Shown here: piece by piece, positions 1 through 64,000 of the stretch
Layout: each line of letters opens with the position of its first letter
How positions within the stretch are numbered: the stretch's first letter is position 1
Source of the DNA: Tenacibaculum sp. 190524A05c
Lineage (GTDB): Bacteria; Bacteroidota; Bacteroidia; Flavobacteriales; Flavobacteriaceae
DNA length: 64,000 nucleotides
Assembly (NCBI RefSeq): GCF_964036595.1
Contig: NZ_OZ038523.1
Span: 2,486,501-2,550,500, forward strand
Reading direction: 5' to 3'
Notes under the pieces: model-generated
The model's database searches: none
What the model saw: the letters and a program-made list of their open reading frames with translations, nothing else
Told to the model about the DNA's origin: nothing
Position numbers and translations under genes: made by a program

Positions 1-1352
1 AAGATTTCTGGAATTTTACCCACAATATTTAACTTTAAGTCTGTTTTTTCTTGTGGAGATAATTTTCCTTTCGTTACATTTTCTAACTCATCTAAAACCT
101 CAGAAAGTTGTGAACCAATAAATACAGAAATAATTGCTGGTGGAGCTTCATTTGCTCCTAATCTATGATCATTACTTGCACTTGCAATAGAAGCTCTAAT
201 TAATTCTTCATAATCATGAACAGCTTTAATTGTATTCACAAAAAATGTCAAGAATTGTAGATTTTTCATTGGAGTTTTCCCAGGACTTAATAAGTTAACT
301 CCTGTATTTGTGCTTAGACTCCAGTTATTATGTTTTCCAGATCCGTTAATTCCTTTGAAAGGTTTCTCATGAAATAAAACTTTAAAATTATGTCGTTGCG
401 AAACCTTCTCCATTAAATCCATTAATAAAGAATTATGATCAACGGCTAAATTAGCTTCTTCAAATATAGGTGCAACTTCGAATTGATTTGGAGCAACTTC
501 GTTATGTCTAGTTTTAACAGGAATTCCTAACAGCATACACTCTTGTTCAAGATCTCTCATGAAGTTCATAATACGAGTTGGAATAGATCCAAAATAATGA
601 TCTTCTAATTGCTGTCCCTTAGCTGATGAATGTCCTAAAAGCGTTCTTCCAGTCATCATGATGTCTGGCCTTGATGCTGCAAGCGCTTTATCAATTAAAA
701 AATATTCTTGTTCCCATCCTAAGGTTGCATTTACCTTTGAAACATTCTTATCAAAATATTTACAAACTGCAGTTGCAGATTCATCAATTGCTTGTAAAGC
801 TCTTAGTAAAGGCGCTTTATTATCTAAAGCTTCTCCTGTATATGCAACAAAAACAGTTGGTATACATAAGGTTGTTTCATATATAAATGCATTTGAAGTA
901 GGATCCCAAGCTGTATAACCTCGAGCTTCAAAAGTATTTCGAATACCTCCATTAGGAAAAGACGAAGCATCTGGTTCTTGTTGAACCAATTTTCCACCAT
1001 CAAACAATTCCATCGCCTCGCCATCATTTATAGTTTCAAAAAAAGCATCGTGCTTCTCTGCAGTTGCTCCTGTTAAAGGTTGAAACCAGTGCGTATAATG
1101 AGTAGCGCCTTTTGATAGTGCCCAACTTTTCATACTCACAGCAATTTGATCTGCAATCTTTCTATCTATTTTATATCCAAATTCAATTGCATCTTTAACT
1201 CCTTTATATGCCTCTTTGGTCATATACTGGAGCATTGCTTTATCATTAAAAACGTGCTGAGCAAACAATTCAGATCGTTTCTTATTCTCCTCTATCTTAA
1301 TTACTTTTCTATTTAATGTTTCTTGAAGTGCATTAAATCTAATTGTAGCCAT
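1..1352 (-). CDS. glnN: Glutamine synthetase type III (GlnN), N-terminal part, cut by window edge
   Basis: Large GSIII enzyme, ATP-dependent condensation of glutamate and ammonia in the cytoplasm. The reading frame starts with ATG at 1350-1352 ([17 protein letters not shown]) and stays open to base 1, giving about 450 of the roughly 730 residues usual for the family. Visible catalytic motifs are [27 protein letters not shown] and the ATP/glutamate loop [15 protein letters not shown]. It is divergent from a type II synthetase at 1511, with both promoters inside a 158-bp region containing two palindromic boxes. A TATTTTTG -7 box lies at 1376-1369 on its strand. The C-terminal end is outside the window. 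Assignment is firm; regulation is inferred. Confidence 0.95.
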
Positions 1353-1368
1353 TTTCTGAAATTTGACA

Positions 1369-1376
1369 CAAAAATA
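1369..1376 (-). promoter_or_regulatory. -7 promoter element of glnN
   Basis: On the minus strand this reads TATTTTTG, an exact match to the Bacteroidota -7 consensus TAnnTTTG, 17 bases upstream of the glnN ATG. The first palindrome (1386-1401) lies just upstream, over the expected -33 region. Confidence 0.6.
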
Positions 1377-1383
1377 CTATTAA

Positions 1384-1406
1384 TACCCTAAAATTTTAGG
1401 GGGTAA
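1384..1406. promoter_or_regulatory. Palindromic operator-like box 1 between glutamine synthetases
   Basis: The core CCCTAAAATTTTAGGG at 1386-1401 is a perfect 16-bp palindrome flanked by further C/G and TA bases. Its centre (1393/1394) is 52 bp, about five helical turns, from the centre of box 2. It sits at the -33 position of the glnN promoter. No regulator is encoded next to it, so the binding protein is unknown. Confidence 0.6.
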
Positions 1407-1433
1407 ATTATTTTTTTATCAAAATAAAGAGTT

Positions 1434-1457
1434 TTACCCCTAAAAATTTGGGGGTAA
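1434..1457. promoter_or_regulatory. Palindromic operator-like box 2 between glutamine synthetases
   Basis: A 24-bp near-palindrome with TTACCCC and GGGGGTAA ends and an AT centre, the same design as box 1. The right arm includes TTTG at 1447-1450, which is the candidate -33 element of the type II synthetase promoter, so a bound protein would cover it. Confidence 0.6.
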
Positions 1458-1478
1458 TTAAAAAAATAATCATTTTTG
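1447..1478 (+). promoter_or_regulatory. Promoter of the type II glutamine synthetase
   Basis: TTTG at 1447-1450, 20-bp spacer, then CATTTTTG at 1471-1478, one mismatch from TAnnTTTG. The expected transcription start is near 1482, giving a leader of about 28 nt before the ATG at 1511. Confidence 0.5.
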
Positions 1479-1510
1479 CAGTATAAACTAATTAACGATA
1501 GAAAAAAATC

Positions 1511-2521
1511 ATGGCTAAGTCAAAATTAGAGTACATTTGGTTAGATGGGTATTATCCAACTCAAAACATGCGTAGTAAAACTAAAGTTGTAGAAGATTTT
1601 AGTGGAAAATTAGAGGATTGTCCAATTTGGTCTTTTGATGGATCTTCAACAAAACAAGCTGAAGGTGGAGACTCAGATTGTTTATTAAAGCCAGTAGCTA
1701 TTTATCCAGATCCAGCACGTGATAATGGGTTTTTAGTAATGACTGAAGTTTTAAATGCTGATGGAACTGCTCACGAATCTAACGCAAGAGCTACTATTGA
1801 TGATGATGATAACGATTTCTGGTTCGGATTTGAGCAAGAGTACTTTATTATGGATACTCACACTCAATTACCTTTAGGTTTCCCTATTGGTGGTTACCCT
1901 GGACCTCAAGGAATGTACTACTGTTCTGTTGGTGGAAAAAACACTCACGGTCGTGATTTCGTTGAAGAGCATGCTGATTTATGTATCGCAGCTGGTTTAA
2001 ACTTTGAAGGAATTAACCAAGAGGTTGCTTCTGGACAATGGGAATTCCAATTATTCGCTAAAGGTGCGAAAAAAGCTGGTGATGAAATTTGGGTAGCTCG
2101 TTACTTATTAGATAGATTAACTGAAAAGTATGGATACTATATTGAATACCACCCAAAACCAGTAAAAGGAGATTGGAATGGATCGGGTATGCATGCTAAC
2201 TTCTCAAACACATTATTAAGAACTTGTGGAAGTCAAGAAACTTATGAAAAAGTTTGTGAAGCTTTTAGACCTGTAACTAAAGAACATATTGACGTTTACG
2301 GAGAGTATAACGATCAACGTTTAACAGGTTTACACGAAACTGCATCTATTAACGATTTTAGTTATGGTGTATCAGATAGAGGAGCTTCTATTAGAATTCC
2401 TATTATCACAGTTGAGAAAGGTTGGAAAGGATGGTTAGAAGATCGTCGTCCAGCTTCAAATGCTGATCCATACAAAGTTGCAGGAAGAATTGTAGAAACA
2501 GTAAAAAATGCAAAAATTTAA
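1511..2521 (+). CDS. Glutamine synthetase type II (eukaryotic-like, beta-Grasp)
   Basis: Cytoplasmic ammonia-assimilating glutamate-ammonia ligase of the GSII class, 336 aa, within the usual 330-370 aa. Visible motifs are WSFDGSSTKQA near residues 40-50, FGFEQEYF near 105, NQEVASGQWEFQ near 170, the glutamate loop NGSGMHANFS near 225 and RGASIRIP near 295. ATG at 1511 fits the start MAKSKLEYIWLDGYYPTQ. It is divergent from a GSIII gene, so the cell carries two unrelated synthetase classes back to back. The two palindromic boxes upstream suggest shared nitrogen control. A clear hairpin terminator follows the stop. Confidence 0.95.
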   Translation: MAKSKLEYIWLDGYYPTQNMRSKTKVVEDFSGKLEDCPIWSFDGSSTKQAEGGDSDCLLKPVAIYPDPARDNGFLVMTEVLNADGTAHESNARATIDDDDNDFWFGFEQEYFIMDTHTQLPLGFPIGGYPGPQGMYYCSVGGKNTHGRDFVEEHADLCIAAGLNFEGINQEVASGQWEFQLFAKGAKKAGDEIWVARYLLDRLTEKYGYYIEYHPKPVKGDWNGSGMHANFSNTLLRTCGSQETYEKVCEAFRPVTKEHIDVYGEYNDQRLTGLHETASINDFSYGVSDRGASIRIPIITVEKGWKGWLEDRRPASNADPYKVAGRIVETVKNAKI

Positions 2522-2557
2522 ATCTTAGGATTTATTTAATTTAACATTGTTTTATAG

Positions 2558-2588
2558 AAGCTCGCTTTTTAAGCGGGCTTTTCTTTTA
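2558..2588 (+). terminator. Rho-independent terminator after type II glutamine synthetase
   Basis: Stem AGCTCGCTT / AAGCGGGCT (one T-G pair) with loop TTT, followed by a T-rich tract. It overlaps the end of the convergent antiporter gene. Confidence 0.8.
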
Positions 2589-3533
2589 TACAAATGAAAC
2601 TAGATAAATGAATGTTCCGTAAGCTAGAAACAAAATAAGACCTTTAATTCTACTTAGAATAAATTTCTTTGGAACAAATACTAGCGGAAGAATAACAAAT
2701 GCAAATGCAAGCATCCAAAAGATGTCTCTGGACAATATTTGAGGTTCAGTAATCGGAATTTCTTTTACTAAAGATGTTAATCCTAAAACAGAAGCAATAT
2801 TAAAGATATTTGAACCGATTAAATTCCCAAGAGAAATAGCCTTTTCTCCTTTAACGGCTGCAATAACTGATGCGGCTAATTCTGGAACACTTGTTCCGAT
2901 AGCAATCATTGTAATTGAAATTACCCCTTCGCTAACTCCAACACTTTTAGCTAAAGTCTTCGCTCCATCTACCAAAAATTCCGAACCAAAATAAAGCGCG
3001 ACTCCACCAATAGCCAACCAACCTAATATCTTTCCATATCCTACGGTTGCTAATTTATCATCCACTTCATCATTTTCGACTTCACCTTCATCCTTTGCAG
3101 ATTTTATCAAAACAATTAAAAAGATGATTAATCCTAAAAACAGAGTTAATCCTTCCGTCCTAGTTAACACTTCATCATTCTTTAAGAAATAGTACAGTAA
3201 TAAAGAAAAAACCATCATTACAGGCCAGTTCAACTTGTAAAAATCTTTACTTACGACTATTGGGCCAATAATTGCTGTAATCCCTAAAACCAAACCGATA
3301 TTGGCAATATTAGAACCAATTACATTATTAATTGCAATTGCAGGAGAACCATCCATTGCAGCTTGTAGACTAACCAATAATTCCGGAGCTGAAGTTGCAA
3401 AAGAAACAACCGTCATACCAATAACCATTTTAGAAATATTCAGTTTAAAGGAAAGACCCACAGAAGATCTTACCAAAAACTCTCCCCCTAATACCAACAA
3501 CAATAATCCTAAAATGATATAAGCAATACTCAT
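2586..3533 (-). CDS. Calcium/sodium antiporter (CaCA family, YrbG-like)
   Basis: Inner-membrane cation exchanger of 315 aa with about ten hydrophobic segments. The two inverted alpha repeats that form the ion site are visible: FATSAPELLVSLQAA...NNVIGSNIANIGLVLG near residues 45-85, and GTSVPELAASVIAA...GNLIGSNIFNIASVLG near 213-250. The acidic linker between the halves (DEGEVENDEVDDK near 148-160) is the usual cytoplasmic loop. ATG at 3533. A TATATTCG sequence upstream resembles a -7 box. It is convergent with the glutamine synthetase and probably monocistronic. Exact ion specificity cannot be read from the sequence. Confidence 0.92.
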   Translation of the reverse strand: MSIAYIILGLLLLVLGGEFLVRSSVGLSFKLNISKMVIGMTVVSFATSAPELLVSLQAAMDGSPAIAINNVIGSNIANIGLVLGITAIIGPIVVSKDFYKLNWPVMMVFSLLLYYFLKNDEVLTRTEGLTLFLGLIIFLIVLIKSAKDEGEVENDEVDDKLATVGYGKILGWLAIGGVALYFGSEFLVDGAKTLAKSVGVSEGVISITMIAIGTSVPELAASVIAAVKGEKAISLGNLIGSNIFNIASVLGLTSLVKEIPITEPQILSRDIFWMLAFAFVILPLVFVPKKFILSRIKGLILFLAYGTFIYLVSFV

Positions 3534-4064
3534 GAATTAATTTTTTACGAATATAGGAATATTATACCTGTGAAAAACCATCATTTTTTAACAGAAAAAG
3601 TACCAAAAAATGGCTCTTTTTTCTCGGTCCAAATTTTGACAAAATTGAAAGTTGAAAAAATCAAAACATCAAAAAACACCTCCTTAAGACATGAAGTTTC
3701 CTTTGCTTTTAAAAAACAGTCAAAAAAAGCCCTTTATTTCATTACAGTATTTAATATTAAGTTGTTTTTATAGTTAATATTTACAACTTTAAACAAGACA
3801 AAAAACTTTCATTTTATAACAATATTAACTTTTTTGACTTCATATGTAAATTCAATTTAATTAAATCGTTTCAAAAAGTTTGGAAGTACAATTTCATTCC
3901 CCATATATTGGATAAACAATTTCGAAATTGAACTAATTACTAACGTCAAAAACAACTATATAAAATGATCGTATTTCTATTGAAACTAACTGTTGCCTTA
4001 ACTGAATTTTTATCAAGTTTAATACAGACATTATTTTAATATCAACTTTAAAAACTAATATTAT
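3534..4064. other. 531-bp intergenic region, no supported gene
   Basis: Very AT-rich. A 67-codon open frame at 3570-3773 has no signal peptide or recognisable composition and is not called. A 14-bp perfect palindrome, CAATTTCGAAATTG, lies at 3917-3930, about 135 bp upstream of the SPFH gene. Its role is unknown. Confidence 0.5.
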
Positions 4065-5396
4065 ATGCTAACATTTTTTGGAATATTATTAATCCTTCTC
4101 GGATTCGTATCTATCGTAATCAAGCCTTTTATGGACAAATCAAAAAATCTTGATTGGCTTACTACTCAAAGAAGCATTACCGCAATAATTGTGGGAGCCT
4201 TGATGAGTATTACATCTGGGATGTTCTTTTACGCAGAACCAGGTACGGCATATGCAGTTCAATATCCTTGGGGTGGACAAAAAGCGGTTTTCCAACAAGG
4301 ATTGAAAACTAAAATGTGGGGAAGGTTAATTCCGATTCAATTCGAAATCCCAGTTAAATATGTTATCCCAAATAAAAAGGGACAATTAGGTGATCAAAGT
4401 CAATATGCCTATGTTGATAAGTCTCGCCAATGGGAATTTAACGATGCAGTAAAAGGTAAGATTGCAACATCTATAGTAATCAGTATAGATATTTCAGATG
4501 AAAAACAATTTTTATCAGTTGCTGACAGGAATAAAACAGAAAAGAACCTTATTAGATCTAGGATTATTCCGAATATAGATCAATCTATAAAAAACACTTG
4601 TAAACTAATGGCTGCGCAAGATTATATATCTGGACAGGCTGCAGACTTTGATAGATACTTTCAGGATCAATTAGAAAATGGAATGTATGTTTTAGAAGAG
4701 TATGTAGAAAATCAAAAACCAGAAATTATTGGAGACAGCACTGTGACAAGAACAATACCTAATAAAGAGTCGCGTCAGAAACGATTCAGAATAAAAATGG
4801 AAGATGGTGAGCCTGTTCGAGTAAAAGGGAATTCCCTTAAATCATATGGATTAACAGTTGTACAAGCTGTTGTAACTGAAATTGATTGGGAAGAAACTTT
4901 TGACAACAGATTACAATTACAAAAAGAAGAAGTTGCACAAACACAATTAGAAAAACAACAAGCTGAAAGAGAATTTTATCGTGCACAAAAAGAAAAAGCA
5001 AAAGGAGAAGCTGAAAAAGCAAAAGAAAGAGCTAGGTTAGAAAAAGCCCAAATACAACAAACAATTGCTGCTGAAACTGAAGCTAAAGTTGCTGAGTTCA
5101 ACTTAACAAAGGAAAAGAAACAATATGAAGTTGAACAGTACAAAGCGAAAAGTAAAAAATTAGCTGCGGACGCGCAGGCCTATGAAAATCAAAAATTAGT
5201 AAGTGCAGGACTTACGCCACAGGAAAAAGCAGAATGGGAGTATAAAACCGCAGTGGGAGTTGCTAAAGAGTTAAAGGATTTAAAACTTCCTACGACATAT
5301 ATCGAAGGAAGTACAGGAAATAAGAACAGTGGGAATTTGCTACAATCATTAATTGGTGCTGAATTAGCCAAGAAAATGATTGAAAAGAAAAAGTAG
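4065..5396 (+). CDS. SPFH/band-7 domain membrane protein
   Basis: 443 aa. Two N-terminal membrane segments (about residues 3-22 and 38-57) are followed by a band-7/SPFH-type domain to about residue 280. A long charged, Glu/Lys/Ala/Gln-rich coiled coil follows (about 280-385, with EKAKGEAEKAKERARLEKA), then a short C-terminal tail. This is the flotillin/prohibitin layout; such proteins form oligomeric scaffolds on the membrane. The substrate or partner is not indicated. A perfect 11-bp hairpin follows. No operon partner lies upstream. The family call is good, the cellular role open. Confidence 0.8.
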   Translation: MLTFFGILLILLGFVSIVIKPFMDKSKNLDWLTTQRSITAIIVGALMSITSGMFFYAEPGTAYAVQYPWGGQKAVFQQGLKTKMWGRLIPIQFEIPVKYVIPNKKGQLGDQSQYAYVDKSRQWEFNDAVKGKIATSIVISIDISDEKQFLSVADRNKTEKNLIRSRIIPNIDQSIKNTCKLMAAQDYISGQAADFDRYFQDQLENGMYVLEEYVENQKPEIIGDSTVTRTIPNKESRQKRFRIKMEDGEPVRVKGNSLKSYGLTVVQAVVTEIDWEETFDNRLQLQKEEVAQTQLEKQQAEREFYRAQKEKAKGEAEKAKERARLEKAQIQQTIAAETEAKVAEFNLTKEKKQYEVEQYKAKSKKLAADAQAYENQKLVSAGLTPQEKAEWEYKTAVGVAKELKDLKLPTTYIEGSTGNKNSGNLLQSLIGAELAKKMIEKKK

Positions 5397-5422
5397 AAAA
5401 GAATAATAGAAAAAGAAACTAT

Positions 5423-5453
5423 AAAGTGGTGAGCTGCTATCTCACCACTTTTA
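5423..5453 (+). terminator. Hairpin terminator after the SPFH gene
   Basis: Perfect 11-bp stem AAAGTGGTGAG / CTCACCACTTT with a 7-nt loop. The T tract is short (four T), so efficiency is uncertain. Confidence 0.6.
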
Positions 5454-5489
5454 CTCAATTTTCATTATATTTGATTATACCGACTTATA

Positions 5490-5642
5490 ATGAAAAAACT
5501 AATATTTAAGGCATTAGCCAAGATCAATAAAACTGTTTTTCCATCGTTTACGAAAAAACAGTTGGATATTTCTAAAGCCTCTAAAATGCAATTAGCAATA
5601 ATTGGGTGGAGAGCTTTTGTAACAATGAATTCTTTAGATTAA
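5490..5642 (+). CDS. Conserved-looking small basic protein (50 aa)
   Basis: ATG at 5490, TAA at 5640-5642; the protein begins MKKLIFKALAKINKTVFPSF and ends RAFVTMNSLD. It is lysine-rich with an amphipathic N-terminal half and no signal peptide. I recall short proteins of this kind in Flavobacteriaceae, sometimes labelled SsrA-binding protein, but this is far too short to be SmpB. It lies 17 bp before the DUF2007 gene and is probably co-transcribed. Function unknown. Confidence 0.65.
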   Translation: MKKLIFKALAKINKTVFPSFTKKQLDISKASKMQLAIIGWRAFVTMNSLD

Positions 5643-5659
5643 TTTAATTTTAACGTATT

Positions 5660-5887
5660 ATGAGTGGATATATCAAACTATTTTCTGGAACATCTATTTT
5701 AGTAAATAGATTAGCGTATATTTTAGATGAAACGGGTATCGCTTCAATTGTAAAAGACAATAAAGAATCAGGTAGATTGGCCGGTTTTGGAACATTAGGA
5801 CAATCGGTAGATTTATTAATTAATGAATCTGATTACGAGAAAGCGAAGGAGTCATTAGATTTTTTTCACAAAGAAATTTCTAAATAG
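5660..5887 (+). CDS. DUF2007-type putative signal-transducing protein
   Basis: 75 aa. The pattern FSGTSILVNRLAYILDETGI followed by a hydrophobic strand (VDLLINESDYEKAKESLD) matches the small alpha/beta DUF2007 fold. Such proteins are short, cytoplasmic and of unproven function; the name signal-transducing comes from fold similarity to PII-like proteins. Start at ATG 5660. It immediately precedes the tRNA-Arg gene, the island insertion site. Confidence 0.7.
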   Translation: MSGYIKLFSGTSILVNRLAYILDETGIASIVKDNKESGRLAGFGTLGQSVDLLINESDYEKAKESLDFFHKEISK

Positions 5888-5910
5888 TTTTACAGTTAAG
5901 AAAAATAATA

Positions 5911-5918
5911 TATATTTG
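5911..5918 (+). promoter_or_regulatory. -7 promoter element of the tRNA-Arg gene
   Basis: TATATTTG, an exact TAnnTTTG match, 13 bases before the first base of the tRNA. Confidence 0.6.
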
Positions 5919-5931
5919 CATCCGCAAAAAC

Positions 5932-6005
5932 GGCCTCGTAGCATAACTGAATAGTGCACTTGATTACGGCTCAAGAGGTTGCAGGTTTGAATCCTGCCGA
6001 GGTCA
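5932..6005 (+). tRNA. tRNA-Arg (anticodon ACG)
   Basis: Full cloverleaf: acceptor GGCCTCG (5932-5938) pairs with CGAGGTC (5998-6004, one G-T). The D arm closes with GCA/TGC. The anticodon stem is CTTGA/TCAAG with loop TTACGGC, giving ACG. The T arm is GCAGG-TTTGAAT-CCTGC, and the discriminator is A. CCA is not encoded. The 3' 46 bases of the tRNA belong to a 49-bp direct repeat found again at 19222-19270, so this gene is the attachment site of the island that follows. Confidence 0.95.
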
Positions 6006-6008
6006 CAA
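5960..6008 (+). repeat. Left attachment repeat (3' part of tRNA-Arg)
   Basis: 49 bp from the anticodon stem to three bases beyond the tRNA, identical to 19222-19270. It restores a complete tRNA at the left end, as is usual for tRNA-integrated elements. Similarity continues past the repeat into the terminator hairpin. Confidence 0.9.
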
Positions 6009-6018
6009 GTAACAACAA

Positions 6019-6052
6019 GGGTTTCAAGAAATTGAGACCCTTTTTTATTTTT
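6019..6052 (+). terminator. Terminator of tRNA-Arg (island-borne copy)
   Basis: Stem GGGTTTCAA / TTGAGACCC around a GAAA tetraloop, then a T-rich run. The hairpin at 19277-19296 beyond the right repeat is nearly the same sequence. Confidence 0.8.
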
Positions 6053-6053
6053 A

Positions 6054-6523
6054 CATTTGCACAAGAATTGCACATAATAAAGGAGTTACTGATTTCTAAT
6101 ATATTATATTTTATCTTGCATTATCTTTTCATAAAAACATCATAAAAACCTAGAAAACAAACAGTTAAACATTGTTTTCGATTTAAATATTTTAAATATT
6201 AAACTTTATTCATTTAACTTTAGGTCTGTTACTCTTGACTAAACAAACAGACAATTCTTTGCAAGAACCTTTATAAACTATAATCTAGGTGCTTTTCATT
6301 AGACAAACACTGATTAATAATTATATGCCATCACTAATAATAAATTATAAAGATTATATAGTAATGATTTTCAACACATATCTAAGTAGATAGAGTTTGT
6401 AAAGACAAAAAAAATTAAACACTAAATTCTTGGAAGCAACTCCATGGGTTTAATTTCTTTATTTTACCAATTCGAAAAAACACTCAAAATCACCTCCTCT
6501 AAGTCCATATAAATAGTAAAACA
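6054..6523. other. 470-bp non-coding left end of the island
   Basis: AT-rich with no open frame of interest on either strand, no recombinase remnant that I can recognise, and no clear terminator for the minus-strand operon ending at 6524. Confidence 0.5.
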
Positions 6524-7633
6524 CTATACTAAACCATCTCTATCTATTCCCTTAAGTAAAACATCTTCTTTTTCAATAAAAGGATCATACCAATCTCCTT
6601 TTGATCTAGCCCATTCAATCCATTGTTTCTTTTCCTCATCAAAAGTGTTATTTTCTTTTTCTAAACGTTCAAATTTATCAATGTAATTTCTAATATATAG
6701 GTTTTTTTGATGCCTATCTGCTAAGCTAAATAAGTTTTTAAATTCATCAATTTCTTGATTCCTTTTTATTTTGAAGTCTTCCTCTTGTTTCTTTTTAATC
6801 TCATATTGTTTGCGCCATTCCTCCCTTTCAATTCTTTTCTTTTTTTCTTCTTTTGCCCTAAGTTCAATTGTTGCAATTATTGATGATATTTTAGTCTCTA
6901 ATGGATTTTTATCAGAATCTTTCCATTGTCTTTCAGGGTATATATCTTCCAGTTTGAAAGTTAAAACCCCAGATGGCTCTAAATCAAACCTATCCCAACC
7001 ATTATCATTAACTCGTATTCTTTTAAGAGACTCTCTTAACCGTATCTTAATTGGTTCTTCATTAATAACTACACAAGTTCCCCTATCAAATTTTATTTCA
7101 AATCCTTTTTTCTTGAAAGCCTTTATCAAAGTATCCATAATTCTCAACGACCTAGATATATTCTTTTTTGATACTTCTATGTTTAAAATTCCATTTGATG
7201 ACACAATTAAGCCTTTCGAATTACCCCATTCTCTTATTTTCTTATTCTTTAAATCTTTTCTAGCTGATATAATTAAGGGATCAAACTTCGTTATCTTCTC
7301 AGGAACAGTATGCTTTATTGACTTATCATTTTCAACCTGTCTTTTTAAAATTTGAAACTCTGATAAACCTAAATGAATTTCTTTTTCTCCCTCTTTTCTA
7401 ATTTTTAATTCAATTATAATATCATCGTCTCCTTTCGGCAGAGGTGTAACCTCTACTTTCTTGTTAAATTTTATTTTTGACCAATACCCAGATTTAGGAA
7501 ATGGTATATTGTGCTTGATACATATTTTACGTAAACCATTATCAGAATAAGAATACTCCTTAGCTAATTGAACCAATGGTTTTGACCAAACTAAATTATA
7601 AAGTTCTCTCCTGCTAATTTTATTCTCCCTCAT
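6524..7633 (-). CDS. Uncharacterised HTH plus coiled-coil protein, last gene of the defence operon
   Basis: 369 aa, soluble, highly charged. Residues about 8-52 (SRRELYNLVWSKPLVQLAKE ... GLRKICIKHNIPFPKSGYW) look like a helix-turn-helix of a recurrent bacterial family with the pattern R-E-L-Y-x-x-V-W-x-x-P ... G-Y-W, whose function I do not know. A mixed middle region follows, then a Lys/Glu/Arg coiled coil (about 255-300) and an acidic C terminus. No nuclease, kinase or recombinase motif is visible. Its start overlaps the end of the HNH gene by 14 bp, so translational coupling to the ATPase/HNH pair is likely. It could be a third subunit, a regulator, or an unrelated passenger. Confidence 0.7.
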   Translation of the reverse strand: MRENKISRRELYNLVWSKPLVQLAKEYSYSDNGLRKICIKHNIPFPKSGYWSKIKFNKKVEVTPLPKGDDDIIIELKIRKEGEKEIHLGLSEFQILKRQVENDKSIKHTVPEKITKFDPLIISARKDLKNKKIREWGNSKGLIVSSNGILNIEVSKKNISRSLRIMDTLIKAFKKKGFEIKFDRGTCVVINEEPIKIRLRESLKRIRVNDNGWDRFDLEPSGVLTFKLEDIYPERQWKDSDKNPLETKISSIIATIELRAKEEKKKRIEREEWRKQYEIKKKQEEDFKIKRNQEIDEFKNLFSLADRHQKNLYIRNYIDKFERLEKENNTFDEEKKQWIEWARSKGDWYDPFIEKEDVLLKGIDRDGLV

Positions 7634-8681
7634 TTATAATATTCAATTCTTTCAAAATATCCTTTTTCATTTTACTAAAAGGTCTTTTACTAAAATCTTT
7701 TTCATCATAATAAACACCGAAAGCCAATCTATACAATTCTTCTTGTGAAATATTTAAACCATTATAGGTATTAGAACTTAAGATTGAAAGATATCTTTCA
7801 CTATAAGCCTGTTTTATTTTAAGTAATTCTTTCAGTTCCTCGGTATGAGCATTATAAACCTCTTCTATTTTGTAAGACCTCATTGTTCTCCTTACTACGT
7901 GATCGTTATTTGGATATAATAATTTGATTGCAAATCCAGACTTAGTTTTAGAAGAATACCTATAACTAAACTTAAAATCTTTATTATTAATTTTATCTAG
8001 ATAAGGATGAATGTATACACCTATCTTAAAAATCTGATCACCTTTAATAGAAGTATTACATGTTGAACAACTAGGAATTAAATTATAAAATGACAAAGCT
8101 AAGAGTGAAAGTTTCTTTTTGGGATACCAATGATCAAATTGAGGGCGAATAATTTTCTCACCATTCTCAGAAACTACTGTATTGGTATAATTACGATTAC
8201 AATAAGTACATGTATTTTTATCAAGTTTTGATGAAAGAATATAAGCATTATATTTTTTCTCTTTTTTTATAAATGTTGAATATGAAAAAACCTTTAAAAG
8301 CTTTATATTAAGTTTTTTAAACCTTGAAATAAGCCTTTTTTGAGGTATAGTCCTATCAGACTCTTTAATTGAAAGAAAGTTAATATAATCATTAAATTCT
8401 GATAAGCGAAAATGCGTTGCGGAAAGATAAAATCTTTCTAAAACATTCCATAAAAAATCAGGTTTAGCCCTAATAATCTCATCAATTCTTTCCCTCGTTA
8501 AATACCTTTGGATTCTAACTGACAACTCATGTTTAACCTTTCTAGTTTCTGGACAAACTTTACAACTAGAATCATTACACCCAATTCCCGTTAGTCTTTT
8601 ATAAACCAAACAAACAATATTGTTGGCATGCATTTTAATTGCCTGTTGTACAACTAGATTTTCTGGATACAAGTATATCAT
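7620..8681 (-). CDS. HNH endonuclease, Septu PtuB-like
   Basis: 353 aa. The HNH/His-Me finger core is intact: C158-T-Y-C161, the FDHWYPK segment with D183-H184, then LSFYNLIPSCSTCNTSIKG with N200, C205, C208, N209 and K213. The SFYNLIPSC..CN..KG signature is the one seen in PtuB-like nucleases paired with SMC/ABC-type ATPases. An N-terminal Cys cluster (C35, C40, C43) may bind a second zinc. It is longer than a typical PtuB (about 200-250 aa). It lies 6 bp after the ATPase gene and overlaps the next gene. Predicted role: effector nuclease of an anti-phage module; DNA target unknown. Confidence 0.82.
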   Translation of the reverse strand: MIYLYPENLVVQQAIKMHANNIVCLVYKRLTGIGCNDSSCKVCPETRKVKHELSVRIQRYLTRERIDEIIRAKPDFLWNVLERFYLSATHFRLSEFNDYINFLSIKESDRTIPQKRLISRFKKLNIKLLKVFSYSTFIKKEKKYNAYILSSKLDKNTCTYCNRNYTNTVVSENGEKIIRPQFDHWYPKKKLSLLALSFYNLIPSCSTCNTSIKGDQIFKIGVYIHPYLDKINNKDFKFSYRYSSKTKSGFAIKLLYPNNDHVVRRTMRSYKIEEVYNAHTEELKELLKIKQAYSERYLSILSSNTYNGLNISQEELYRLAFGVYYDEKDFSKRPFSKMKKDILKELNIINEGE

Positions 8682-8687
8682 TATTCA

Positions 8688-10616
8688 TTAATTTAAGCCA
8701 TTTAACCTTAATTGAAGATTAGATATCTGAGATGAAAGAATCATTTTTTTAGCTTGATTATTATCTATTAATTCATCCATCATTTCAGCTAGTTTCAATT
8801 GAACTATATGTTCGTCGATCAGCTTTATAATCTTCAAATTCATATCAAACTCTTCTTGTTTAAAGTTATAATCTTCTTTTAATCTAAATTTTCTTTCATT
8901 TTCATTTTCTATCCATCTAATTACTCCATTAATCTTATTCTGAGCAAATTCACCTACTAGAGCCTCATCTGTCTCTCCCATAAAAAACGAATCCTCTAGT
9001 AAATCCGTAATGTTTGCACCAAATGATTTTTTAGTAGTCATAAAATCAGTTGTAGAAGCTATTTTTGTTTGCCCATTCAAATTATATAAATACACAATAT
9101 TAGATGATGGAACATCTGACAATGGAAAGGGGTCGTGAGATGTAAAAACAATCTGAATCTGACTTTTATTTAAAATTTCACCTTCTATTTTAGGAATTTT
9201 AGATTCAAAAATTAATGGTAAAATTTTAACTAACGTATTTACAAATTTCTTTTGCCATTTAGGGTGAAAACCAGAGGTAGCTTCATCAAGTAAAAGTATC
9301 TGAGGTCTATTTTCCTTTAAATGCTCATTTACATAAAAAGAAGAAAGAAGATTCAAAAGATTTTCTTCTCCTTGCGACAGTGAATAAGAAGGCAATACCC
9401 CACCTAATTGAAAATCCACTCTGATCGCAGACTCGCTGTAAATTAGATAGTTATCTTGATTAAAAAAAATATTATTTAACTCTTCTTGTTTAAAAAAGAA
9501 ATTGTTTTCTATAAGTTTATTTAGTCCTTGCAAGGTTATTTCTTCCTTTTTAGGTAATAAACTATACCACTCTAACCCTAACTCTATAAAGTATTTTAAT
9601 TTTTCTCCGTTAGATTCCTTCTCATATTTCTTTTTTATTTGTTTGAGCCAACTTACAACCTTTTCTTCAGAAAGTAATTTTACTTCATCTTCTAAATATG
9701 GCTCGTCAAAAGATTTATCTCTTTTTTTAGACATCCAAATAAACATCAAAACTCTAGACATTACATAAATTTTGATAATAGCATTTAACCTAAAATTAAA
9801 AGAAGTATCATCATACCTACTAAGGAAATTAATTTTTTCGATATACTCCTTTCTATCTATCAACTCCAATAATTTTATATCAAAATCTATATCTTTTCCT
9901 TTCTCACCTTTCTTAATCGCACTTAATTCAATTTCTAATTGCCATAGAACTTCTTCTGATAGTTTATCTATCTTTATTTTTGCATTTTTATATCTAGGAA
10001 AATCATTATAAACTTCTGAAATTTCATCCATTAACTTAGAATTACTAAACATCAAAAGCGCTCTTTGCTGTCTAATTGCATTAAGTTCTAATAAATTTTC
10101 ATATTCTACACTATCAGAAGCTACTTTTGATAAAAAATAATTAGTAGAAGCCTGCGGATTATAATAAGAAAACTTTGGGGAATAAAACCCGTTTGCTTCA
10201 ATATTATAACCATAATGATTTCGTTCATCTAAAATATTTTTTTCAAGAAAAGCAACATTGTTTTTATTAAAATCTAGTTTATTTAGTTTTAAAGTAGGTT
10301 TGCCTAAATAATTATTTTTAATCACTGTTACCTCCTTGTCTCTCTCAAAAAATAATACTACCTCTTTATTAGTAATTAACTCCAATAACATGGAAGTCTT
10401 TCCTACCCCATTACTTCCAACTAAAGCGGATAACAATGAAACATCTTTACCAAAAAAGTCAGAAATGTAATTTTCATTCTCCTTTCTTAATATCGAAATA
10501 CCATTACTAGACACATTGTTAATTTTGTAAAAAAATTCTCCTCCCAGATTAACAACCACGTTTTTTCCAAATTGCCTATGGTCATCTAAATAAAATGCTG
10601 ATAATTTCCAACTCAT
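8688..10616 (-). CDS. AAA/ABC-type ATPase, Septu PtuA-like
   Basis: 642 aa. Walker A GSNGVGKT at residues 67-74; an ABC signature-like SLSQGEENLL near 415; Walker B ILLLDEATSGFHP near 438-450; a switch histidine in FTSHDPFPLSD near 490. The long middle (about 180-370) is helical and charged. No C-terminal TOPRIM motif is visible, so it is not an OLD nuclease or AriA/Gabija type; the following HNH gene is the natural partner. The downstream segment SFGANITDLLEDSFF near 530 is typical of these defence ATPases. The stop lies 6 bp from the HNH start. Likely a sensor/motor controlling the nuclease. Confidence 0.85.
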   Translation of the reverse strand: MSWKLSAFYLDDHRQFGKNVVVNLGGEFFYKINNVSSNGISILRKENENYISDFFGKDVSLLSALVGSNGVGKTSMLLELITNKEVVLFFERDKEVTVIKNNYLGKPTLKLNKLDFNKNNVAFLEKNILDERNHYGYNIEANGFYSPKFSYYNPQASTNYFLSKVASDSVEYENLLELNAIRQQRALLMFSNSKLMDEISEVYNDFPRYKNAKIKIDKLSEEVLWQLEIELSAIKKGEKGKDIDFDIKLLELIDRKEYIEKINFLSRYDDTSFNFRLNAIIKIYVMSRVLMFIWMSKKRDKSFDEPYLEDEVKLLSEEKVVSWLKQIKKKYEKESNGEKLKYFIELGLEWYSLLPKKEEITLQGLNKLIENNFFFKQEELNNIFFNQDNYLIYSESAIRVDFQLGGVLPSYSLSQGEENLLNLLSSFYVNEHLKENRPQILLLDEATSGFHPKWQKKFVNTLVKILPLIFESKIPKIEGEILNKSQIQIVFTSHDPFPLSDVPSSNIVYLYNLNGQTKIASTTDFMTTKKSFGANITDLLEDSFFMGETDEALVGEFAQNKINGVIRWIENENERKFRLKEDYNFKQEEFDMNLKIIKLIDEHIVQLKLAEMMDELIDNNQAKKMILSSQISNLQLRLNGLN

Positions 10617-10639
10617 GTCTTAAAACTAAAATTTAATTT

Positions 10640-13474
10640 CTAACCCATCCCATTTATAAATGTTTCAACAAAACCAACAATCTTAGTTGTTATCCTCTCA
10701 GCTACCGAAGCTCTTTCTCTTAAACTAGGTCTAACATTCATTAGTCCAATAACATCATCTCTTAAAGGAGCTTTTTCAGTAAATAAATAATTACTAATTA
10801 CATCAACTAATTTTTGATAGTCTAAATTTTCTTCTTCACTAAGCTGTTTAACTGCTTTCTTCTTTTCATTAGTCCAGTATGTATCGAATTCATCTGCTAC
10901 TAATTCAGAGTCTCTAACTAATGGTAGATTTTCTTCAATGAAACGTTCTATTAATTCTTTTTTACTTCTTAATTGTGTATCAGAAGTAAGCATATCAGAT
11001 ATTGTTTTACGCTGTTTTTCTCTTTCTTGTGGCTTCTTTGTTTCAGCAAGTTGGGCAAGGAGTGTTAATATGTAAGCTACATTGATCTCATCTCTTCTAA
11101 TTAACTCAATTTCAAAATCGATATCGTTTAAAATGGATACTTTTTCTTTCTCCTTTTTAACATCATCCCTTATATCTAAATATTTACTTTGATAGTCTTC
11201 AAAATCTTGCTCTGTAATTCCTAAATCATCAAAACTAAATTCGGTAAACGTAGTTAACACATTCTTTAAACGCATTAATTCTCGAAACGCTTTAACAAAC
11301 TCTAGTTTTTCAGTTTCAGAAGGCAAATCATTTACACTATCTACCGTCGGAACAATTTCATACAACTTCTCTACCGATTCTTTAAACTTACTTGTATAAT
11401 CTTCGTATGGCTTAACTACTATTTCTTCTATCGCTTCTTTATTAGAAAAAAGTGTTATAGCATCATCTGTTGCCTTTTTCAAATTTCTAAACGCTACAAC
11501 ATTCCCTTGAGACTTTACCTCATCTAGTATTCTATTTGTTCGAGAGTATGCTTGAATTAAACCATGATATTTAAGGTTTTTATCTACATAAATTGTATTT
11601 AGTAACTTACTATCAAAACCTGTAAGAAACATATTTACGACAAGCAATACATCTACTTGCCTATGTTTAACTCGCTTTCCTATGTCTTGGTAATAAGAAT
11701 AAAATAAATTCGTAGAATAGTTCGTCTGGAACATATCGTTGTAATCTGAAATAAATCCATCTAATTTATCTCTAGTATGAGAATAGACAGGAGCAGGTTC
11801 ATTTACATAAAAGTCTTCAAAATCTTCATCAGGAATAAAACCATTTGCATCTTCATCTAACTCATTAGCTTTATAAGAGAATATAGTAGCTACCCTTAAA
11901 TCATGTTTTCCTTCTTCTTTTTTAGTTTTAAACAACTCATAATACTTTATGAGTGTCTTTACATTATGGACACAAAAAATTGCCGTAAATCTTCTGTTAT
12001 GAGTTTTTCGAGTATGATTGTGAATAATATATTCCGTAACGTTATCTAATCGCTCAGGTGCTTCCATGACCTCTGCTTTATCAATACTATCGACATTGAT
12101 ATCAATTATCTCGTCTTCATCTTTACTCTTGAACGTACTGATGTACTCAATAGCAAACTTTAATACATTCTTATCCCTGATAGCATCCGTAATAACATAC
12201 TTGTGCAAACACTCTTGAAACAAATCTTTAGTCGTACGTTTTCCTAATTTATTTTTAACGGAATTATCTTTAAAAATTGGTGTTCCAGTAAAACCAAATA
12301 ATTGCGCATTTGAGAAAAAATCTTTAATACGATTGTGTGTATCACCAAACTGACTTCGATGACATTCATCAAAAATAAACACCACTCTTTCATTTTTTAA
12401 GGCTTCCATACTAGCCAAATATTTAGGCTTGTATATCGCTGTATTTAATTTTTGAATAGTGGTTACGATTAATTTTGTGTCATCAGAAAACTGTTTTACC
12501 AATTTCCCTGTATTATTTGTTGCATCAATACTACCTTCACTAAAACTATTAAACTCTTTGATGGTCTGATAATCTAAATCTTTACGATCTACGACAAATA
12601 CTACTTTTTTAACTCCTTCTAAATTGGTAAGTATTTGCGCTGTTTTAAATGAGGTTAATGTTTTACCTGAACCTGTTGTGTGCCAGATATACCCAAACTT
12701 AGTACTGTTTTTAACTCGTTCAACTATGGCTTCAGTAGCATAGTATTGATACGGTCGTAATACCATTAAAATTTTTGAGGTATTTAAAACGGTATACTTG
12801 GTTATCATCTTAGAAACATGACAAGGATCTAAAAATCGAGCTGTAAACTCACTAAGTTGTGTTATTATTTTATTCTCTTTATCTGCCCAGTAAAATGTTT
12901 GTTTAAAGGAACGTGCTTTTATAGGATTATTGGCATAATACTTTGTGTTAACCCCATTACTGATGACAAAGAGTTGAATAAACTGAAACAACCCACTACC
13001 TGATTGATAGGAATGGCGTTGGTATCTATTGGTTTGGTTAAAAGCCTCTTTTAATTCTAAACCTCTACGTTTTAATTCTATTTGAACTAAAGGTAAACCG
13101 TTGATAAGTATCGTTACATCATAACGATTGGTATACTTACCTTCCATAGTTATTTGGTGCGTTACTTGGTATTGATTTTTACACCAATGTATTTGATTTA
13201 ATAACTCAATATACCCTGTTGTTCCGTCATCTTTTGCGTAGGTAACTTTATCTCGTAACGTTTTGGCTTTTTCGTATATATTCCCTTTAGATAATACATT
13301 TAAAATTTGTTTAAATTCATTATCTGATAGATTGGTGTTATTATGCTTTTCAAGTTGACTTTTAAGATTAGCTTTTAAATCAACTTCATCCTTAATAAGT
13401 ACTTTTTTATAACCTAACTCTTGTAACTGTTTTACAAGATTTTCTTCTAAAATATATTCTGATTCTTTTGTCAT
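10640..13474 (-). CDS. hsdR: Type I restriction endonuclease subunit R
   Basis: 944 aa. An N-terminal PD-(D/E)xK nuclease is visible as D119 ... E133-L-K135 within RYDVTILINGLPLVQIELK. The SF2 translocase has TTGSGKT at 267-272, the DECH-type box DECHRSQFG at 369-377, FGFTGTPIF and, further on, VVNMFLTGFDSK and QAYSRTNR. The C-terminal helical part binds the methylase core. It resembles EcoR124I-type HsdR. Start at ATG 13474, 4 bp after the GIY-YIG gene. Cleaves unmodified DNA with HsdM and HsdS. All key residues are present, so it is probably active. Confidence 0.95.
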   Translation of the reverse strand: MTKESEYILEENLVKQLQELGYKKVLIKDEVDLKANLKSQLEKHNNTNLSDNEFKQILNVLSKGNIYEKAKTLRDKVTYAKDDGTTGYIELLNQIHWCKNQYQVTHQITMEGKYTNRYDVTILINGLPLVQIELKRRGLELKEAFNQTNRYQRHSYQSGSGLFQFIQLFVISNGVNTKYYANNPIKARSFKQTFYWADKENKIITQLSEFTARFLDPCHVSKMITKYTVLNTSKILMVLRPYQYYATEAIVERVKNSTKFGYIWHTTGSGKTLTSFKTAQILTNLEGVKKVVFVVDRKDLDYQTIKEFNSFSEGSIDATNNTGKLVKQFSDDTKLIVTTIQKLNTAIYKPKYLASMEALKNERVVFIFDECHRSQFGDTHNRIKDFFSNAQLFGFTGTPIFKDNSVKNKLGKRTTKDLFQECLHKYVITDAIRDKNVLKFAIEYISTFKSKDEDEIIDINVDSIDKAEVMEAPERLDNVTEYIIHNHTRKTHNRRFTAIFCVHNVKTLIKYYELFKTKKEEGKHDLRVATIFSYKANELDEDANGFIPDEDFEDFYVNEPAPVYSHTRDKLDGFISDYNDMFQTNYSTNLFYSYYQDIGKRVKHRQVDVLLVVNMFLTGFDSKLLNTIYVDKNLKYHGLIQAYSRTNRILDEVKSQGNVVAFRNLKKATDDAITLFSNKEAIEEIVVKPYEDYTSKFKESVEKLYEIVPTVDSVNDLPSETEKLEFVKAFRELMRLKNVLTTFTEFSFDDLGITEQDFEDYQSKYLDIRDDVKKEKEKVSILNDIDFEIELIRRDEINVAYILTLLAQLAETKKPQEREKQRKTISDMLTSDTQLRSKKELIERFIEENLPLVRDSELVADEFDTYWTNEKKKAVKQLSEEENLDYQKLVDVISNYLFTEKAPLRDDVIGLMNVRPSLRERASVAERITTKIVGFVETFINGMG

Positions 13475-13478
13475 TTTC

Positions 13479-14339
13479 TTATTGATCTCCTAATTGTTGA
13501 TTTTCCCATTCTTTATAAGTAATAGTAGTTCCTTTAACTTTCCAATTTTGAGGACCCGAAATTGGTGTTCCTGTCAAAAAACAGCCTGCTGTGGATGAAC
13601 TGGTAGTAGGATAATCTTCTATAACAAATAGTTTCCCTTCTCTTATTTCGAATATTCCTTTTTCGATAAGAGCATTTCTTTTTTCTCTAATGGTTTCATA
13701 TAGTGACGGACTAGATTTTTCTTTACCTATAGAGCCTTTTTTAATTATAAATAAATCATCTTGGATATAAGCTTCAGCCTTTACAAATCTATTATTCATT
13801 TCAAATTCTGCCACAGCTTTGGTTTTGTCTTGCTTTGTAATAATGGGTTGTAAAATGTTAACACCTGTTGCAGGTAGTATGAATGACAGATTTTCAACAA
13901 ATACTTCCATATCACTAATATCTGGGCGTGGAAGTATACCTGTGTAATCGTTTAAAGATTTTTTATTTTCTAAATTGTAAAAGGTTTTTTCTATCAATTG
14001 AGCACAACGATACTCCAAGTAAGAACAGTGTGTTTTGGTTAGGTTAAAATCCTTCGTTTGTACTAAAATCAATTTATCCCAAAAATCTTTTTTATCATCA
14101 TGATCTTTTAAACGGTTAATGCCGTTCATGGTTTCACCAACATATACTTTTTTTTCTTCATCAGAAACTAAAAAATAAATCCCTGCTTTATCTATATCAT
14201 TCATTTTATATAAATCAGCTAGAGCAGTTCTTGGTGCAGCAATAACGTAGCCTGTCCAATTAATCATCTCAGCTTGAATAATACCATGATGATTCCCTTC
14301 TTCAAAAAATAATTTTACAGTTTTTCCTTTAGTTGTCAT
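13479..14339 (-). CDS. GIY-YIG nuclease-like protein with C-terminal DUF4357-like domain
   Basis: 286 aa. The GIY-YIG core shows G53-I-Y55, VYVGET at 65-70 and R76 in NGINRLKDHD; a conserved Glu lies in the YLEYRCAQLIEK helix. The C terminus, with SSTAGCFLTG and a conserved Trp (NWKVKG), matches the DUF4357 module commonly fused to GIY-YIG proteins beside type I R-M loci. It sits between the second GIY-YIG gene and hsdR. Whether it cuts DNA is unknown; such proteins are frequent hsd passengers. Confidence 0.8.
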   Translation of the reverse strand: MTTKGKTVKLFFEEGNHHGIIQAEMINWTGYVIAAPRTALADLYKMNDIDKAGIYFLVSDEEKKVYVGETMNGINRLKDHDDKKDFWDKLILVQTKDFNLTKTHCSYLEYRCAQLIEKTFYNLENKKSLNDYTGILPRPDISDMEVFVENLSFILPATGVNILQPIITKQDKTKAVAEFEMNNRFVKAEAYIQDDLFIIKKGSIGKEKSSPSLYETIREKRNALIEKGIFEIREGKLFVIEDYPTTSSSTAGCFLTGTPISGPQNWKVKGTTITYKEWENQQLGDQ

Positions 14340-14356
14340 ATCGGGGGCGATGTGTT

Positions 14357-14839
14357 TTATTTTTCTAATATTCTGTTTATCATTGCTAAATCTCTTTTTC
14401 CTATTTTATTGTAGAGTAAGTCAAATTTTTCTCCTTTGTTCTTATGAATTAAGTAGCTTTCAGCTTCAGATCTTCCAAAATCGATATAATAAAATGTCAT
14501 TTTAATATTTCTCTCAAAATATGCTGTCAACCTCACTTCTTCCTCCTCTGAAAAAACTCCTTTTTTGTTAACATCAGTTTCAAATAGTTTTCTACCTCTT
14601 TGTTTTCTAAATGTATGATTATAAGTTCTTCTTATATCCTTCATCCTTTTTAATAAACTTGAGGTTTCACCTATATATACCAAATCTCCATCGTCAAATA
14701 AAGCATAAATAGCTGGTCTATCTTTAAAATTTCTATTTGCCCAATCCAAAGTATACTCAAACTTTATTCTTTTTGATGTTTTTAAATGGTTATCAATTTC
14801 ATTTAAATAATTCAATATTTCTAGATTAGAGAACTTCAT
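14357..14839 (-). CDS. Small GIY-YIG nuclease-like protein
   Basis: 160 aa, almost only the nuclease domain: AIYALFDDGDLVYIGETSSL at residues 43-62 contains both GIY and YIG parts, followed by basic residues (LLKRMKDIRRTYNHTFRKQR) and a helix with Glu (AESYLIHKNK). An N-terminal helix of about 35 residues precedes the core. It shares fold but little sequence with the neighbouring 286-aa GIY-YIG protein, so it is not a recent duplication. It lies 17 bp upstream of that gene and 3 bp downstream of the membrane-protein gene. Confidence 0.75.
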   Translation of the reverse strand: MKFSNLEILNYLNEIDNHLKTSKRIKFEYTLDWANRNFKDRPAIYALFDDGDLVYIGETSSLLKRMKDIRRTYNHTFRKQRGRKLFETDVNKKGVFSEEEEVRLTAYFERNIKMTFYYIDFGRSEAESYLIHKNKGEKFDLLYNKIGKRDLAMINRILEK

Positions 14840-14842
14840 ATA

Positions 14843-16174
14843 CTATCTATATTTTCTAAAAGCTTGAACTGTTTGATAAATTCCATAACCAACAAAAATT
14901 CTTCCTAAAAAATCACAGATATAAAAACACTCACCTAAAGTATACTCAGAAAAATCATCTCCTAAATAATCGAATTTATGAGTAGGGTTTAAAAAGTTTA
15001 AAAAGTGAGATATATTATCATCTACAATGAATATATCTCCTGAAAATAAATCAAAAGTGTATTTAGAAGTTCCTAACATAGATAAACTAAAGAAAATACA
15101 GCCAATAACAAACGTGAAAACAAATCCTACAAAGTAGGATTTTCCATGCCCATTAGATAAGAAATTTAAAACTTGAATTACCTGATTTGTAAACGCTTTT
15201 AATTTTGAATACAGAAAATATAACCAGTGTTCATTTTCTCCTATTTCTTTTCTAAAAAACTCATTACTAAGAGCTTTAGATTGAGCAGAACGTTCTAGAT
15301 ACTTGAAATCTAATGCTCTAATATTATTGGACTGCCCATCATAATATTTTTTGATAATCCTATACGTTTCCTGCTTATTCTTTAAAGGAATATTCCCATT
15401 TTCAGATACATCTTGTTCGTAATCATTTTCGCTCTTTGGTTCTGAATGGTTAAAGTACTTTACTTTTAAGTCAAATAAGTTTAAATCTCCTTTTAAGATC
15501 GCTAAAGATAAATCTAAACCCTTTTCAAATTTTGCCCCCCTAAAGATACTAACACTGTTTAATAAGGTATATGTAAACAGTACATTTTCCTTAAATATTG
15601 CAGCAGAAAAAACTGTAGTCTCTAAAAAATCTGTTTTGTAAAAAATTACAGGCTTTATAAAAGTTGTATTCCAAAAATCTGCTAAACTATTGAAAGTTGT
15701 ATTTCTAAAATTAGCTTCATTTACAATACAATTGTGAAAGCGAACTTTACCCTTCTTTGTATTTTCTTCTGAACCAAAAATAGCATCCTCAAAATTAACA
15801 CTTAGAATATTACTATCTCTAAATTTTAGACTACCTGAATACCGCCATACTCTTACTACATTTTCAATAATACAATCATTATTAAACTCTATATTTCTAT
15901 CTGAATGACCTATTGTTATTTTTTGTTTAAAAACACAATTACTAAAAATTAAGCTACCAATATTTTGAAGTGCTTCCGCTTCCATTGAATTAATTACTTC
16001 ATTTGAAAATGGTAAGTTCAATTCAAAATCAATTTCGATTGCTTTGAAATCATCCTTTTCCAAAGACCAATTAAGAGGACTACCATACTCATCAACTTCT
16101 TCTATTACAAACTTTAGATCCTCCTTCCAATACTCTATTAACTCGTGTATATTTTTAGCAATTCTTTTTGCCAT
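14843..16174 (-). CDS. Pentapeptide-repeat-like protein with C-terminal membrane segments
   Basis: 443 aa. Residues about 130-240 show a five-residue phenylalanine rhythm (ANFRNTTF NSLADF WNTTF IKPVIF YKTDF, then VFSAAIF) as in quadrilateral beta-helix pentapeptide proteins. A helical linker (about 270-340) follows, then a strong membrane segment (YFVGFVFTFVIGCIFFSLSM near 345-365) and a second hydrophobic region near the C terminus (CFYICDFLGRIFVGYGIY). No catalytic motif is recognised. It sits between hsdS and the GIY-YIG genes with 9-bp and 3-bp gaps, so it is made with the R-M enzymes. A membrane protein in an hsd operon is unusual; pore or abortive-infection roles are speculation. Confidence 0.65.
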   Translation of the reverse strand: MAKRIAKNIHELIEYWKEDLKFVIEEVDEYGSPLNWSLEKDDFKAIEIDFELNLPFSNEVINSMEAEALQNIGSLIFSNCVFKQKITIGHSDRNIEFNNDCIIENVVRVWRYSGSLKFRDSNILSVNFEDAIFGSEENTKKGKVRFHNCIVNEANFRNTTFNSLADFWNTTFIKPVIFYKTDFLETTVFSAAIFKENVLFTYTLLNSVSIFRGAKFEKGLDLSLAILKGDLNLFDLKVKYFNHSEPKSENDYEQDVSENGNIPLKNKQETYRIIKKYYDGQSNNIRALDFKYLERSAQSKALSNEFFRKEIGENEHWLYFLYSKLKAFTNQVIQVLNFLSNGHGKSYFVGFVFTFVIGCIFFSLSMLGTSKYTFDLFSGDIFIVDDNISHFLNFLNPTHKFDYLGDDFSEYTLGECFYICDFLGRIFVGYGIYQTVQAFRKYR

Positions 16175-16183
16175 AATTTAGTT

Positions 16184-17476
16184 TTAAACAAACATCTGTT
16201 GTAACAATCCTTTTTTAAACTCTTTTGTTTCTTCTATTTGTGTATGTACTAATTGTATTTTGTCATCGATAGCCGATAAAAAGTTGGCTATTTTTAATTG
16301 TTCTTCCATACTAGGAAGGTTAATCGTTAATTTAATAAAAGCCGATTTAGAAATATTATATCTTGTACTACCTTGAGCTAAAGGAATTATTTTCTTCTTA
16401 AATTCTTTGCTACGAAATATATACTGAGAAAAAGCTGGAAAAAGTATTTTTAAATCTGTTCTAAAACCAAAACAAAAACTATTCAAGTACATTTCATCTA
16501 CATCTTCTAATAAAACAGATGAAGTACCTATTTCATCTGGTGTTTCCGAAGATGTTGTAAAAAACACATCTCCATATTGTACATTTGTTTGATTATCATC
16601 TTTTGATATATCAACTAATCCACATTTTCCTATATCTATCTTTGAACTATCAAAAATCTGTTTGTATTGAATATAAGGTTTTCCTTGACCGAAATCTTTT
16701 TTAGTTTTCCCTGTTAAACCATTTATTGTATATCCTATATCATCCAACTTTTTCTCTTCCCAATCAGGGTACTCGTTCCCATCATCATCACCTTCGACTT
16801 CGCTCAGGTCAGGTTTAAATCGTAACTCTTGACTAAAGATTTTTTGCATTATTCCCTTTTTATATTCTTCTAAAAGAGCTTTCTTTTTTTGTAGTGATTC
16901 TATTTTTTTATCTACTGAAGATAGGAAGGATGTTATTTTTTGCTGTTCTTTAATTGAAGGAATATTGACTTTAATATTTTTTATATCCTCTACTCCCACA
17001 TTTGATTGATTTCCAGTCCCTCCCTTACTTTCATTAAAAAAATAATGCAAAAATTTATTAGTTTTAAGTTCATAGTTTATAAAACCATTTACAGAAACCC
17101 CTTCAATCTCCCTTAATCTAATTAATCTTTGATTTAGTAAATACCTATCATCTAAGGGAATATTAATAGAATAGCCATAATCTTTTTTACCAACTGTTCC
17201 CGTTAGAGTAAGAACAGTATCTCCTTTTTTTAATAAAAACTTCCTATGCTTTTCTTCCAAGTCATTCCAAAAAGATGGATTTCTATCTAACCTTAATTCG
17301 TTTTTATAAACATTAGACATTTTGATTAGTTGATACTTTCCTTGATCATTTGACATTTCAAAACTTTTGAAAGCATTACCTGATTGAAAATCTATAAAAT
17401 CTCCCATTCTTTCTTTCTTCCAGAGATTTGAAAACTCCTTGAACCTTAATAAAGGTACTTGTTTAACATAACTCAT
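16184..17476 (-). CDS. hsdS: Type I restriction specificity subunit S
   Basis: 430 aa, the usual two-target-domain layout. Half one ends with the conserved helix IKEQQKITSFLSSVDKKIES...YKKGIMQKIF (about 175-215), half two with the matching MEEQLKIANFLSAIDDKIQ...FKKGLLQQMF at the C terminus. Each half starts with a target-recognition domain that sets one part of a bipartite site. The central linker between them contains LSEVEG, encoded by a REP-like palindrome (16791-16808). Only one hsdS is present and no inverted hsdS fragments are seen, so shufflon-type switching is not indicated. The gap to hsdM is one base. Confidence 0.93.
   Translation of the reverse strand: MSYVKQVPLLRFKEFSNLWKKERMGDFIDFQSGNAFKSFEMSNDQGKYQLIKMSNVYKNELRLDRNPSFWNDLEEKHRKFLLKKGDTVLTLTGTVGKKDYGYSINIPLDDRYLLNQRLIRLREIEGVSVNGFINYELKTNKFLHYFFNESKGGTGNQSNVGVEDIKNIKVNIPSIKEQQKITSFLSSVDKKIESLQKKKALLEEYKKGIMQKIFSQELRFKPDLSEVEGDDDGNEYPDWEEKKLDDIGYTINGLTGKTKKDFGQGKPYIQYKQIFDSSKIDIGKCGLVDISKDDNQTNVQYGDVFFTTSSETPDEIGTSSVLLEDVDEMYLNSFCFGFRTDLKILFPAFSQYIFRSKEFKKKIIPLAQGSTRYNISKSAFIKLTINLPSMEEQLKIANFLSAIDDKIQLVHTQIEETKEFKKGLLQQMFV
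16791..16808 (-). repeat. REP-like palindrome inside the hsdS linker
   Basis: On the minus strand CCTGAGCGAAGTCGAAGG, a short imperfect palindrome I recognise as a dispersed repeat in many bacterial genomes. Here it is in frame and encodes Leu-Ser-Glu-Val-Glu-Gly between the two HsdS halves. Confidence 0.5.
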
Positions 17477-17477
17477 A

Positions 17478-19040
17478 CTAAAAAGGAGTTTTAATATTCA
17501 GTTGTTTACAAAAGTCAGTAATGGTTGTGTCTACTGTTGTAATTTCCTTTTCTAACGTTTGTAATTGATTAGCAACCAAATCTAAATCTACAGGTACTTC
17601 TTCTTCAAACGTATCTACATAACGAGGAATGTTTAAATTATAGTCATTTTCTACAACCTCATCTATAGAGGCTACATAACTAAACTTATCCATAGTTGTA
17701 CGTTCTCTATAGGTATTTACAATTTTATAAACATGCTCTTCTAATAACTTATTTTTATTCCCTTCTTTTTCAAATTCCTTAGAAGCATCAATAAATAAAA
17801 TATTCTCATTATGCACTCTACATTTACTTAGCACCAATATACAAGTTGGTATTCCTGTTCCAAAAAAGATATTAGGAGGCAAACCAATAACGGCATCTAA
17901 ATAGTTAAGATTTTCAATTACATATTGTCGTATGGTTCCTTCAGCAGCACCTCTAAACAATACACCATGTGGTAACACACAAGCCATAGTTCCATTCTCC
18001 GCTAAGTGGTGTACCATGTGTTGTACAAAAGCAAAATCGGCTTTACTAGTTGGTGCTAGTTTTCCGTATTGACTAAAACGATCGTCATTTTCATTTAACG
18101 GATTATTTTTACCTTCCCACTTTGCAGAAAAAGGTGGATTAGCTACAATAGCTTCAAAACGTAAGTCTTTATGTTGAGGCTCTTTTAATGTATCTTCTTG
18201 TTTGATATCAAACTGACGGTAATGTACATCATGTAAAATCATGTTCATACGAGCTAAGTTATACGTAGTTCTGTTTAACTCTTGTCCGTAAAACTCGTCA
18301 ACCTCAACTTCTCTAGCCACACGTAACAATAAAGATCCTGATCCACACGTAGGATCGTACACATTCTTTAAACGTTTTTTTCCTGTAGTAACAATTTGGG
18401 CTAATATTTTAGATACTTGTTGTGGTGTATAAAATTCTCCTGCTTTTTTTCCTGCTCCACTTGCAAACTGAGAAATTAAATATTCGTAGGCATCACCTAA
18501 AACATCTGCTTCTGAATCCTTTAATGCAAAGTCTATTTTATCTAAATGCGATAATACTCTTGCAATTAATGTATTTCTTGCATTAGGACTTCTTCCTAAT
18601 TTAGTACTATTTAGATCTAGGTCTTCAAAAAGTTGATTAAAGTCATCTTCACTTTCAGTACCCATAGTACTTTGTTCAATACTATTTAGAATTTGTTCTA
18701 AATCTTCTAATATAAAATTGCTTTCGTTTTCTATATCGGCATTTCCTTTTTTAGCCATAGAACTAAATAATTCTTCTGGCTTTAAAAAGTACCCTAGTTT
18801 AATTAAAGATTCTTCTCTAATCGCTTCTAAATCTTCAGTATTCGTAACTTTTACATAGTCTTTAACTTTTTCTGTTTCTAATAAGGTATTAGCGTATATG
18901 TATTGTTTTTCTGAAAGGTATTTGTAAAATATAAATCCAAGTATATAATCTCTAAACTCATCTGCATCCATTTTACCACGCAATTCGTTGGCAATATTCC
19001 ATAATTGAGCTTCGAGTAATTTCTTTTGTTCTTCTGACAT
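17478..19040 (-). CDS. hsdM: Type I DNA methyltransferase subunit M
   Basis: 520 aa. N-terminal HsdM helical domain (about 10-150), then the N6-adenine methylase: SAM motif I DPTCGSGSLLLR near 228-240 and catalytic motif IV NPPFSAKW near 300. Phe/Tyr and Pro are conserved. It is the first gene of the island operon. A minus-strand terminator at 19133-19165 blocks read-through from outside, so the operon should have its own promoter in the ~95 bp upstream; a TTTGTTTGGC stretch is there but no clean TAnnTTTG match. Confidence 0.95.
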   Translation of the reverse strand: MSEEQKKLLEAQLWNIANELRGKMDADEFRDYILGFIFYKYLSEKQYIYANTLLETEKVKDYVKVTNTEDLEAIREESLIKLGYFLKPEELFSSMAKKGNADIENESNFILEDLEQILNSIEQSTMGTESEDDFNQLFEDLDLNSTKLGRSPNARNTLIARVLSHLDKIDFALKDSEADVLGDAYEYLISQFASGAGKKAGEFYTPQQVSKILAQIVTTGKKRLKNVYDPTCGSGSLLLRVAREVEVDEFYGQELNRTTYNLARMNMILHDVHYRQFDIKQEDTLKEPQHKDLRFEAIVANPPFSAKWEGKNNPLNENDDRFSQYGKLAPTSKADFAFVQHMVHHLAENGTMACVLPHGVLFRGAAEGTIRQYVIENLNYLDAVIGLPPNIFFGTGIPTCILVLSKCRVHNENILFIDASKEFEKEGNKNKLLEEHVYKIVNTYRERTTMDKFSYVASIDEVVENDYNLNIPRYVDTFEEEVPVDLDLVANQLQTLEKEITTVDTTITDFCKQLNIKTPF

Positions 19041-19132
19041 TAATTCCTAGTTGATTTGAAATTTAAAAATAGGTAAAATTGAAATTTTAATTACACTATT
19101 TGCCAAACAAATCAAAAAACAACTAAACAGAA

Positions 19133-19165
19133 ATAAAAAAGGTTGGCTATTCCACTAAGCCAACC
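19133..19165 (-). terminator. Minus-strand terminator upstream of the hsd operon
   Basis: Perfect 8-bp stem GGTTGGCT / AGCCAACC (19141-19148 with 19158-19165), followed on the minus strand by a T run at 19140-19135. It would stop transcripts arriving from the TetR operon. Confidence 0.7.
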
Positions 19166-19221
19166 CTAAATAAAACATGTAATAATTTGTTCTATTTTAT
19201 CCAAACCTCCTTATAATTGGA

Positions 19222-19270
19222 TTGATTACGGCTCAAGAGGTTGCAGGTTTGAATCCTGCCGAGGTCACAA
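19222..19270 (+). repeat. Right attachment repeat (tRNA-Arg 3' fragment)
   Basis: 49 bp identical to 5960-6008: anticodon stem from its second base, T arm, acceptor 3' strand and three further bases. The 5' acceptor and D arm are missing, so it is not a functional tRNA. It marks the right end of the island. Confidence 0.9.
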
Positions 19271-19308
19271 AAAAAAGGTTTCAAGAAATTGAAACCTTTT
19301 TTTATTTT
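19271..19308. terminator. Bidirectional terminator at the right island junction
   Basis: A-run, stem GGTTTCAA-GAAA-TTGAAACC, then a T-run, so it can work on both strands. On minus it ends the TetR operon; on plus it is probably the original terminator of the tRNA before insertion. Confidence 0.8.
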
Positions 19309-19901
19309 GTTAATGCTTTAATTCTCAAGTGTAAATACTGAGAAACAATATCTTTTAAGCTTAGTTTTTCCTCTTTAAAATGTTCATGATCGGTCATAAT
19401 ATTCATGATAAAGGAATTATCCATTGCCAAAAGCAAGGCAATATTGAAATTTGCAAAAACTCCTGTTTCCATTCCTCTTTTATAAATTAAAGAAAAGGTA
19501 GATAAAATTCCATCTGTAACTTCTTTTATATGATTCCAAATTCGTGGAAAATTCGTTTGAATCTCTTCTAAAAAGTGAATCGAAATCCCTTCAATAGAAT
19601 CACTTATTTTCAGCAAACTTTGTTCATATAAGGAAACTACATCTACGTCATCAGAAAGTTCTTCTATCACCACACCTTTTAAATCATTAAGTACCATTGC
19701 GACCATGGTTGCATAAATCTCCTCTTTAGTTTTAAAATAGGTGTAAATTGTACTTTTACTTTTCTGAGTAAGAATCGCTAAATCATCTAACGTAAGCTTA
19801 TCCAGTTTTTCATTCTGAACCTTATAAAATAGTTCTCGAACCCAAATCTGAGCTTTACTTGACAATTCCTTTCGTTCTGTATCTAAAGCTTTTCTTCCCA
19901 T
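19302..19901 (-). CDS. TetR/AcrR family transcriptional regulator
   Basis: 199 aa. The N-terminal HTH shows LDDLAILTQKSKSTIYTYFKTKEEIYATMV at about residues 39-68, the TetR recognition-helix pattern, followed by a helical ligand domain. It is the last gene of the desaturase-GMC-tetR operon (62 bp after the GMC gene). Its likely target is the perfect inverted repeat over the operon promoter at 23367-23404, giving autoregulation. The ligand is unknown, plausibly a lipid or substrate of the two oxidative enzymes. Confidence 0.9.
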   Translation of the reverse strand: MGRKALDTERKELSSKAQIWVRELFYKVQNEKLDKLTLDDLAILTQKSKSTIYTYFKTKEEIYATMVAMVLNDLKGVVIEELSDDVDVVSLYEQSLLKISDSIEGISIHFLEEIQTNFPRIWNHIKEVTDGILSTFSLIYKRGMETGVFANFNIALLLAMDNSFIMNIMTDHEHFKEEKLSLKDIVSQYLHLRIKALTK

Positions 19902-19963
19902 CTCTAAAATTATCTTTTAATCAATTCCGTTCTTTTAAAACAGCAGTCTAATATATGGATAAG

Positions 19964-21535
19964 TTATTGTTTTGTTGGAATTTTCGACATTGCTAGTTCA
20001 GAAATTGCAGTTATAGATAATGAGGGATTAACACCTGGGTTTGCAGAAATCATAGACCCATCGCAAACATACATATTTTCATATCCATAGATTTTATTGT
20101 TTTTATCTATTACTCCTTCTTCTTTTGTCTTTCCCATAACGGCACCTCCCAATATGTGAGCTGTTGTTGGAGTACCTAATAATACATCGGCAAAATTCGA
20201 AAAAGGTATTGCTTTAACTTTTTGACTCAATAACTTAGCCAATTTTGAAGCTTCAGGAATAAATCCACTTGGTGCTTCGTTGGATTCTTTTTCTGTTTTT
20301 AACTGAGTTACTTTTCCTAATTTTAAACGTAATGTGCTATCCAAAGTTTGCATAAATAATAATACGGTAGTTCTTTTGCTATACGCTTTCGTAAAAATGG
20401 TTTTAAACAACTGAACTGGAGAAGAAAACAACACTCCAAAAACACCAAGAATTCGAACTATTGCATACTTATGTTGAACAGACGGAATTGTTAACGTTCT
20501 AAAAAAACCAGATCCTTTACCATATCGAACAGGCTCTAAATGACTATTCTTATCAATATGTAAAATAGAACCAATTGCGATTCCTTTTGAGTAATCTTTT
20601 GACTTCTTTTCAGTTGATGTTATCAATAACAATGATTCGTTATTTGTTCTGATATTACCACCAACCATTTCAGACAAATTTGGCAACGATTTTTTTTGCT
20701 TCAATTTTAATAACAACGGAACTGTTCCTAAAACTCCACCAGAAAAAACAACTCCCTTTGATTCTACTTTTATAGTTTTTGAAAATTTCGAAGTGCTTTT
20801 TTTAAAATAGATTTCGTAACCAGACGTTCCATTTTTATCTTTAGGTAAAACATCTAAAACTTCATGTTCTGCAACAATTTCAACTCCTAATTTTTGAGCG
20901 AAATACAGATAATTTTTATCTAAAGTATTTTTTGCATTGAATCTACATCCCGTCATACAAGCACCACAATAATTACAGGCAGCTCGATCAGGACCTTCTC
21001 CATTAAAATATGGATCTTTTACTTTTTCTCCAGGTTTACCAAAATGTACAGCAACTTTGGTTGTTGAAAAATGATCTTCTCGCTTTAAGTCTTTTGATAA
21101 ATCTTGTATCAAATGATCTGCAGGACCAAAATATGGATTCTCTTCCGCGCCCAACATCCTGTATGCTTCTTTATAATGCGGTGCCAATTCCGTTTCCCAA
21201 TCATTCAGTCCATTCCAGCTACCCGATGTAAAAAATTCCTTTTTAGGAATTGGTAATGTATTCGCATAAGTAAGTGATCCACCTCCCACTCCTACTCCAG
21301 AAAGTATACTAACATGATTTAGATATGTCATTTTAAAAAAACCAAACAATCGTAATCGAGGTTCCCAAAGCCATTTTTTCAAGTTCCAATTTGTTTTTGG
21401 AAAATCTTTAGGCTTAAACCATTTTCCTTTCTCAATAACTAAAACCGAATATCCTTTTTCTACAAGTCTTAAAGCACTTACAGACCCTCCGAATCCACTA
21501 CCAATAATTACGTAATCGTATTTTTCCTTTGTCAT
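19964..21535 (-). CDS. GMC-type FAD oxidoreductase (cholesterol-oxidase-like)
   Basis: 523 aa. N-terminal FAD-binding DYVIIGSGFGGSVSALRLVE (G-x-G-x-x-G), a second glycine-rich SGVGVGGGSLTYANTLP near 80-95, and the C-terminal GMC part with HILGGAVMG and CDGSMISANPGVNPSLSITA. A Cys-rich stretch CNYCGACMTGC near 187-197, followed by NAKNTLDKNYL, marks the cholesterol-oxidase-like subgroup; whether it holds a metal is not established by the sequence. It is predicted to oxidise an alcohol in a hydrophobic molecule. The gene lies 3 bp after the desaturase-reductase fusion, so the two probably act in sequence on the same lipid. Confidence 0.85.
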   Translation of the reverse strand: MTKEKYDYVIIGSGFGGSVSALRLVEKGYSVLVIEKGKWFKPKDFPKTNWNLKKWLWEPRLRLFGFFKMTYLNHVSILSGVGVGGGSLTYANTLPIPKKEFFTSGSWNGLNDWETELAPHYKEAYRMLGAEENPYFGPADHLIQDLSKDLKREDHFSTTKVAVHFGKPGEKVKDPYFNGEGPDRAACNYCGACMTGCRFNAKNTLDKNYLYFAQKLGVEIVAEHEVLDVLPKDKNGTSGYEIYFKKSTSKFSKTIKVESKGVVFSGGVLGTVPLLLKLKQKKSLPNLSEMVGGNIRTNNESLLLITSTEKKSKDYSKGIAIGSILHIDKNSHLEPVRYGKGSGFFRTLTIPSVQHKYAIVRILGVFGVLFSSPVQLFKTIFTKAYSKRTTVLLFMQTLDSTLRLKLGKVTQLKTEKESNEAPSGFIPEASKLAKLLSQKVKAIPFSNFADVLLGTPTTAHILGGAVMGKTKEEGVIDKNNKIYGYENMYVCDGSMISANPGVNPSLSITAISELAMSKIPTKQ

Positions 21536-21538
21536 ATT

Positions 21539-23368
21539 TTACGATTTAAGTTTTATATCTGATTTAGGTTTACACATACAAGTAAGTATTAAACCTTCCT
21601 TCTTTTCATTTTCTAATAATACAGATTGATCATCTGATTTCCATGTGACTTCTCCATCCTTTAACTCACAAGTACAAGTTCCACATTGCCCCATACTGCA
21701 TGCATAAGGAATCGCGACTTTATTCCTTTTCGCTCCTTCTAAAATAGTTTCAGATTCATAAACCGAGAAACTCTTATTATTCATAGTTATTTGAAACTTT
21801 TGACCAGACGGGGTTTCTTTTTGATAAGAGAACTCTTCAATACTAATTCGGCTTGATAAAATTCCATTTGAGGTCAGTACTTCTTTCGAAGCTTCCATCA
21901 TAGGTGCTGGCCCACAGATATAGTAATTTGTGTACTCTTTAAAATCTATCAGTTCTTTCTGATGAGTTGTAGTCATTAAATCATACGTAATCGTTAATGA
22001 GAATTCATTTTTATACTGTTTTGCGAGCTCTTTTAATTCTTGGTGAAACATTATGTCATTCTCACTTTTACAGCCATAAATCAGCCTTATATTCGACAAA
22101 CCGTCATCTAGAATTTTTTGTATCATGGAAAAGATTGGAGTAATCCCGCTTCCGCCAGCAATAAATAAATGGTTTTTTACTGATTCATCTTCTTGAATAT
22201 TAAATGTTCCAAAAGGACCTGAAACATTCACATACTTTCCAACAGCTAAATAATCTAGGATTCTATTAGACAATTTTCCTCCAGGAACTCTTTTCACCCC
22301 AATTTTCAATTCTCCCGAATTCGGGTTAGAACAAATAGAATAGCATCTGCTTACTTTTTCTCCATCAACTAACATAGAAATTACTACATATTGACCTGCC
22401 TTGAAATGGAATGGAATATCATCGAGCTTCTTAAAAGTTATCTCAGCAGCATCATGAGTTAACATTCTTATACGATCAACTTGAAGAGAATACTTCCAAG
22501 TTCTTCCCTCCAAAACATCAACATACGTATTTCTTTTCTTGAAAATTCTTAAATCCTCAACACCAATTCCTTCAACTGGAGAATGCTTTTCTTTTAAGTC
22601 CTTTTCAATTAACTCAAACTTCTTTTTATAGAGATAAAAAGGAACTCTTGGGTACATATGATGAATTAAATGGTAACTCTGAAAAAAAGATAAAAACTCA
22701 AGACCTGGAACCTTAACAATTCTTGTATTGTAATGTTTATCCATATTATGATGGGGATAGTGCGGCAGCCAATCGAAAGTAAATCCTAAAATTGGCGCTG
22801 CTACTAAAGCAGGGAATAAGAAAACAACAAGGAAATTATACCAAAGATTGAATTGAATAACCAACACAAGGATAGTAAAAATGAATCCTACGAACAGAAT
22901 CGTTTGGACTCTTGTTTTTCTCATGGCTTCATTTTCTTTACTTCGACTTCCTAAAGAAGTCACGTAATAATGTCCTATTAAAGTAAAACATCTTAAAAAA
23001 ACAGATAAAAGATTATTTCCTCTAACATAGCCATCTGGATCTTCCTCTGAATCATTGGTATGCGCATGGTGTTTTAAATGAATTACTTTAAAAGCGCTAA
23101 ATGGAAAGAACAGAAAACAACCGGCTATCCATCCTATTAAACTTTCCAAACTGTGGAATTTTACAATTCCTCTTGAAATATTCCCATGACTAGATTCATG
23201 AACCACAGTAAACATGCTATACGCCAAAAACGCTCCAATTGCGATTGCTGTAAGTTCATTAACAACACTCGCTTCAAATAAATAATATAAAAATCCATAA
23301 GAAGTTAATAACACCGTGAAAAGAATCAATGTTGGGTATGCTAGAGTGCTTTTGTTATTCAATATCAT
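21539..23368 (-). CDS. Fatty acid desaturase/hydroxylase fused to an FAD/2Fe-2S reductase
   Basis: 609 aa with two halves. Residues 1-~270 form a membrane diiron enzyme: histidine boxes HESSH at 57-61, HLKHHAHT from 97 and HLIHH near 235, plus four to six membrane segments. Residues ~280-520 form a ferredoxin-NADP reductase-like unit (RCYSICSNPN for FAD, FIAGGSGITPIFSMI for NAD(P)H). The C-terminal plant-type ferredoxin has CSMGQCGTC and a distal CMC. The fusion lets the enzyme feed itself electrons. It could be a desaturase or hydroxylase; the substrate is not readable. ATG at 23368 sits at the edge of an inverted repeat covering the promoter. Confidence 0.88.
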   Translation of the reverse strand: MILNNKSTLAYPTLILFTVLLTSYGFLYYLFEASVVNELTAIAIGAFLAYSMFTVVHESSHGNISRGIVKFHSLESLIGWIAGCFLFFPFSAFKVIHLKHHAHTNDSEEDPDGYVRGNNLLSVFLRCFTLIGHYYVTSLGSRSKENEAMRKTRVQTILFVGFIFTILVLVIQFNLWYNFLVVFLFPALVAAPILGFTFDWLPHYPHHNMDKHYNTRIVKVPGLEFLSFFQSYHLIHHMYPRVPFYLYKKKFELIEKDLKEKHSPVEGIGVEDLRIFKKRNTYVDVLEGRTWKYSLQVDRIRMLTHDAAEITFKKLDDIPFHFKAGQYVVISMLVDGEKVSRCYSICSNPNSGELKIGVKRVPGGKLSNRILDYLAVGKYVNVSGPFGTFNIQEDESVKNHLFIAGGSGITPIFSMIQKILDDGLSNIRLIYGCKSENDIMFHQELKELAKQYKNEFSLTITYDLMTTTHQKELIDFKEYTNYYICGPAPMMEASKEVLTSNGILSSRISIEEFSYQKETPSGQKFQITMNNKSFSVYESETILEGAKRNKVAIPYACSMGQCGTCTCELKDGEVTWKSDDQSVLLENEKKEGLILTCMCKPKSDIKLKS

Positions 23369-23404
23369 AAATCGAACTATTTTTACAAATATAGTTCGAT
23401 TTAT
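23367..23404. promoter_or_regulatory. Perfect inverted repeat over the promoter, probable TetR operator
   Basis: Arms ATAAATCGAACTAT (23367-23380) and ATAGTTCGATTTAT (23391-23404), 14 bp each, no mismatch, 10-bp spacer. The minus-strand -7 box lies across the spacer and right arm, so a bound dimer would block initiation. The tetR gene is the last gene of the same operon. Confidence 0.8.
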
Positions 23405-23416
23405 GTGTTTTGCAAA
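23386..23416 (-). promoter_or_regulatory. Promoter of the desaturase-GMC-tetR operon
   Basis: On the minus strand TTTG (23416-23413), 19-bp spacer, TATATTTG (23393-23386): an exact match to the Bacteroidota promoter consensus. Predicted start near 23381, leader about 13 nt. Confidence 0.75.
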
Positions 23417-23483
23417 ATAATTCTGTTACAGATGAGATTATACCCGACTGTTTGCTAATATATTACATCAAATATCAAAATTG

Positions 23484-26069
23484 TTAATTATATATAATTC
23501 TAAACATTACATTTGGAGTAAACCCAAGAGAAACCGTATCAGTTGTACCTAAAACTACGTTTGAATTTTGTCCATTTGTTAAGAAGAAACTACGTTGTAA
23601 CTTATTGCTACGATCAAAAATATTTAAGAAAGAAACACCTAGTTTTCCTTTCCATTTTTTATTCTTAGATATATTGAATTGATATGTTGAAGAAAAGTCT
23701 AATCTTTGATAACTTTCTAATCTTCTTCCATTAATATCACCAAAGAAAAACTCTTGTGTTCCATTATTATTTCGCTCTAAAACCTCAGTAAAAGGAATAC
23801 CTGTTCTATACACCCAACCTAGTGAAAAATCAAAATTACCAACCTTGTAATTATGAGACCATCTTAAACGATGTGTTATATCATTATTTCCGGAGAATGG
23901 ATTTCCTTCATTTGTTTGTGGAAAAGTAAACTTAGTATCTCCATAGCTATAACTGATCCAGGAAGTATAATCATTAAAACGTTTTTTCAATAAGAAATTA
24001 ATTCCCTTAGAAGTACTTGAGCCATTAGCAATAATATTAGCATTTGTAGCCACACTTTGCCCCAGTGATGTTAGTCCGTCAATCTTTTTATGATAGGCAT
24101 TTACATCTATCATCCAATCATTTTTTCTAAACACTAATCCACTTGAAAATTGATCGGATTTCAAAATCGGGATTTCATTCTTGTTGGATAAACTCCATAC
24201 ATAATTCTCCAAACCAAAATCATTAGTTGAAAACTCTATAATCTGACTAATATTCTGTTGTTTTTTCTCATAGGAAAAATTCGCCCAGAAATTCGGAAAC
24301 ACTTTCACTTGAGTATAAATTCTAGGAGTAACAAAGAATAATTTTTCAAGCGAGAAATAAGTGTTTCTTAGTCCAATTCGAATATTAAACTTGTCTTCAT
24401 TTTCATATATGTAGTTACTATATAAAGCGTAGATAGTACTTGAACTTGCTTCTTCAATATTATAATCACTATCTGGAGCAAACGAATATGTTCTGCCTAA
24501 ATTATAAGCAACATCATTATTGATTAATTCAAAACCATAACCAATTTGATGATTTTTTCGGAATTGATTTTTAAGTTCTGTTTTAAAACTAAACTCCTTT
24601 ATGGAGTTCTTTTTTAAAGAAGACTGGGAAAAAACTGGATCTACATTTTGACCTCCTATAAACGAATAATTTAAATCATAATCAGAATAGTACACGGTTG
24701 TTTCCTGAGATAATTTTTCATCCCATTGCTTCATCCAATTAGCACCTAATCCAATATTTTTCACATCCAATTGATCCGTTTGTAAAAAAGAACCATCACT
24801 TAAACCAAAACGATAATCCAACTTGTTACTTACAAATAATTGATGCAACATTAATTGATCATTCTCTCCAATTTCTAAGTTTAATTTGGTATTAAAATCT
24901 TGAAAATAGAACCTGTTGTTTTTATCAAAAACTTGATCAACATCATTTTTTTCATTTTGGTCTATAACTGTATTTTGAAATACTTTTTTAGCCAAACTTT
25001 GAAAGGTAGAAGTTTCAAAAAAGTCAGATAATGATCTTCTTCCTGAAACTAAAATTGAAGCTTTTTTTCCTAATGGCATTTTTAAAAAAGCATCAGCGTG
25101 AGTTAGGTTAGATCCAAATGCTGCGCTTATTTCCTTTGCCACTTTCGATTTTGTTCTAATATCTACAACTCCAGAAACATGATTTCCATATTGAGCTCCT
25201 ACACCTTCACTCAACACATTTACTTCCTCAATAATGTATGGATTGAAAGCGGAAATCATTCCAAAAAAGTGAGCAGGATTATATATTCTTATTCCATCAA
25301 ATAAAACCAAATTCTGATCAGGTGTACCTCCTCTAATGTGCAAACCTGATGAAGTTTCATTTGGACTTAATACTCCTGGCAACAATTGAACACTCTGTAA
25401 AATATCTGGCTCGGTTAACCCAGGTAAAATATCTCGTTGTTGTGGTTTTATAGCAATTGACCCATCTTTATTCTTTGAAATACCGTTAACCAAATAACTA
25501 TTAATTAGTACTTCATCTAATTCAGATGAATACTCTTCAATTTCAAAAGTTTTACAATTATTTCCATCAATACTACCAACGGCTTTCTTAATTGTTCTAT
25601 AACCTCCGTAAGAAATTATCAAAATATCATTTTTCTCAGCTTGCTTGAGTTCGAAGTAACCATTTTCATCTGAAAAAACTCCTACTTTTTTTTCTTCAAT
25701 ATAAACGCTAACACCTTCAATGGTTTCTTTGGAGAATATATCTTTTATGTATCCGCATAAAACACCTGGTCTCGGCTTTTTCTTTTCTAGGACTAAAATA
25801 TATCTTTCTGTTGCTCGCTTGAAAATCAAACCAGATTGCTCCTCAAATTTTAGCAATAAATCCTCAAGTGAATCATCATAAGAAACTTTTGTAATTAACT
25901 TATCATTAATTACATCATCTGAATATGAAAATTTAATTTGGTGTAGTTCCTCAAGTTTTTGAAGTATTTGTTTAAGAGGAATTCCTTTTTTTAAGGTTTG
26001 CGAATAAATGTTGTTTACCATTAGCATGGTAAACAATAGACCAATGACCTGAAGTTTTCTAAAACTCAT
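23484..26069 (-). CDS. TonB-dependent receptor with N-terminal STN signalling domain
   Basis: 861 aa outer-membrane transporter. Signal peptide to about residue 23, an STN/secretin-like domain (about 30-90: KGIPLKQILQKLEELHQIKF ...), a carboxypeptidase-like beta-sandwich (about 103-180), the plug (about 205-300: LLPGVLSPNETSSGLHIRGG) and a 22-strand-type barrel to the end. The STN domain contacts the FecR protein encoded just upstream (the start abuts the FecR stop). This is a FecA-like sensor-transporter, not a SusC, and no SusD follows. Ligand unknown; iron chelates or peptides are usual for the type. Confidence 0.9.
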   Translation of the reverse strand: MSFRKLQVIGLLFTMLMVNNIYSQTLKKGIPLKQILQKLEELHQIKFSYSDDVINDKLITKVSYDDSLEDLLLKFEEQSGLIFKRATERYILVLEKKKPRPGVLCGYIKDIFSKETIEGVSVYIEEKKVGVFSDENGYFELKQAEKNDILIISYGGYRTIKKAVGSIDGNNCKTFEIEEYSSELDEVLINSYLVNGISKNKDGSIAIKPQQRDILPGLTEPDILQSVQLLPGVLSPNETSSGLHIRGGTPDQNLVLFDGIRIYNPAHFFGMISAFNPYIIEEVNVLSEGVGAQYGNHVSGVVDIRTKSKVAKEISAAFGSNLTHADAFLKMPLGKKASILVSGRRSLSDFFETSTFQSLAKKVFQNTVIDQNEKNDVDQVFDKNNRFYFQDFNTKLNLEIGENDQLMLHQLFVSNKLDYRFGLSDGSFLQTDQLDVKNIGLGANWMKQWDEKLSQETTVYYSDYDLNYSFIGGQNVDPVFSQSSLKKNSIKEFSFKTELKNQFRKNHQIGYGFELINNDVAYNLGRTYSFAPDSDYNIEEASSSTIYALYSNYIYENEDKFNIRIGLRNTYFSLEKLFFVTPRIYTQVKVFPNFWANFSYEKKQQNISQIIEFSTNDFGLENYVWSLSNKNEIPILKSDQFSSGLVFRKNDWMIDVNAYHKKIDGLTSLGQSVATNANIIANGSSTSKGINFLLKKRFNDYTSWISYSYGDTKFTFPQTNEGNPFSGNNDITHRLRWSHNYKVGNFDFSLGWVYRTGIPFTEVLERNNNGTQEFFFGDINGRRLESYQRLDFSSTYQFNISKNKKWKGKLGVSFLNIFDRSNKLQRSFFLTNGQNSNVVLGTTDTVSLGFTPNVMFRIIYN

Positions 26070-26981
26070 TTATTCCTCAACGAGTGTAATTCTGTTTTTA
26101 TCTACAATTGTAGCATTTATTTTTAATGGTTTGAAAACTGTTTCTAAAGCAATACTTAAATTTTTATGAGTAAATGCTCCTGTAAATTTATGGTCAATAT
26201 TAATTTTTTCAGCGTCTATTTCAACACTGTATTGATTTTCAATTGCTTTGATAACATATTTCAATGGAATACTTACAAAAGAACTTTCTCCATTCTTCCA
26301 ACTTGGTTCTTCTTCACTAAATTCCCATTCCTCAGAAGTACCGTTTATGTTTCTGTAAGCTTTCCCTCGGGTTAAAAATATCACTTTTTTTTGAGATGAC
26401 ACCTTAACTTTACCTTCATAACAGCTAACTTCCATTAAATTTTTATCTGTCGTAACGTTAAATTGTGTTCCCAAAACAGCAACATTCCCTTTCTCAGTTT
26501 CTACCGTGAACTTACTTCCTTTCTTCACTTTGAAGAAACCTTCACCTGTTAATTCTACTTTTCTATTTACATTCCAATTCTTTTCATTGAAAGCAATTTC
26601 AGATTTTGAATTTAAAATAACTTCAGAACCATCTGGTAAATGAACTGCCATTTGCTCTCCAAAATCTGTAGTGTAAGTTGTTGGTGAATTTATAAATTGA
26701 AATATTCCAAAAAGAATTGCAACCGATGCTGCAACTGCAATTGTAATAGTTGAATATAAAGATCTAACTTTCCCTTTTTTTCTTGTATTATCTATACTGC
26801 CTTGAATTTTAGTAAATAAGGCAGATTTATCGTATGTCGGCGCAACTAATTCTTGTGATTTAGTGGCGATTTTATTGTATAACAAGAAATCCGGATGGTT
26901 TTTAAAATCATCCAGTTCTACTTCGCTCAAATCGTTATTCAGCCATCGAGCTAAAAAAGTATCATCGTATTCTTTCATCAT
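26070..26981 (-). CDS. FecR family anti-sigma factor
   Basis: 303 aa. Short cytoplasmic N terminus that would hold the ECF factor (LARWLNNDLSEVELDDF), one membrane segment (about 78-98, ITIAVAASVAILFGIFQFI), the periplasmic FecR domain (about 105-200) with LPDGSEVILNSKSEIAFN, and a C-terminal STN-contacting domain (DUF4974-like, about 230-300: FVSIPLKYVIKAIENQYSVE). Gene order sigma, fecR, receptor and abutting coding regions match the Bacteroidota cell-surface signalling cassette. Confidence 0.93.
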   Translation of the reverse strand: MMKEYDDTFLARWLNNDLSEVELDDFKNHPDFLLYNKIATKSQELVAPTYDKSALFTKIQGSIDNTRKKGKVRSLYSTITIAVAASVAILFGIFQFINSPTTYTTDFGEQMAVHLPDGSEVILNSKSEIAFNEKNWNVNRKVELTGEGFFKVKKGSKFTVETEKGNVAVLGTQFNVTTDKNLMEVSCYEGKVKVSSQKKVIFLTRGKAYRNINGTSEEWEFSEEEPSWKNGESSFVSIPLKYVIKAIENQYSVEIDAEKINIDHKFTGAFTHKNLSIALETVFKPLKINATIVDKNRITLVEE

Positions 26982-27035
26982 GTTTAAGCTTCCTACTTTT
27001 ATTTAAAAAACAGTTTACTAAAAATTTACCCTACC

Positions 27036-27554
27036 TTAGAGTACATCTATTTTTTCTCTAAGTTTTTTTAGAGCTAATGACATTCGTTTTTCAACAGCTT
27101 TAACTGATATTCCAACTATCTCTGCAATTTCAGTATATGTCTTTTTATCAATTCTATTCAACAAGAAAACTTCTCGTTGCTTTTCGGATAAATCTGCTAT
27201 AGCATTTTGCAGTTTTTCCATAAACTCTTTCTCTTCTAAAATAAATTCAGGGGTTTCTTTTGTGTACTGTTTTGTTGTTTGCTTTTGATGTTTTAAAACT
27301 ACTTTTTTATGAGCAACAACATTTAAAAACAGATTACTTGCCACAGTAAACAGAAAAGATTTCGCCTTAGAAATTAAAACTTTAGAACAACTTTGCCAAA
27401 GTTTAACAAAACTTTCTTGAACTAAATCTTCGGCAAGATGCATGTCACCACACTTGTAGTACATATAATTCCTTAGGGATTCAGAATGATTATCAAATAT
27501 TTCTGCAAACACTTTTGGTTTACAAATTGATTCTTCATGCTTCATAGACAGCAA
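27036..27554 (-). CDS. ECF RNA polymerase sigma factor
   Basis: 172 aa, sigma-70 family. Region 2: NHSESLRNYMYYKCGDMHLAEDLVQESFVKLW (about 18-50). Region 4: LSEKQREVFLLNRIDKKTYTEIAEIVGISVKAVEKRM (about 120-158), a standard HTH. Controlled by the FecR protein encoded 54 bp downstream. The predicted alternative start MLSMKHEES is two codons from MKHEES; either is possible. Target promoters probably include the receptor gene. Confidence 0.93.
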   Translation of the reverse strand: MLSMKHEESICKPKVFAEIFDNHSESLRNYMYYKCGDMHLAEDLVQESFVKLWQSCSKVLISKAKSFLFTVASNLFLNVVAHKKVVLKHQKQTTKQYTKETPEFILEEKEFMEKLQNAIADLSEKQREVFLLNRIDKKTYTEIAEIVGISVKAVEKRMSLALKKLREKIDVL

Positions 27555-27715
27555 ACTTAATTTTTTTTTATTAAAAAGTAGGGTATTTTTTTGGAAGTCT
27601 GTTTCATAGCCATATAAAGCGAATAATTACCCTATGACTTGAATAATTATTGAAATTCTAGAGTTCAATTTAATTACGCAAAAACAAAATTCGCCTTATG
27701 TATTTATAATCCTAA

Positions 27716-27760
27716 CCTAAGAAGCTGCCCCCTCAAAACTTTTAATACCAGCTTCTTGGG
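27716..27760 (+). promoter_or_regulatory. Leader hairpin before the T9SS Asp-box gene
   Basis: Arms CCTAAGAAGCTG and CAGCTTCTTGGG (12 bp, one T-G pair), 21-nt loop, ending 21 bases before the ATG. The end of the right arm can instead pair in TTGGG-TTTA-CCCAA, so two mutually exclusive hairpins are possible. No T tract follows, so it is not a normal terminator. Confidence 0.45.
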
Positions 27761-27781
27761 TTTACCCAAACCATAATTAAA

Positions 27782-30283
27782 ATGAGAAACAATCTTAAAC
27801 TTTTAATCGCTTTATCATTAAGCCAATTCACAGTTTTGTCGCAAGAGACAAACTGGAGAACAGCACCTCTAGAGAAAGAGAGTAATTTTTATGAAATAGT
27901 TCAAAAAAATAGTCCCGCTTTAAAAGTTGCTCGAACAAAAAATGACCGAAAAAGTAGAAAACAAGTAAAACAATTCGAAAGATGGAAAAGCTTTTGGAAA
28001 GATAGAATTACTTCAGATGGATCATTCGTTTCTGCAGCTCATAATTACAATGAATGGGTGAAAGAAAACCAACGTCATGCAGAAATGACTGAAAGAAGTA
28101 CAAATTCTTGGAGCTTGGTTGGTCCAATAAAACTACCTACTTCTTCTATTTCTTTTTACCCAGGAATGGGAAGACTAAATACCGTAGCTTTTAACGGATC
28201 TGACACAAATACAATGTATGTGGGAGCCCCAGGTGGAGGAGTTTGGAAAACAACAGATGGTGGAAAAACTTGGAGTGCAAAAGGTGATAATTTCCCGAAT
28301 ATGGGAGTTTCTGATATTGTTATTAATCCTACAAACACAGATGTTGTTTACTTAGCAACTGGAGATTGGGATGGAGTTCAAAATAGATCTCTTGGTGTTT
28401 TAAAATCAACAGATGCAGGTGAAACATGGAATACTACTGGATTAACATTCACGCTTCTTGAAAACAATAGAATCAGTAAACTTTTAATTGATCCTAACAA
28501 TGTAAACACAATTTTTGCTACAACTGTAAATAGCATTAAAAGATCTACAGATGGTGGAACAACATGGAACGATGTTTACACTGAAAATCGTGCGACTTTT
28601 AATGATATTCAATACAAAATCGGGAGCAATTCAATTATTTACGCAACATCAAACTCAGGGAGATTCTATATTTCTAAGAATAATGGAAATACTTGGGAAG
28701 TAGCTTCTAATCCAACAAGTACAGGAAGATTGGATTTCGCATTAACAGCTAATAATCCTGATTTAATTACAACTGTTGATAATGGTGGTGTAATTCGAAA
28801 ATCAACGAATCAAGGAACGACTTGGACAACAGCATCAACGATAGCACAATTCTCGTCTCAAGGCGGGTATAATGTTACCATAGCAGTTTCTCCATTAGAT
28901 TCTAATTTAATTTTAGTTGGTGGTGTAGATGGATGGAGATCTAGAAATGGTGGATCTTCTTGGGAAAAATATTTAGATGGTTATTGGGTAAGTGGAAATC
29001 CGTATTTCTATGTTCACTCTGATCATCATGATATGGAATTTGTTCCTGGGACAAATATTGCATTCTCAGCAAATGACGGTGGACTTTTTAAAGGAGATGC
29101 TTCAAAAAGCACAAAATGGGATGATCTTTCTGAAGGAATTGCGATTACTCAATATTATAACGTATCAGGAACTCCTCAAAATGCAGGAAAATTAATAATG
29201 GGTGCTCAAGATAATGATATCGCAGTTTATGATGGAACTGAGTTTAAAGGAGAAAACCCGGGAAGTGATGGAGTTGAAGGATTATGGGATTACTCGAACT
29301 CAAACATCGCATGGACTTGTAGTCAAGCTGGAATATTTAGAAGAACCTTAAACGGTTTTACTACACCTGCTCAAAGCTTAAGTACTCCTGGAGGTGCTCC
29401 ATTTGTGTGGGAATTAGAAATTCACCCTACTGATCCTAAAACCATTTTTGGAGGTTTTGGTGATATTTATAAGTCAACAAACAGAGGAGATAGTTGGGTA
29501 AACTTAAACTCTGGTTCTGGTGCAGTTGAATTTATTTCAATTTCTCCATCTAATCCGAATGTAATTTATGTTTCTGGAACTTTCGGAGTTAAGAAAACAA
29601 CCAATGGTGGAACTAGTTGGACTAATGTGAGAACACCTAAAATTGGAAATGTAAAAAGTATTGAAATTCATCCAACAAACACTGATGAAGTTTACTTTGC
29701 ATATTCAGGATATGGAAGTGGAAAAGTTTATAAGTCAACTGATGCAGGTGGAACATGGACAAACATTACCGCTTCATTACCAAATATTCCAACGCATAAA
29801 ATCGTATATAAAACTGGAAGTACTGACGGAGAATTATTCTTAGCTACAGATCTAGGAGTTTATTATTGGACAAATACTAAAAACGACTGGGAACGCTTAG
29901 GAAGTGGATTGCCAAATGTAATTGTTCATGATATTGAAATTCATTATGGAACGGAAAAATTAAGAGCTGCGACGTATGGTAGAGGAGTTTGGGAAACTTC
30001 TATTAAGGCATCTGCATTAGGAACTGACGATACATTGCTTCCTGATAATGCGGTAACAATTTACCCAAATCCAACCACTAACAAAACATTCTCTGTAAGA
30101 CTTAATAATTTAACAGGGAAAAGTAGAGTAATGATTTACAACATTATTGGTGGAGTTGTAAAAAATATCACTACTACAAATACTAGAGAAGAAATAAATC
30201 TGCAAAACTTCTCTAAGGGGATTTACATAGTAAATATTACTAACAATGGTAAAAGTTTATCTAAAAAATTAATTGTTAACTAG
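27782..30283 (+). CDS. Secreted Asp-box/BNR beta-propeller protein with T9SS sorting domain
   Basis: 833 aa. Signal peptide to about residue 20 (SLSQFTVLSQ). Many Asp-box repeats of the S-T-D-G-G-x-T-W kind (KTTDGGKTWS, KSTDAGETWN, RSTDGGTTWN, KTTNGGTSWT, KSTDAGGTWT) fill residues about 140-740, giving a sortilin/VPS10- or sialidase-like beta-propeller. The last ~75 residues (VTIYPNPTTN ... KGIYIVNITNNGKSLSKKLIVN) are a type A T9SS C-terminal domain, so the protein crosses the outer membrane. No glycosidase catalytic residues can be assigned by eye. Function unknown; binding or peptidase-associated roles are possible. Confidence 0.85.
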   Translation: MRNNLKLLIALSLSQFTVLSQETNWRTAPLEKESNFYEIVQKNSPALKVARTKNDRKSRKQVKQFERWKSFWKDRITSDGSFVSAAHNYNEWVKENQRHAEMTERSTNSWSLVGPIKLPTSSISFYPGMGRLNTVAFNGSDTNTMYVGAPGGGVWKTTDGGKTWSAKGDNFPNMGVSDIVINPTNTDVVYLATGDWDGVQNRSLGVLKSTDAGETWNTTGLTFTLLENNRISKLLIDPNNVNTIFATTVNSIKRSTDGGTTWNDVYTENRATFNDIQYKIGSNSIIYATSNSGRFYISKNNGNTWEVASNPTSTGRLDFALTANNPDLITTVDNGGVIRKSTNQGTTWTTASTIAQFSSQGGYNVTIAVSPLDSNLILVGGVDGWRSRNGGSSWEKYLDGYWVSGNPYFYVHSDHHDMEFVPGTNIAFSANDGGLFKGDASKSTKWDDLSEGIAITQYYNVSGTPQNAGKLIMGAQDNDIAVYDGTEFKGENPGSDGVEGLWDYSNSNIAWTCSQAGIFRRTLNGFTTPAQSLSTPGGAPFVWELEIHPTDPKTIFGGFGDIYKSTNRGDSWVNLNSGSGAVEFISISPSNPNVIYVSGTFGVKKTTNGGTSWTNVRTPKIGNVKSIEIHPTNTDEVYFAYSGYGSGKVYKSTDAGGTWTNITASLPNIPTHKIVYKTGSTDGELFLATDLGVYYWTNTKNDWERLGSGLPNVIVHDIEIHYGTEKLRAATYGRGVWETSIKASALGTDDTLLPDNAVTIYPNPTTNKTFSVRLNNLTGKSRVMIYNIIGGVVKNITTTNTREEINLQNFSKGIYIVNITNNGKSLSKKLIVN

Positions 30284-30284
30284 A

Positions 30285-30695
30285 ATGAGATATTCATTTA
30301 TCATTTTACTTAGCTTTTTATCACTTCTAAGTTGTCAAAGTAACTTAGAGGTGGTAAGCGCTAAGCGCAAAACTATTTATCCCGGAGTTCAAACCGCGAA
30401 TCCTTACGTTAAATTTGTAGTTACATTAAAAACCTCCGATTTAATAACTATTGATAGTGCAACCATTGTTGACAAGAATAAGTGCTACAAGTTAAACCGT
30501 ATACACACTGTTATCGAAAATACTGGAATGCAAAAAAAACATATTATTGAAGTGTTATTTAAAGGAAATGAAAATGTACTTCAAAGTTCAAACGATTCAG
30601 AAAACGGAATGTTGACCTTATATTATACAGCTTCAAACTCTCAAAAATCAATAGAGATTTCATCTTTCACACATCAAAAAGAGACGAGAAGATAA
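30285..30695 (+). CDS. Small lipoprotein of unknown function
   Basis: 136 aa from the ATG at 30285, one base after the preceding stop; an upstream in-frame start at 30273 would put extra residues before the signal and is less likely. Lipobox SLLSC gives lipidation at Cys17. The mature part is a short beta-rich domain with a conserved-looking Lys-Cys-Tyr. Its tight placement suggests co-transcription with the T9SS protein. No family recognised. Confidence 0.65.
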   Translation: MRYSFIILLSFLSLLSCQSNLEVVSAKRKTIYPGVQTANPYVKFVVTLKTSDLITIDSATIVDKNKCYKLNRIHTVIENTGMQKKHIIEVLFKGNENVLQSSNDSENGMLTLYYTASNSQKSIEISSFTHQKETRR

Positions 30696-30813
30696 TTTTT
30701 CAACTCTAAAATTATTGCTGATTTTATAAAAAAATCCATCGATTAATTTATAATAATTTACTCATCATTAAGTTATTAATAAAAAAACGATGGTATATAT
30801 ATTTTTTTAAGTT

Positions 30814-30846
30814 TTTGTTAACTATTACAATATTATACTATCTTTG
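30814..30846 (+). promoter_or_regulatory. Promoter of the coiled-coil membrane protein gene
   Basis: TTTG at 30814-30817, 21-bp spacer, TATCTTTG at 30839-30846. The leader to the ATG at 30968 would be about 118 nt. Confidence 0.55.
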
Positions 30847-30879
30847 AGCCTGGTTTTTTTGAATTAATTCAATTAATTG

Positions 30880-30899
30880 TAACTTAGCTCACTAAGTTA
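30880..30899 (+). promoter_or_regulatory. Leader inverted repeat
   Basis: TAACTTAG-CTCA-CTAAGTTA, a perfect 8-bp stem with a 4-nt loop about 70 bases before the start codon. Role unknown; it could be an RNA stability or operator element. Confidence 0.4.
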
Positions 30900-30967
30900 A
30901 TCCCCCTTACTAGGCAAATGTTTTAGTTAATAATACATAAAAGTTAAACCCCAATATTAGCAATATA

Positions 30968-31873
30968 ATGAGTTCTAAAATTACCATTAAACCAAGCGGT
31001 TTTAAATATCTATTTGCGGCATTGGTCATATTATTGATTGTTTACTCTTTTAAGCTGAATAGTGATTATCAAAAACTTGAAGATGCATTTTCTGAACAAA
31101 AAATAGAACTTCAAGCAGAACTTGACGAAATCATTGAAGATTACAAGAATGTTAATGTTAAGAATAAAGACTTATCTCAACGATTAGTAAAAGAAATTAA
31201 TAAAATCATACTTCTTAGAGATTCTATTAAAAATTTAAAGAAATCTAACTATAATTTAATCGTAAAGTACTCTAGAAAAATAGTAAAACTAGAAAGAGAA
31301 AACAGACGTTTATTTATCCAGGTTGATTCTTTAAATAAGCAAAACTATGAACTACTTCAAGAAAATATTGTTGTTAAACAACAACTTGATGAAAACACTG
31401 CTTCTCAGAAAAACTTAATGCGTAAAAACATTTCGTTGCAAAAGAGGCAAGCACAACTTAAAGCAAAAGTTGATATCGCTGGAGTTATTAAAGTAAATAA
31501 TATTGTTGCTGAAGCAATGAAAGAAAGAAGTAGCGGAAAATTAACTAGCACTTCAAGATCTAGAAGAACTGATGCATTTAGAATAAAATTTGATTTATTA
31601 GCAAATCCAGTAACTACTGCTGGTAAAAAAGAAATCCTAATTCAGATTCTTGATGAAGATAAAAAGGTAGTTGCTGCTAAAGGAAATAAAAAGATTAAAG
31701 ATGGATCTTCAGTATTCTTTAGCGATAATATGTCTGCCAACTATGATAACAATAGATTAGGTGTTGTTTCATTAATACTAGTGAACAGAGATGACATCAA
31801 AAAAGGAACCTATACTGTTAATGCTTATGTCGATGGCAATTTTTCTGCTAGAACACAAGTAAAACTGAGATAG
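30968..31873 (+). CDS. Membrane-anchored coiled-coil protein
   Basis: 301 aa. One N-terminal membrane helix (about 14-28, LFAALVILLIVYSF), a long coiled coil (about 33-165), a basic Ser-rich linker (about 180-200, SSGKLTSTSRSRR), then a beta domain (about 203-301, FRIKFDLLANPVTTAGKKEI ...) that looks like a small immunoglobulin-like fold. Topology suggests the coil and beta domain face the periplasm. No catalytic motif. Function unknown. It is followed by a strong terminator and is probably monocistronic. Confidence 0.75.
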   Translation: MSSKITIKPSGFKYLFAALVILLIVYSFKLNSDYQKLEDAFSEQKIELQAELDEIIEDYKNVNVKNKDLSQRLVKEINKIILLRDSIKNLKKSNYNLIVKYSRKIVKLERENRRLFIQVDSLNKQNYELLQENIVVKQQLDENTASQKNLMRKNISLQKRQAQLKAKVDIAGVIKVNNIVAEAMKERSSGKLTSTSRSRRTDAFRIKFDLLANPVTTAGKKEILIQILDEDKKVVAAKGNKKIKDGSSVFFSDNMSANYDNNRLGVVSLILVNRDDIKKGTYTVNAYVDGNFSARTQVKLR

Positions 31874-31896
31874 GATATTCGCAAAAAACACATCAT

Positions 31897-31931
31897 AAAA
31901 AAGTGAAGAATCTAAATTCTTCACTTTTTTG
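31897..31931 (+). terminator. Strong bidirectional-type terminator
   Basis: A6 then GTGAAGAAT-CTAA-ATTCTTCAC then T6: perfect stem, separates the coiled-coil gene from glyS. Confidence 0.85.
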
Positions 31932-31963
31932 TTTTTACACTATTATAAATTCAAACCATATTA

Positions 31964-31971
31964 TATTTTTG
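31964..31971 (+). promoter_or_regulatory. -7 promoter element of glyS
   Basis: TATTTTTG, ending 7 bases before the ATG at 31979; the transcript would have at most a few leader bases. Confidence 0.6.
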
Positions 31972-31978
31972 CAGTATT

Positions 31979-33520
31979 ATGGCAAAACAAGAAGATCAAT
32001 TTAAAAAGGTTATTTCACACGCTAAGGAATATGGTTATATATTTCAATCATCTGAAATTTATGATGGTCTTAGTGCTGTTTATGATTATGCTCAAAATGG
32101 AGTTGAGCTAAAAAAGAATATTAGAGAATATTGGTGGAAAGCAATGGTACAAATGAACGAGAATATCGTTGGTATCGATGCTTCTATATTAATGCACCCA
32201 ACAACTTGGAAAGCTTCAGGACACGTTGATGCATTTAATGATCCTTTAATAGATAACAAAGATTCTAAAAAAAGATATAGAGCTGATGTTTTAGTTGAAG
32301 ATTACTGCGCTAAAATTGAAGCTAAAATTGATAAAGAAGTAACTAAAGCTGCTAAAAGATTTGGAGATTCATTTGATAAAGATCAGTTTTTAGCTACTAA
32401 CCCAAGAGTATTAGGTTATCAAGAAAAAATAAATACTATCCTTTCTAGATTAGCTAAATCATTAGAAAATGAAGACTTGGCTGATGTAAAAGCCTTAATT
32501 GAAGAACTAGGAATAGCGGATCCTCTAACAGGATCTAAAAACTGGACGGATGTAAAGCAATTTAACTTAATGTTCGGAACTCAATTAGGAGCTTCAGCAG
32601 ATAGTTCTATGAAAGTTTATTTACGTCCTGAAACAGCGCAAGGTATTTTCGTAAACTTTTTAAATGTTCAAAAAACAGGTAGAATGAAAATTCCTTTTGG
32701 AATTGCTCAAACAGGAAAAGCATTTAGAAATGAAATTGTAGCAAGACAATTTATTTTTAGAATGCGTGAATTTGAACAAATGGAAATGCAATTCTTTATC
32801 AAGCCAGGGACTCAAAAAGAATGGTATAAACACTGGAAAGAAAGTCGTTTAAAATGGCATTTATCATTAGGATTAGGAAGTGATAATTACCGATTCCACG
32901 ATCATGAGAAATTAGCACATTACGCTGATGCCGCTGCGGATATAGAATTTAAGTTCCCATTTGGATTTAAAGAATTAGAAGGAATTCACTCTCGTACTGA
33001 TTTCGACCTTAAAGCACACGAAGAATTTTCTGGAAAGAAACTACAGTATTTCGATCATGAAGAAAACAAAAGTTATGTACCATATGTGTTAGAAACTTCA
33101 ATCGGATTAGACCGTATGTTTTTAGCTGTTTTCTCGAACTCTTTGCAAGAAGAGGAAATAGGTGACGGAAAAACAAGAACAGTATTAAAGCTACCAGCTG
33201 TTTTAGCGCCTACGAAAGTGGCTGTATTTCCTTTAGTAAATAATTCTGGTTTACCTGAATTAGCTCGTAAAATTGTAGACGATTTAAAATGGGATTTTAC
33301 GGTTATGTATGAAGATAAAGACTCTGTAGGTAAAAGATACAGAAGACAAGATGCTGCCGGAACTCCTTTCTGTATTACAGTAGATCATGATACTTTAGAA
33401 GATAATACTGTTACTATTCGTCACAGAGATACCATGGAACAAAAACGCGTAAAAATCGACGATTTAAGAGCCATAATTAAAGAAGAAGTTGATATGCGTG
33501 CTTGGTTAATGAAAATGTAA
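31979..33520 (+). CDS. glyS: Glycine--tRNA ligase (single-chain dimeric type)
   Basis: 513 aa class II aminoacyl-tRNA synthetase of the alpha2 kind, which charges tRNA-Gly. Motif 1/2 region with YLRPETAQGIFVNFLNVQ and PFGIAQTGKAFRNEI (residues about 219-257), motif 3 GLDRMFLAVFSN near 377-388, and the C-terminal anticodon-binding domain from about 400. The N terminus EYGYIFQSSEIYDGLSAVYDY is typical. The -7 box is so close to the ATG that a nearly leaderless mRNA is expected. Followed by a good terminator. Confidence 0.96.
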   Translation: MAKQEDQFKKVISHAKEYGYIFQSSEIYDGLSAVYDYAQNGVELKKNIREYWWKAMVQMNENIVGIDASILMHPTTWKASGHVDAFNDPLIDNKDSKKRYRADVLVEDYCAKIEAKIDKEVTKAAKRFGDSFDKDQFLATNPRVLGYQEKINTILSRLAKSLENEDLADVKALIEELGIADPLTGSKNWTDVKQFNLMFGTQLGASADSSMKVYLRPETAQGIFVNFLNVQKTGRMKIPFGIAQTGKAFRNEIVARQFIFRMREFEQMEMQFFIKPGTQKEWYKHWKESRLKWHLSLGLGSDNYRFHDHEKLAHYADAAADIEFKFPFGFKELEGIHSRTDFDLKAHEEFSGKKLQYFDHEENKSYVPYVLETSIGLDRMFLAVFSNSLQEEEIGDGKTRTVLKLPAVLAPTKVAVFPLVNNSGLPELARKIVDDLKWDFTVMYEDKDSVGKRYRRQDAAGTPFCITVDHDTLEDNTVTIRHRDTMEQKRVKIDDLRAIIKEEVDMRAWLMKM

Positions 33521-33544
33521 GAAACTACACTTAAATAAACTTAG

Positions 33545-33583
33545 AAATCCTGTTAGTAATCTATTAACAGGATTTTTATTTTT
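33545..33583 (+). terminator. Terminator of glyS
   Basis: Stem AAATCCTGTTA / TAACAGGATTT, then TTTATTTTT. The T tract also contains TATTTTTG (33577-33584), a -7 box for the next small gene. Confidence 0.8.
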
Positions 33584-33584
33584 G
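33577..33584 (+). promoter_or_regulatory. -7 element overlapping the glyS terminator tail
   Basis: TATTTTTG, 17 bases before the ATG at 33602; overlaps the terminator T tract. Confidence 0.45.
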
Positions 33585-33601
33585 CACTAAATTATAATTG
33601 A

Positions 33602-33817
33602 ATGAAAACGATACTTAAAATATTATTTGTAATCTTTCTTATATGGATGATTACTGGGATATATCTACTAAATACACAACATGAAAAAGCTCAAATAGTA
33701 ATGGGCTTAGGAGTTTTATATATGTCTTTTATATTAATGCCTACATTTATCTATTATAGATATAAAGATGGGAAGTATAAAAAATATATAATCCAAAACG
33801 ATAAAGACAAAAAATAA
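33602..33817 (+). CDS. Small two-helix membrane protein
   Basis: 71 aa. Two hydrophobic segments (about 5-24 and 33-50) and a basic tail (YRYKDGKYKKYIIQNDKDKK). It has its own -7 box and a terminator directly after the stop, supporting a real gene. No family recognised. Confidence 0.6.
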   Translation: MKTILKILFVIFLIWMITGIYLLNTQHEKAQIVMGLGVLYMSFILMPTFIYYRYKDGKYKKYIIQNDKDKK

Positions 33818-33847
33818 AAAGGTTGGGAAATTAATCCCAACCTTTTT
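33816..33847. terminator. Bidirectional terminator between convergent genes
   Basis: A5-GGTTGGGA-AATTAA-TCCCAACC-T5, perfect 8-bp core extended by A/T runs; serves the small membrane protein and the SGNH gene. Confidence 0.85.
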
Positions 33848-33872
33848 ATTTATCTGTGTTAAATTTACTCTC

Positions 33873-35441
33873 TTATCTAAACGTAGGTGAATAATTTGTA
33901 GGATAATCATCTGCTTTTGCCAATCCATCAGTAGCCGAAGCAAAATTACTCGAATATTGAGCATCTATAGCTTCTAAGAATTTATTAGCCATTAATGCAT
34001 ATCCTCTACCAGTTAAATGAACACCATCTAAACTAATTAATCCTCCAGTCACTAAGTCTGTAGTTAAGGTATATCTATCAAATTCAAGACCTCCAGTTGA
34101 AGCATTTTGAAGAACCACATTAAAATCAACAAAAGCTAAACCATTTGCGTCTGCAACACTTTTAAGCGTTGTATTATATGCATCTGTTGCCACTCTAATA
34201 TTATTTTGCTCTTCAGGAGTCAAAACCCATTTATCTGCCAAAGGAACACCAACACCATTAACACTTGCTGGATTACTAGGGTCAGCTAAAGTTCCAATAA
34301 ACGATGAGCTTGGTAAAACTAACAAATCTTCCTGGGTAGCTTGACGCATACTAACTAAAGCTGGATTAACCGCAGTTAAGTCTGTTAAATATTCGTCCAT
34401 TATAACAACAGCATTATTACCTTCTGTAAAGTTTATTTGACGTTTATCAACTTCTGCTTGATCAAAACCTGCCTGATCTAATAAAGCAATCACTTGAAGC
34501 GGTAATAAACCTGCGTTCTTAGCATCTAAAACACCTTGTAAACCTTGGTTATATGCTGCATAAGCTTGATTCACACCAGCAACAGTAGCGGCATCTAAAG
34601 GAACAGGATTATGAGGCACTGTAGTAAAATGTGCTAATGTAGTTATATATGGTATATTCCCTATTACACCTTGTGCTCCATTTGAAGTTAATGTTGTAAC
34701 CATTTGATTAACAACCCCTGCAAAAAGAGTAGGATCAGTAATATCAGCAGGTCCATATGAAGTAGCATCAGGATTCCCTGTTTGATCGACTCCAGCACCA
34801 CCACCTAAGGCATAACCTAAAACATCATTTCCTCCGATTTCAGAAAGACTAAAGAAAGTTGGTGCATTTGCCATTGCATCTCCAAGAACCGTTGCTCCCG
34901 TACTAGAAGATATTCTAGCAAAATATGGATTTGCCTGTCCTAATGGCACTGCATTAACACTACCATATCCAGGAGCTACGAAATGAAAACTCTTTGCACC
35001 TGGAATGCCATAATTATTGTTGTTACTTGGTAATTTCGTTGTAACTTCAGTCGTTGGCATAGCACCAATAGAAGCTGGTCCAGATCCATTAAAATACAAT
35101 CTAGGTCCCTGAATCATTGTACCACCGAATAGTAACCCTCCAATATTATCACTCATAAGAGGTTGAACGAAGTCACCTCCACCTGCCATTTGGAACTTTT
35201 GACTCATAATGTTTGGAAAAGAGCTCTCTTGAGCAGCTATAAACAAAGCATTATCGGTAAAACCTGCTGTAAACGATGCTCCAACAGCAACGTAACTTGA
35301 AAAGTTTAAGTTCCCTGTAGTAAGATCAACTTGAGGAACATCTGGTCCTGCAATTGGTTCTAAATCATTGTTAACATCACATGCTACTAATCCTAATAAG
35401 GCAATAGATAACCAACTATATTTTAATATATTTTTTTTCAT
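33873..35441 (-). CDS. SGNH/GDSL-type hydrolase lipoprotein
   Basis: 522 aa. Lipobox GLVAC, Cys21. The nucleophile block is VAVGASFTAGF with Ser56 (GDS replaced by GAS), block III is EIGGNDVLGYAL, and the catalytic Asp/His block is DGVHLTGRGYALMANKF near 475-490. Together these give a complete SGNH esterase/lipase set. The large insertions are unassigned. It is tethered to the outer membrane, probably exposed to the periplasm or surface. It is encoded 5 bp after a TonB-dependent receptor, so it likely trims an ester or lipid substrate for uptake. Confidence 0.85.
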   Translation of the reverse strand: MKKNILKYSWLSIALLGLVACDVNNDLEPIAGPDVPQVDLTTGNLNFSSYVAVGASFTAGFTDNALFIAAQESSFPNIMSQKFQMAGGGDFVQPLMSDNIGGLLFGGTMIQGPRLYFNGSGPASIGAMPTTEVTTKLPSNNNNYGIPGAKSFHFVAPGYGSVNAVPLGQANPYFARISSSTGATVLGDAMANAPTFFSLSEIGGNDVLGYALGGGAGVDQTGNPDATSYGPADITDPTLFAGVVNQMVTTLTSNGAQGVIGNIPYITTLAHFTTVPHNPVPLDAATVAGVNQAYAAYNQGLQGVLDAKNAGLLPLQVIALLDQAGFDQAEVDKRQINFTEGNNAVVIMDEYLTDLTAVNPALVSMRQATQEDLLVLPSSSFIGTLADPSNPASVNGVGVPLADKWVLTPEEQNNIRVATDAYNTTLKSVADANGLAFVDFNVVLQNASTGGLEFDRYTLTTDLVTGGLISLDGVHLTGRGYALMANKFLEAIDAQYSSNFASATDGLAKADDYPTNYSPTFR

Positions 35442-35446
35442 CTTTT

Positions 35447-38203
35447 TTAGTTATTAATTGTCCAAGAAATATAATACTGAGATCCGATTGCTCCAATACC
35501 TGGTGCACTAAAGTATTCTTGTCCTGTTAAATTCGCTCCTCCTAATTTAATCACAGATTTAAGAGAAGGAATCTTATAATTCATTTGAGCATCAAGAACA
35601 GTTCTGGCGTCTACCATACCATCGTGGAAAGTAGATTCCCATAAAAACTCATCTTGCCATCTAACATTCACGTTAAATCCAAAATTCTCGAAAAGATTTG
35701 TATGTCCAAACTGGAATTTCACCTTATGCTCTGGAGTATTAAATCCAGGTTCGAAATCTGGATCAGAACTTTGATCAAAGTCAAACTTAGACCATGTATA
35801 ATTTAATCCAACATTGAATCCATTAAACACTTTTGTGTTTAAACCTAAAGTAGCACCATACGAACTAATATCTGCATTTGAATTTGTGTAAGCATTAAAA
35901 ATTGTTGTATCTCCATTTGCTAAAGCAGCTTGAGCTAAAGGAGTTGTTGTTCCTGGTACAGTATCAGAAAAATCAATTTTACCATATAATGGAACAAGAA
36001 CATTCTCTACAGCAATAAAATCTTCGTATTCATTGTAATAAACACTTAAATCAACACTCAACTTGTTATCTCCTGTAGGAATAGCTCCACGATAACCTAC
36101 TTCATAAGCAGTAACCTTTTCTGGTTTTACTAATCCAGCATTAGCAGAAACTGGATTACCAGATAAAACAGACTCTAAAGAGAATGCGTTTTCATAAGCC
36201 ACTCTACCAGGTAAAGAAACACTACCTGCTCCAACAATAGCCTCTCCATTATCACTTAAATCAATTTGAGGAGTATTATATCTATCTAAATTGTCTGCAG
36301 CTGAACCAACTAAGAATGCTCTACCAACGTTTAACCCAATATATTGATCTTGTGTAGTAGGATTTCTAAATCCAGTCTGAAAAGATGCTCTAAAGTTGTG
36401 GTTTCTAGTTTCACCCGCAGCATATGCAACAGAAATTCTAGGAGAGAAGTTTCCGTCAAAATTTTGTGCTTTATCATAACGAACAGAACCAGTTAATTTA
36501 AGTCTGTCGTCCATAAGTTTCCTTTGCATTTGTGTATATAATCCGTATTCATCATAAGTGATAGGACCATCAAAATCAGTATAAATTGTTCCTCTTGAGT
36601 TTAAAGAATATTCTCTGTAAGAACCTCCAACTTGAATTTCTGCAAAGTCAATGTACTCTTTCAAGTTTAAATTTGCGTCAACATGACGAATTTGCGATTG
36701 ATCTTGGAACTTTGAACCTGTAGCTAAATCTGGATCAGACGTTACTCGTTCAAATGCACTTTGGAATTCTGCAGTTCCAGGAATTAACCTATCTCTATCA
36801 GCAAAAGCTCTTGCCGCTTGATGACTAGAAGCTGTTACACCAGGTACTGCTCCAAGATAAGCTGCAGCATATTCACCAAACCAATCCTGATTAGATTTCC
36901 ATAAATTATTAATATTAATACCTGTAAATCGGGTATCATAAGAATCTCCTGCATCTTCCGAAGTAAGATATCCTCTTACGAAGAAATACTTTCCTCTAAA
37001 CTCTAACTTGTGTTGCTCCATAAAGAAATTCTTTATGTAGTAACGGTTAGCCCCTTGATAGATAGTATTACCTCTACCAAATTTAGAATTCCAAATAATC
37101 TCTAAACGATCATTACCCCAAGGACGATAGTGAAGAGATGTACCGAATTTCATACTTCTAGCATCATAATCCATTAAATCTCTTTCGTCGTAACCTGTTC
37201 TACTTACGTTTCCTATTGCCCCTCCTAAACTGGTAGCAACTTCATCTCCGTAAACATTTAAACCATCATAATTTGGATCTGAATCTCTATCCCCAAAAGT
37301 ATAGTCTCCGTTTAACGTATTTCTATCATCAGTTGCAAACCATTCAGTTCCTTTTAAATATGATAAAGTCGCCTTAGCTGCAAAATAATCGTCAAAAGTG
37401 TGAGCCATACGAATACTTGTATCATAAAATTCGTTATTACCTGCAGCATCCTGAGATGTCAATCCAGTTTTGAAAACAAAGCTTATACCTTGATCATCAA
37501 ATGGACTTTTACTTCTCATGAACATAATACCGTTGAAAGCATTTGCTCCATATAATGCAGAAGATGCACCTGGAAGTAATTCTACACTCTTAACATCTAA
37601 TTCAGATAATCCTAATAAATTACCTAAAGCAAAGTTTAATGCAGGTGAAGAGTTATCCATTCCATCTACTAATTGCATAAAACGTGTATTAGCAAAAGTT
37701 GCGAATCCTCTAGTGTTTACCGACTTAAACGTTAAACTGTTCGTGTTAATATCAACACCTTTTAAATTTTCTAAACCATCATAAAAAGAAGGTGCAGAAG
37801 TGTTTTTAATTGCTCTAGAGTCAAACCTTTCAATAGTTACAGGAGATTCCATAACTCGTTCTGGTGTTCTAGAAGCTGAAATTACAACTTCATCTAACGC
37901 TGTAGCATTCTCCTTTAAAGAAACTTCTACAACTTGGTTGTTTTTAGTAATTTCTACTGTTACTGTTTGATACCCTAAAGAAGAAATTTCAAGTGTGAAA
38001 GGAGGTGTATCTGTAACAGTTAAAGTAAATTTTCCATCAAAATCTGTGTTTGTTCCCACAGCCTTTCTAGAAACTTTAATGTCGGCCCCTGGTAAAGGAC
38101 CTCCAAGTGTCGCATCGTTTACCGTTCCCGAAACGGTAGTTTGTCCCATCATTAATGAGCTACAAAACAATGTAAACGCAGCCAATAATAACTTTTTTAT
38201 CAT
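35447..38203 (-). CDS. TonB-dependent outer-membrane receptor
   Basis: 918 aa. Signal peptide to about residue 20 (FCSSLMMGQ), carboxypeptidase-like domain (about 22-105), plug (about 110-230: ALDEVVISASRTPERVMESPVTIERFD ... LLPGASSALYGANAFNG), then the barrel to the C terminus. No STN domain and no SusD neighbour. The partner is the SGNH lipoprotein downstream, a pairing that suggests uptake of a lipid-like or esterified compound. Substrate unknown. Upstream is an AT-rich 184-bp region shared with the divergent ribF. Confidence 0.9.
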   Translation of the reverse strand: MIKKLLLAAFTLFCSSLMMGQTTVSGTVNDATLGGPLPGADIKVSRKAVGTNTDFDGKFTLTVTDTPPFTLEISSLGYQTVTVEITKNNQVVEVSLKENATALDEVVISASRTPERVMESPVTIERFDSRAIKNTSAPSFYDGLENLKGVDINTNSLTFKSVNTRGFATFANTRFMQLVDGMDNSSPALNFALGNLLGLSELDVKSVELLPGASSALYGANAFNGIMFMRSKSPFDDQGISFVFKTGLTSQDAAGNNEFYDTSIRMAHTFDDYFAAKATLSYLKGTEWFATDDRNTLNGDYTFGDRDSDPNYDGLNVYGDEVATSLGGAIGNVSRTGYDERDLMDYDARSMKFGTSLHYRPWGNDRLEIIWNSKFGRGNTIYQGANRYYIKNFFMEQHKLEFRGKYFFVRGYLTSEDAGDSYDTRFTGININNLWKSNQDWFGEYAAAYLGAVPGVTASSHQAARAFADRDRLIPGTAEFQSAFERVTSDPDLATGSKFQDQSQIRHVDANLNLKEYIDFAEIQVGGSYREYSLNSRGTIYTDFDGPITYDEYGLYTQMQRKLMDDRLKLTGSVRYDKAQNFDGNFSPRISVAYAAGETRNHNFRASFQTGFRNPTTQDQYIGLNVGRAFLVGSAADNLDRYNTPQIDLSDNGEAIVGAGSVSLPGRVAYENAFSLESVLSGNPVSANAGLVKPEKVTAYEVGYRGAIPTGDNKLSVDLSVYYNEYEDFIAVENVLVPLYGKIDFSDTVPGTTTPLAQAALANGDTTIFNAYTNSNADISSYGATLGLNTKVFNGFNVGLNYTWSKFDFDQSSDPDFEPGFNTPEHKVKFQFGHTNLFENFGFNVNVRWQDEFLWESTFHDGMVDARTVLDAQMNYKIPSLKSVIKLGGANLTGQEYFSAPGIGAIGSQYYISWTINN

Positions 38204-38359
38204 AATGTAAATAATTTGTTAACTATATCGCAAAATACAATTTTTTTTCATTCATAAAATATTTTGTCAGTTTTTATTACTATTCACACATTATTCAGAG
38301 CGTTTTTTTATCATTTTCACATTTTATGACTTAAAATAAAATATTGCTATTTTAACTTG

Positions 38360-38367
38360 TAAATTTG
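38360..38367 (+). promoter_or_regulatory. -7 promoter element of ribF
   Basis: TAAATTTG, exact TAnnTTTG match, 20 bases before the TTG start at 38388. Confidence 0.5.
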
Positions 38368-38387
38368 CCTTAAAATATAAATTCAAT

Positions 38388-39320
38388 TTGGAGACAGTCC
38401 ATTCTATTTTTGATTTCACACCAACACATGAAACCTATGTTACTATAGGTACTTTTGATGGTGTTCACATTGGTCATCAGAAAATTGTAAAAGATTTAGT
38501 GAAGCAAGCACATGATAATAATAAGAAGTCTGCTTTACTAACTTTTTTCCCTCATCCTAGAATGGTTCTTCAAAAAGAGGCTTCTATTGAACTTATCAAC
38601 ACCATTGATGAAAGAAAAAAACTTCTTGAAGCAACCGGGTTAGATTATTTAATTATCCATCCTTTTAGTAAAGAGTTTTCTCGTTTAACAGCACTCGATT
38701 TTGTTAGAGATATTTTAGTGAATCAATTAAATGTATCTAAACTCATTATTGGATACGATCACCATTTTGGAAAAAATAGAGAAGGAAATATCGAACAACT
38801 CACCGAATATTCTCATATCTATAACTTCGAAGTTCAAGAAATACCTGCACAAGATATTGATACCGTAGCCGTAAGTTCAACTAAAATCAGAAGAGCTTTG
38901 AAAGAAGGAGCTCTTAAAACCGCTAATAACTATTTAGGATATCATTTTACAATCAAAGGAAAGGTTGTTGATGGTAAAAAAATTGGACATACAATAGGTT
39001 TCCCTACTGCTAATATAGAAGTTAAAGAAGATTATAAATTAATTCCTAAAGCCGGGGTTTATGTTGTAAAATCTTCAATTGACTCAAAAACGTTCTATGG
39101 AATGATGAATATTGGTAATCGTCCTACCTTAAATGGAAGTCATCAAACAATTGAAGTGAATTATTTCGATTTTTCGGAAGATTTATACAATCAAACTATC
39201 GAAATAGAATTACTTTATTTTCTACGAGAGGAAGAAAAATTCAACTCACTTGAAGCTCTTACCGACCAGTTAAAACAAGATAAACTCGCTTCTTTAGAAT
39301 TCATTAATAATAATATGTAA
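38388..39320 (+). CDS. ribF: Bifunctional riboflavin kinase/FAD synthetase
   Basis: 310 aa. FAD synthetase half: GTFDGVHIGHQKIV (the HIGH-type nucleotidyltransferase motif, about 22-35) and YDHHFGKNREG near 124-134. Riboflavin kinase half: GKKIGHTIGFPTANIEV near 196-212 and MMNIGNRPTLNG near 239-250. It makes FMN and then FAD. The start is TTG at 38388; there is no ATG in frame before the conserved GTFDG motif, and the codon fits the family N terminus and the -7 box distance. Probably upstream of serS in the same direction with its own promoter. Confidence 0.95.
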   Translation: METVHSIFDFTPTHETYVTIGTFDGVHIGHQKIVKDLVKQAHDNNKKSALLTFFPHPRMVLQKEASIELINTIDERKKLLEATGLDYLIIHPFSKEFSRLTALDFVRDILVNQLNVSKLIIGYDHHFGKNREGNIEQLTEYSHIYNFEVQEIPAQDIDTVAVSSTKIRRALKEGALKTANNYLGYHFTIKGKVVDGKKIGHTIGFPTANIEVKEDYKLIPKAGVYVVKSSIDSKTFYGMMNIGNRPTLNGSHQTIEVNYFDFSEDLYNQTIEIELLYFLREEEKFNSLEALTDQLKQDKLASLEFINNNM

Positions 39321-39326
39321 GTAGCC

Positions 39327-39358
39327 GTTGTTTAAATGTAGCGCTTCTTTTATCTTTG
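39327..39358 (+). promoter_or_regulatory. Promoter of serS
   Basis: GTTG at 39327-39330 (one mismatch), 20-bp spacer, TATCTTTG at 39351-39358; leader about 18 nt to the ATG at 39380. Confidence 0.55.
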
Positions 39359-39379
39359 TCGCTTAAATTTTTAAACAAC

Positions 39380-40654
39380 ATGTTACAAGTTCAATTTATT
39401 CGAGAAAACAAACAAACTGTTTTAGACGGATTAGCAAAAAGAAATTTTGCTAATGCTGAAGAAATTCTTGACCAAGTATTAAATGCAGATGAAACTAGAA
39501 GAGCTACTCAAGTTTCATTAGACGAAACACTTGCTGAATCGAATAAATTATCCAAAGAAATTGGTGGTTTCTTCAAGTCTGGAGAAGTTCAAAAAGCTAA
39601 TTTACTAAAGGAAAAAACTGGACAGTTAAAGGAAAAATCAAAAGCGTTAACTGAAGAGTTGCATACTGTAACTGATAAATTACAAGAACTATTATATCAA
39701 ATTCCTAACGTTCCTCATGTTTCTGTTCCTGCTGGAGTAAATGAAGAAGATAATGAAGAAGTTTTTAGAGAAGGAACTATTCCTGATTTAGGCGACAAAG
39801 CTTTACCTCACTGGGAATTAGTTAAGAAATATGATATTATTGATTTTGACTTAGGAGCAAAAATAACTGGTGCTGGTTTCCCTGTGTATAAAGGAAAAGG
39901 TGCTCGTTTACAACGTGCGTTAATCAATTATTTTTTAGATAAGAATACAGCTGCTGGTTACAAAGAAGTTCAAGTTCCTCATTTGGTAAACGAATCTTCT
40001 GGTTTTGGTACCGGACAATTACCAGATAAAGAAGGACAAATGTATCACGTAACTGGTGATGATTTATATTTAATTCCTACAGCTGAAGTTCCTGTTACGA
40101 ATTTATTTCGTGGAGATTTATTGAAAGCTGATGAATTACCAGTTGCTTTAACAGGATATACTCCATGTTTTAGAAGAGAAGCTGGAAGTTATGGAGCTCA
40201 CGTTCGTGGATTAAATCGTTTACACCAATTCGATAAAGTAGAGATTGTTAGAATTGAACATCCTGAAAATTCATACAATGCCTTAAATGGTATGGTTGAA
40301 CACATCAAAGAAATATTGAGAGAATTAAAATTACCGTATCGTATTTTAAGATTATGTGGTGGTGATACAGGATTTACTTCTGCTTTAACCTTCGATTTTG
40401 AATTATATTCAACTGCTCAAGAACGCTGGTTAGAAATTAGTTCTGCTTCGAACTTTGAAACGTTTCAAGCAAATCGTTTAAAACTACGCTTTAAAAATAG
40501 TGAAGGAAAAAATCAATTAGTACACACATTAAATGGAAGCTCATTAGCTTTACCTCGTGTACTTGCTGGAATTATTGAAAATTACCAAACTGAAGAAGGA
40601 ATTAAAATACCTGAAGTATTAGTTCCTTATTGTGGTTTTGATATTATAAATTAA
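39380..40654 (+). CDS. serS: Serine--tRNA ligase
   Basis: 424 aa from ATG 39380 (MLQVQFIRENKQTVLDGLAK, the usual SerRS N terminus; an upstream in-frame TTG is inside the promoter and rejected). N-terminal coiled-coil arm (about 25-100), class II motif 2 FRREAGSYGAHVRGLNRLHQFDKVEI near 255-280, motif 3 NGSSLALPRVLAGIIENYQ near 382-400. Charges tRNA-Ser and tRNA-Sec type substrates. No hairpin terminator; a REP-like palindrome follows the stop. Confidence 0.96.
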   Translation: MLQVQFIRENKQTVLDGLAKRNFANAEEILDQVLNADETRRATQVSLDETLAESNKLSKEIGGFFKSGEVQKANLLKEKTGQLKEKSKALTEELHTVTDKLQELLYQIPNVPHVSVPAGVNEEDNEEVFREGTIPDLGDKALPHWELVKKYDIIDFDLGAKITGAGFPVYKGKGARLQRALINYFLDKNTAAGYKEVQVPHLVNESSGFGTGQLPDKEGQMYHVTGDDLYLIPTAEVPVTNLFRGDLLKADELPVALTGYTPCFRREAGSYGAHVRGLNRLHQFDKVEIVRIEHPENSYNALNGMVEHIKEILRELKLPYRILRLCGGDTGFTSALTFDFELYSTAQERWLEISSASNFETFQANRLKLRFKNSEGKNQLVHTLNGSSLALPRVLAGIIENYQTEEGIKIPEVLVPYCGFDIIN

Positions 40655-40669
40655 AAAGTTTTTAGAAGT

Positions 40670-40698
40670 CAGTGATCAGTGCGCGCCGCTGATAACTG
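40670..40698. repeat. GC-rich palindrome downstream of serS
   Basis: CAGTGATCAGT, GCGCGC, then CGCTGATAACTG: an imperfect palindrome with a GC core, standing out from the AT-rich surroundings. No T run follows. It resembles a REP-type intergenic element. Confidence 0.4.
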
Positions 40699-40721
40699 GA
40701 TTTCTTCAAACAATGTATATA

Positions 40722-40865
40722 TTAATTGGCAGCAATTGCCATCATTAATCTTTTGTATTTATTCATTTCAAGCAAAGCCTCAAAATACTGTGATATTTGA
40801 CCGTTTTTCATAAACTCCTTTGCTTTTCTATTCGACTGCTCGTATTGTTTAGTTATGTTTTTCAT
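40722..40865 (-). CDS. Small conserved-looking protein (47 aa)
   Basis: ATG at 40865, TAA at 40724-40722. It begins MKNITKQYEQSNRKAKEFMK and ends with EMNKYKRLMMAIAAN. The sequence is amphipathic and basic with a regular hydrophobic spacing, quite unlike random AT-rich frames. It fills most of the 328-bp gap between serS and the TPR gene on the opposite strand. Function unknown. Confidence 0.6.
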   Translation of the reverse strand: MKNITKQYEQSNRKAKEFMKNGQISQYFEALLEMNKYKRLMMAIAAN

Positions 40866-40973
40866 AATAAATTTGTATTAGTTTCTATGTATAAGACAAA
40901 TTCCGTGCCAAAACATTACACTTACCTCAAAAAAAACCATCACTTTTAATTAAAATTTAACATTTATCTTCCT

Positions 40974-40981
40974 TATTTTTG
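40974..40981 (+). promoter_or_regulatory. -7 element of the TPR gene, predicted leaderless
   Basis: TATTTTTG ending only four bases before the ATG at 40986, so transcription should begin at or next to the start codon. Confidence 0.55.
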
Positions 40982-40985
40982 ATTG

Positions 40986-42761
40986 ATGAGATTTCGATTA
41001 CTATTCCTAACCCTTCTGGTTCTTAGCGTTTTTACCCAAGCACAGTCAAGTTCTTTTGCACTGGCAGAAAATTATTTCAGAAATAGTGAATACGAAAAAG
41101 CAACTCAACTATATAAAGACTTAGTAAATCGAAGCCCGTATAACACTACGTACTTACAACGTCTGATAAGTTGCTATCAGGAAACAACGAAATTTGAGGC
41201 TGCACAAAAACTTCTTGAACAAAAAATAAAACGAATACCTAAACTTGCTACTTTAAAAGTAATGTTAGGTTACAATTACGAACGACAACAAAAAACTAAA
41301 GAAGCAGAAAAGCTATATCAAGAAGCATTAAATTCAATAACAAAAGAACCAGGTTATGGCGGTGCGATTGGACGATTATTTAAAGAGTATAATAAATTAG
41401 ATCTTGCTGTTAAAGCATACAAAGAAACTTCGAAATTCAACTCCAATGCTAATTATGGTTTTAAAATAGCTCAGATTTATGGTGAGAAAGGAGATTTTGA
41501 ATTCATGTTTAACGAATATGTAGATTATCTAGATAAAAATGACAATTATTTAAGTATTGTTAAACGTAGTTGTGCACGTTACATTTCTGACGATAGTGAA
41601 GATGAAAATAACATTTTATTTAAAAAAGCACTTTTACGCAAGTCTGCTAGTAATCCAAAAGACGTATGGAATGATTTATTACGTTGGTTATTTATCAAAC
41701 AGAAGGATTACGGAAAAGCTTTTATCCAAAATAAGGCTTTATATCAAAGGAACAATGATCGCTTAATTAGTATTTTCCAACTTGGAGAAATTGCTTTCGA
41801 TAATGAGGATTATGATACGGCTAAGCAATGTTTTGATTTTACTATTGAAAAAACCAACTATCAGCGAGATAAATTCAATGCAATTCGTATGAATCTTCAA
41901 ATTGCAGTAAAACAAAATGATCCTGAAGTTGAGCAGAAGTTTGATGGAGTTTTTAAGGAATTTGGAATCAACAGTAATACATTCTCTATTCAAGTTGCAC
42001 ATGCTGATTATCTGACTTTTAAAAAGAATAAACCTGAGCAAGCAAAAAAAGTATTGGAAACAGCGCTTCCTTTTGCTGCCAATAAATTTCAAAAAGCAAG
42101 AGTTAAATTAAAGTTAGCTGATGTTCATGTATATCAAAGTTTATTCAATAAAGCTTTAATCTACTATTCTCAAATCCAAACTCAGTTCAAAAATCATGAA
42201 CTTGGGCAATTGGCGAGATATAAAGTTGCTCAAACCTCATATTTTAAAGATGATTTTAAATGGGCAAAAGCACAATTAAAAGTATTAAAAGGTTCTGCAA
42301 CACAATTAATTGCCAACGATGCTGCTGATTTATTCTTAGTTATATCTGATAACCAACCAAAGGATAGTGTACCTTCTGGATTAAAAGAATATGCGCAAGC
42401 GGATTTGTTAGCTTTTCAAAACAAAACGACTGAATCTCTAACGGTACTAAAAGATATCCTTTCAAAATATAAAGGTCAGCCTATTGAAGATGAAGCTTTA
42501 TTCAAGCAAGCTGAATTGTTTGTAAAAACAAAACAAATTAATAAAGCCATTGAGAATTATAATCAAATTATTGCGTTAGGAAAGGAAGGAATTTTAGCCG
42601 ACGACGCTTATTATTTAATGGCTGGTTTGTACGAGAACGAAATAAAAGACTTAGAAAAAGCAAAGGAATATTACCAAAAAATTATTTTTGATTTTCCATC
42701 AAGTATATATTTGGTAGATGCACGAAAGAAATTTAGAAAATTAAGAGGGGACTCTATTTAA
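40986..42761 (+). CDS. Periplasmic TPR protein
   Basis: 591 aa. Signal peptide to about residue 20 (LVLSVFTQAQ). Repeated tetratricopeptide helices throughout (e.g. ALAENYFRNSEYEKATQLYKDLVNRSP, KTKEAEKLYQEALNS, INKAIENYNQIIALGKEG ... DDAYYLMAGLYENEIKDLEKAKEYYQKIIFDFPSS). A protein-interaction scaffold in the periplasm; the partner is unknown. ATG at 40986 chosen over the in-frame TTG at 40983. It is followed 18 bp later by DUF4286, so an operon is possible. Confidence 0.85.
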   Translation: MRFRLLFLTLLVLSVFTQAQSSSFALAENYFRNSEYEKATQLYKDLVNRSPYNTTYLQRLISCYQETTKFEAAQKLLEQKIKRIPKLATLKVMLGYNYERQQKTKEAEKLYQEALNSITKEPGYGGAIGRLFKEYNKLDLAVKAYKETSKFNSNANYGFKIAQIYGEKGDFEFMFNEYVDYLDKNDNYLSIVKRSCARYISDDSEDENNILFKKALLRKSASNPKDVWNDLLRWLFIKQKDYGKAFIQNKALYQRNNDRLISIFQLGEIAFDNEDYDTAKQCFDFTIEKTNYQRDKFNAIRMNLQIAVKQNDPEVEQKFDGVFKEFGINSNTFSIQVAHADYLTFKKNKPEQAKKVLETALPFAANKFQKARVKLKLADVHVYQSLFNKALIYYSQIQTQFKNHELGQLARYKVAQTSYFKDDFKWAKAQLKVLKGSATQLIANDAADLFLVISDNQPKDSVPSGLKEYAQADLLAFQNKTTESLTVLKDILSKYKGQPIEDEALFKQAELFVKTKQINKAIENYNQIIALGKEGILADDAYYLMAGLYENEIKDLEKAKEYYQKIIFDFPSSIYLVDARKKFRKLRGDSI

Positions 42762-42779
42762 CATAGATAAAATAAAGGA

Positions 42780-43109
42780 ATGTATATATACAACGTAACA
42801 ATTAATATTGACGAGACGGTTGAAAAGGAGTGGTTAACTTGGATGCAATCTCATATACCAGAAGTACTAGCAACAGGAAGATTTACTAGTGCAAAAATGA
42901 CTCAAGTTTTAGTAGAAGAAGAAATGGGCGGAGTAACTTATTCAATTCAATACACTGCAAAAACAAGAGAAGATTTAGACAATTACTATAAACATGATGC
43001 CGAAAAACTTCGTTCTGACGGAATGAAACGTTTTGCTGATAAAATGGTTGCTTTTAGAACTGAATTAAAAGTAGTTGAAGAGTTTTTTCCTATAGTTGCG
43101 AGTAACTAA
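42780..43109 (+). CDS. DUF4286 family protein
   Basis: 109 aa. MYIYNVTINIDETVEKEWLTWM and the central EEMGGVTYSIQYTAKTREDL match the DUF4286 pattern, a ferredoxin-like alpha/beta fold common in Bacteroidota. Cytoplasmic, function unknown. It lies between the TPR gene and the carboxypeptidase-like domain gene with short gaps, in the same direction. Confidence 0.75.
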   Translation: MYIYNVTINIDETVEKEWLTWMQSHIPEVLATGRFTSAKMTQVLVEEEMGGVTYSIQYTAKTREDLDNYYKHDAEKLRSDGMKRFADKMVAFRTELKVVEEFFPIVASN

Positions 43110-43111
43110 GA

Positions 43112-43717
43112 ATGCTGAAACGAATCGTTTACATATTTTTTCTTTGCCTAAGTTTAATTTTATCTTCTCAAGAAAAAGGAACGTTTTCTTTATCTGGTTA
43201 CGCCAAAGTGATTGTAGGTAATGACACACTGCCCAGTAATGATTTGGTACTAGAATTAAAACCAGGTTATCATATTATTGAAACAGACAGTTTAGGTTTT
43301 TTTGAATTTAAAAACCTAAAAAAAGGAAGATATACGCTTAAGTATGTTTATGACGGAAGCATAAACAATAAATTTAAGATTCAGATTAAGAACAAATCAA
43401 TTAAAAACTTCAATATAATTTACAATTCAAATTGTGAATTCACAAAAACTCAAGCACTTGAAGATATTAAGAACAACAATATAAGACTTATAGTATTAGG
43501 TGGAATAGCGATCTCTCATTTTAAAGATGAAGCTAATCATGAAAAGAAATACAATTTTAAGTATCACATATTTGGCTGTATAATAGAAGATTTCGAATGT
43601 ATGAAACAATACAATCAAACAATTTTTAAATACTTTAACAATAAATACGGCGAAAAATGGAGAAAAGAGGTACGTGACGATGTTTACTTTTTAAACAGAA
43701 CTAAGTATTATGAGTAA
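43112..43717 (+). CDS. Secreted protein with carboxypeptidase-like regulatory domain
   Basis: 201 aa. Signal peptide to about residue 19. Residues about 25-95 have the pattern LVLELKPGYHIIETDSLGFFEFKNLKKGRYTLKYVYDG, the beta-sandwich seen in CarboxypepD_reg domains. The C-terminal half is basic and unassigned. Its last 8 bp overlap the metallo-beta-lactamase gene, suggesting coupled translation. Confidence 0.65.
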   Translation: MLKRIVYIFFLCLSLILSSQEKGTFSLSGYAKVIVGNDTLPSNDLVLELKPGYHIIETDSLGFFEFKNLKKGRYTLKYVYDGSINNKFKIQIKNKSIKNFNIIYNSNCEFTKTQALEDIKNNNIRLIVLGGIAISHFKDEANHEKKYNFKYHIFGCIIEDFECMKQYNQTIFKYFNNKYGEKWRKEVRDDVYFLNRTKYYE

Positions 43718-44444
43718 AAATGTATTTCTTTTATTTTCGACAGTTTTTTTATTGAATTGCGCAAACAAAACACAAAACTTTTCTTCTGATTTGATAAAAA
43801 TCACCAAAGTATCGAAACATGTTTGGCAACACACCTCTACTCTAGAAACAAAATCTTTTGGAGATGTTCCTTGTAATGGTGCAGTAATGGTTAATGATGG
43901 AAAAGCAATTGTTTTTGATACTCCTGTTGGTAAGAAAGCTACAAAAGAGTTAATTACCTGGGTACAATCTGAACTCAATTCAGAGATTATAGCAATTGTT
44001 CCAACTCACTTTCACATTGACTGTTTAGATACGCTGGAAGAGTTTCATAATGCCAACGTTGAATCTTATGCTTCAGAAAAAACCATTGAACTAGCTAAAA
44101 ACAACAACTCTAGTCTACCTAAAAACGGATTCGATTCATCCAAAGAATTTCAACTAGGAAACACAAAAGTTCTTGTTTCATTTATGGGAGAAGGTCACAC
44201 TAAAGATAATATAGTAGCCTACTTCCCTGCTGACAATGTTCTTTTTGGTGGATGTTTAGTTAAAAGTTTAAATGCACCCAAAGGTAATTTAGCTGACGCT
44301 AATATTACCGAATGGTCCAACACGATACAAAAGATAAAATCTACATATCCAAATATTAAAATTGTTATCCCTGGACATGGAAAATCTGGTAATTCAGAAT
44401 TATTAGATTATACGCAGCAACTATTTCAAGAAAGCTCTTTATAA
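43710..44444 (+). CDS. Subclass B1-type metallo-beta-lactamase, lipoprotein
   Basis: 244 aa. Lipobox LLNC with Cys17. The zinc ligands of B1 enzymes are all present: H100-F-H102-I-D104, H163 in GEGHTKDN, C182 in FGGCLVKS and H223 in PGHGKSG; Lys185 is the substrate-carboxylate lysine position. The usual GG after HxHxD is replaced by CLDTL. Expected to be a periplasmic, outer- or inner-membrane-anchored beta-lactamase. It overlaps the upstream gene by 8 bp. It could be a non-lactamase MBL-fold hydrolase, but the Cys and Lys favour B1. Confidence 0.75.
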
Positions 44445-44449
44445 CTTGC

Positions 44450-44457
44450 TATCTTTG
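44450..44457 (+). promoter_or_regulatory. -7 element of rsmA, predicted leaderless
   Basis: TATCTTTG ending four bases before the ATG at 44462. Confidence 0.55.
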
Positions 44458-44461
44458 CAGC

Positions 44462-45286
44462 ATGAGTGTACGCGCAAAAAAACATTTAGGTCAACATTTT
44501 TTGACAGATGAAAATATTGCTAAAAAAATAGCAGATACTTTAACTGAAACTGGTTACAATAACGTATTGGAAATTGGTCCAGGAATGGGAGTATTAACCA
44601 AATATCTATTAGAAAAGAAACCTAAAGTAACTGTGCTAGAACTCGATTCGGAATCTGTTTCTTATTTACAGGACACTTTTCCAGTTGAACACATCAAACT
44701 GGACACTTCGAGTGATAACTTTCAAATTATAGAAGGAGATTTCTTAAAGCAAAACTTACAACAGTTATTCAACGGAGAGCCTATAGCTATCATTGGTAAT
44801 TTTCCATATAATATTTCGAGTCAAATTGTTTTTAAAGCGATAGAAAACAGAGATCTTGTACCTGAATTTTCGGGTATGTTTCAAAAAGAAGTAGCTCAAC
44901 GAATTGCAGAAAAAAAAGGAAGTAAAGCCTATGGAATTATCTCTGTAATTGCTCAAGCATTTTATGATGTTGAGTACTTATTTACAGTTCCTCCAACTGT
45001 ATTCAATCCACCACCAAAAGTAGATTCTGGTGTAATGCGTATGATTCGAAAAGAAAATTACACATTACCTGTGGATGAGAAATTATTTATAAGAGTAGTT
45101 AAAACTGCATTTAACCAAAGAAGAAAAATGCTTCGAAGCAGTTTAAAATCTATGAATCTCTCGGATAACTTAAAACAAGACCCTATATTTGCCATGCGTC
45201 CCGAACAATTATCGGTACAAGAATTTATAGAATTGACGGACAAAATTGCAAGTCATGGCGATAGAAATAACGAAAGAACTTCTTAA
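44462..45286 (+). CDS. rsmA: 16S rRNA dimethyladenosine transferase
   Basis: 274 aa. [20 protein letters not shown] (N terminus), SAM-binding [15 protein letters not shown] near 36-50, and the N6-adenine motif [18 protein letters not shown] near 106-123. Dimethylates two adjacent adenosines in the 3' helix of 16S rRNA during ribosome assembly. Its 3' end overlaps the ATG of mgtE. The -7 box is four bases before the start codon, so the mRNA is probably leaderless. Confidence 0.95.
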
Positions 45287-46604
45287 AAACGTTTCCAACT
45301 TAATCGCAAATCAAAAAGACAATGCGCTTTCTGATTTATTTACTGACGTACACCACGCCGATATCGCTGAAGTTTTAGATGAATTATCTTTTGACGAAGC
45401 TTTATACATTATTCGTTTATTAGATAGTGAAACTACTTCTGAAGTGTTAATGGACGTTGATGATGATGTTCGTGAAAAAATTCTTGAACAATTATCTGCA
45501 AAGGAAATTGCAGAAGAAATTGAAGAGTTAGATACTGATGATGCGGCCGACGTAATTGCAGAACTTCCAGAAGAACGTAAGGAAGCGGTAATGCAACAAA
45601 TTGAAGATGAGGAGCATGCCAAGGAAATTGTTGAATTACTGCGTTTCGATGAAAACTCTGCTGGTGGTTTAATGGCTAAGGAATTAGTTAAAGTAAACGA
45701 AAACTGGTCTGTTTTAGGTTGTGTTACTCGTATGAGAGCTCAAGCCACAGAAGTTACCAGAGTTCACTCTATTTATGTAGTTGATGATAGCGGAAAACTA
45801 AAAGGGCGTTTGTCATTAAAAGATTTATTAATGGCTTCAACAAAGTCTAAAATTGCGGATATTTATATTCCAAGAGTAGATTTTGTAAATGTTCATGACA
45901 GTGCTGAAGATATTGCTAATAAAATGCGTAAATATGATTTAGAAGCCATTCCTGTTGTTGATGAATTAGGGATTTTAGTAGGACGTATTACAATTGATGA
46001 TATTGTTGATGTAATTAAGGAAGAAGCAGACAAAGATTACCAATTAGCTGCCGGTATTACACAAGATGTTGAAGCCGACGATACTATTTTAGAACTTACT
46101 CGAGCACGTCTACCCTGGTTATTCTTAGGTTTAATTGGAGGAATTGGAGCCTTTTTAATTATGGGCGGATTTGAAGATTCTTTCAAAGAAAATGCTGTGT
46201 TATTTTTCTTCACTCCATTGATTGCTGCAATGGCTGGAAATGTTGGAGTACAATCTTCGGCAATTATAGTACAAGGTTTAGCGAATGATGATGTAAAAGG
46301 AAGTATAAACAAACGTTTAATCAAAGAAATGCTATTAGCTACCTTAAACGGGATTGCATTAGCTATTGTTCTTTTCATTTTCATTTGGTTTTATAATAAC
46401 GATTTACAAACCTCTTTTGCTGTTTCCGTTTCTTTAGTTGTAGTAATTATTGTTGCTGGTTTAATTGGTACATTTATTCCATTATTTCTAGACAAACGTG
46501 GTATCGATCCTGCAATTGCTACAGGTCCGTTTATTACAACAAGTAATGATATTTTTGGAATATTAATTTATTTCACTATTGCTAAGTTAATTTTAGGAGT
46601 TTAA
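45255..46604 (+). CDS. mgtE: Magnesium transporter MgtE
   Basis: 449 aa from ATG 45255 ([13 protein letters not shown]), overlapping rsmA by 32 bp. Superhelical N domain (about 15-125, acidic, [14 protein letters not shown]-type repeats), two CBS domains (about 130-250), plug helix, and five membrane helices (about 283-449, including [14 protein letters not shown] and [17 protein letters not shown]). Mg2+-gated Mg2+ channel in the inner membrane; the acidic cytosolic domains are the Mg2+ sensor. Followed by a sulfotransferase-like gene 4 bp later. Confidence 0.95.
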
Positions 46605-46608
46605 ATAA

Positions 46609-47244
46609 ATGAGAGTTTTTGTCCTTTGTACCGGTAGAAGTGGTTCTCTATCTTTTGTAAATGCTTGCAAACACATTAGAAATTTTACTACAAGTCATGA
46701 ATCATTAGCTGATGTTTTTGGTAACGAAAGATTTAATTTTCCTAATAATCATATTGAAGTTGACAATAGGTTATCTTGGAGTTTAGGTCATTTAAATAAA
46801 TATTTTGGTGATGATGCGATTTACATCCATTTAAAAAGAGATCGAGATAAAACAGCCAATAGTTTTTTTCAAAGATTTTATCTTCCTGGAAGTATTATTG
46901 ATGCTTTTTGTGATGGTGTTCGAATGAACCCGGTAGAAAAGTTATCTAAAAAAATGAGATTAAAAGCTTGTTATGATTATGTTGATACCGTAAATACTAA
47001 TATCGAGTACTTCCTATTGGATAAATCAAAAAAAATGACAATTAACTTAGAAACTATTGAACAAGATTTTCCGAAGTTTCTAGAGTTCATTAATGCCGAT
47101 ATTGATTTAGAGAAAGGAATTGAAGAATTGAGAAAATCGCATAATTCATCATTTCAACGAAAGTTAAACTTAGATTATAGAGTTAAGCTTACTATTATTA
47201 GAGAATGGAGACATTTAAAAATGTATTTCAGTAAAAAATCATAA
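46609..47244 (+). CDS. Sulfotransferase-like P-loop protein
   Basis: 211 aa. MRVFVLCTGRSGSLSFVNAC has the TGRSGS phosphosulfate-binding loop at the extreme N terminus, and IHLKRDRDKTANSFFQRF near 75-92 resembles the 3' phosphate-binding motif with Arg and Ser. Sulfotransferases use PAPS to sulfate glycans or small molecules; the acceptor is unknown. Only 4 bp after mgtE, so co-transcribed with it, though a functional link is not evident. Confidence 0.7.
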   Translation: MRVFVLCTGRSGSLSFVNACKHIRNFTTSHESLADVFGNERFNFPNNHIEVDNRLSWSLGHLNKYFGDDAIYIHLKRDRDKTANSFFQRFYLPGSIIDAFCDGVRMNPVEKLSKKMRLKACYDYVDTVNTNIEYFLLDKSKKMTINLETIEQDFPKFLEFINADIDLEKGIEELRKSHNSSFQRKLNLDYRVKLTIIREWRHLKMYFSKKS

Positions 47245-47272
47245 CCGAATACATTTTTCATAATTACAATAA

Positions 47273-47821
47273 ATGAAAAAGAAAGCTCTTTTAATAGGGT
47301 TAATAATGCTTATTATTAATTCTGTAACCGCTCAACATACTGAAAGATTTAAAGAAATTACTTACATTTTTAAGCCATCTGATACCATTCTTGTTAACAC
47401 AAAACATAAAAATGGTAATAAGAAAGAATTCGGGTTTTATTATACGTATTTAACCAATAAATATCAATATACAGTAGCAGCAGGAAAACATATAAGATAT
47501 CATTACAGTGGTGGAATAGCAGAAGAAATGTACTATGATAATTTCGGAATATTACTTAAATCGAAATTCTATGATAGTTTCGGTAATTTAATGGAAGAGA
47601 CAAAAGCTATCAGCATAGATACTAATGAGAAAGATTTGGATGCATTTTTAAGTTACAATAAGTCATATGATATAATTGTACATGAAAAGAAATATCAGTT
47701 CTCACCTGAAATTTGCGGTTGGTTCTTATTTAAAGAAGGTAAGCGAATGAATGGTAAAAAAATTGATAAATGGATAAAATATTATCCAAATGGAGATATA
47801 AAAAAAGTTAGAGATTTTTAA
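47273..47821 (+). CDS. Secreted MORN/YwqK-like repeat protein
   Basis: 182 aa. Signal peptide to about residue 20 (LIINSVTAQ). Contains repeats of the type GKHIRYHYSGGIAEEMYYDNFG and KIDKWIKYYPNGDIKKVRDF, like the toxin-antitoxin YwqK/MORN-variant repeats. No catalytic motif. Unknown function; likely periplasmic or exported. Confidence 0.55.
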   Translation: MKKKALLIGLIMLIINSVTAQHTERFKEITYIFKPSDTILVNTKHKNGNKKEFGFYYTYLTNKYQYTVAAGKHIRYHYSGGIAEEMYYDNFGILLKSKFYDSFGNLMEETKAISIDTNEKDLDAFLSYNKSYDIIVHEKKYQFSPEICGWFLFKEGKRMNGKKIDKWIKYYPNGDIKKVRDF

Positions 47822-48013
47822 ATTTTATAACAACTGAGATAATTACTTTTCATTTCATCTAAAAAATAAAATTTCAAGATTTTTTTAATGGTTCTCATTA
47901 AGTCTATGAAAAACCTCAAAATTTCAAAACATAAATTTCTTTTTTAACATAAGTAAAAAAATAAGCCATTTCAATTCCTTACTTTTAGAGTATTCAACTC
48001 AAATTCAACTATT

Positions 48014-48775
48014 GTGAATCGAAAAAACATACTCATTACTGGAGCTAGTTCTGGTTTAGGAAAAGGAATGGCCATAGAATTTGCCAAACAAGGCTGCAAT
48101 TTAGCGCTATGTGCCAGGCGTACAGAAAAGCTCGAAGCTCTTAAAGAAGAACTACTTAACATTAACAGTAATATCTCTGTTTTTATTCGACCTTTAGATG
48201 TCACTAAGCAAGAAAATGTATTTTCAGTTTTCAATAGCTTCAATGAAGATTTTAAAACTCAAAACGGAACTTTAGATAGAGTAATTGTGAATGCTGGAAT
48301 GGGAAAAGGAGCTTCTATTGGAAAAGGCTTTGCAAACCAGAATATGCAGACTGCTGTTACAAATTTCTGCGGTGCCTTAAATCAAATGGAAGCGGCTATG
48401 GAAATTTTTAGAGCACAAAACTCTGGCCATTTAGTTGTAATCTCCTCTATGTCTGCTTTCAGAGGTTATCCAAGAGCAATGTCAGTTTATGCAGCCACAA
48501 AAGCAGGTGTTAGAAGTTTAGCCGAAGGAATTAGAGCAGATGTTTTGAAAAAACCAATTAATGTTTCTACCATATTTCCGGGATATATTCAATCTGAAAT
48601 GACAGATTCTATTGGTAAACCTCCACCGTTTATGATTCCTTTAGAAAAAGGTTCTAAACTTTTAGTCAAAGCCATCAATAAAGAAAAAGCAAATGCCTTT
48701 GTTCCTTTTTGGCCTTGGCGTTTTTTCAAATTACTAATGCCGTTTTTCACATTAAAAATGTTGAGAAAATTTTAA
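48014..48775 (+). CDS. Short-chain dehydrogenase/reductase
   Basis: 253 aa. Rossmann ILITGASSGLGKGMAIEFA near 5-23, NAGMGKGAS near 95, catalytic SSMSAFRGYPRAMSVYAATKAG near 142-163 (Ser, Tyr, Lys). Start GTG at 48014; no ATG precedes the Rossmann motif. First gene of the SDR-ACAD-kinase-SDR cluster. Probably reduces or oxidises a 3- or 4-hydroxy acyl intermediate; exact substrate unknown. Confidence 0.88.
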   Translation: MNRKNILITGASSGLGKGMAIEFAKQGCNLALCARRTEKLEALKEELLNINSNISVFIRPLDVTKQENVFSVFNSFNEDFKTQNGTLDRVIVNAGMGKGASIGKGFANQNMQTAVTNFCGALNQMEAAMEIFRAQNSGHLVVISSMSAFRGYPRAMSVYAATKAGVRSLAEGIRADVLKKPINVSTIFPGYIQSEMTDSIGKPPPFMIPLEKGSKLLVKAINKEKANAFVPFWPWRFFKLLMPFFTLKMLRKF

Positions 48776-48786
48776 GCTATATCCTT

Positions 48787-50010
48787 ATGAATTTCAGTCC
48801 TTCTCAAAAATCTAAAGACTATTTAAGTCGACTAAAAAAGTTCATGGAGCAACATGTATATCCAATAGAACATGAATTTACTCAATATTACAAACAACAT
48901 AATTCTTCGGGAAACTGGAAAGAATGGACAGAACACCCCAAATTAGAACATTTGAAAGAGCTTGCTAAGGAAGCTGGTTTATGGAATTTGTTCTTGCCTG
49001 ATAACGAATTAGGACAAGGATTAAGCGTACTTGATTATGCGCCACTCGCAGAAGAAATGGGACGTGTTTACAATGCAGCAGAAATTTTTAATTGTAATGC
49101 TCCTGATACAGGAAATATGGAAGTACTGTATCATTTTGGTTCCAATGATCAGAAAAAAGAATGGTTACAGCCTTTACTTGATGGAAAAATAAAATCTGTA
49201 TTCTGTATGACAGAACCTGATGTGGCTTCTTCTGATGCAACAAATATAGAAACCTCCATAATTGAAGATGGAGACGATATTGTAATCAATGGAAAGAAAT
49301 GGTGGTCTACAGGATTAGGACATCCTATGGCTAAGTTGGCAATTGTATTGGGAAAAACCGACACTTCTCAAGAAAAACACAAACAGCACAGTATGGTGTT
49401 AGTTCCATTGGATACACCTGGAGTAGAAATTAAGCGCATGCAAAATACATTTGGCGTATATGATGCTCCTGCTGGACATGGTGAAGTTCATTTTACCAAT
49501 GTACGTGTTCCTAAAAAGAATTTAATTATGGATTTTGGAGCTGGTTTCGCCATTGCACAAGGAAGATTAGGGCCAGGAAGAATTCATCATTGTATGCGTT
49601 GTATTGGCGCAGCTGAACGTGCTTTACAATTAGCCATAATTAGAAGTGGAACCAGACAAGCTTTCGGAAAACCTTTGGCTAAACTCGGTGGAAATTCTGA
49701 ACAGTTTGCTAAAGCAAGAATTGCAATAGATCAAGCTAGATTACTAACACATTATGCAGCATGGAAAATTGATGAACATGGTGTAAAAAATAGCATGACT
49801 GAAATTTCTGCCATAAAAGTAGTTGCACCTAACGTCTTACAAGAAGTGAGTGATATGGCTATGCAGATTCATGGAGGAGCGGGATTATCAGATGATTTTC
49901 CTTTAATTAATTTCTTTATACAAGCTCGAGCTTTACGATTAGCTGATGGACCAGACGAAGTTCATTTACGAATGATTTCTAGACTTGAATTTAAAAAATA
50001 CTTGAGCTAA
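48787..50010 (+). CDS. Acyl-CoA dehydrogenase, ACAD10/11-like
   Basis: 407 aa from ATG 48787 (MNFSPSQKSKDYLSRLKKFM); a longer frame from 48709 overlaps the SDR and is rejected. FAD-binding loop FCMTEPDVASSDATNIETSI near 138-157, R-GTRQAFGKPLAKLGGN near 285, and the C-terminal MQIHGGAGLSDDFPLINFFIQARALRLADGPDEVHLRMISR, all typical of ACAD10/11-type enzymes. These use the phosphorylated 4-hydroxyacyl-CoA made by a kinase, here the next gene, whose start overlaps the stop of this one by one base. Confidence 0.85.
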   Translation: MNFSPSQKSKDYLSRLKKFMEQHVYPIEHEFTQYYKQHNSSGNWKEWTEHPKLEHLKELAKEAGLWNLFLPDNELGQGLSVLDYAPLAEEMGRVYNAAEIFNCNAPDTGNMEVLYHFGSNDQKKEWLQPLLDGKIKSVFCMTEPDVASSDATNIETSIIEDGDDIVINGKKWWSTGLGHPMAKLAIVLGKTDTSQEKHKQHSMVLVPLDTPGVEIKRMQNTFGVYDAPAGHGEVHFTNVRVPKKNLIMDFGAGFAIAQGRLGPGRIHHCMRCIGAAERALQLAIIRSGTRQAFGKPLAKLGGNSEQFAKARIAIDQARLLTHYAAWKIDEHGVKNSMTEISAIKVVAPNVLQEVSDMAMQIHGGAGLSDDFPLINFFIQARALRLADGPDEVHLRMISRLEFKKYLS

Positions 50011-51077
50011 TGTCGAACACAATTAAAGATCTTGAAAAACAACAACGCTCAGGTGAGGAATTAGACCTTAAGAGTTTATTACCTTGGATTAAAAATCATA
50101 TTCCAACTATTGATGATAATCCTACAATAACACAATTCTCAGGAGGAGCGTCAAATTGGACGTATCGCCTAAAGTTTAATCAGCATGATATTATTCTTAG
50201 ACGAGCACCACTTGGAAAAAAAGCAGCAGGAGCGCATGATATGCCAAGAGAATTTAAACTGCAGCAAAAATTAAAACCTCATTATCCTTATGTTCCAGAA
50301 ATGATTGCTGTTTGTGAAGACGAATCTGTATTAGGATCTACCTTTTATTTGATGGAACGATTGGAAGGAATTATTCTTAGAAAAAATCCTCCCAAAGGAA
50401 TTCATTGGGACGAAGATACGGTAAGAAAAATATGCTATTCTTTCTGGGATAAAATGATTCATTTACACAATGTAGATTACAAAAAAGAAGGATTACAAGA
50501 TTTAGGAAAAGGTGAAGGCTATATTGAACGTCAAATTCTAGGTTGGAATAAACGATATATAAATGCTAAAACTTGGAATGTTCCTTCAGGGAAAAAGGTC
50601 AGACAATGGTTAGAAAACAATATGCCGAAGGAAGAAAATCTTTGTATAATTCACAATGATTTTCGATTAGATAATGTTGTAATCGATCCGTCAGATCCAG
50701 AAAATATCCTAGGTGTTTTAGATTGGGAATTGGCTGCTATCGGTGATCCTTTAATGGATTTAGGAAACAGCTTAGCCTATTGGGTGCAAGAACAAGATGA
50801 TTTCTTCGTGAAATCCATCAGAAGACAACCGAGTAATATTCCTGGTATGTTAACCAGACAAGAAATTATAGATTACTATTGCCAACAAACAGGCAGAACA
50901 ATTGAAGATTTCCGTTTTTATAGAGTTTACGGATTATTCCGACTCGCAGGAATTGTTCAACAAATCTACTTCAGATACTCAAAAGGATATACAAAAAACA
51001 AAGCTTTTAAAAACTTTTGGTTAATCTCTATTTACCTTATCAAAACTTGTGAAAATATTATAAAACGTAAAAAGTAA
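50010..51077 (+). CDS. APH-family kinase, ACAD10/11 N-terminal-like
   Basis: 355 aa. Nucleotide-binding SGGASNWTYRLKFNQHDIILRR near 45-66; catalytic loop CIIHNDFRLDNVVIDP near 211-226 (HxDxxxxN); metal loop GVLDWELAAIGDPLMDLG near 233-250. In mammals this domain is fused to ACAD10/11 and phosphorylates 4-hydroxyacyl-CoAs; LvaA in the Pseudomonas levulinate pathway is the bacterial counterpart. Here it is a separate gene starting at the last base of the dehydrogenase stop. Not an antibiotic-resistance gene on present evidence. Confidence 0.85.
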   Translation: MSNTIKDLEKQQRSGEELDLKSLLPWIKNHIPTIDDNPTITQFSGGASNWTYRLKFNQHDIILRRAPLGKKAAGAHDMPREFKLQQKLKPHYPYVPEMIAVCEDESVLGSTFYLMERLEGIILRKNPPKGIHWDEDTVRKICYSFWDKMIHLHNVDYKKEGLQDLGKGEGYIERQILGWNKRYINAKTWNVPSGKKVRQWLENNMPKEENLCIIHNDFRLDNVVIDPSDPENILGVLDWELAAIGDPLMDLGNSLAYWVQEQDDFFVKSIRRQPSNIPGMLTRQEIIDYYCQQTGRTIEDFRFYRVYGLFRLAGIVQQIYFRYSKGYTKNKAFKNFWLISIYLIKTCENIIKRKK

Positions 51078-51095
51078 CTTCTAACAACACCCCTT

Positions 51096-51923
51096 ATGAA
51101 TTTAAAAAAATTGAATGCTTTATATCCTAACAAAATTGCTTTTATTACTGGAGCAGGTTCTGGATTGGGCGCAGCTTTTGCTAAAGTACTTTCTGAAAAT
51201 AATTGGACACTTCATTTAAGTGATATCAATGAAAATGCTTTAAAAAATGTAGTTGGAGATTTAAAAACAAATGAAAAAATATTTCAATATACATTAGATG
51301 TTGGCGATAAGCATCAATTTGAAAAAGTTGTTCAAGAAGTATTTAAAAACACCGAATCCGTAGATGTGGTCATTAATAACGCAGGAATTGGCGATGGTCT
51401 TTTATTTAAAGATTATCCTGTGGACAAATGGGAAAAGATGATAGAGATTAATCTTATGGGAACTTTTTACGGTTGTCATTTTTTTTCACCTCATTTAATC
51501 AAACAAAAAAGAGGATTGTTACTTAACGTAGGTAGTTCTGCTGGTTTTATGAATGCGCCTGCTATGTCCGCATACAGCACATCAAAAGCTGCGGTTTATT
51601 CATTATCAGAATCATTACACCATGAATTAAAGCCCTATAATATTCAAGTAAGTGTATTAACTCCGACGTTTTTCAAAACGAATATTATGGAAAATGCAAG
51701 TTCTCCAGTAATGAAAGGGTATGCCGAAAAACAAATGAAATACTCCAAAACAAATGCAGATGAAGTAGCAGAAATTACGTTGGATAAAGCAGCAAAAGGA
51801 AAATTTCAAATCATACATCCTACAGATGCAAAAACTAAGTTTTTTCTAAAAAAATGGTTGCCAAAATTAGTCGCAAAAGAATATCATAAGATGATGACTA
51901 AGCTTGTTAAGATGAATGGTTAA
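51096..51923 (+). CDS. Short-chain dehydrogenase/reductase
   Basis: 275 aa. Rossmann FITGAGSGLGAAFAKVL near 16-32, VVINNAGIGDG near 89-99, and SSAGFMNAPAMSAYSTSKAAVYS near 148-170 (Ser, Tyr, Lys). Last gene of the four-gene cluster, 18 bp after the kinase. It is distinct from the first SDR of the cluster and likely acts on another intermediate. Confidence 0.87.
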   Translation: MNLKKLNALYPNKIAFITGAGSGLGAAFAKVLSENNWTLHLSDINENALKNVVGDLKTNEKIFQYTLDVGDKHQFEKVVQEVFKNTESVDVVINNAGIGDGLLFKDYPVDKWEKMIEINLMGTFYGCHFFSPHLIKQKRGLLLNVGSSAGFMNAPAMSAYSTSKAAVYSLSESLHHELKPYNIQVSVLTPTFFKTNIMENASSPVMKGYAEKQMKYSKTNADEVAEITLDKAAKGKFQIIHPTDAKTKFFLKKWLPKLVAKEYHKMMTKLVKMNG

Positions 51924-51942
51924 TGAAAATATTACTTGATCA

Positions 51943-52497
51943 ATGTTTAAATATCTCATTATATTCATTCTATCATTAACGCTTTGTTCGTGTTTCAAAT
52001 GTGATCTTTATCTAACCAATCAAAAGGGACTACGGAGTTCTAAGTTATATAAAAAGTACTTAAAAAATAGAATTGACCCTAATCACGTCAATATTAAAAC
52101 TCATGGTGTATACAAATCAATAAAATATAAGTACGAAGAAGAATCGAAAAAAATTTCTAAAATTACGGACACAATAAACTTAAAAAATGACTACTATTTT
52201 AAGTTTTATACCAACGGAACTTATTATAGCTTTTCAAAAAAACGAAATGCACCTTTAAATAAAAATTCTTTCGATCCAGAAAAAGGTAAAATAGGATTTG
52301 TTATTCATAAAAGAAATAAAAATTATTTTCTCGATTATTCAACGATAAACTGTGGTTCTTTTTCTAAATGGGAGTTTGAAACTAAAAAGGATACTTTAAT
52401 CGTAAAACAGGGAAATAATAAAGGATGGCGAATTTTTTATTATTATGTATTACAAGATGTTTCTAATGAGTTCTTAAATTACCCCACGAAAATTTAG
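51943..52497 (+). CDS. Lipoprotein of unknown function
   Basis: 184 aa. Lipobox TLCSC gives lipidation at Cys17. Basic, beta-rich mature domain with two further Cys (C20 and one near residue 138). ATG at 51943, 19 bp after the SDR. No family recognised. First of a run of short lipoproteins and secreted proteins in this stretch. Confidence 0.6.
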   Translation: MFKYLIIFILSLTLCSCFKCDLYLTNQKGLRSSKLYKKYLKNRIDPNHVNIKTHGVYKSIKYKYEEESKKISKITDTINLKNDYYFKFYTNGTYYSFSKKRNAPLNKNSFDPEKGKIGFVIHKRNKNYFLDYSTINCGSFSKWEFETKKDTLIVKQGNNKGWRIFYYYVLQDVSNEFLNYPTKI

Positions 52498-52645
52498 ATT
52501 CTATTTAAAGTAATTATCCTACTCAAACCGAACTTCATACATTCTCGTTATTTACATCTCCCTTTCATTAGATTAGTAAACCTAAAGATTATTAGTAAAT
52601 TCGCATTCGAAAATGAGTTTCTAAGCCGAAAAATTATTTTGAAAA

Positions 52646-53341
52646 ATGACAAAAACAATCACTAAAGTTGTAATCTTATTTGTAATTCTTGTAGCCTCTT
52701 CATGCACAGGAAATGTTGCTGTTACCGAAAAAGAATCTAAAGCAATTAAAGAGGTTTTAAATTTTTATAACGGAAAATGTCATAGATCTAAAGGATTCGA
52801 AACCAAGAATGGAGAAACTAAAAATTTCTTCGAGCTTGAAATGAAGAAGAGTGATTTACTTGAAAAAAATAAAAAAAGAGCTAAATCTCATGCAGGTAAC
52901 ATTGCTCATTTATTTTACTCAAATTTAGAAGATGAAAAGTCAAATTATAATCAAATTCGAGTAAAAATTACGCTTAACGATGATACAACTTCAGATTATG
53001 TTTTTTCAGATGAACAATTGGAAGGAGTTGAAAAAATAATACCTAAGGTACAAGAGGTAAACGCTTATATTGAAACGGATAACATTGATGCTTTAGCAGA
53101 TACATTCAACAAATCTATTTTACTTGAAAAAAAAGTGTTAGCTAAATTATTTGTGGACTTGAAAGACAAATACGGGGTTATAAAAAAATCTGAATTTCAA
53201 GGATTTACTCTAAGAGACACCAAACAATTCGGTAAAATAACTTCAGTATATATTGCACAAGTAAGAGAAAAAGCCGCTCTTTCAATGATTTTATTATTTA
53301 ATTCGGTTAATCACGAATTATTATCTATTGAGTTTGAATAG
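52646..53341 (+). CDS. Lipoprotein of unknown function
   Basis: 231 aa. Lipobox ASSC, Cys20. Helical first half (Lys-rich) and a mixed C-terminal half ending in LLSIEFE. No motif recognised. A TAAATTCG sequence about 50 bp upstream is near the -7 consensus. Confidence 0.6.
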   Translation: MTKTITKVVILFVILVASSCTGNVAVTEKESKAIKEVLNFYNGKCHRSKGFETKNGETKNFFELEMKKSDLLEKNKKRAKSHAGNIAHLFYSNLEDEKSNYNQIRVKITLNDDTTSDYVFSDEQLEGVEKIIPKVQEVNAYIETDNIDALADTFNKSILLEKKVLAKLFVDLKDKYGVIKKSEFQGFTLRDTKQFGKITSVYIAQVREKAALSMILLFNSVNHELLSIEFE

Positions 53342-53371
53342 AAATAAAACTTTACCAGAATCTATTTGCAT

Positions 53372-53950
53372 ATGAAAAAAATCGCTACTTGTTTAGTATT
53401 ACTTATCTTAACCTCATGTTCTACAAAACAAAAAGACAAGAATGAGGAAAAGGTGGTTACTAGTGCTAAAAAAGAAAAATCCTTAGACAAAACTCCTGAC
53501 TCTTTAAAAACAATTTTTGATGTAAACTACCAAGAAATTTTAGAAATTAAGGAATTTAAGAATTATGAACATAACTCCTCTTCAGTAATAAATTATAAAG
53601 ATAGTCAATGGGAATATGCTGTAATCGTATTGCAGAAAGAAGAGTCTAGATTGGTAGTTTTTGAAAAAATTATAGAGACTGGATTACCTCGAAAAAAATT
53701 TCAAATTCTAGATACACTTCACTTAAATAATTTATCAAAATATGAATTTATTTCTGTGGGGTTATGTGATAAAAATGATATTGCTGACTCTAGAATTTTT
53801 GCTCGAATAAAATATAAAGAAACTGATCCTGATCTAGAATATTACACTGAAATTGAAGCAGCATGGAAGGTTAATCTTCAAAACAAAAAAATAGAAAAGT
53901 TATCTGATCTTTCAGGAATTAAATGTGTAAATGAAGGATACGGAATTTAA
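53372..53950 (+). CDS. Lipoprotein of unknown function
   Basis: 192 aa from ATG 53372 (MKKIATCLVLLILTSCSTKQ); an in-frame TTG two codons upstream is less likely. Lipobox LTSC, Cys16. Charged linker, then a compact alpha/beta domain. It follows the previous lipoprotein by 30 bp. Function unknown. Confidence 0.6.
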   Translation: MKKIATCLVLLILTSCSTKQKDKNEEKVVTSAKKEKSLDKTPDSLKTIFDVNYQEILEIKEFKNYEHNSSSVINYKDSQWEYAVIVLQKEESRLVVFEKIIETGLPRKKFQILDTLHLNNLSKYEFISVGLCDKNDIADSRIFARIKYKETDPDLEYYTEIEAAWKVNLQNKKIEKLSDLSGIKCVNEGYGI

Positions 53951-54064
53951 TCAATCGACATTAAATTGAATTAATTAACTTTAAGCACTTACAGAAAAGG
54001 CATAAAACGCTTTCCCTGTATTTTAATTTAACCAAATGTTGCAAGCAACTAAAAAGAAAAAACA

Positions 54065-55717
54065 ATGAAAAAAAAGCTTTTTGATTTTAAACATATAAAA
54101 GGAGATTTTACCGGTGGTTTAGTAGCAGGTGTTGTTGCTTTACCTTTAGCCTTAGCTTTCGGAGTTCAATCAGGAATGGGAGCAACAGCCGGATTATACG
54201 GAGCCATTGCTGTAGGAATTTTTGCTGCCTTATTTGGTGGAACTGAAACTCAAGCAAGTGGGCCAACTGGACCAATGACTGTGGTTTCAGCTGCATTAGT
54301 AGCTACAGCTATTCAATCTCACGGAAGTTTAGATAACGCAATGAGCGTGATTCTTCTTACCTTTTTAGTTGGAGGTTTATTTCAGGTAATTTTTGGATTC
54401 TTAAATATTGCGAGTTATGTGAAATACTTCCCCTACCCCGTTATATCAGGTTTCATGAGTGGTGTAGGATTAATTATTGTTATTCTTCAACTATTTCCTT
54501 TTGCTGGTTTAGGTTCATCAAAATCAACACTAGCTGTAATACAAAACTTACCAACATTATTTACAGAATTTAATGTTTCTGCGCTTATTTTAGGTGCAAT
54601 TACAATCGCTATATATTATCTATTCCCAAAGATCACTAAAGCAATTCCAAGTGCATTAGTTGCTTTAATTGGAGCAACTTTAATTGCTTATTTCACTAAA
54701 ATGGATGTTCCTTTAATCGGTGAAATTCCTTCAGGACTACCAGCTTTTAAACTTGGTGGAATTTTAAATGTTGATTCTAGCGTCTATTCTTTAGTTATAG
54801 AATATGCTTTAGTATTAGCAGTTCTTGGAAGTATTGATTCCTTGTTGACCTCTGTAATAGCAGATAATATGACCAAAACAAAACACAATAGTAATAGAGA
54901 ACTTATTGGTCAAGGAATTGGAAATATGTTAGCTGCGGCAATCGGAGGAATTCCAGGAGCTGGAGCAACAAAAGGAACGGTTGTAAACATTAACGCTGGT
55001 GGAAAAACGAGATTATCTGGAATTATTCATGGACTTGTTTTATTAGCTGTTTTATTAGGACTTGGAAAATTAGCTGCTCATATTCCTCTTTGTGTTTTAG
55101 CTGGTTTACTTATTCCGATTGGTTTTAAAATTGTTGATTTTAAAGGATTAAAACACTTAACTAAAGTACCACGACCTGATGCAGTTGTGCTTGTATTAGT
55201 ATTATTAATTACAACTTTTGGTAGTTTAATTCACGCTGTAGGAATTGGAATTACACTTGCTTGTTTATTATTCATGAAAAAATCAGGTGATATTAGTGAG
55301 AAAGGATTAGAAGTTGGAAAAATTTCTGATATCGACAATTCTAAACCTTGGCAAGACGAAAAAGAATTCTACGAAAAATATAAAGACAAAGTCATCATCA
55401 AACACTTATATGGTCCTTTATTCTTTGGATTTACTTCTTACTTTAAAGATCAAATTAAAGCCTTACCAGACGATATTAAAGCCGTGATTTTAAGAATGGA
55501 CAGAGTTCCTTATGTAGATCAATCGGGTTTATACACTATCGAAGAAATAATTTTCGATTTACGAGCTCAAGGTACCGAAGTAATTATTGTAGGACTTAAA
55601 GATCAACCTAACGATATGTTTAAGGCTATTGACATAATTCCTGATCTTGTTCCTGAAGAAGACTTGTTTGATACTGTCGAGGAAAGTTTTGTGTATTTAA
55701 GAAGCAAGCTAAAATAG
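54065..55717 (+). CDS. SulP family inorganic anion transporter with STAS domain
   Basis: 550 aa. Membrane part (about 1-415) with the SulP signature GLYGAIAVGIFAALFGGTETQASGPTGPMTV near 43-75 and LAALGSIDSLLTSVIADNMTKTKHNSNRELIGQGIGN-type region near 260-295; C-terminal STAS domain (about 440-550: VIKHLYGPLFFGF ... VILRMDRVPYVDQSGLYTIEE). Transports bicarbonate, sulfate or another anion; the substrate cannot be read. Monocistronic. Confidence 0.9.
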   Translation: MKKKLFDFKHIKGDFTGGLVAGVVALPLALAFGVQSGMGATAGLYGAIAVGIFAALFGGTETQASGPTGPMTVVSAALVATAIQSHGSLDNAMSVILLTFLVGGLFQVIFGFLNIASYVKYFPYPVISGFMSGVGLIIVILQLFPFAGLGSSKSTLAVIQNLPTLFTEFNVSALILGAITIAIYYLFPKITKAIPSALVALIGATLIAYFTKMDVPLIGEIPSGLPAFKLGGILNVDSSVYSLVIEYALVLAVLGSIDSLLTSVIADNMTKTKHNSNRELIGQGIGNMLAAAIGGIPGAGATKGTVVNINAGGKTRLSGIIHGLVLLAVLLGLGKLAAHIPLCVLAGLLIPIGFKIVDFKGLKHLTKVPRPDAVVLVLVLLITTFGSLIHAVGIGITLACLLFMKKSGDISEKGLEVGKISDIDNSKPWQDEKEFYEKYKDKVIIKHLYGPLFFGFTSYFKDQIKALPDDIKAVILRMDRVPYVDQSGLYTIEEIIFDLRAQGTEVIIVGLKDQPNDMFKAIDIIPDLVPEEDLFDTVEESFVYLRSKLK

Positions 55718-55807
55718 GTAGTAAATCTCCTCTTATTACGCCCTTTTCTGAAAAGGAAAGACTTGTCAATTTTTCTTTTCTTAATTTTAGAGTAAAATCA
55801 TATTAAA

Positions 55808-56182
55808 ATGGAAGTTACAGCTAAAAAGAATGAACAAGTTGCTAATATGGTATTTGGCTCAATTTACCCGCACTACGTCAACAAAGTAGAAAAAAAAGGC
55901 AGAACCATAGAGGAATTACATCAAGTTATTGAATGGCTTACTAGTTTCGATGCTAATAAACTACAGTCTCTAATTGATGAAAAAGTAACATTTAGAACAT
56001 TTTTCGAACAAGCAACAATTCACCCAAATGCCCATTTAATTAAAGGAGTTATTTGTGGTTATAGAATTGAAAACATTGCTGATGAATTTGAAATTTATAG
56101 AAAATGTAGGTATTTAGACAAATTAGTTGATGAATTGGCAAAAGGACGTAAAATGGAAAAGATTTTACGAGAAGAGAAGTAA
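55808..56182 (+). CDS. DUF2200 family protein
   Basis: 124 aa. VANMVFGSIYPHYVNKVEKKGRT, TFRTFFEQATIHPNAHLIKGVICGYRIE and PLVRKCRYLDKLVDELAKGR-type segments match DUF2200, a small cytoplasmic protein common in many phyla with no known role. Own promoter likely. Confidence 0.8.
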   Translation: MEVTAKKNEQVANMVFGSIYPHYVNKVEKKGRTIEELHQVIEWLTSFDANKLQSLIDEKVTFRTFFEQATIHPNAHLIKGVICGYRIENIADEFEIYRKCRYLDKLVDELAKGRKMEKILREEK

Positions 56183-56219
56183 TTTACTAATACTTCAAGT
56201 GTTCCAACACAATATTAAT

Positions 56220-56816
56220 ATGAAAAAGACCTTAGTCTTACTATTCTCATTCATCTCGTTAACCCTATTTAGTCAAGATATAAATCAGATTGATAAAGCA
56301 TTAAATATACCTGATTCCTTGAGCTATGATGCGGAAATTCGAATTTATAAGGGTTTCGGTATTACCAATTTGACAGAAGTCTTTCGAATGTATAAAAAGC
56401 GAAACCAATGGAAGATCGAACGATACTTTTACTATGCACCTGTACAGGAAATGCAAAAACCAAATATTAAAAAGATCAAATTAACTGCTAAAACACATCC
56501 TGAGTTTGTTTGGCAAAGTATACTTCGAGCTAACATTCTCGAAATTCCAGACATGGAGGAAATAATGTATAAATTGCAAAAAAGAGGAGAAGTTCAATTC
56601 GTCGATGAGAGTTATGAAGTATGGAATAAAACATCTTTTATAACCGATGGAACAGGATTTAAAGTAAAAATTAAACGAGGTAAAGACTCCAATGAAATTT
56701 ATTATGGAAATCCTGAAAGCTATTTAAAAATGTATCCTGAAGTTGATGAATTGCTTTTTTTCTCGGAACTTCTAAACGTAATTAAATCTGAATTTAATAT
56801 GTGGAGATATAACTAG
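56220..56816 (+). CDS. Secreted protein of unknown function
   Basis: 198 aa from ATG 56220 (MKKTLVLLFSFISLTLFSQDINQ); a longer frame from 56127 runs through DUF2200 and is rejected. Signal peptide cleaved near residue 18. Basic, alpha/beta mature part with no recognised domain. 37 bp after DUF2200. Confidence 0.6.
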   Translation: MKKTLVLLFSFISLTLFSQDINQIDKALNIPDSLSYDAEIRIYKGFGITNLTEVFRMYKKRNQWKIERYFYYAPVQEMQKPNIKKIKLTAKTHPEFVWQSILRANILEIPDMEEIMYKLQKRGEVQFVDESYEVWNKTSFITDGTGFKVKIKRGKDSNEIYYGNPESYLKMYPEVDELLFFSELLNVIKSEFNMWRYN

Positions 56817-56848
56817 AAGAAAGCTATACTCTTTTAAACATAAAATAA

Positions 56849-57376
56849 ATGAATCGAATACTTTTAATATTTGGAGTTCTCTTATTAATCTACAGTTGCA
56901 AATCAACCAGAACAGAACATAAATCAAAAACACTAAAAGAGTTCGTAAATCTATATGCCTTTATAGGTGAGAAAATTTCATTGACCGAATTTGATCCCAA
57001 TAAGAATAATACAAAAATGGAAGTTGACTCTATAACAGGTGATACAATTTTGTATCACAATATTTCTATAGATTATGCTTTTAAAGCTAAATATAAGGTT
57101 CTAGAAAAAGTATATAACAAATTCAAATCAGACACTATTGAATTTTTAGTTTATGATCATTATGGCAGACCTAAATTTGAAAACTACGAAGTTGTTATTT
57201 TGTATTTATCAAAAGACAAGAATACAAATGAATACTATCACCAAAAGTATCAATTTGATCCTATAACTATTGATTTAGATAATGGAGACTGGATAGGCTT
57301 TGAAGGAGAGAGTATTAAAGAATTATTTGAAAGAAAAAAAAATGGAGTTTTAAAAGCTCGAGGAATATTTGATTAA
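56849..57376 (+). CDS. Lipoprotein of unknown function
   Basis: 175 aa. Lipobox LIYSC, Cys17. The region around FVNLYAFIGEKISLTEFDPN and beta-rich C-terminal half look like a small OB-like or lipocalin-like fold, but this is only an impression. 32 bp after the previous gene. Confidence 0.55.
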   Translation: MNRILLIFGVLLLIYSCKSTRTEHKSKTLKEFVNLYAFIGEKISLTEFDPNKNNTKMEVDSITGDTILYHNISIDYAFKAKYKVLEKVYNKFKSDTIEFLVYDHYGRPKFENYEVVILYLSKDKNTNEYYHQKYQFDPITIDLDNGDWIGFEGESIKELFERKKNGVLKARGIFD

Positions 57377-57424
57377 TCATTTTCTTGAACTATAATTTCA
57401 ATTGTTTTTTTAAATTTTAAAAAA

Positions 57425-57925
57425 ATGAAGCTAGTTATTTTATTAATTTTAATGTGTTTCACGACTTATTCTCAACAGTCAAACGCTAAGATTTACCAAG
57501 AGGCTTTTGAAAGTGGTAAAGCATTTTCTAAAAATATAAAGTCAGGAAGAATCGAACCTTTAAAAAGTAGAATTCCTCCAAAAGATACTTGGGATTACTC
57601 AAGGCTAGTTGAATACAAACAAAACATCGGATCTAAAGATGTTATTTATGGCAATTTCCTTATGCCTAATAAAGACAAAACAATTATTTCTTACAATTTA
57701 TTTGCTTTTGATATTAAACAAAATTCCTACTATTTTGTAGCTGTTGTTTCTTATAAAGTAATCAATGAAAAGCTAGAGTCCAATGGTTCATATTTATTTA
57801 CTGAAAAAATTGGATTGAAAAATTGGTGGATGAATGTCGCACGTTTTTACCAAGGAAATGACATAAAAGAAGTGCCAAAAAAATATTTAATTGAAATTTG
57901 CCCGCCGCCACCGTTTAGGGAATAA
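57425..57925 (+). CDS. Secreted protein of unknown function
   Basis: 166 aa. Signal peptide near residue 17 (CFTTYSQQSN). Compact mixed domain ending in a proline-rich tail (EICPPPPFRE). No family recognised. Confidence 0.55.
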   Translation: MKLVILLILMCFTTYSQQSNAKIYQEAFESGKAFSKNIKSGRIEPLKSRIPPKDTWDYSRLVEYKQNIGSKDVIYGNFLMPNKDKTIISYNLFAFDIKQNSYYFVAVVSYKVINEKLESNGSYLFTEKIGLKNWWMNVARFYQGNDIKEVPKKYLIEICPPPPFRE

Positions 57926-57992
57926 TTCATAAAGTATAGTTTCCTGAGTTTTTTATAAATTTAGAATCTGAACACCTTTAAACCATCATATT

Positions 57993-58535
57993 ATGGACAA
58001 AGCATTACAAACAATGATTGATAATATGCCTGAAAAAACAGGTAAGTCTCTAAATGAATGGAAAGCTATTCTTAAAGAAAAAGAGTTTACTAAACACTCT
58101 GAAGGTGTTAAGTACTTAAAAACAGAACATAATGTTACTCATGGATTTGCAAATACTATTGTAACCCTATCAAAAGAAGAGAACAATACTCCAGATGATT
58201 TGGTTAGTATTCAGTATAAAGGAAAAGAAATCTTATTTCCTATATATGAAAAGCTGATAGAATTTGTGAAAACACTTGGTGATGATGTTACGATAACTCC
58301 TAAAAAAGGAAGTGTTAGCATTATTCGAAAACGACAATTTGTTCTTATAAAGCCAGCAACTAAAACAAGAATCGATTTAGGATTTAAGCTAAAGGATAAA
58401 CCAACAACAGATAGACTTGAAAACTCTGGTCCGTTTGGAACAATGTGTACTCATAGAGTAAAACTTTCTACTATTTCTGAAATTGATGAAGAACTAAAAA
58501 ATTGGATTTTGGAAGCGTATTCAAAATCTGTTTGA
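57993..58535 (+). CDS. DUF4287 plus DUF5655 domain protein
   Basis: 180 aa. N-terminal DUF4287 (about 1-65: MPEKTGKSLNEWKAILKEKEFTKHSEGVKYLKTEHNVTHGFANTI) and C-terminal DUF5655 (about 75-180). Cytoplasmic, no known activity; often annotated only by these domain names. Monocistronic in the + direction. Confidence 0.8.
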   Translation: MDKALQTMIDNMPEKTGKSLNEWKAILKEKEFTKHSEGVKYLKTEHNVTHGFANTIVTLSKEENNTPDDLVSIQYKGKEILFPIYEKLIEFVKTLGDDVTITPKKGSVSIIRKRQFVLIKPATKTRIDLGFKLKDKPTTDRLENSGPFGTMCTHRVKLSTISEIDEELKNWILEAYSKSV

Positions 58536-58562
58536 TTGAGAAGCATTAACCTAAAAAAATTA

Positions 58563-58907
58563 ATGATAAAATATATAAAATACGTACTTTCTTTATTACT
58601 TGTTTTCGGGCAAGCAGAAGGTGAATGTTCTATATTTTCTCATTTACAAACTACTACGTATCATCAAATTTTAGTAAGCCGTAGAAGATATTCAACAAAT
58701 CAAATTTCTTACTACAAACGAAAGGCGGTAGTCGTATCAAAGGTAAAGGTTCAGTTCTTAAAGGATTTCGCCTTCATCTCTATTCATTTTCATAATTTCT
58801 GCACACTTGTAGTTAAATTACATAGAAAGAATTTTCAAAGACTAAAATCTACTTTTATAAACCAATTCTTTCTAACATCTAGAATTGCTGCTAGCAACTT
58901 CGCATAA
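58563..58907 (+). CDS. Possible small exported protein
   Basis: 114 aa if started at ATG 58563 (MIKYIKYVLSLLLVFGQAEG), giving a plausible signal peptide; an upstream TTG at 58536 would abut the previous stop. The rest is basic and serine-rich with no recognised motif. Weak evidence; it could be a chance frame. Confidence 0.4.
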   Translation: MIKYIKYVLSLLLVFGQAEGECSIFSHLQTTTYHQILVSRRRYSTNQISYYKRKAVVVSKVKVQFLKDFAFISIHFHNFCTLVVKLHRKNFQRLKSTFINQFFLTSRIAASNFA

Positions 58908-58940
58908 AGTTTATACATAATCTAAAAGGCATTTCGCCTA

Positions 58941-58970
58941 CTAGCACTTACGAATCCAGTAAGTGTCAAA
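58941..58970 (+). other. Small hairpin between two short genes
   Basis: CACTTAC / GTAAGTG arms around seven bases. No T tract, so not a normal terminator. Function unknown. Confidence 0.25.
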
Positions 58971-58999
58971 TCTTATGTTTCATAGTTTAAGAAAACAGC

Positions 59000-59176
59000 A
59001 TGTATAAACACACCAAAAACACAAAAAATAAAACAAGAAAAAGATCGTGGTTAAGAAGAAAGCTACTTTACATCATCACAGCTTTTATGTTGGGAATGTC
59101 AAACGCAATGTATGATGAAAATAAAATGATAACTGGAAATGACAATTATATAGAACAAGAACACAAGAAAGATTAG
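59000..59176 (+). CDS. Small basic protein with one hydrophobic segment (58 aa)
   Basis: ATG at 59000, TAG at 59174-59176. Strongly basic N terminus (MYKHTKNTKNKTRKRSWLRR), a hydrophobic stretch LLYIITAFMLGMSNAM, and a short acidic/polar tail. Composition is unlike random frames and the layout suggests a small membrane-associated protein. No family recognised. Confidence 0.6.
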   Translation: MYKHTKNTKNKTRKRSWLRRKLLYIITAFMLGMSNAMYDENKMITGNDNYIEQEHKKD

Positions 59177-59229
59177 AAGTTTCATAAAAATTGATGATAT
59201 TGTAGTTGAAAAAGTTAATCAACTATACT

Positions 59230-59766
59230 ATGAAAATTCATATTGAAACAGAACGACTTATTATTCGCGACTTAGAGGAATTTGATGTAGACGGAATGTT
59301 TGCCTTAGATTCAGATCCCGACGTGCACAAGTTTTTGGGTAACAATCCTATTTCTAAAAAAGAGCAAGCTGAAGCTGTTATCGCCAATATCAGACAACAA
59401 TATCTTGATAATGGCATTGGACGTTGGGCCGTAATCGATAAACAAACTAATGATTTTATCGGTTGGACTGGTTTGAAGTATGAAGAAGGTCTTCGAAAAG
59501 AGTTTAATTATTACGATTTAGGCTATAGATTCCGAAAAGAATATTGGGGAAAGGGAATTGCTACAGAAACAGCTCTAGCGTCTTTAAAATACGGATTCGA
59601 AACAATGAATTTGAAAGAAATTGGTGCTGCTGCAGATATCGATCATATTGCCTCGAATAAAGTACTACAGCGAGTTGGTCTAAAACTTATAGAAACTTTC
59701 GAGTACGACAATACACCACATAATTGGTATAATTTGACTAAAGAAGAATGGTTACGATTAAAATAA
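59230..59766 (+). CDS. GNAT family N-acetyltransferase
   Basis: 178 aa from ATG 59230 (MKIHIETERLIIRDLEEFD). Acetyl-CoA binding motif GYRFRKEYWGKGIATETALASLKYGF near 102-127; C-terminal LKEIGAAADIDHIASNKVLQRVGLKLIETF is the RimJ/RimL-type ending. Probably N-acetylates a protein N terminus or small amine; substrate unknown. Confidence 0.85.
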   Translation: MKIHIETERLIIRDLEEFDVDGMFALDSDPDVHKFLGNNPISKKEQAEAVIANIRQQYLDNGIGRWAVIDKQTNDFIGWTGLKYEEGLRKEFNYYDLGYRFRKEYWGKGIATETALASLKYGFETMNLKEIGAAADIDHIASNKVLQRVGLKLIETFEYDNTPHNWYNLTKEEWLRLK

Positions 59767-59775
59767 GAGTAAAAA

Positions 59776-60453
59776 TCACCTTTTAATCTCAACCTTATTT
59801 ATAAGTTCATCTATTTTCTCTTTTGGAACAAAACCTTTAAGCATCATTAATGCTCCAAAAGCAATAAGTAAAACTCCCATTCCACGTTTAATTCTATAAA
59901 TCACCAAAGGAGTTAATTTATTACGTAGTTGTTTGGCTAGTAAAATTTTAATGATGTCGGTTGCAAAGTAACCTATAATAACTAATGTAAAATACCAAAA
60001 TATTGAGGTAGGATTCATGTTTAAACTTGGTCCTACTACAACCATAATTCCTAACCATCCTGCTAAAACACCAATATTGATAAAGTTTAAAAAGAATCCA
60101 TTTAAAAATAGCTTGAAATAATTATTTCCTTTTGCTACTTCAACTTCAGATTGATCTAGCTCCTTTTTATTGTTCTTATCTAAATAGGTAATTAGTCCAT
60201 AAACAATTAGCACTAGACCTCCTATAAAAAATAAACGAGGATCATCTTTAATCTTTTCAAGTAAGTTTCTACTTCCATAGTAGGCAATACTAATAAAAAC
60301 AATATCTCCTAAAATTACTCCTACATCAAAAGCGAGAGCTGCTCTAAATCCTTTTAGAACACTTGTTTTTAATAACATAAAGAATACAGGACCAATCATG
60401 AAAGACATGAAAAGTCCAACCAAAAACGCATCTTTATAGTCTAGTAAACTCAT
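59776..60453 (-). CDS. LysE family amino-acid exporter
   Basis: 225 aa with six hydrophobic segments and the typical LysE start (MSLLDYKDAFLVGLFMSFMIGPVFFMLLKTSVLKGFRAA). Inner-membrane exporter of amino acids or related compounds; substrate not indicated. Convergent with the GNAT gene, 9-bp gap between stops. It lies 14 bp after the reductase gene on the same strand. Confidence 0.85.
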   Translation of the reverse strand: MSLLDYKDAFLVGLFMSFMIGPVFFMLLKTSVLKGFRAALAFDVGVILGDIVFISIAYYGSRNLLEKIKDDPRLFFIGGLVLIVYGLITYLDKNNKKELDQSEVEVAKGNNYFKLFLNGFFLNFINIGVLAGWLGIMVVVGPSLNMNPTSIFWYFTLVIIGYFATDIIKILLAKQLRNKLTPLVIYRIKRGMGVLLIAFGALMMLKGFVPKEKIDELINKVEIKR

Positions 60454-60467
60454 AATTTATAGCAATT

Positions 60468-61514
60468 TTATACATCATCAAAATCAACTGTAATTTTTGA
60501 TGTTGTTGGGTGCGCTTGGCAAGTTAATATAAATCCTTCTTCTAATTCAGCATCTGTTAAAATTTGATTTTTCACCATTACTGCTTTTCCTTCAGTAACT
60601 TTAGCAATACAACTACTACAAACTCCTCCTTGACAAGAATATGGAGCATCTACATTATTGCGTAAACTCTCAGAAAGTATATCTGTATCTTGAGGCATCG
60701 TAAAAGTTGTAGTTTCATCATCTAAAAGAATCGTAACTTCAGTTTGACCATCTTTTACTTGACTTGCCGCTTCTTCATCGATAGAAGAAGTAAATAACTC
60801 AAATAAAATGGCATCTTCAGCAAATCCGTTTTCAGCTAACGTCTCAGAAGCGGTATTGATCATCTCTTCTGGTCCGCACAAAAATGCCTTATCGAAGTTA
60901 ATATCTTTGTAAATATTCTTGATGAAATAATTTACATGAGCTTTATCAATTCTACCGAAAACAGAACCTTCAACATTTTCACGGCTAAAGACATAACTTA
61001 AATTAAATTGAGAAGTATAGTTCTCTTTTAATTCATTTAACTCTTTATAAAAAATAGTATCGTTTATAGATTTATTTCCATAAACCAATGTGAAGCTAGC
61101 AGAATCATCACTTTCTAATACTGACTTCACCATTGATAGTACTGGAGTAATTCCGCTTCCGGCAACAAAACCTATGTAGTTCTTGTTTGCTTCTGGATGT
61201 AAAAGAAACTTTCCTTCAGGCTTAGATACTTCTAATTCATCTCCTGATTTCAATTTTTCACTAGCATAAACTGAAAATGTTCCGTTTTCAACTGCCTTAA
61301 CCGCTACTTTTACAGTATTACTTTTTGGTGAAGAACACAAAGAATATGCTCTACGAACTTCTTCTCCATTAATTGTTGCTTTTAACGTAATGTATTGCCC
61401 TGCAACAAATGTAAATTCTGATTGTAAATTGGTTGGTATATCAAAAACTAAAGAAACTGCCGCTGCTGTTTCTCTAATCACTTCTTTTATCTTCAGTTTG
61501 TAAAATTGACTCAT
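60468..61514 (-). CDS. PaaE-like 2Fe-2S ferredoxin/FAD reductase
   Basis: 348 aa from ATG 61514 (MSQFYKLKIKEVIRETAAAV); a start six codons further upstream is less likely. FAD motif RRAYSLCSSP near 58-67, NAD(P)H motif GFVAGSGITPVLSMVKSVL near 116-134, C-terminal plant-type ferredoxin with APYSCQGGVCSSCIAKV near 290-306 and a distal Cys in FILTCQAHP. Supplies electrons to a diiron or Rieske oxygenase such as PaaABCDE, but no oxygenase partner is encoded here. Followed by the LysE gene. Confidence 0.88.
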   Translation of the reverse strand: MSQFYKLKIKEVIRETAAAVSLVFDIPTNLQSEFTFVAGQYITLKATINGEEVRRAYSLCSSPKSNTVKVAVKAVENGTFSVYASEKLKSGDELEVSKPEGKFLLHPEANKNYIGFVAGSGITPVLSMVKSVLESDDSASFTLVYGNKSINDTIFYKELNELKENYTSQFNLSYVFSRENVEGSVFGRIDKAHVNYFIKNIYKDINFDKAFLCGPEEMINTASETLAENGFAEDAILFELFTSSIDEEAASQVKDGQTEVTILLDDETTTFTMPQDTDILSESLRNNVDAPYSCQGGVCSSCIAKVTEGKAVMVKNQILTDAELEEGFILTCQAHPTTSKITVDFDDV

Positions 61515-61531
61515 TCGTAAAAATTTGACCA

Positions 61532-61539
61532 CAAAAATA
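61532..61539 (-). promoter_or_regulatory. -7 element of the PaaE-like reductase gene
   Basis: TATTTTTG on the minus strand, 17 bases upstream of the ATG at 61514. Confidence 0.55.
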
Positions 61540-61583
61540 CGGAAACAAAAGAAGATTTGTGGTTAAAGTATTGTGATAATAAT

Positions 61584-61604
61584 ATACCTAAGATTTTTAT
61601 GTAT
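61584..61604. promoter_or_regulatory. PadR-type operator, distal copy
   Basis: ATACCTAA-GATTT-TTATGTAT, an 8-5-8 inverted repeat with one mismatch; overlaps the expected -33 of padR. Confidence 0.55.
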
Positions 61605-61616
61605 AAGAAAATTATG

Positions 61617-61624
61617 TATATTTG
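61617..61624 (+). promoter_or_regulatory. -7 element of padR
   Basis: TATATTTG, exact match; lies between the two operator copies. Confidence 0.65.
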
Positions 61625-61625
61625 T

Positions 61626-61646
61626 ATACCTAAAAAACTTAGGTAT
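61626..61646. promoter_or_regulatory. PadR-type operator, proximal copy
   Basis: ATACCTAA-AAAAC-TTAGGTAT, a perfect 8-5-8 inverted repeat just downstream of the -7 box, covering the start of transcription. Centre is 42 bp, about four helical turns, from the distal copy. Confidence 0.7.
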
Positions 61647-61658
61647 TAAAAATTTGAC

Positions 61659-61997
61659 ATGGGAAATCAGAAATTATACAAAGGTTCTTTACAAACAATC
61701 ATTTTAAAGCTATTAGCGGAAAATGATAAAATGTATGGTTATGAAATTACTCAGAAAGTAAAGGAATTAACTAAGGGAGAATTGCAAATTACAGAAGGAG
61801 CTTTATATCCTGCATTGCACAAATTAGAAGCAGAAGGACTGTTAGATGTTGAAGTTGCTAAAGTAGGAAACCGCTTAAGAAAATATTATAAACTTACAGA
61901 AACAGGAACTAAAGAAACCGTAAATCGGTTAGCGCAAATGCAAGAGTTTTTGAGCACAATGCAACATTTAGTAAATCCTAAATTTAGTTTAGAGTAA
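61659..61997 (+). CDS. PadR family transcriptional regulator
   Basis: 112 aa. The winged-helix PadR core MYGYEITQKVKELTKGELQITEGALYPALHKLEAEGLL (about 26-63) is typical, followed by the dimerising helix. It probably binds the paired inverted repeats before its own gene and represses itself and the membrane genes that follow. Start at ATG 61659, next to the perfect operator. Confidence 0.9.
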   Translation: MGNQKLYKGSLQTIILKLLAENDKMYGYEITQKVKELTKGELQITEGALYPALHKLEAEGLLDVEVAKVGNRLRKYYKLTETGTKETVNRLAQMQEFLSTMQHLVNPKFSLE

Positions 61998-62002
61998 CAG
62001 CT

Positions 62003-62668
62003 ATGGAATTGAATAAAGAACAGATTAAAAAAATAGATTCATTTCTTGAAGCTATTGGTGTTGAGTACATTGATATTCGTTTTGAAATGGTAGATCATAT
62101 TGCTTCAGAAATAGAAGATAATGTGGAAGACATTGATTCTTTTTTCAAAGAAGATGGCTTTCAAACCACTTTCATAAAATTTATGTTGAGCAAAAAAGAA
62201 TCCCTTTTACAAAAGTATAGAGCTCAAGAAAAGAACTTGAATTTATTTTTTATAAAGTCATTTTGCAAAAGTATTGTAAAAACACTTTTAACCCCAATTA
62301 CCTTAACAACAAGTCTTTTTTTAATTTTTATAACAACAAAACTTGGTCATACTTACTTTAAAGAACTGTCTATTTTCTTTATTACACTAACCTTTTTAAT
62401 GCATATAAATACTTCCATTAAAATTAATGTATTTATGAAGAAATACCATGAAATTAAGTTTATCAGTTTTTATATGATACTTATTTCAATGTTGTCTTTA
62501 TTAATTATGATATTCCCAGGCTTTATTCATGTTTTCGTTGAAGGGAATTACTCTACAGCTGCTTTGAATAAATCCTTATTTACGCTATTAGTAACAGGTA
62601 TTGTACATCTTAATTTTTATCATAAAAGTAAGATTGTTATTCAAAGATTTAAACATTTAATTCAATAG
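62003..62668 (+). CDS. PadR-linked HAAS-like membrane protein (1 of 3)
   Basis: 221 aa. A soluble N-terminal helical domain (MELNKEQIKKIDSFLEAIGVEYIDIRFEMVDHIASEIED) followed by about four membrane segments. The Asp-His pair and spacing are shared with the next two proteins, a family that looks like the PadR-associated HAAS-type domain. 5 bp after padR. Signalling role inferred from the linkage. Confidence 0.65.
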   Translation: MELNKEQIKKIDSFLEAIGVEYIDIRFEMVDHIASEIEDNVEDIDSFFKEDGFQTTFIKFMLSKKESLLQKYRAQEKNLNLFFIKSFCKSIVKTLLTPITLTTSLFLIFITTKLGHTYFKELSIFFITLTFLMHINTSIKINVFMKKYHEIKFISFYMILISMLSLLIMIFPGFIHVFVEGNYSTAALNKSLFTLLVTGIVHLNFYHKSKIVIQRFKHLIQ

Positions 62669-62671
62669 GCT

Positions 62672-63328
62672 ATGGAGTTGAATAAAGAACAAATAGAACA
62701 TATTGATTATGTTCTAGAGAAAAAAGGTATTCAATACTGGGATTTACGTATTGAAATGATTGATCATATCGTTTCTGATATAGAAAATCACGCAACATCA
62801 GACAACTTTAAAAAAGAATTTGAAAATGCCTTAATTAGAGTAAAATGGAATAAGAGTTTATTGTCTGAAAACAAAGTTGGCTGGAAAAATATCAATAAGA
62901 GATATCGTAATTTATTTAAAAAAGAGCTGCTAAAATTCTTTCTTTCAACAAAAAAATCGTTTTTAGTGATAGCCTTTTTTATAATCTATTATACATTATC
63001 TCAAAACTTAACTTTTGCTATTTTCAGTAAAATTAGCTACATCATATTTACACTTCCGATGTTGATTGTTTTAGTATCTTCTATTTGGTTACTTTTCAAA
63101 AGATTTGGAAAGTCAGTCCACATCAGTTATGGACTATTTTATTTTTCTTTCTCCTTTCTGATGATAAATTCGGTAATTCATTTTATGAGATACACTTCCG
63201 ATACAAACCAACAAATTATATGGTTGATTACCTTACCAATATATTTGGCAGCAATGTATGCGGGCTTCATAGTTTTTACAACTGCAATAAAAAAAGTAAC
63301 ACAAATTAAAAAAGAACTTGCGCTATGA
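62672..63328 (+). CDS. PadR-linked HAAS-like membrane protein (2 of 3)
   Basis: 218 aa, paralogue of the preceding gene: begins MELNKEQIEHIDYVLEKKGIQYWDLRIEMIDHIVSDIEN, then membrane helices. Overlaps the next gene by 4 bp (ATGA). Confidence 0.65.
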   Translation: MELNKEQIEHIDYVLEKKGIQYWDLRIEMIDHIVSDIENHATSDNFKKEFENALIRVKWNKSLLSENKVGWKNINKRYRNLFKKELLKFFLSTKKSFLVIAFFIIYYTLSQNLTFAIFSKISYIIFTLPMLIVLVSSIWLLFKRFGKSVHISYGLFYFSFSFLMINSVIHFMRYTSDTNQQIIWLITLPIYLAAMYAGFIVFTTAIKKVTQIKKELAL

Positions 63329-64000
63329 AATTAACAGATAACAACATAACAGAATTATATAAATTTACTAGAAAGCATTTCGTTGAGCATTATGATGTTC
63401 AAACAGAATTAGTGGATCATCTAGCAAATGATATCGAAGCTATTTGGGAAGAAGATCCGAATCTAAGTTTTGAAAAAGCCAGAGATAAATCTTTCAAAAA
63501 ATTTGGTGTTTTTGGTTTTATGAATGTCGTAGAAGAAAAGCATAAACAGGTTGGAAAAAGATATCGTAAAGTTTTATGGACATTATTTAAAGCGTGGTTT
63601 AAACTCCCAAAACTTGCAACAACACTGGCGCTAATTTTTCTGTTTTACACCATCCTTAGATTACCATCAATAGGAACATATTTCTATTATACTATCCTAG
63701 GAGTTTATATGGTTTACTTTTTTGTTAGATGCAGATTACTAATGGTAAAACATAAAAGAAAAGTAAAAGAAACTGGAAAAAACTGGTTACTTGAAGATAT
63801 TATTTTTAAACTCGCTTCCTCTAATTTCTTAATACTGTTGAGTAATGCCTTCAACATACTTCAATTTGGAGATTTACTTCAAGAAATGCAATATGCTTTT
63901 CTAGTAGCTGTTTTATTGGTAATGTTATTACTTGTTGGATATATCACCTTGGTGTTAATTCCAAACAAAGCAGAAGAATTACTGGAAGAACAGTATCCCG
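63325..64000 (+). CDS. PadR-linked HAAS-like membrane protein (3 of 3), cut by window edge
   Basis: At least 225 aa; starts at ATG 63325 in an ATGA overlap with the previous stop. Its N terminus (MKLTDNNITELYKFTRKHFV ... ELVDHLANDIEAIWEEDPNLSFEKARD) shares the Glu-Leu-Val-Asp-His pattern but is more diverged, then several membrane segments. The C terminus is outside the window. Confidence 0.65.
   Translation, partial: MKLTDNNITELYKFTRKHFVEHYDVQTELVDHLANDIEAIWEEDPNLSFEKARDKSFKKFGVFGFMNVVEEKHKQVGKRYRKVLWTLFKAWFKLPKLATTLALIFLFYTILRLPSIGTYFYYTILGVYMVYFFVRCRLLMVKHKRKVKETGKNWLLEDIIFKLASSNFLILLSNAFNILQFGDLLQEMQYAFLVAVLLVMLLLVGYITLVLIPNKAEELLEEQYP

Follow-up and report, generated by a model that had tools for sequence, protein, structure and literature searches.

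HalA, the effector of the Hailong anti-phage system, is represented by PDB 9nyi and NCBIfam NF051894, its description being attributed to Tan et al. 2025. HalA is described as an ion channel that is blocked by the poly-dA of HalB (PMC13275509), a block that a phage exonuclease relieves (PMC12657230). PrrC is a latent anticodon nuclease encoded within the type IC operon EcoprrI; it is silenced by the EcoprrI restriction-modification (R-M) enzyme, and inhibition of this enzyme by T4 Stp leads to PrrC release (PMC3874165, PMC2610378). A 2025 review treats PrrC and PARIS, both of which act on tRNA, as R-M guardians and mentions the hypothesis that accessory genes of R-M loci are toxins (PMC12707154).

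Here we analysed a 64,000-nucleotide stretch of DNA from Tenacibaculum sp. 190524A05c (the window), in which a gene that we call PPTM is embedded in a type I R-M operon. We see about an even chance that its product, a putative membrane channel, is a latent effector that guards type I R-M as a membrane analogue of PrrC. The gene order on the minus strand is hsdM, hsdS, PPTM, a small GIY-YIG-like gene, a GIY-YIG/DUF4357 gene and hsdR, with gaps of 9 bp between hsdS and PPTM, 3 bp between PPTM and the small GIY-YIG-like gene, then 17 bp, and 4 bp before hsdR (Table 1). The original prediction had correctly located PPTM between hsdS and two GIY-YIG genes; since hsdR lies beyond these, PPTM is within the R-M operon and not at its edge. 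Judging by the EcoR124_C domain of HsdR, the operon is type IC-like. Relatives of the small GIY-YIG-like protein occupy the equivalent slot of other operons (L050 and L200). Directly behind hsdR there is a further two-gene set encoding an AAA ATPase and an HNH protein.

Table 1. Features of the R-M operon and its surroundings, in coordinates of the window.
Feature	Position	Strand	Evidence	Remark
PPTM	14843..16174	-	ORF of 443 aa with ATG start; Pfam, AF2, homologue position	Proposed latent membrane effector
PPTM beta-helix, best conserved part	15440..15889	-	Conservation and AF2 model	About residues 96-245
PPTM membrane domain	14846..15169	-	Conservation, hydropathy, AF2	About residues 336-443; in order: SN-G-S motif, TM1, FLNPTH loop, TM2, C-terminal QAFRK motif
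hsdS, specificity subunit	16184..17476	-	Methylase_S, E 6e-34	Directly upstream of PPTM
hsdM, methylase subunit	17478..19040	-	N6_Mtase, E 8e-111; HsdM_N	
Small GIY-YIG-like protein	14357..14839	-	GIY-YIG, E 9e-4, below Pfam cut-off	
GIY-YIG / DUF4357 protein	13479..14339	-	PADLOC candidate PDC-S14	
hsdR, restriction subunit	10640..13474	-	EcoR124_C, E 2.6e-73; HSDR_N, SWI2_SNF2	
AAA ATPase + HNH protein pair	7620..10616	-	PADLOC candidate PDC-M62A/B, E 1.6e-44 and 2.4e-54	Directly behind hsdR

Three stretches of PPTM match Pfam Pentapeptide_3 above the cut-off (E 7e-14), and 56 of 57 homologues match this family too; no other Pfam family reached its cut-off in PPTM, and PADLOC returned no match for it. 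An AlphaFold2 (AF2) model built with the 57 homologues reached pLDDT 94.1 and pTM 0.88, while the one made with 6 homologues alone was poor (pLDDT 66). In the former, short beta-helix strands extend over about residues 74-245 and are followed by helices at 249-306 and 317-341, a hydrophobic helix at 347-367, short loop helices at 383-394 and a last helix at 415-441. The beta-helix-like segment read from the letters alone in the original prediction, which had named structure prediction as a check, is thus borne out by Pfam and AF2 as a pentapeptide beta-helix, and its assignment of C-terminal membrane helices was right as well. Hydropathy gives one strong membrane helix, TM1, at residues ~346-367 (peak 2.34). 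Helix TM2 at the end of the protein is weakly to moderately hydrophobic, and the hairpin together with the conserved C-terminal motif suggests that it too is a membrane helix.

Conservation differs along the protein. The N-terminal piece is highly variable across homologues (mean top-residue frequency 0.19), and the membrane domain is the most conserved part, with a frequency of 0.70 at residues 414-443. Three stretches are the best conserved: SN-x-x-G-x-S precedes TM1, the loop contains FLNPTH, and the C-terminus carries GRIFxGYGxYQTxQAFRK. With 8 D/E versus 2 K/R, the loop between TM1 and TM2 is acidic, and the C-terminal tail is basic; this charge pattern would suit a hairpin whose two ends are inside and whose acidic loop is outside. 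A K+ channel fold was also considered and rejected, as Ion_trans_2 gave no match among PPTM and its homologues and the loop reads FLNPTH in place of a TVGYG-type selectivity filter.

Known pentapeptide proteins that mimic DNA are small, soluble and acidic. It had been suggested at the outset that PPTM might likewise mimic DNA; its beta-helix would then inhibit or regulate a DNA-binding protein, as Qnr and MfpA do with gyrase. A pentapeptide beta-helix is present, and single weak QnrD and QnrA matches appeared among the 57 members, but the PPTM beta-helix is charge-neutral (18 K+R versus 18 D+E), and the protein has a membrane anchor and a conserved C-terminus that resembles a channel. The suggestion finds no support here, and we consider this explanation highly improbable.

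A single-sequence scan of genome contigs with full-length PPTM gave no match, and a whole-protein search drew many short, unrelated pentapeptide proteins, so the C-terminal domain alone was used as the query. An alignment search with this domain over GTDB genomes yielded 98 relatives, and 80 loci were kept, nearly all of them from Bacteroidota. The family is found in 28 of 397 genomes of a family-wide sample and in 11 of 395 of a phylum-wide one; it is rare in viral contigs, where a single match was obtained. Type I R-M loci host 32 of the 70 full-length relatives, and an hsd gene is present within 1.5 kb of 31 of these 70, compared with 0 of 24 short pentapeptide proteins. At 22 distinct loci (L196 being a duplicate of L054) a PPTM-family gene stands between hsdS and hsdR and is read in the same direction; its distance from the preceding gene ranges from -4 to +91 bp, with a median of about 7 bp, and is usually within about 12 bp. 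R-M linkage is clustered on the family tree, requiring 10 changes of label versus 23.2 when labels are shuffled; most R-M-linked members belong to one large clade and a few stand apart. The family-wide whole-genome sample, which was drawn without similarity ranking, shows R-M linkage at 10 of its 30 loci.

To what extent does the family travel with the restriction enzyme? Across 21 operons the correlation between HsdM and HsdR distances is 0.97; distances of the PPTM family correlate with those of HsdM/HsdR at r 0.55-0.58 (permutation p 0.0005) and with those of HsdS at 0.22. The family has in part been inherited together with the core of the enzyme, yet it is exchangeable. About half of the relatives are found away from R-M loci, many of them apparently solitary, so a member of the family need not be linked to R-M. 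Homologues widespread away from defence genes had been named in the original prediction as an observation that would refute it; this applies in part, as about half are not beside hsd, but several of these adjoin other defence genes.

To look at the hsdS-hsdR interval itself, we sampled 29 loci in Flavobacteriaceae genomes that encode close relatives of HsdM, chosen without reference to PPTM. Among the 26 loci where it was readable, 3 carry the PPTM family, 3 are empty, and the rest contain other genes. A Pfam scan of ten slot genes, taken from the sampled sister operons and from PPTM-bearing operons, revealed Abi_2, Fic, TIR_2, PDDEXK_4, DUF4268/NucS-like and DUF3800 domains; HEPN and DUF2971 were each matched weakly by one gene, and two genes had no family; GIY-YIG and RhuM genes were likewise found in this slot. 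The genes of this accessory slot are interchangeable, and many of them encode toxin- or nuclease-type domains. Proteins of one family, 352-378 aa long, also recur in the slot (L054:8201-9259, L196:3922-4980 and L195:6731-7867), the L054 member having no Pfam match.

A slot that houses so many unrelated genes could hold PPTM as a neutral passenger, or as an independent defence gene with nothing but transcription and mobility in common with its neighbours. Such a reading agrees with the many solitary relatives and with the loose tracking of HsdM/R by PPTM, yet it sits poorly with the very tight spacing and overlap with hsdS, the significant co-inheritance with HsdM/HsdR and the strong phylogenetic clustering of R-M linkage, and we regard it as improbable. 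We find it similarly doubtful that PPTM is a tether, not itself a toxin, by which the R-M complex is kept at the inner membrane close to where DNA enters. A cytosolic repeat scaffold with a membrane anchor, co-transcribed with hsdS, would suit this role, but the conservation of the membrane domain exceeds the needs of an anchor, PPTM is missing from most sister operons, and the family also occurs without R-M.

Several relatives are located next to defence genes of other kinds. One lies 11 bp upstream of a gene for a SIR2-fused long pAgo (L079:9272-13653), with an identical gene order at L084, and another lies 12 bp downstream of LmuB/LmuC of an ABC-3C Lamassu (L105:6807-10486), of which it may be the effector. 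A PPTM-family ORF split in two is found downstream of Drt2 (L066), and a relative follows hipA at L037. At L031:802-14092, hsdRMS, a type III-A retron (PRTase, small ORF and RT), a PPTM relative and mcrBC stand in a row. This mixture of contexts fits a modular effector. In two loci without hsd the relatives adjoin a membrane-like protein of 236-256 aa with a 'SISHYxY' motif in common (L043:8491-9201 and L049:10495-11265), which may represent a second partner type; the L043 protein had no Pfam or PADLOC match.

When the AF2 model was searched against the PDB with Foldseek, the sole match at E <= 0.001 was HalA with oligodeoxyadenylate (9nyi; E 1.9e-5, probability 1.00), which spans 416 alignment columns with low TM-scores of 0.25/0.31. 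At the sequence level, PDB searches with PPTM gave nothing, or the pentapeptide region and chance matches. The NCBIfam HalA profile matched 4 of 57 members weakly (E <= 0.01), PPTM of the window not being among them, and two of the matches scored 12-15 bits against the NF051894 cut-off of 250 bits. Comparison of the PPTM membrane domain with two HalA sequences by hhalign was not significant, the best local alignment falling at SN-x-x-G-x-S. A search for HalA homologues in phages, plasmids and viral contigs found one, on a Sulfitobacter plasmid, where it is followed by a nucleotidyltransferase-like ORF; the viral Foldseek search gave one match under 0.001, an uninformative beta-helix 'pectate lyase'. 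No HalB nucleotidyltransferase was found among the operon genes of the window or at R-M-linked loci; at L059 a small ORF upstream of a PPTM relative was judged by eye to be nucleotidyltransferase-like. An outright identification of PPTM as HalA was rejected, given the lack of HalB and scores far below the NF051894 cut-off. That PPTM works like HalA is plausible.

The same fold match provides the chief rival to R-M guarding, namely that PPTM forms a HalA-type channel whose gate responds to nucleic acid itself, such as degraded or single-stranded DNA, and not to contact with the R-M complex. Restriction, host or phage nucleases would alter the ligand and the channel would report the change. The best fold match is, after all, HalA with its oligodeoxyadenylate bound, the poly-dA block and its relief by phage exonuclease described for HalA supply a precedent, and some relatives stand beside enzymes that synthesise DNA or handle nucleic acids (Drt2, retron RT and pAgo). 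Against this are the lack of a nucleotidyltransferase partner, the full HalA cut-off that is never met and a similarity to HalA that is weak outside the beta-helix. We consider direct gating by nucleic acid unlikely, though the strongest of the alternatives.

The reading that we favour, a guardian of type I R-M, draws on the recurrent slot, the tight gaps, the clustering on the tree and the toxin-rich company in the slot, as well as on co-inheritance, the type IC HsdR with its PrrC precedent, the HalA fold and the pAgo and Lamassu neighbours. The predicted fold and the same operon position in many related bacteria suggest that PPTM probably serves as a kill-switch in support of restriction when a virus disables it. 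The beta-helix and N-terminus would reside in the cytosol and be kept silent by the R-M complex or by R-M products. A phage that inactivates the R-M enzyme with an antirestriction protein, or escapes it otherwise, would cause the release of PPTM, which would then act, probably as an oligomer, by opening a pore through its C-terminal hairpin (TM1, FLNPTH re-entrant loop and TM2); the pore would depolarise and stop the infected cell. The gene, its predicted fold, its slot with the toxin-rich company and its co-inheritance are results of this analysis; the toxicity, the pore formation, the control by R-M and the gating by the R-M complex are inferred. Of the earlier proposal of a membrane effector serving an abortive response, it can be said that it gains support from the recurrence in the hsdS-hsdR slot in many genera, from the toxin- and nuclease-type slot genes and from HalA being the sole significant PDB fold match.

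Several observations count against a guardian: about half of the relatives occur elsewhere than at R-M loci, and many look solitary; just 3 of 26 readable sister operons carry the family; the TM-scores with HalA are low and the membrane domain has no significant HalA profile similarity; and the second membrane helix is weakly hydrophobic.

More speculatively, it is possible, though we would not count on it, that the family comprises uncatalogued HalA-like beta-helix membrane channels that serve as interchangeable death effectors. Its main clade would be wired into type I R-M operons as a pore guardian, opening once restriction is blocked or gives rise to DNA fragments, and elsewhere its members would serve pAgo, Lamassu, retron or DRT systems. 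If true, a guardian that forms a membrane pore, has a HalA-like fold and occupies the slot of PrrC would imply that Bacteroidota type I R-M operons carry a swappable effector slot, and would connect R-M with the nucleic-acid-gated channels described recently. The family has no name in PADLOC (2023), Pfam or NCBIfam and has accordingly been missed by annotation with them, and our literature search found no description of a pentapeptide protein with hsd or as an anti-phage channel. PPTM thus belongs to an unnamed effector-like family in an arrangement of a known kind, the R-M guardian slot, and its output is probably also of a known kind, a HalA-like channel.

The pentapeptide beta-helix of PPTM is shared with the soluble proteins MfpA, AlbG and Qnr, which have neither its helical linker nor its membrane domain, and differs in not being acidic. 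The rlo genes (e.g. rloC), restriction-linked ORFs of Campylobacter, are accessory inserts in type I R-M loci as PPTM is, but RloC is an ABC-ATPase tRNase and PPTM is of a different protein family. HalA and the PPTM model appear to have in common a pentapeptide region, then helices and a C-terminal membrane hairpin, in a collinear full-length match with low TM-scores, and the Sulfitobacter HalA homologue shows the same order of parts; the pore-loop sequences are FLFGYTN in HalA and FLNPTH in PPTM, and unlike HalA, PPTM is embedded in R-M operons without a HalB nucleotidyltransferase. PrrC and PPTM are both accessory genes inside a type IC or type IC-like hsd operon, in the case of PPTM between hsdS and hsdR. 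PrrC carries ABC ATPase and anticodon-nuclease domains, for neither of which Pfam gave a match in PPTM or its homologues, and the predicted output of PPTM is the membrane. PPTM would resemble PrrC in being operon-embedded, latent and guarded, with a HalA-type membrane output taking the place of tRNA cleavage.
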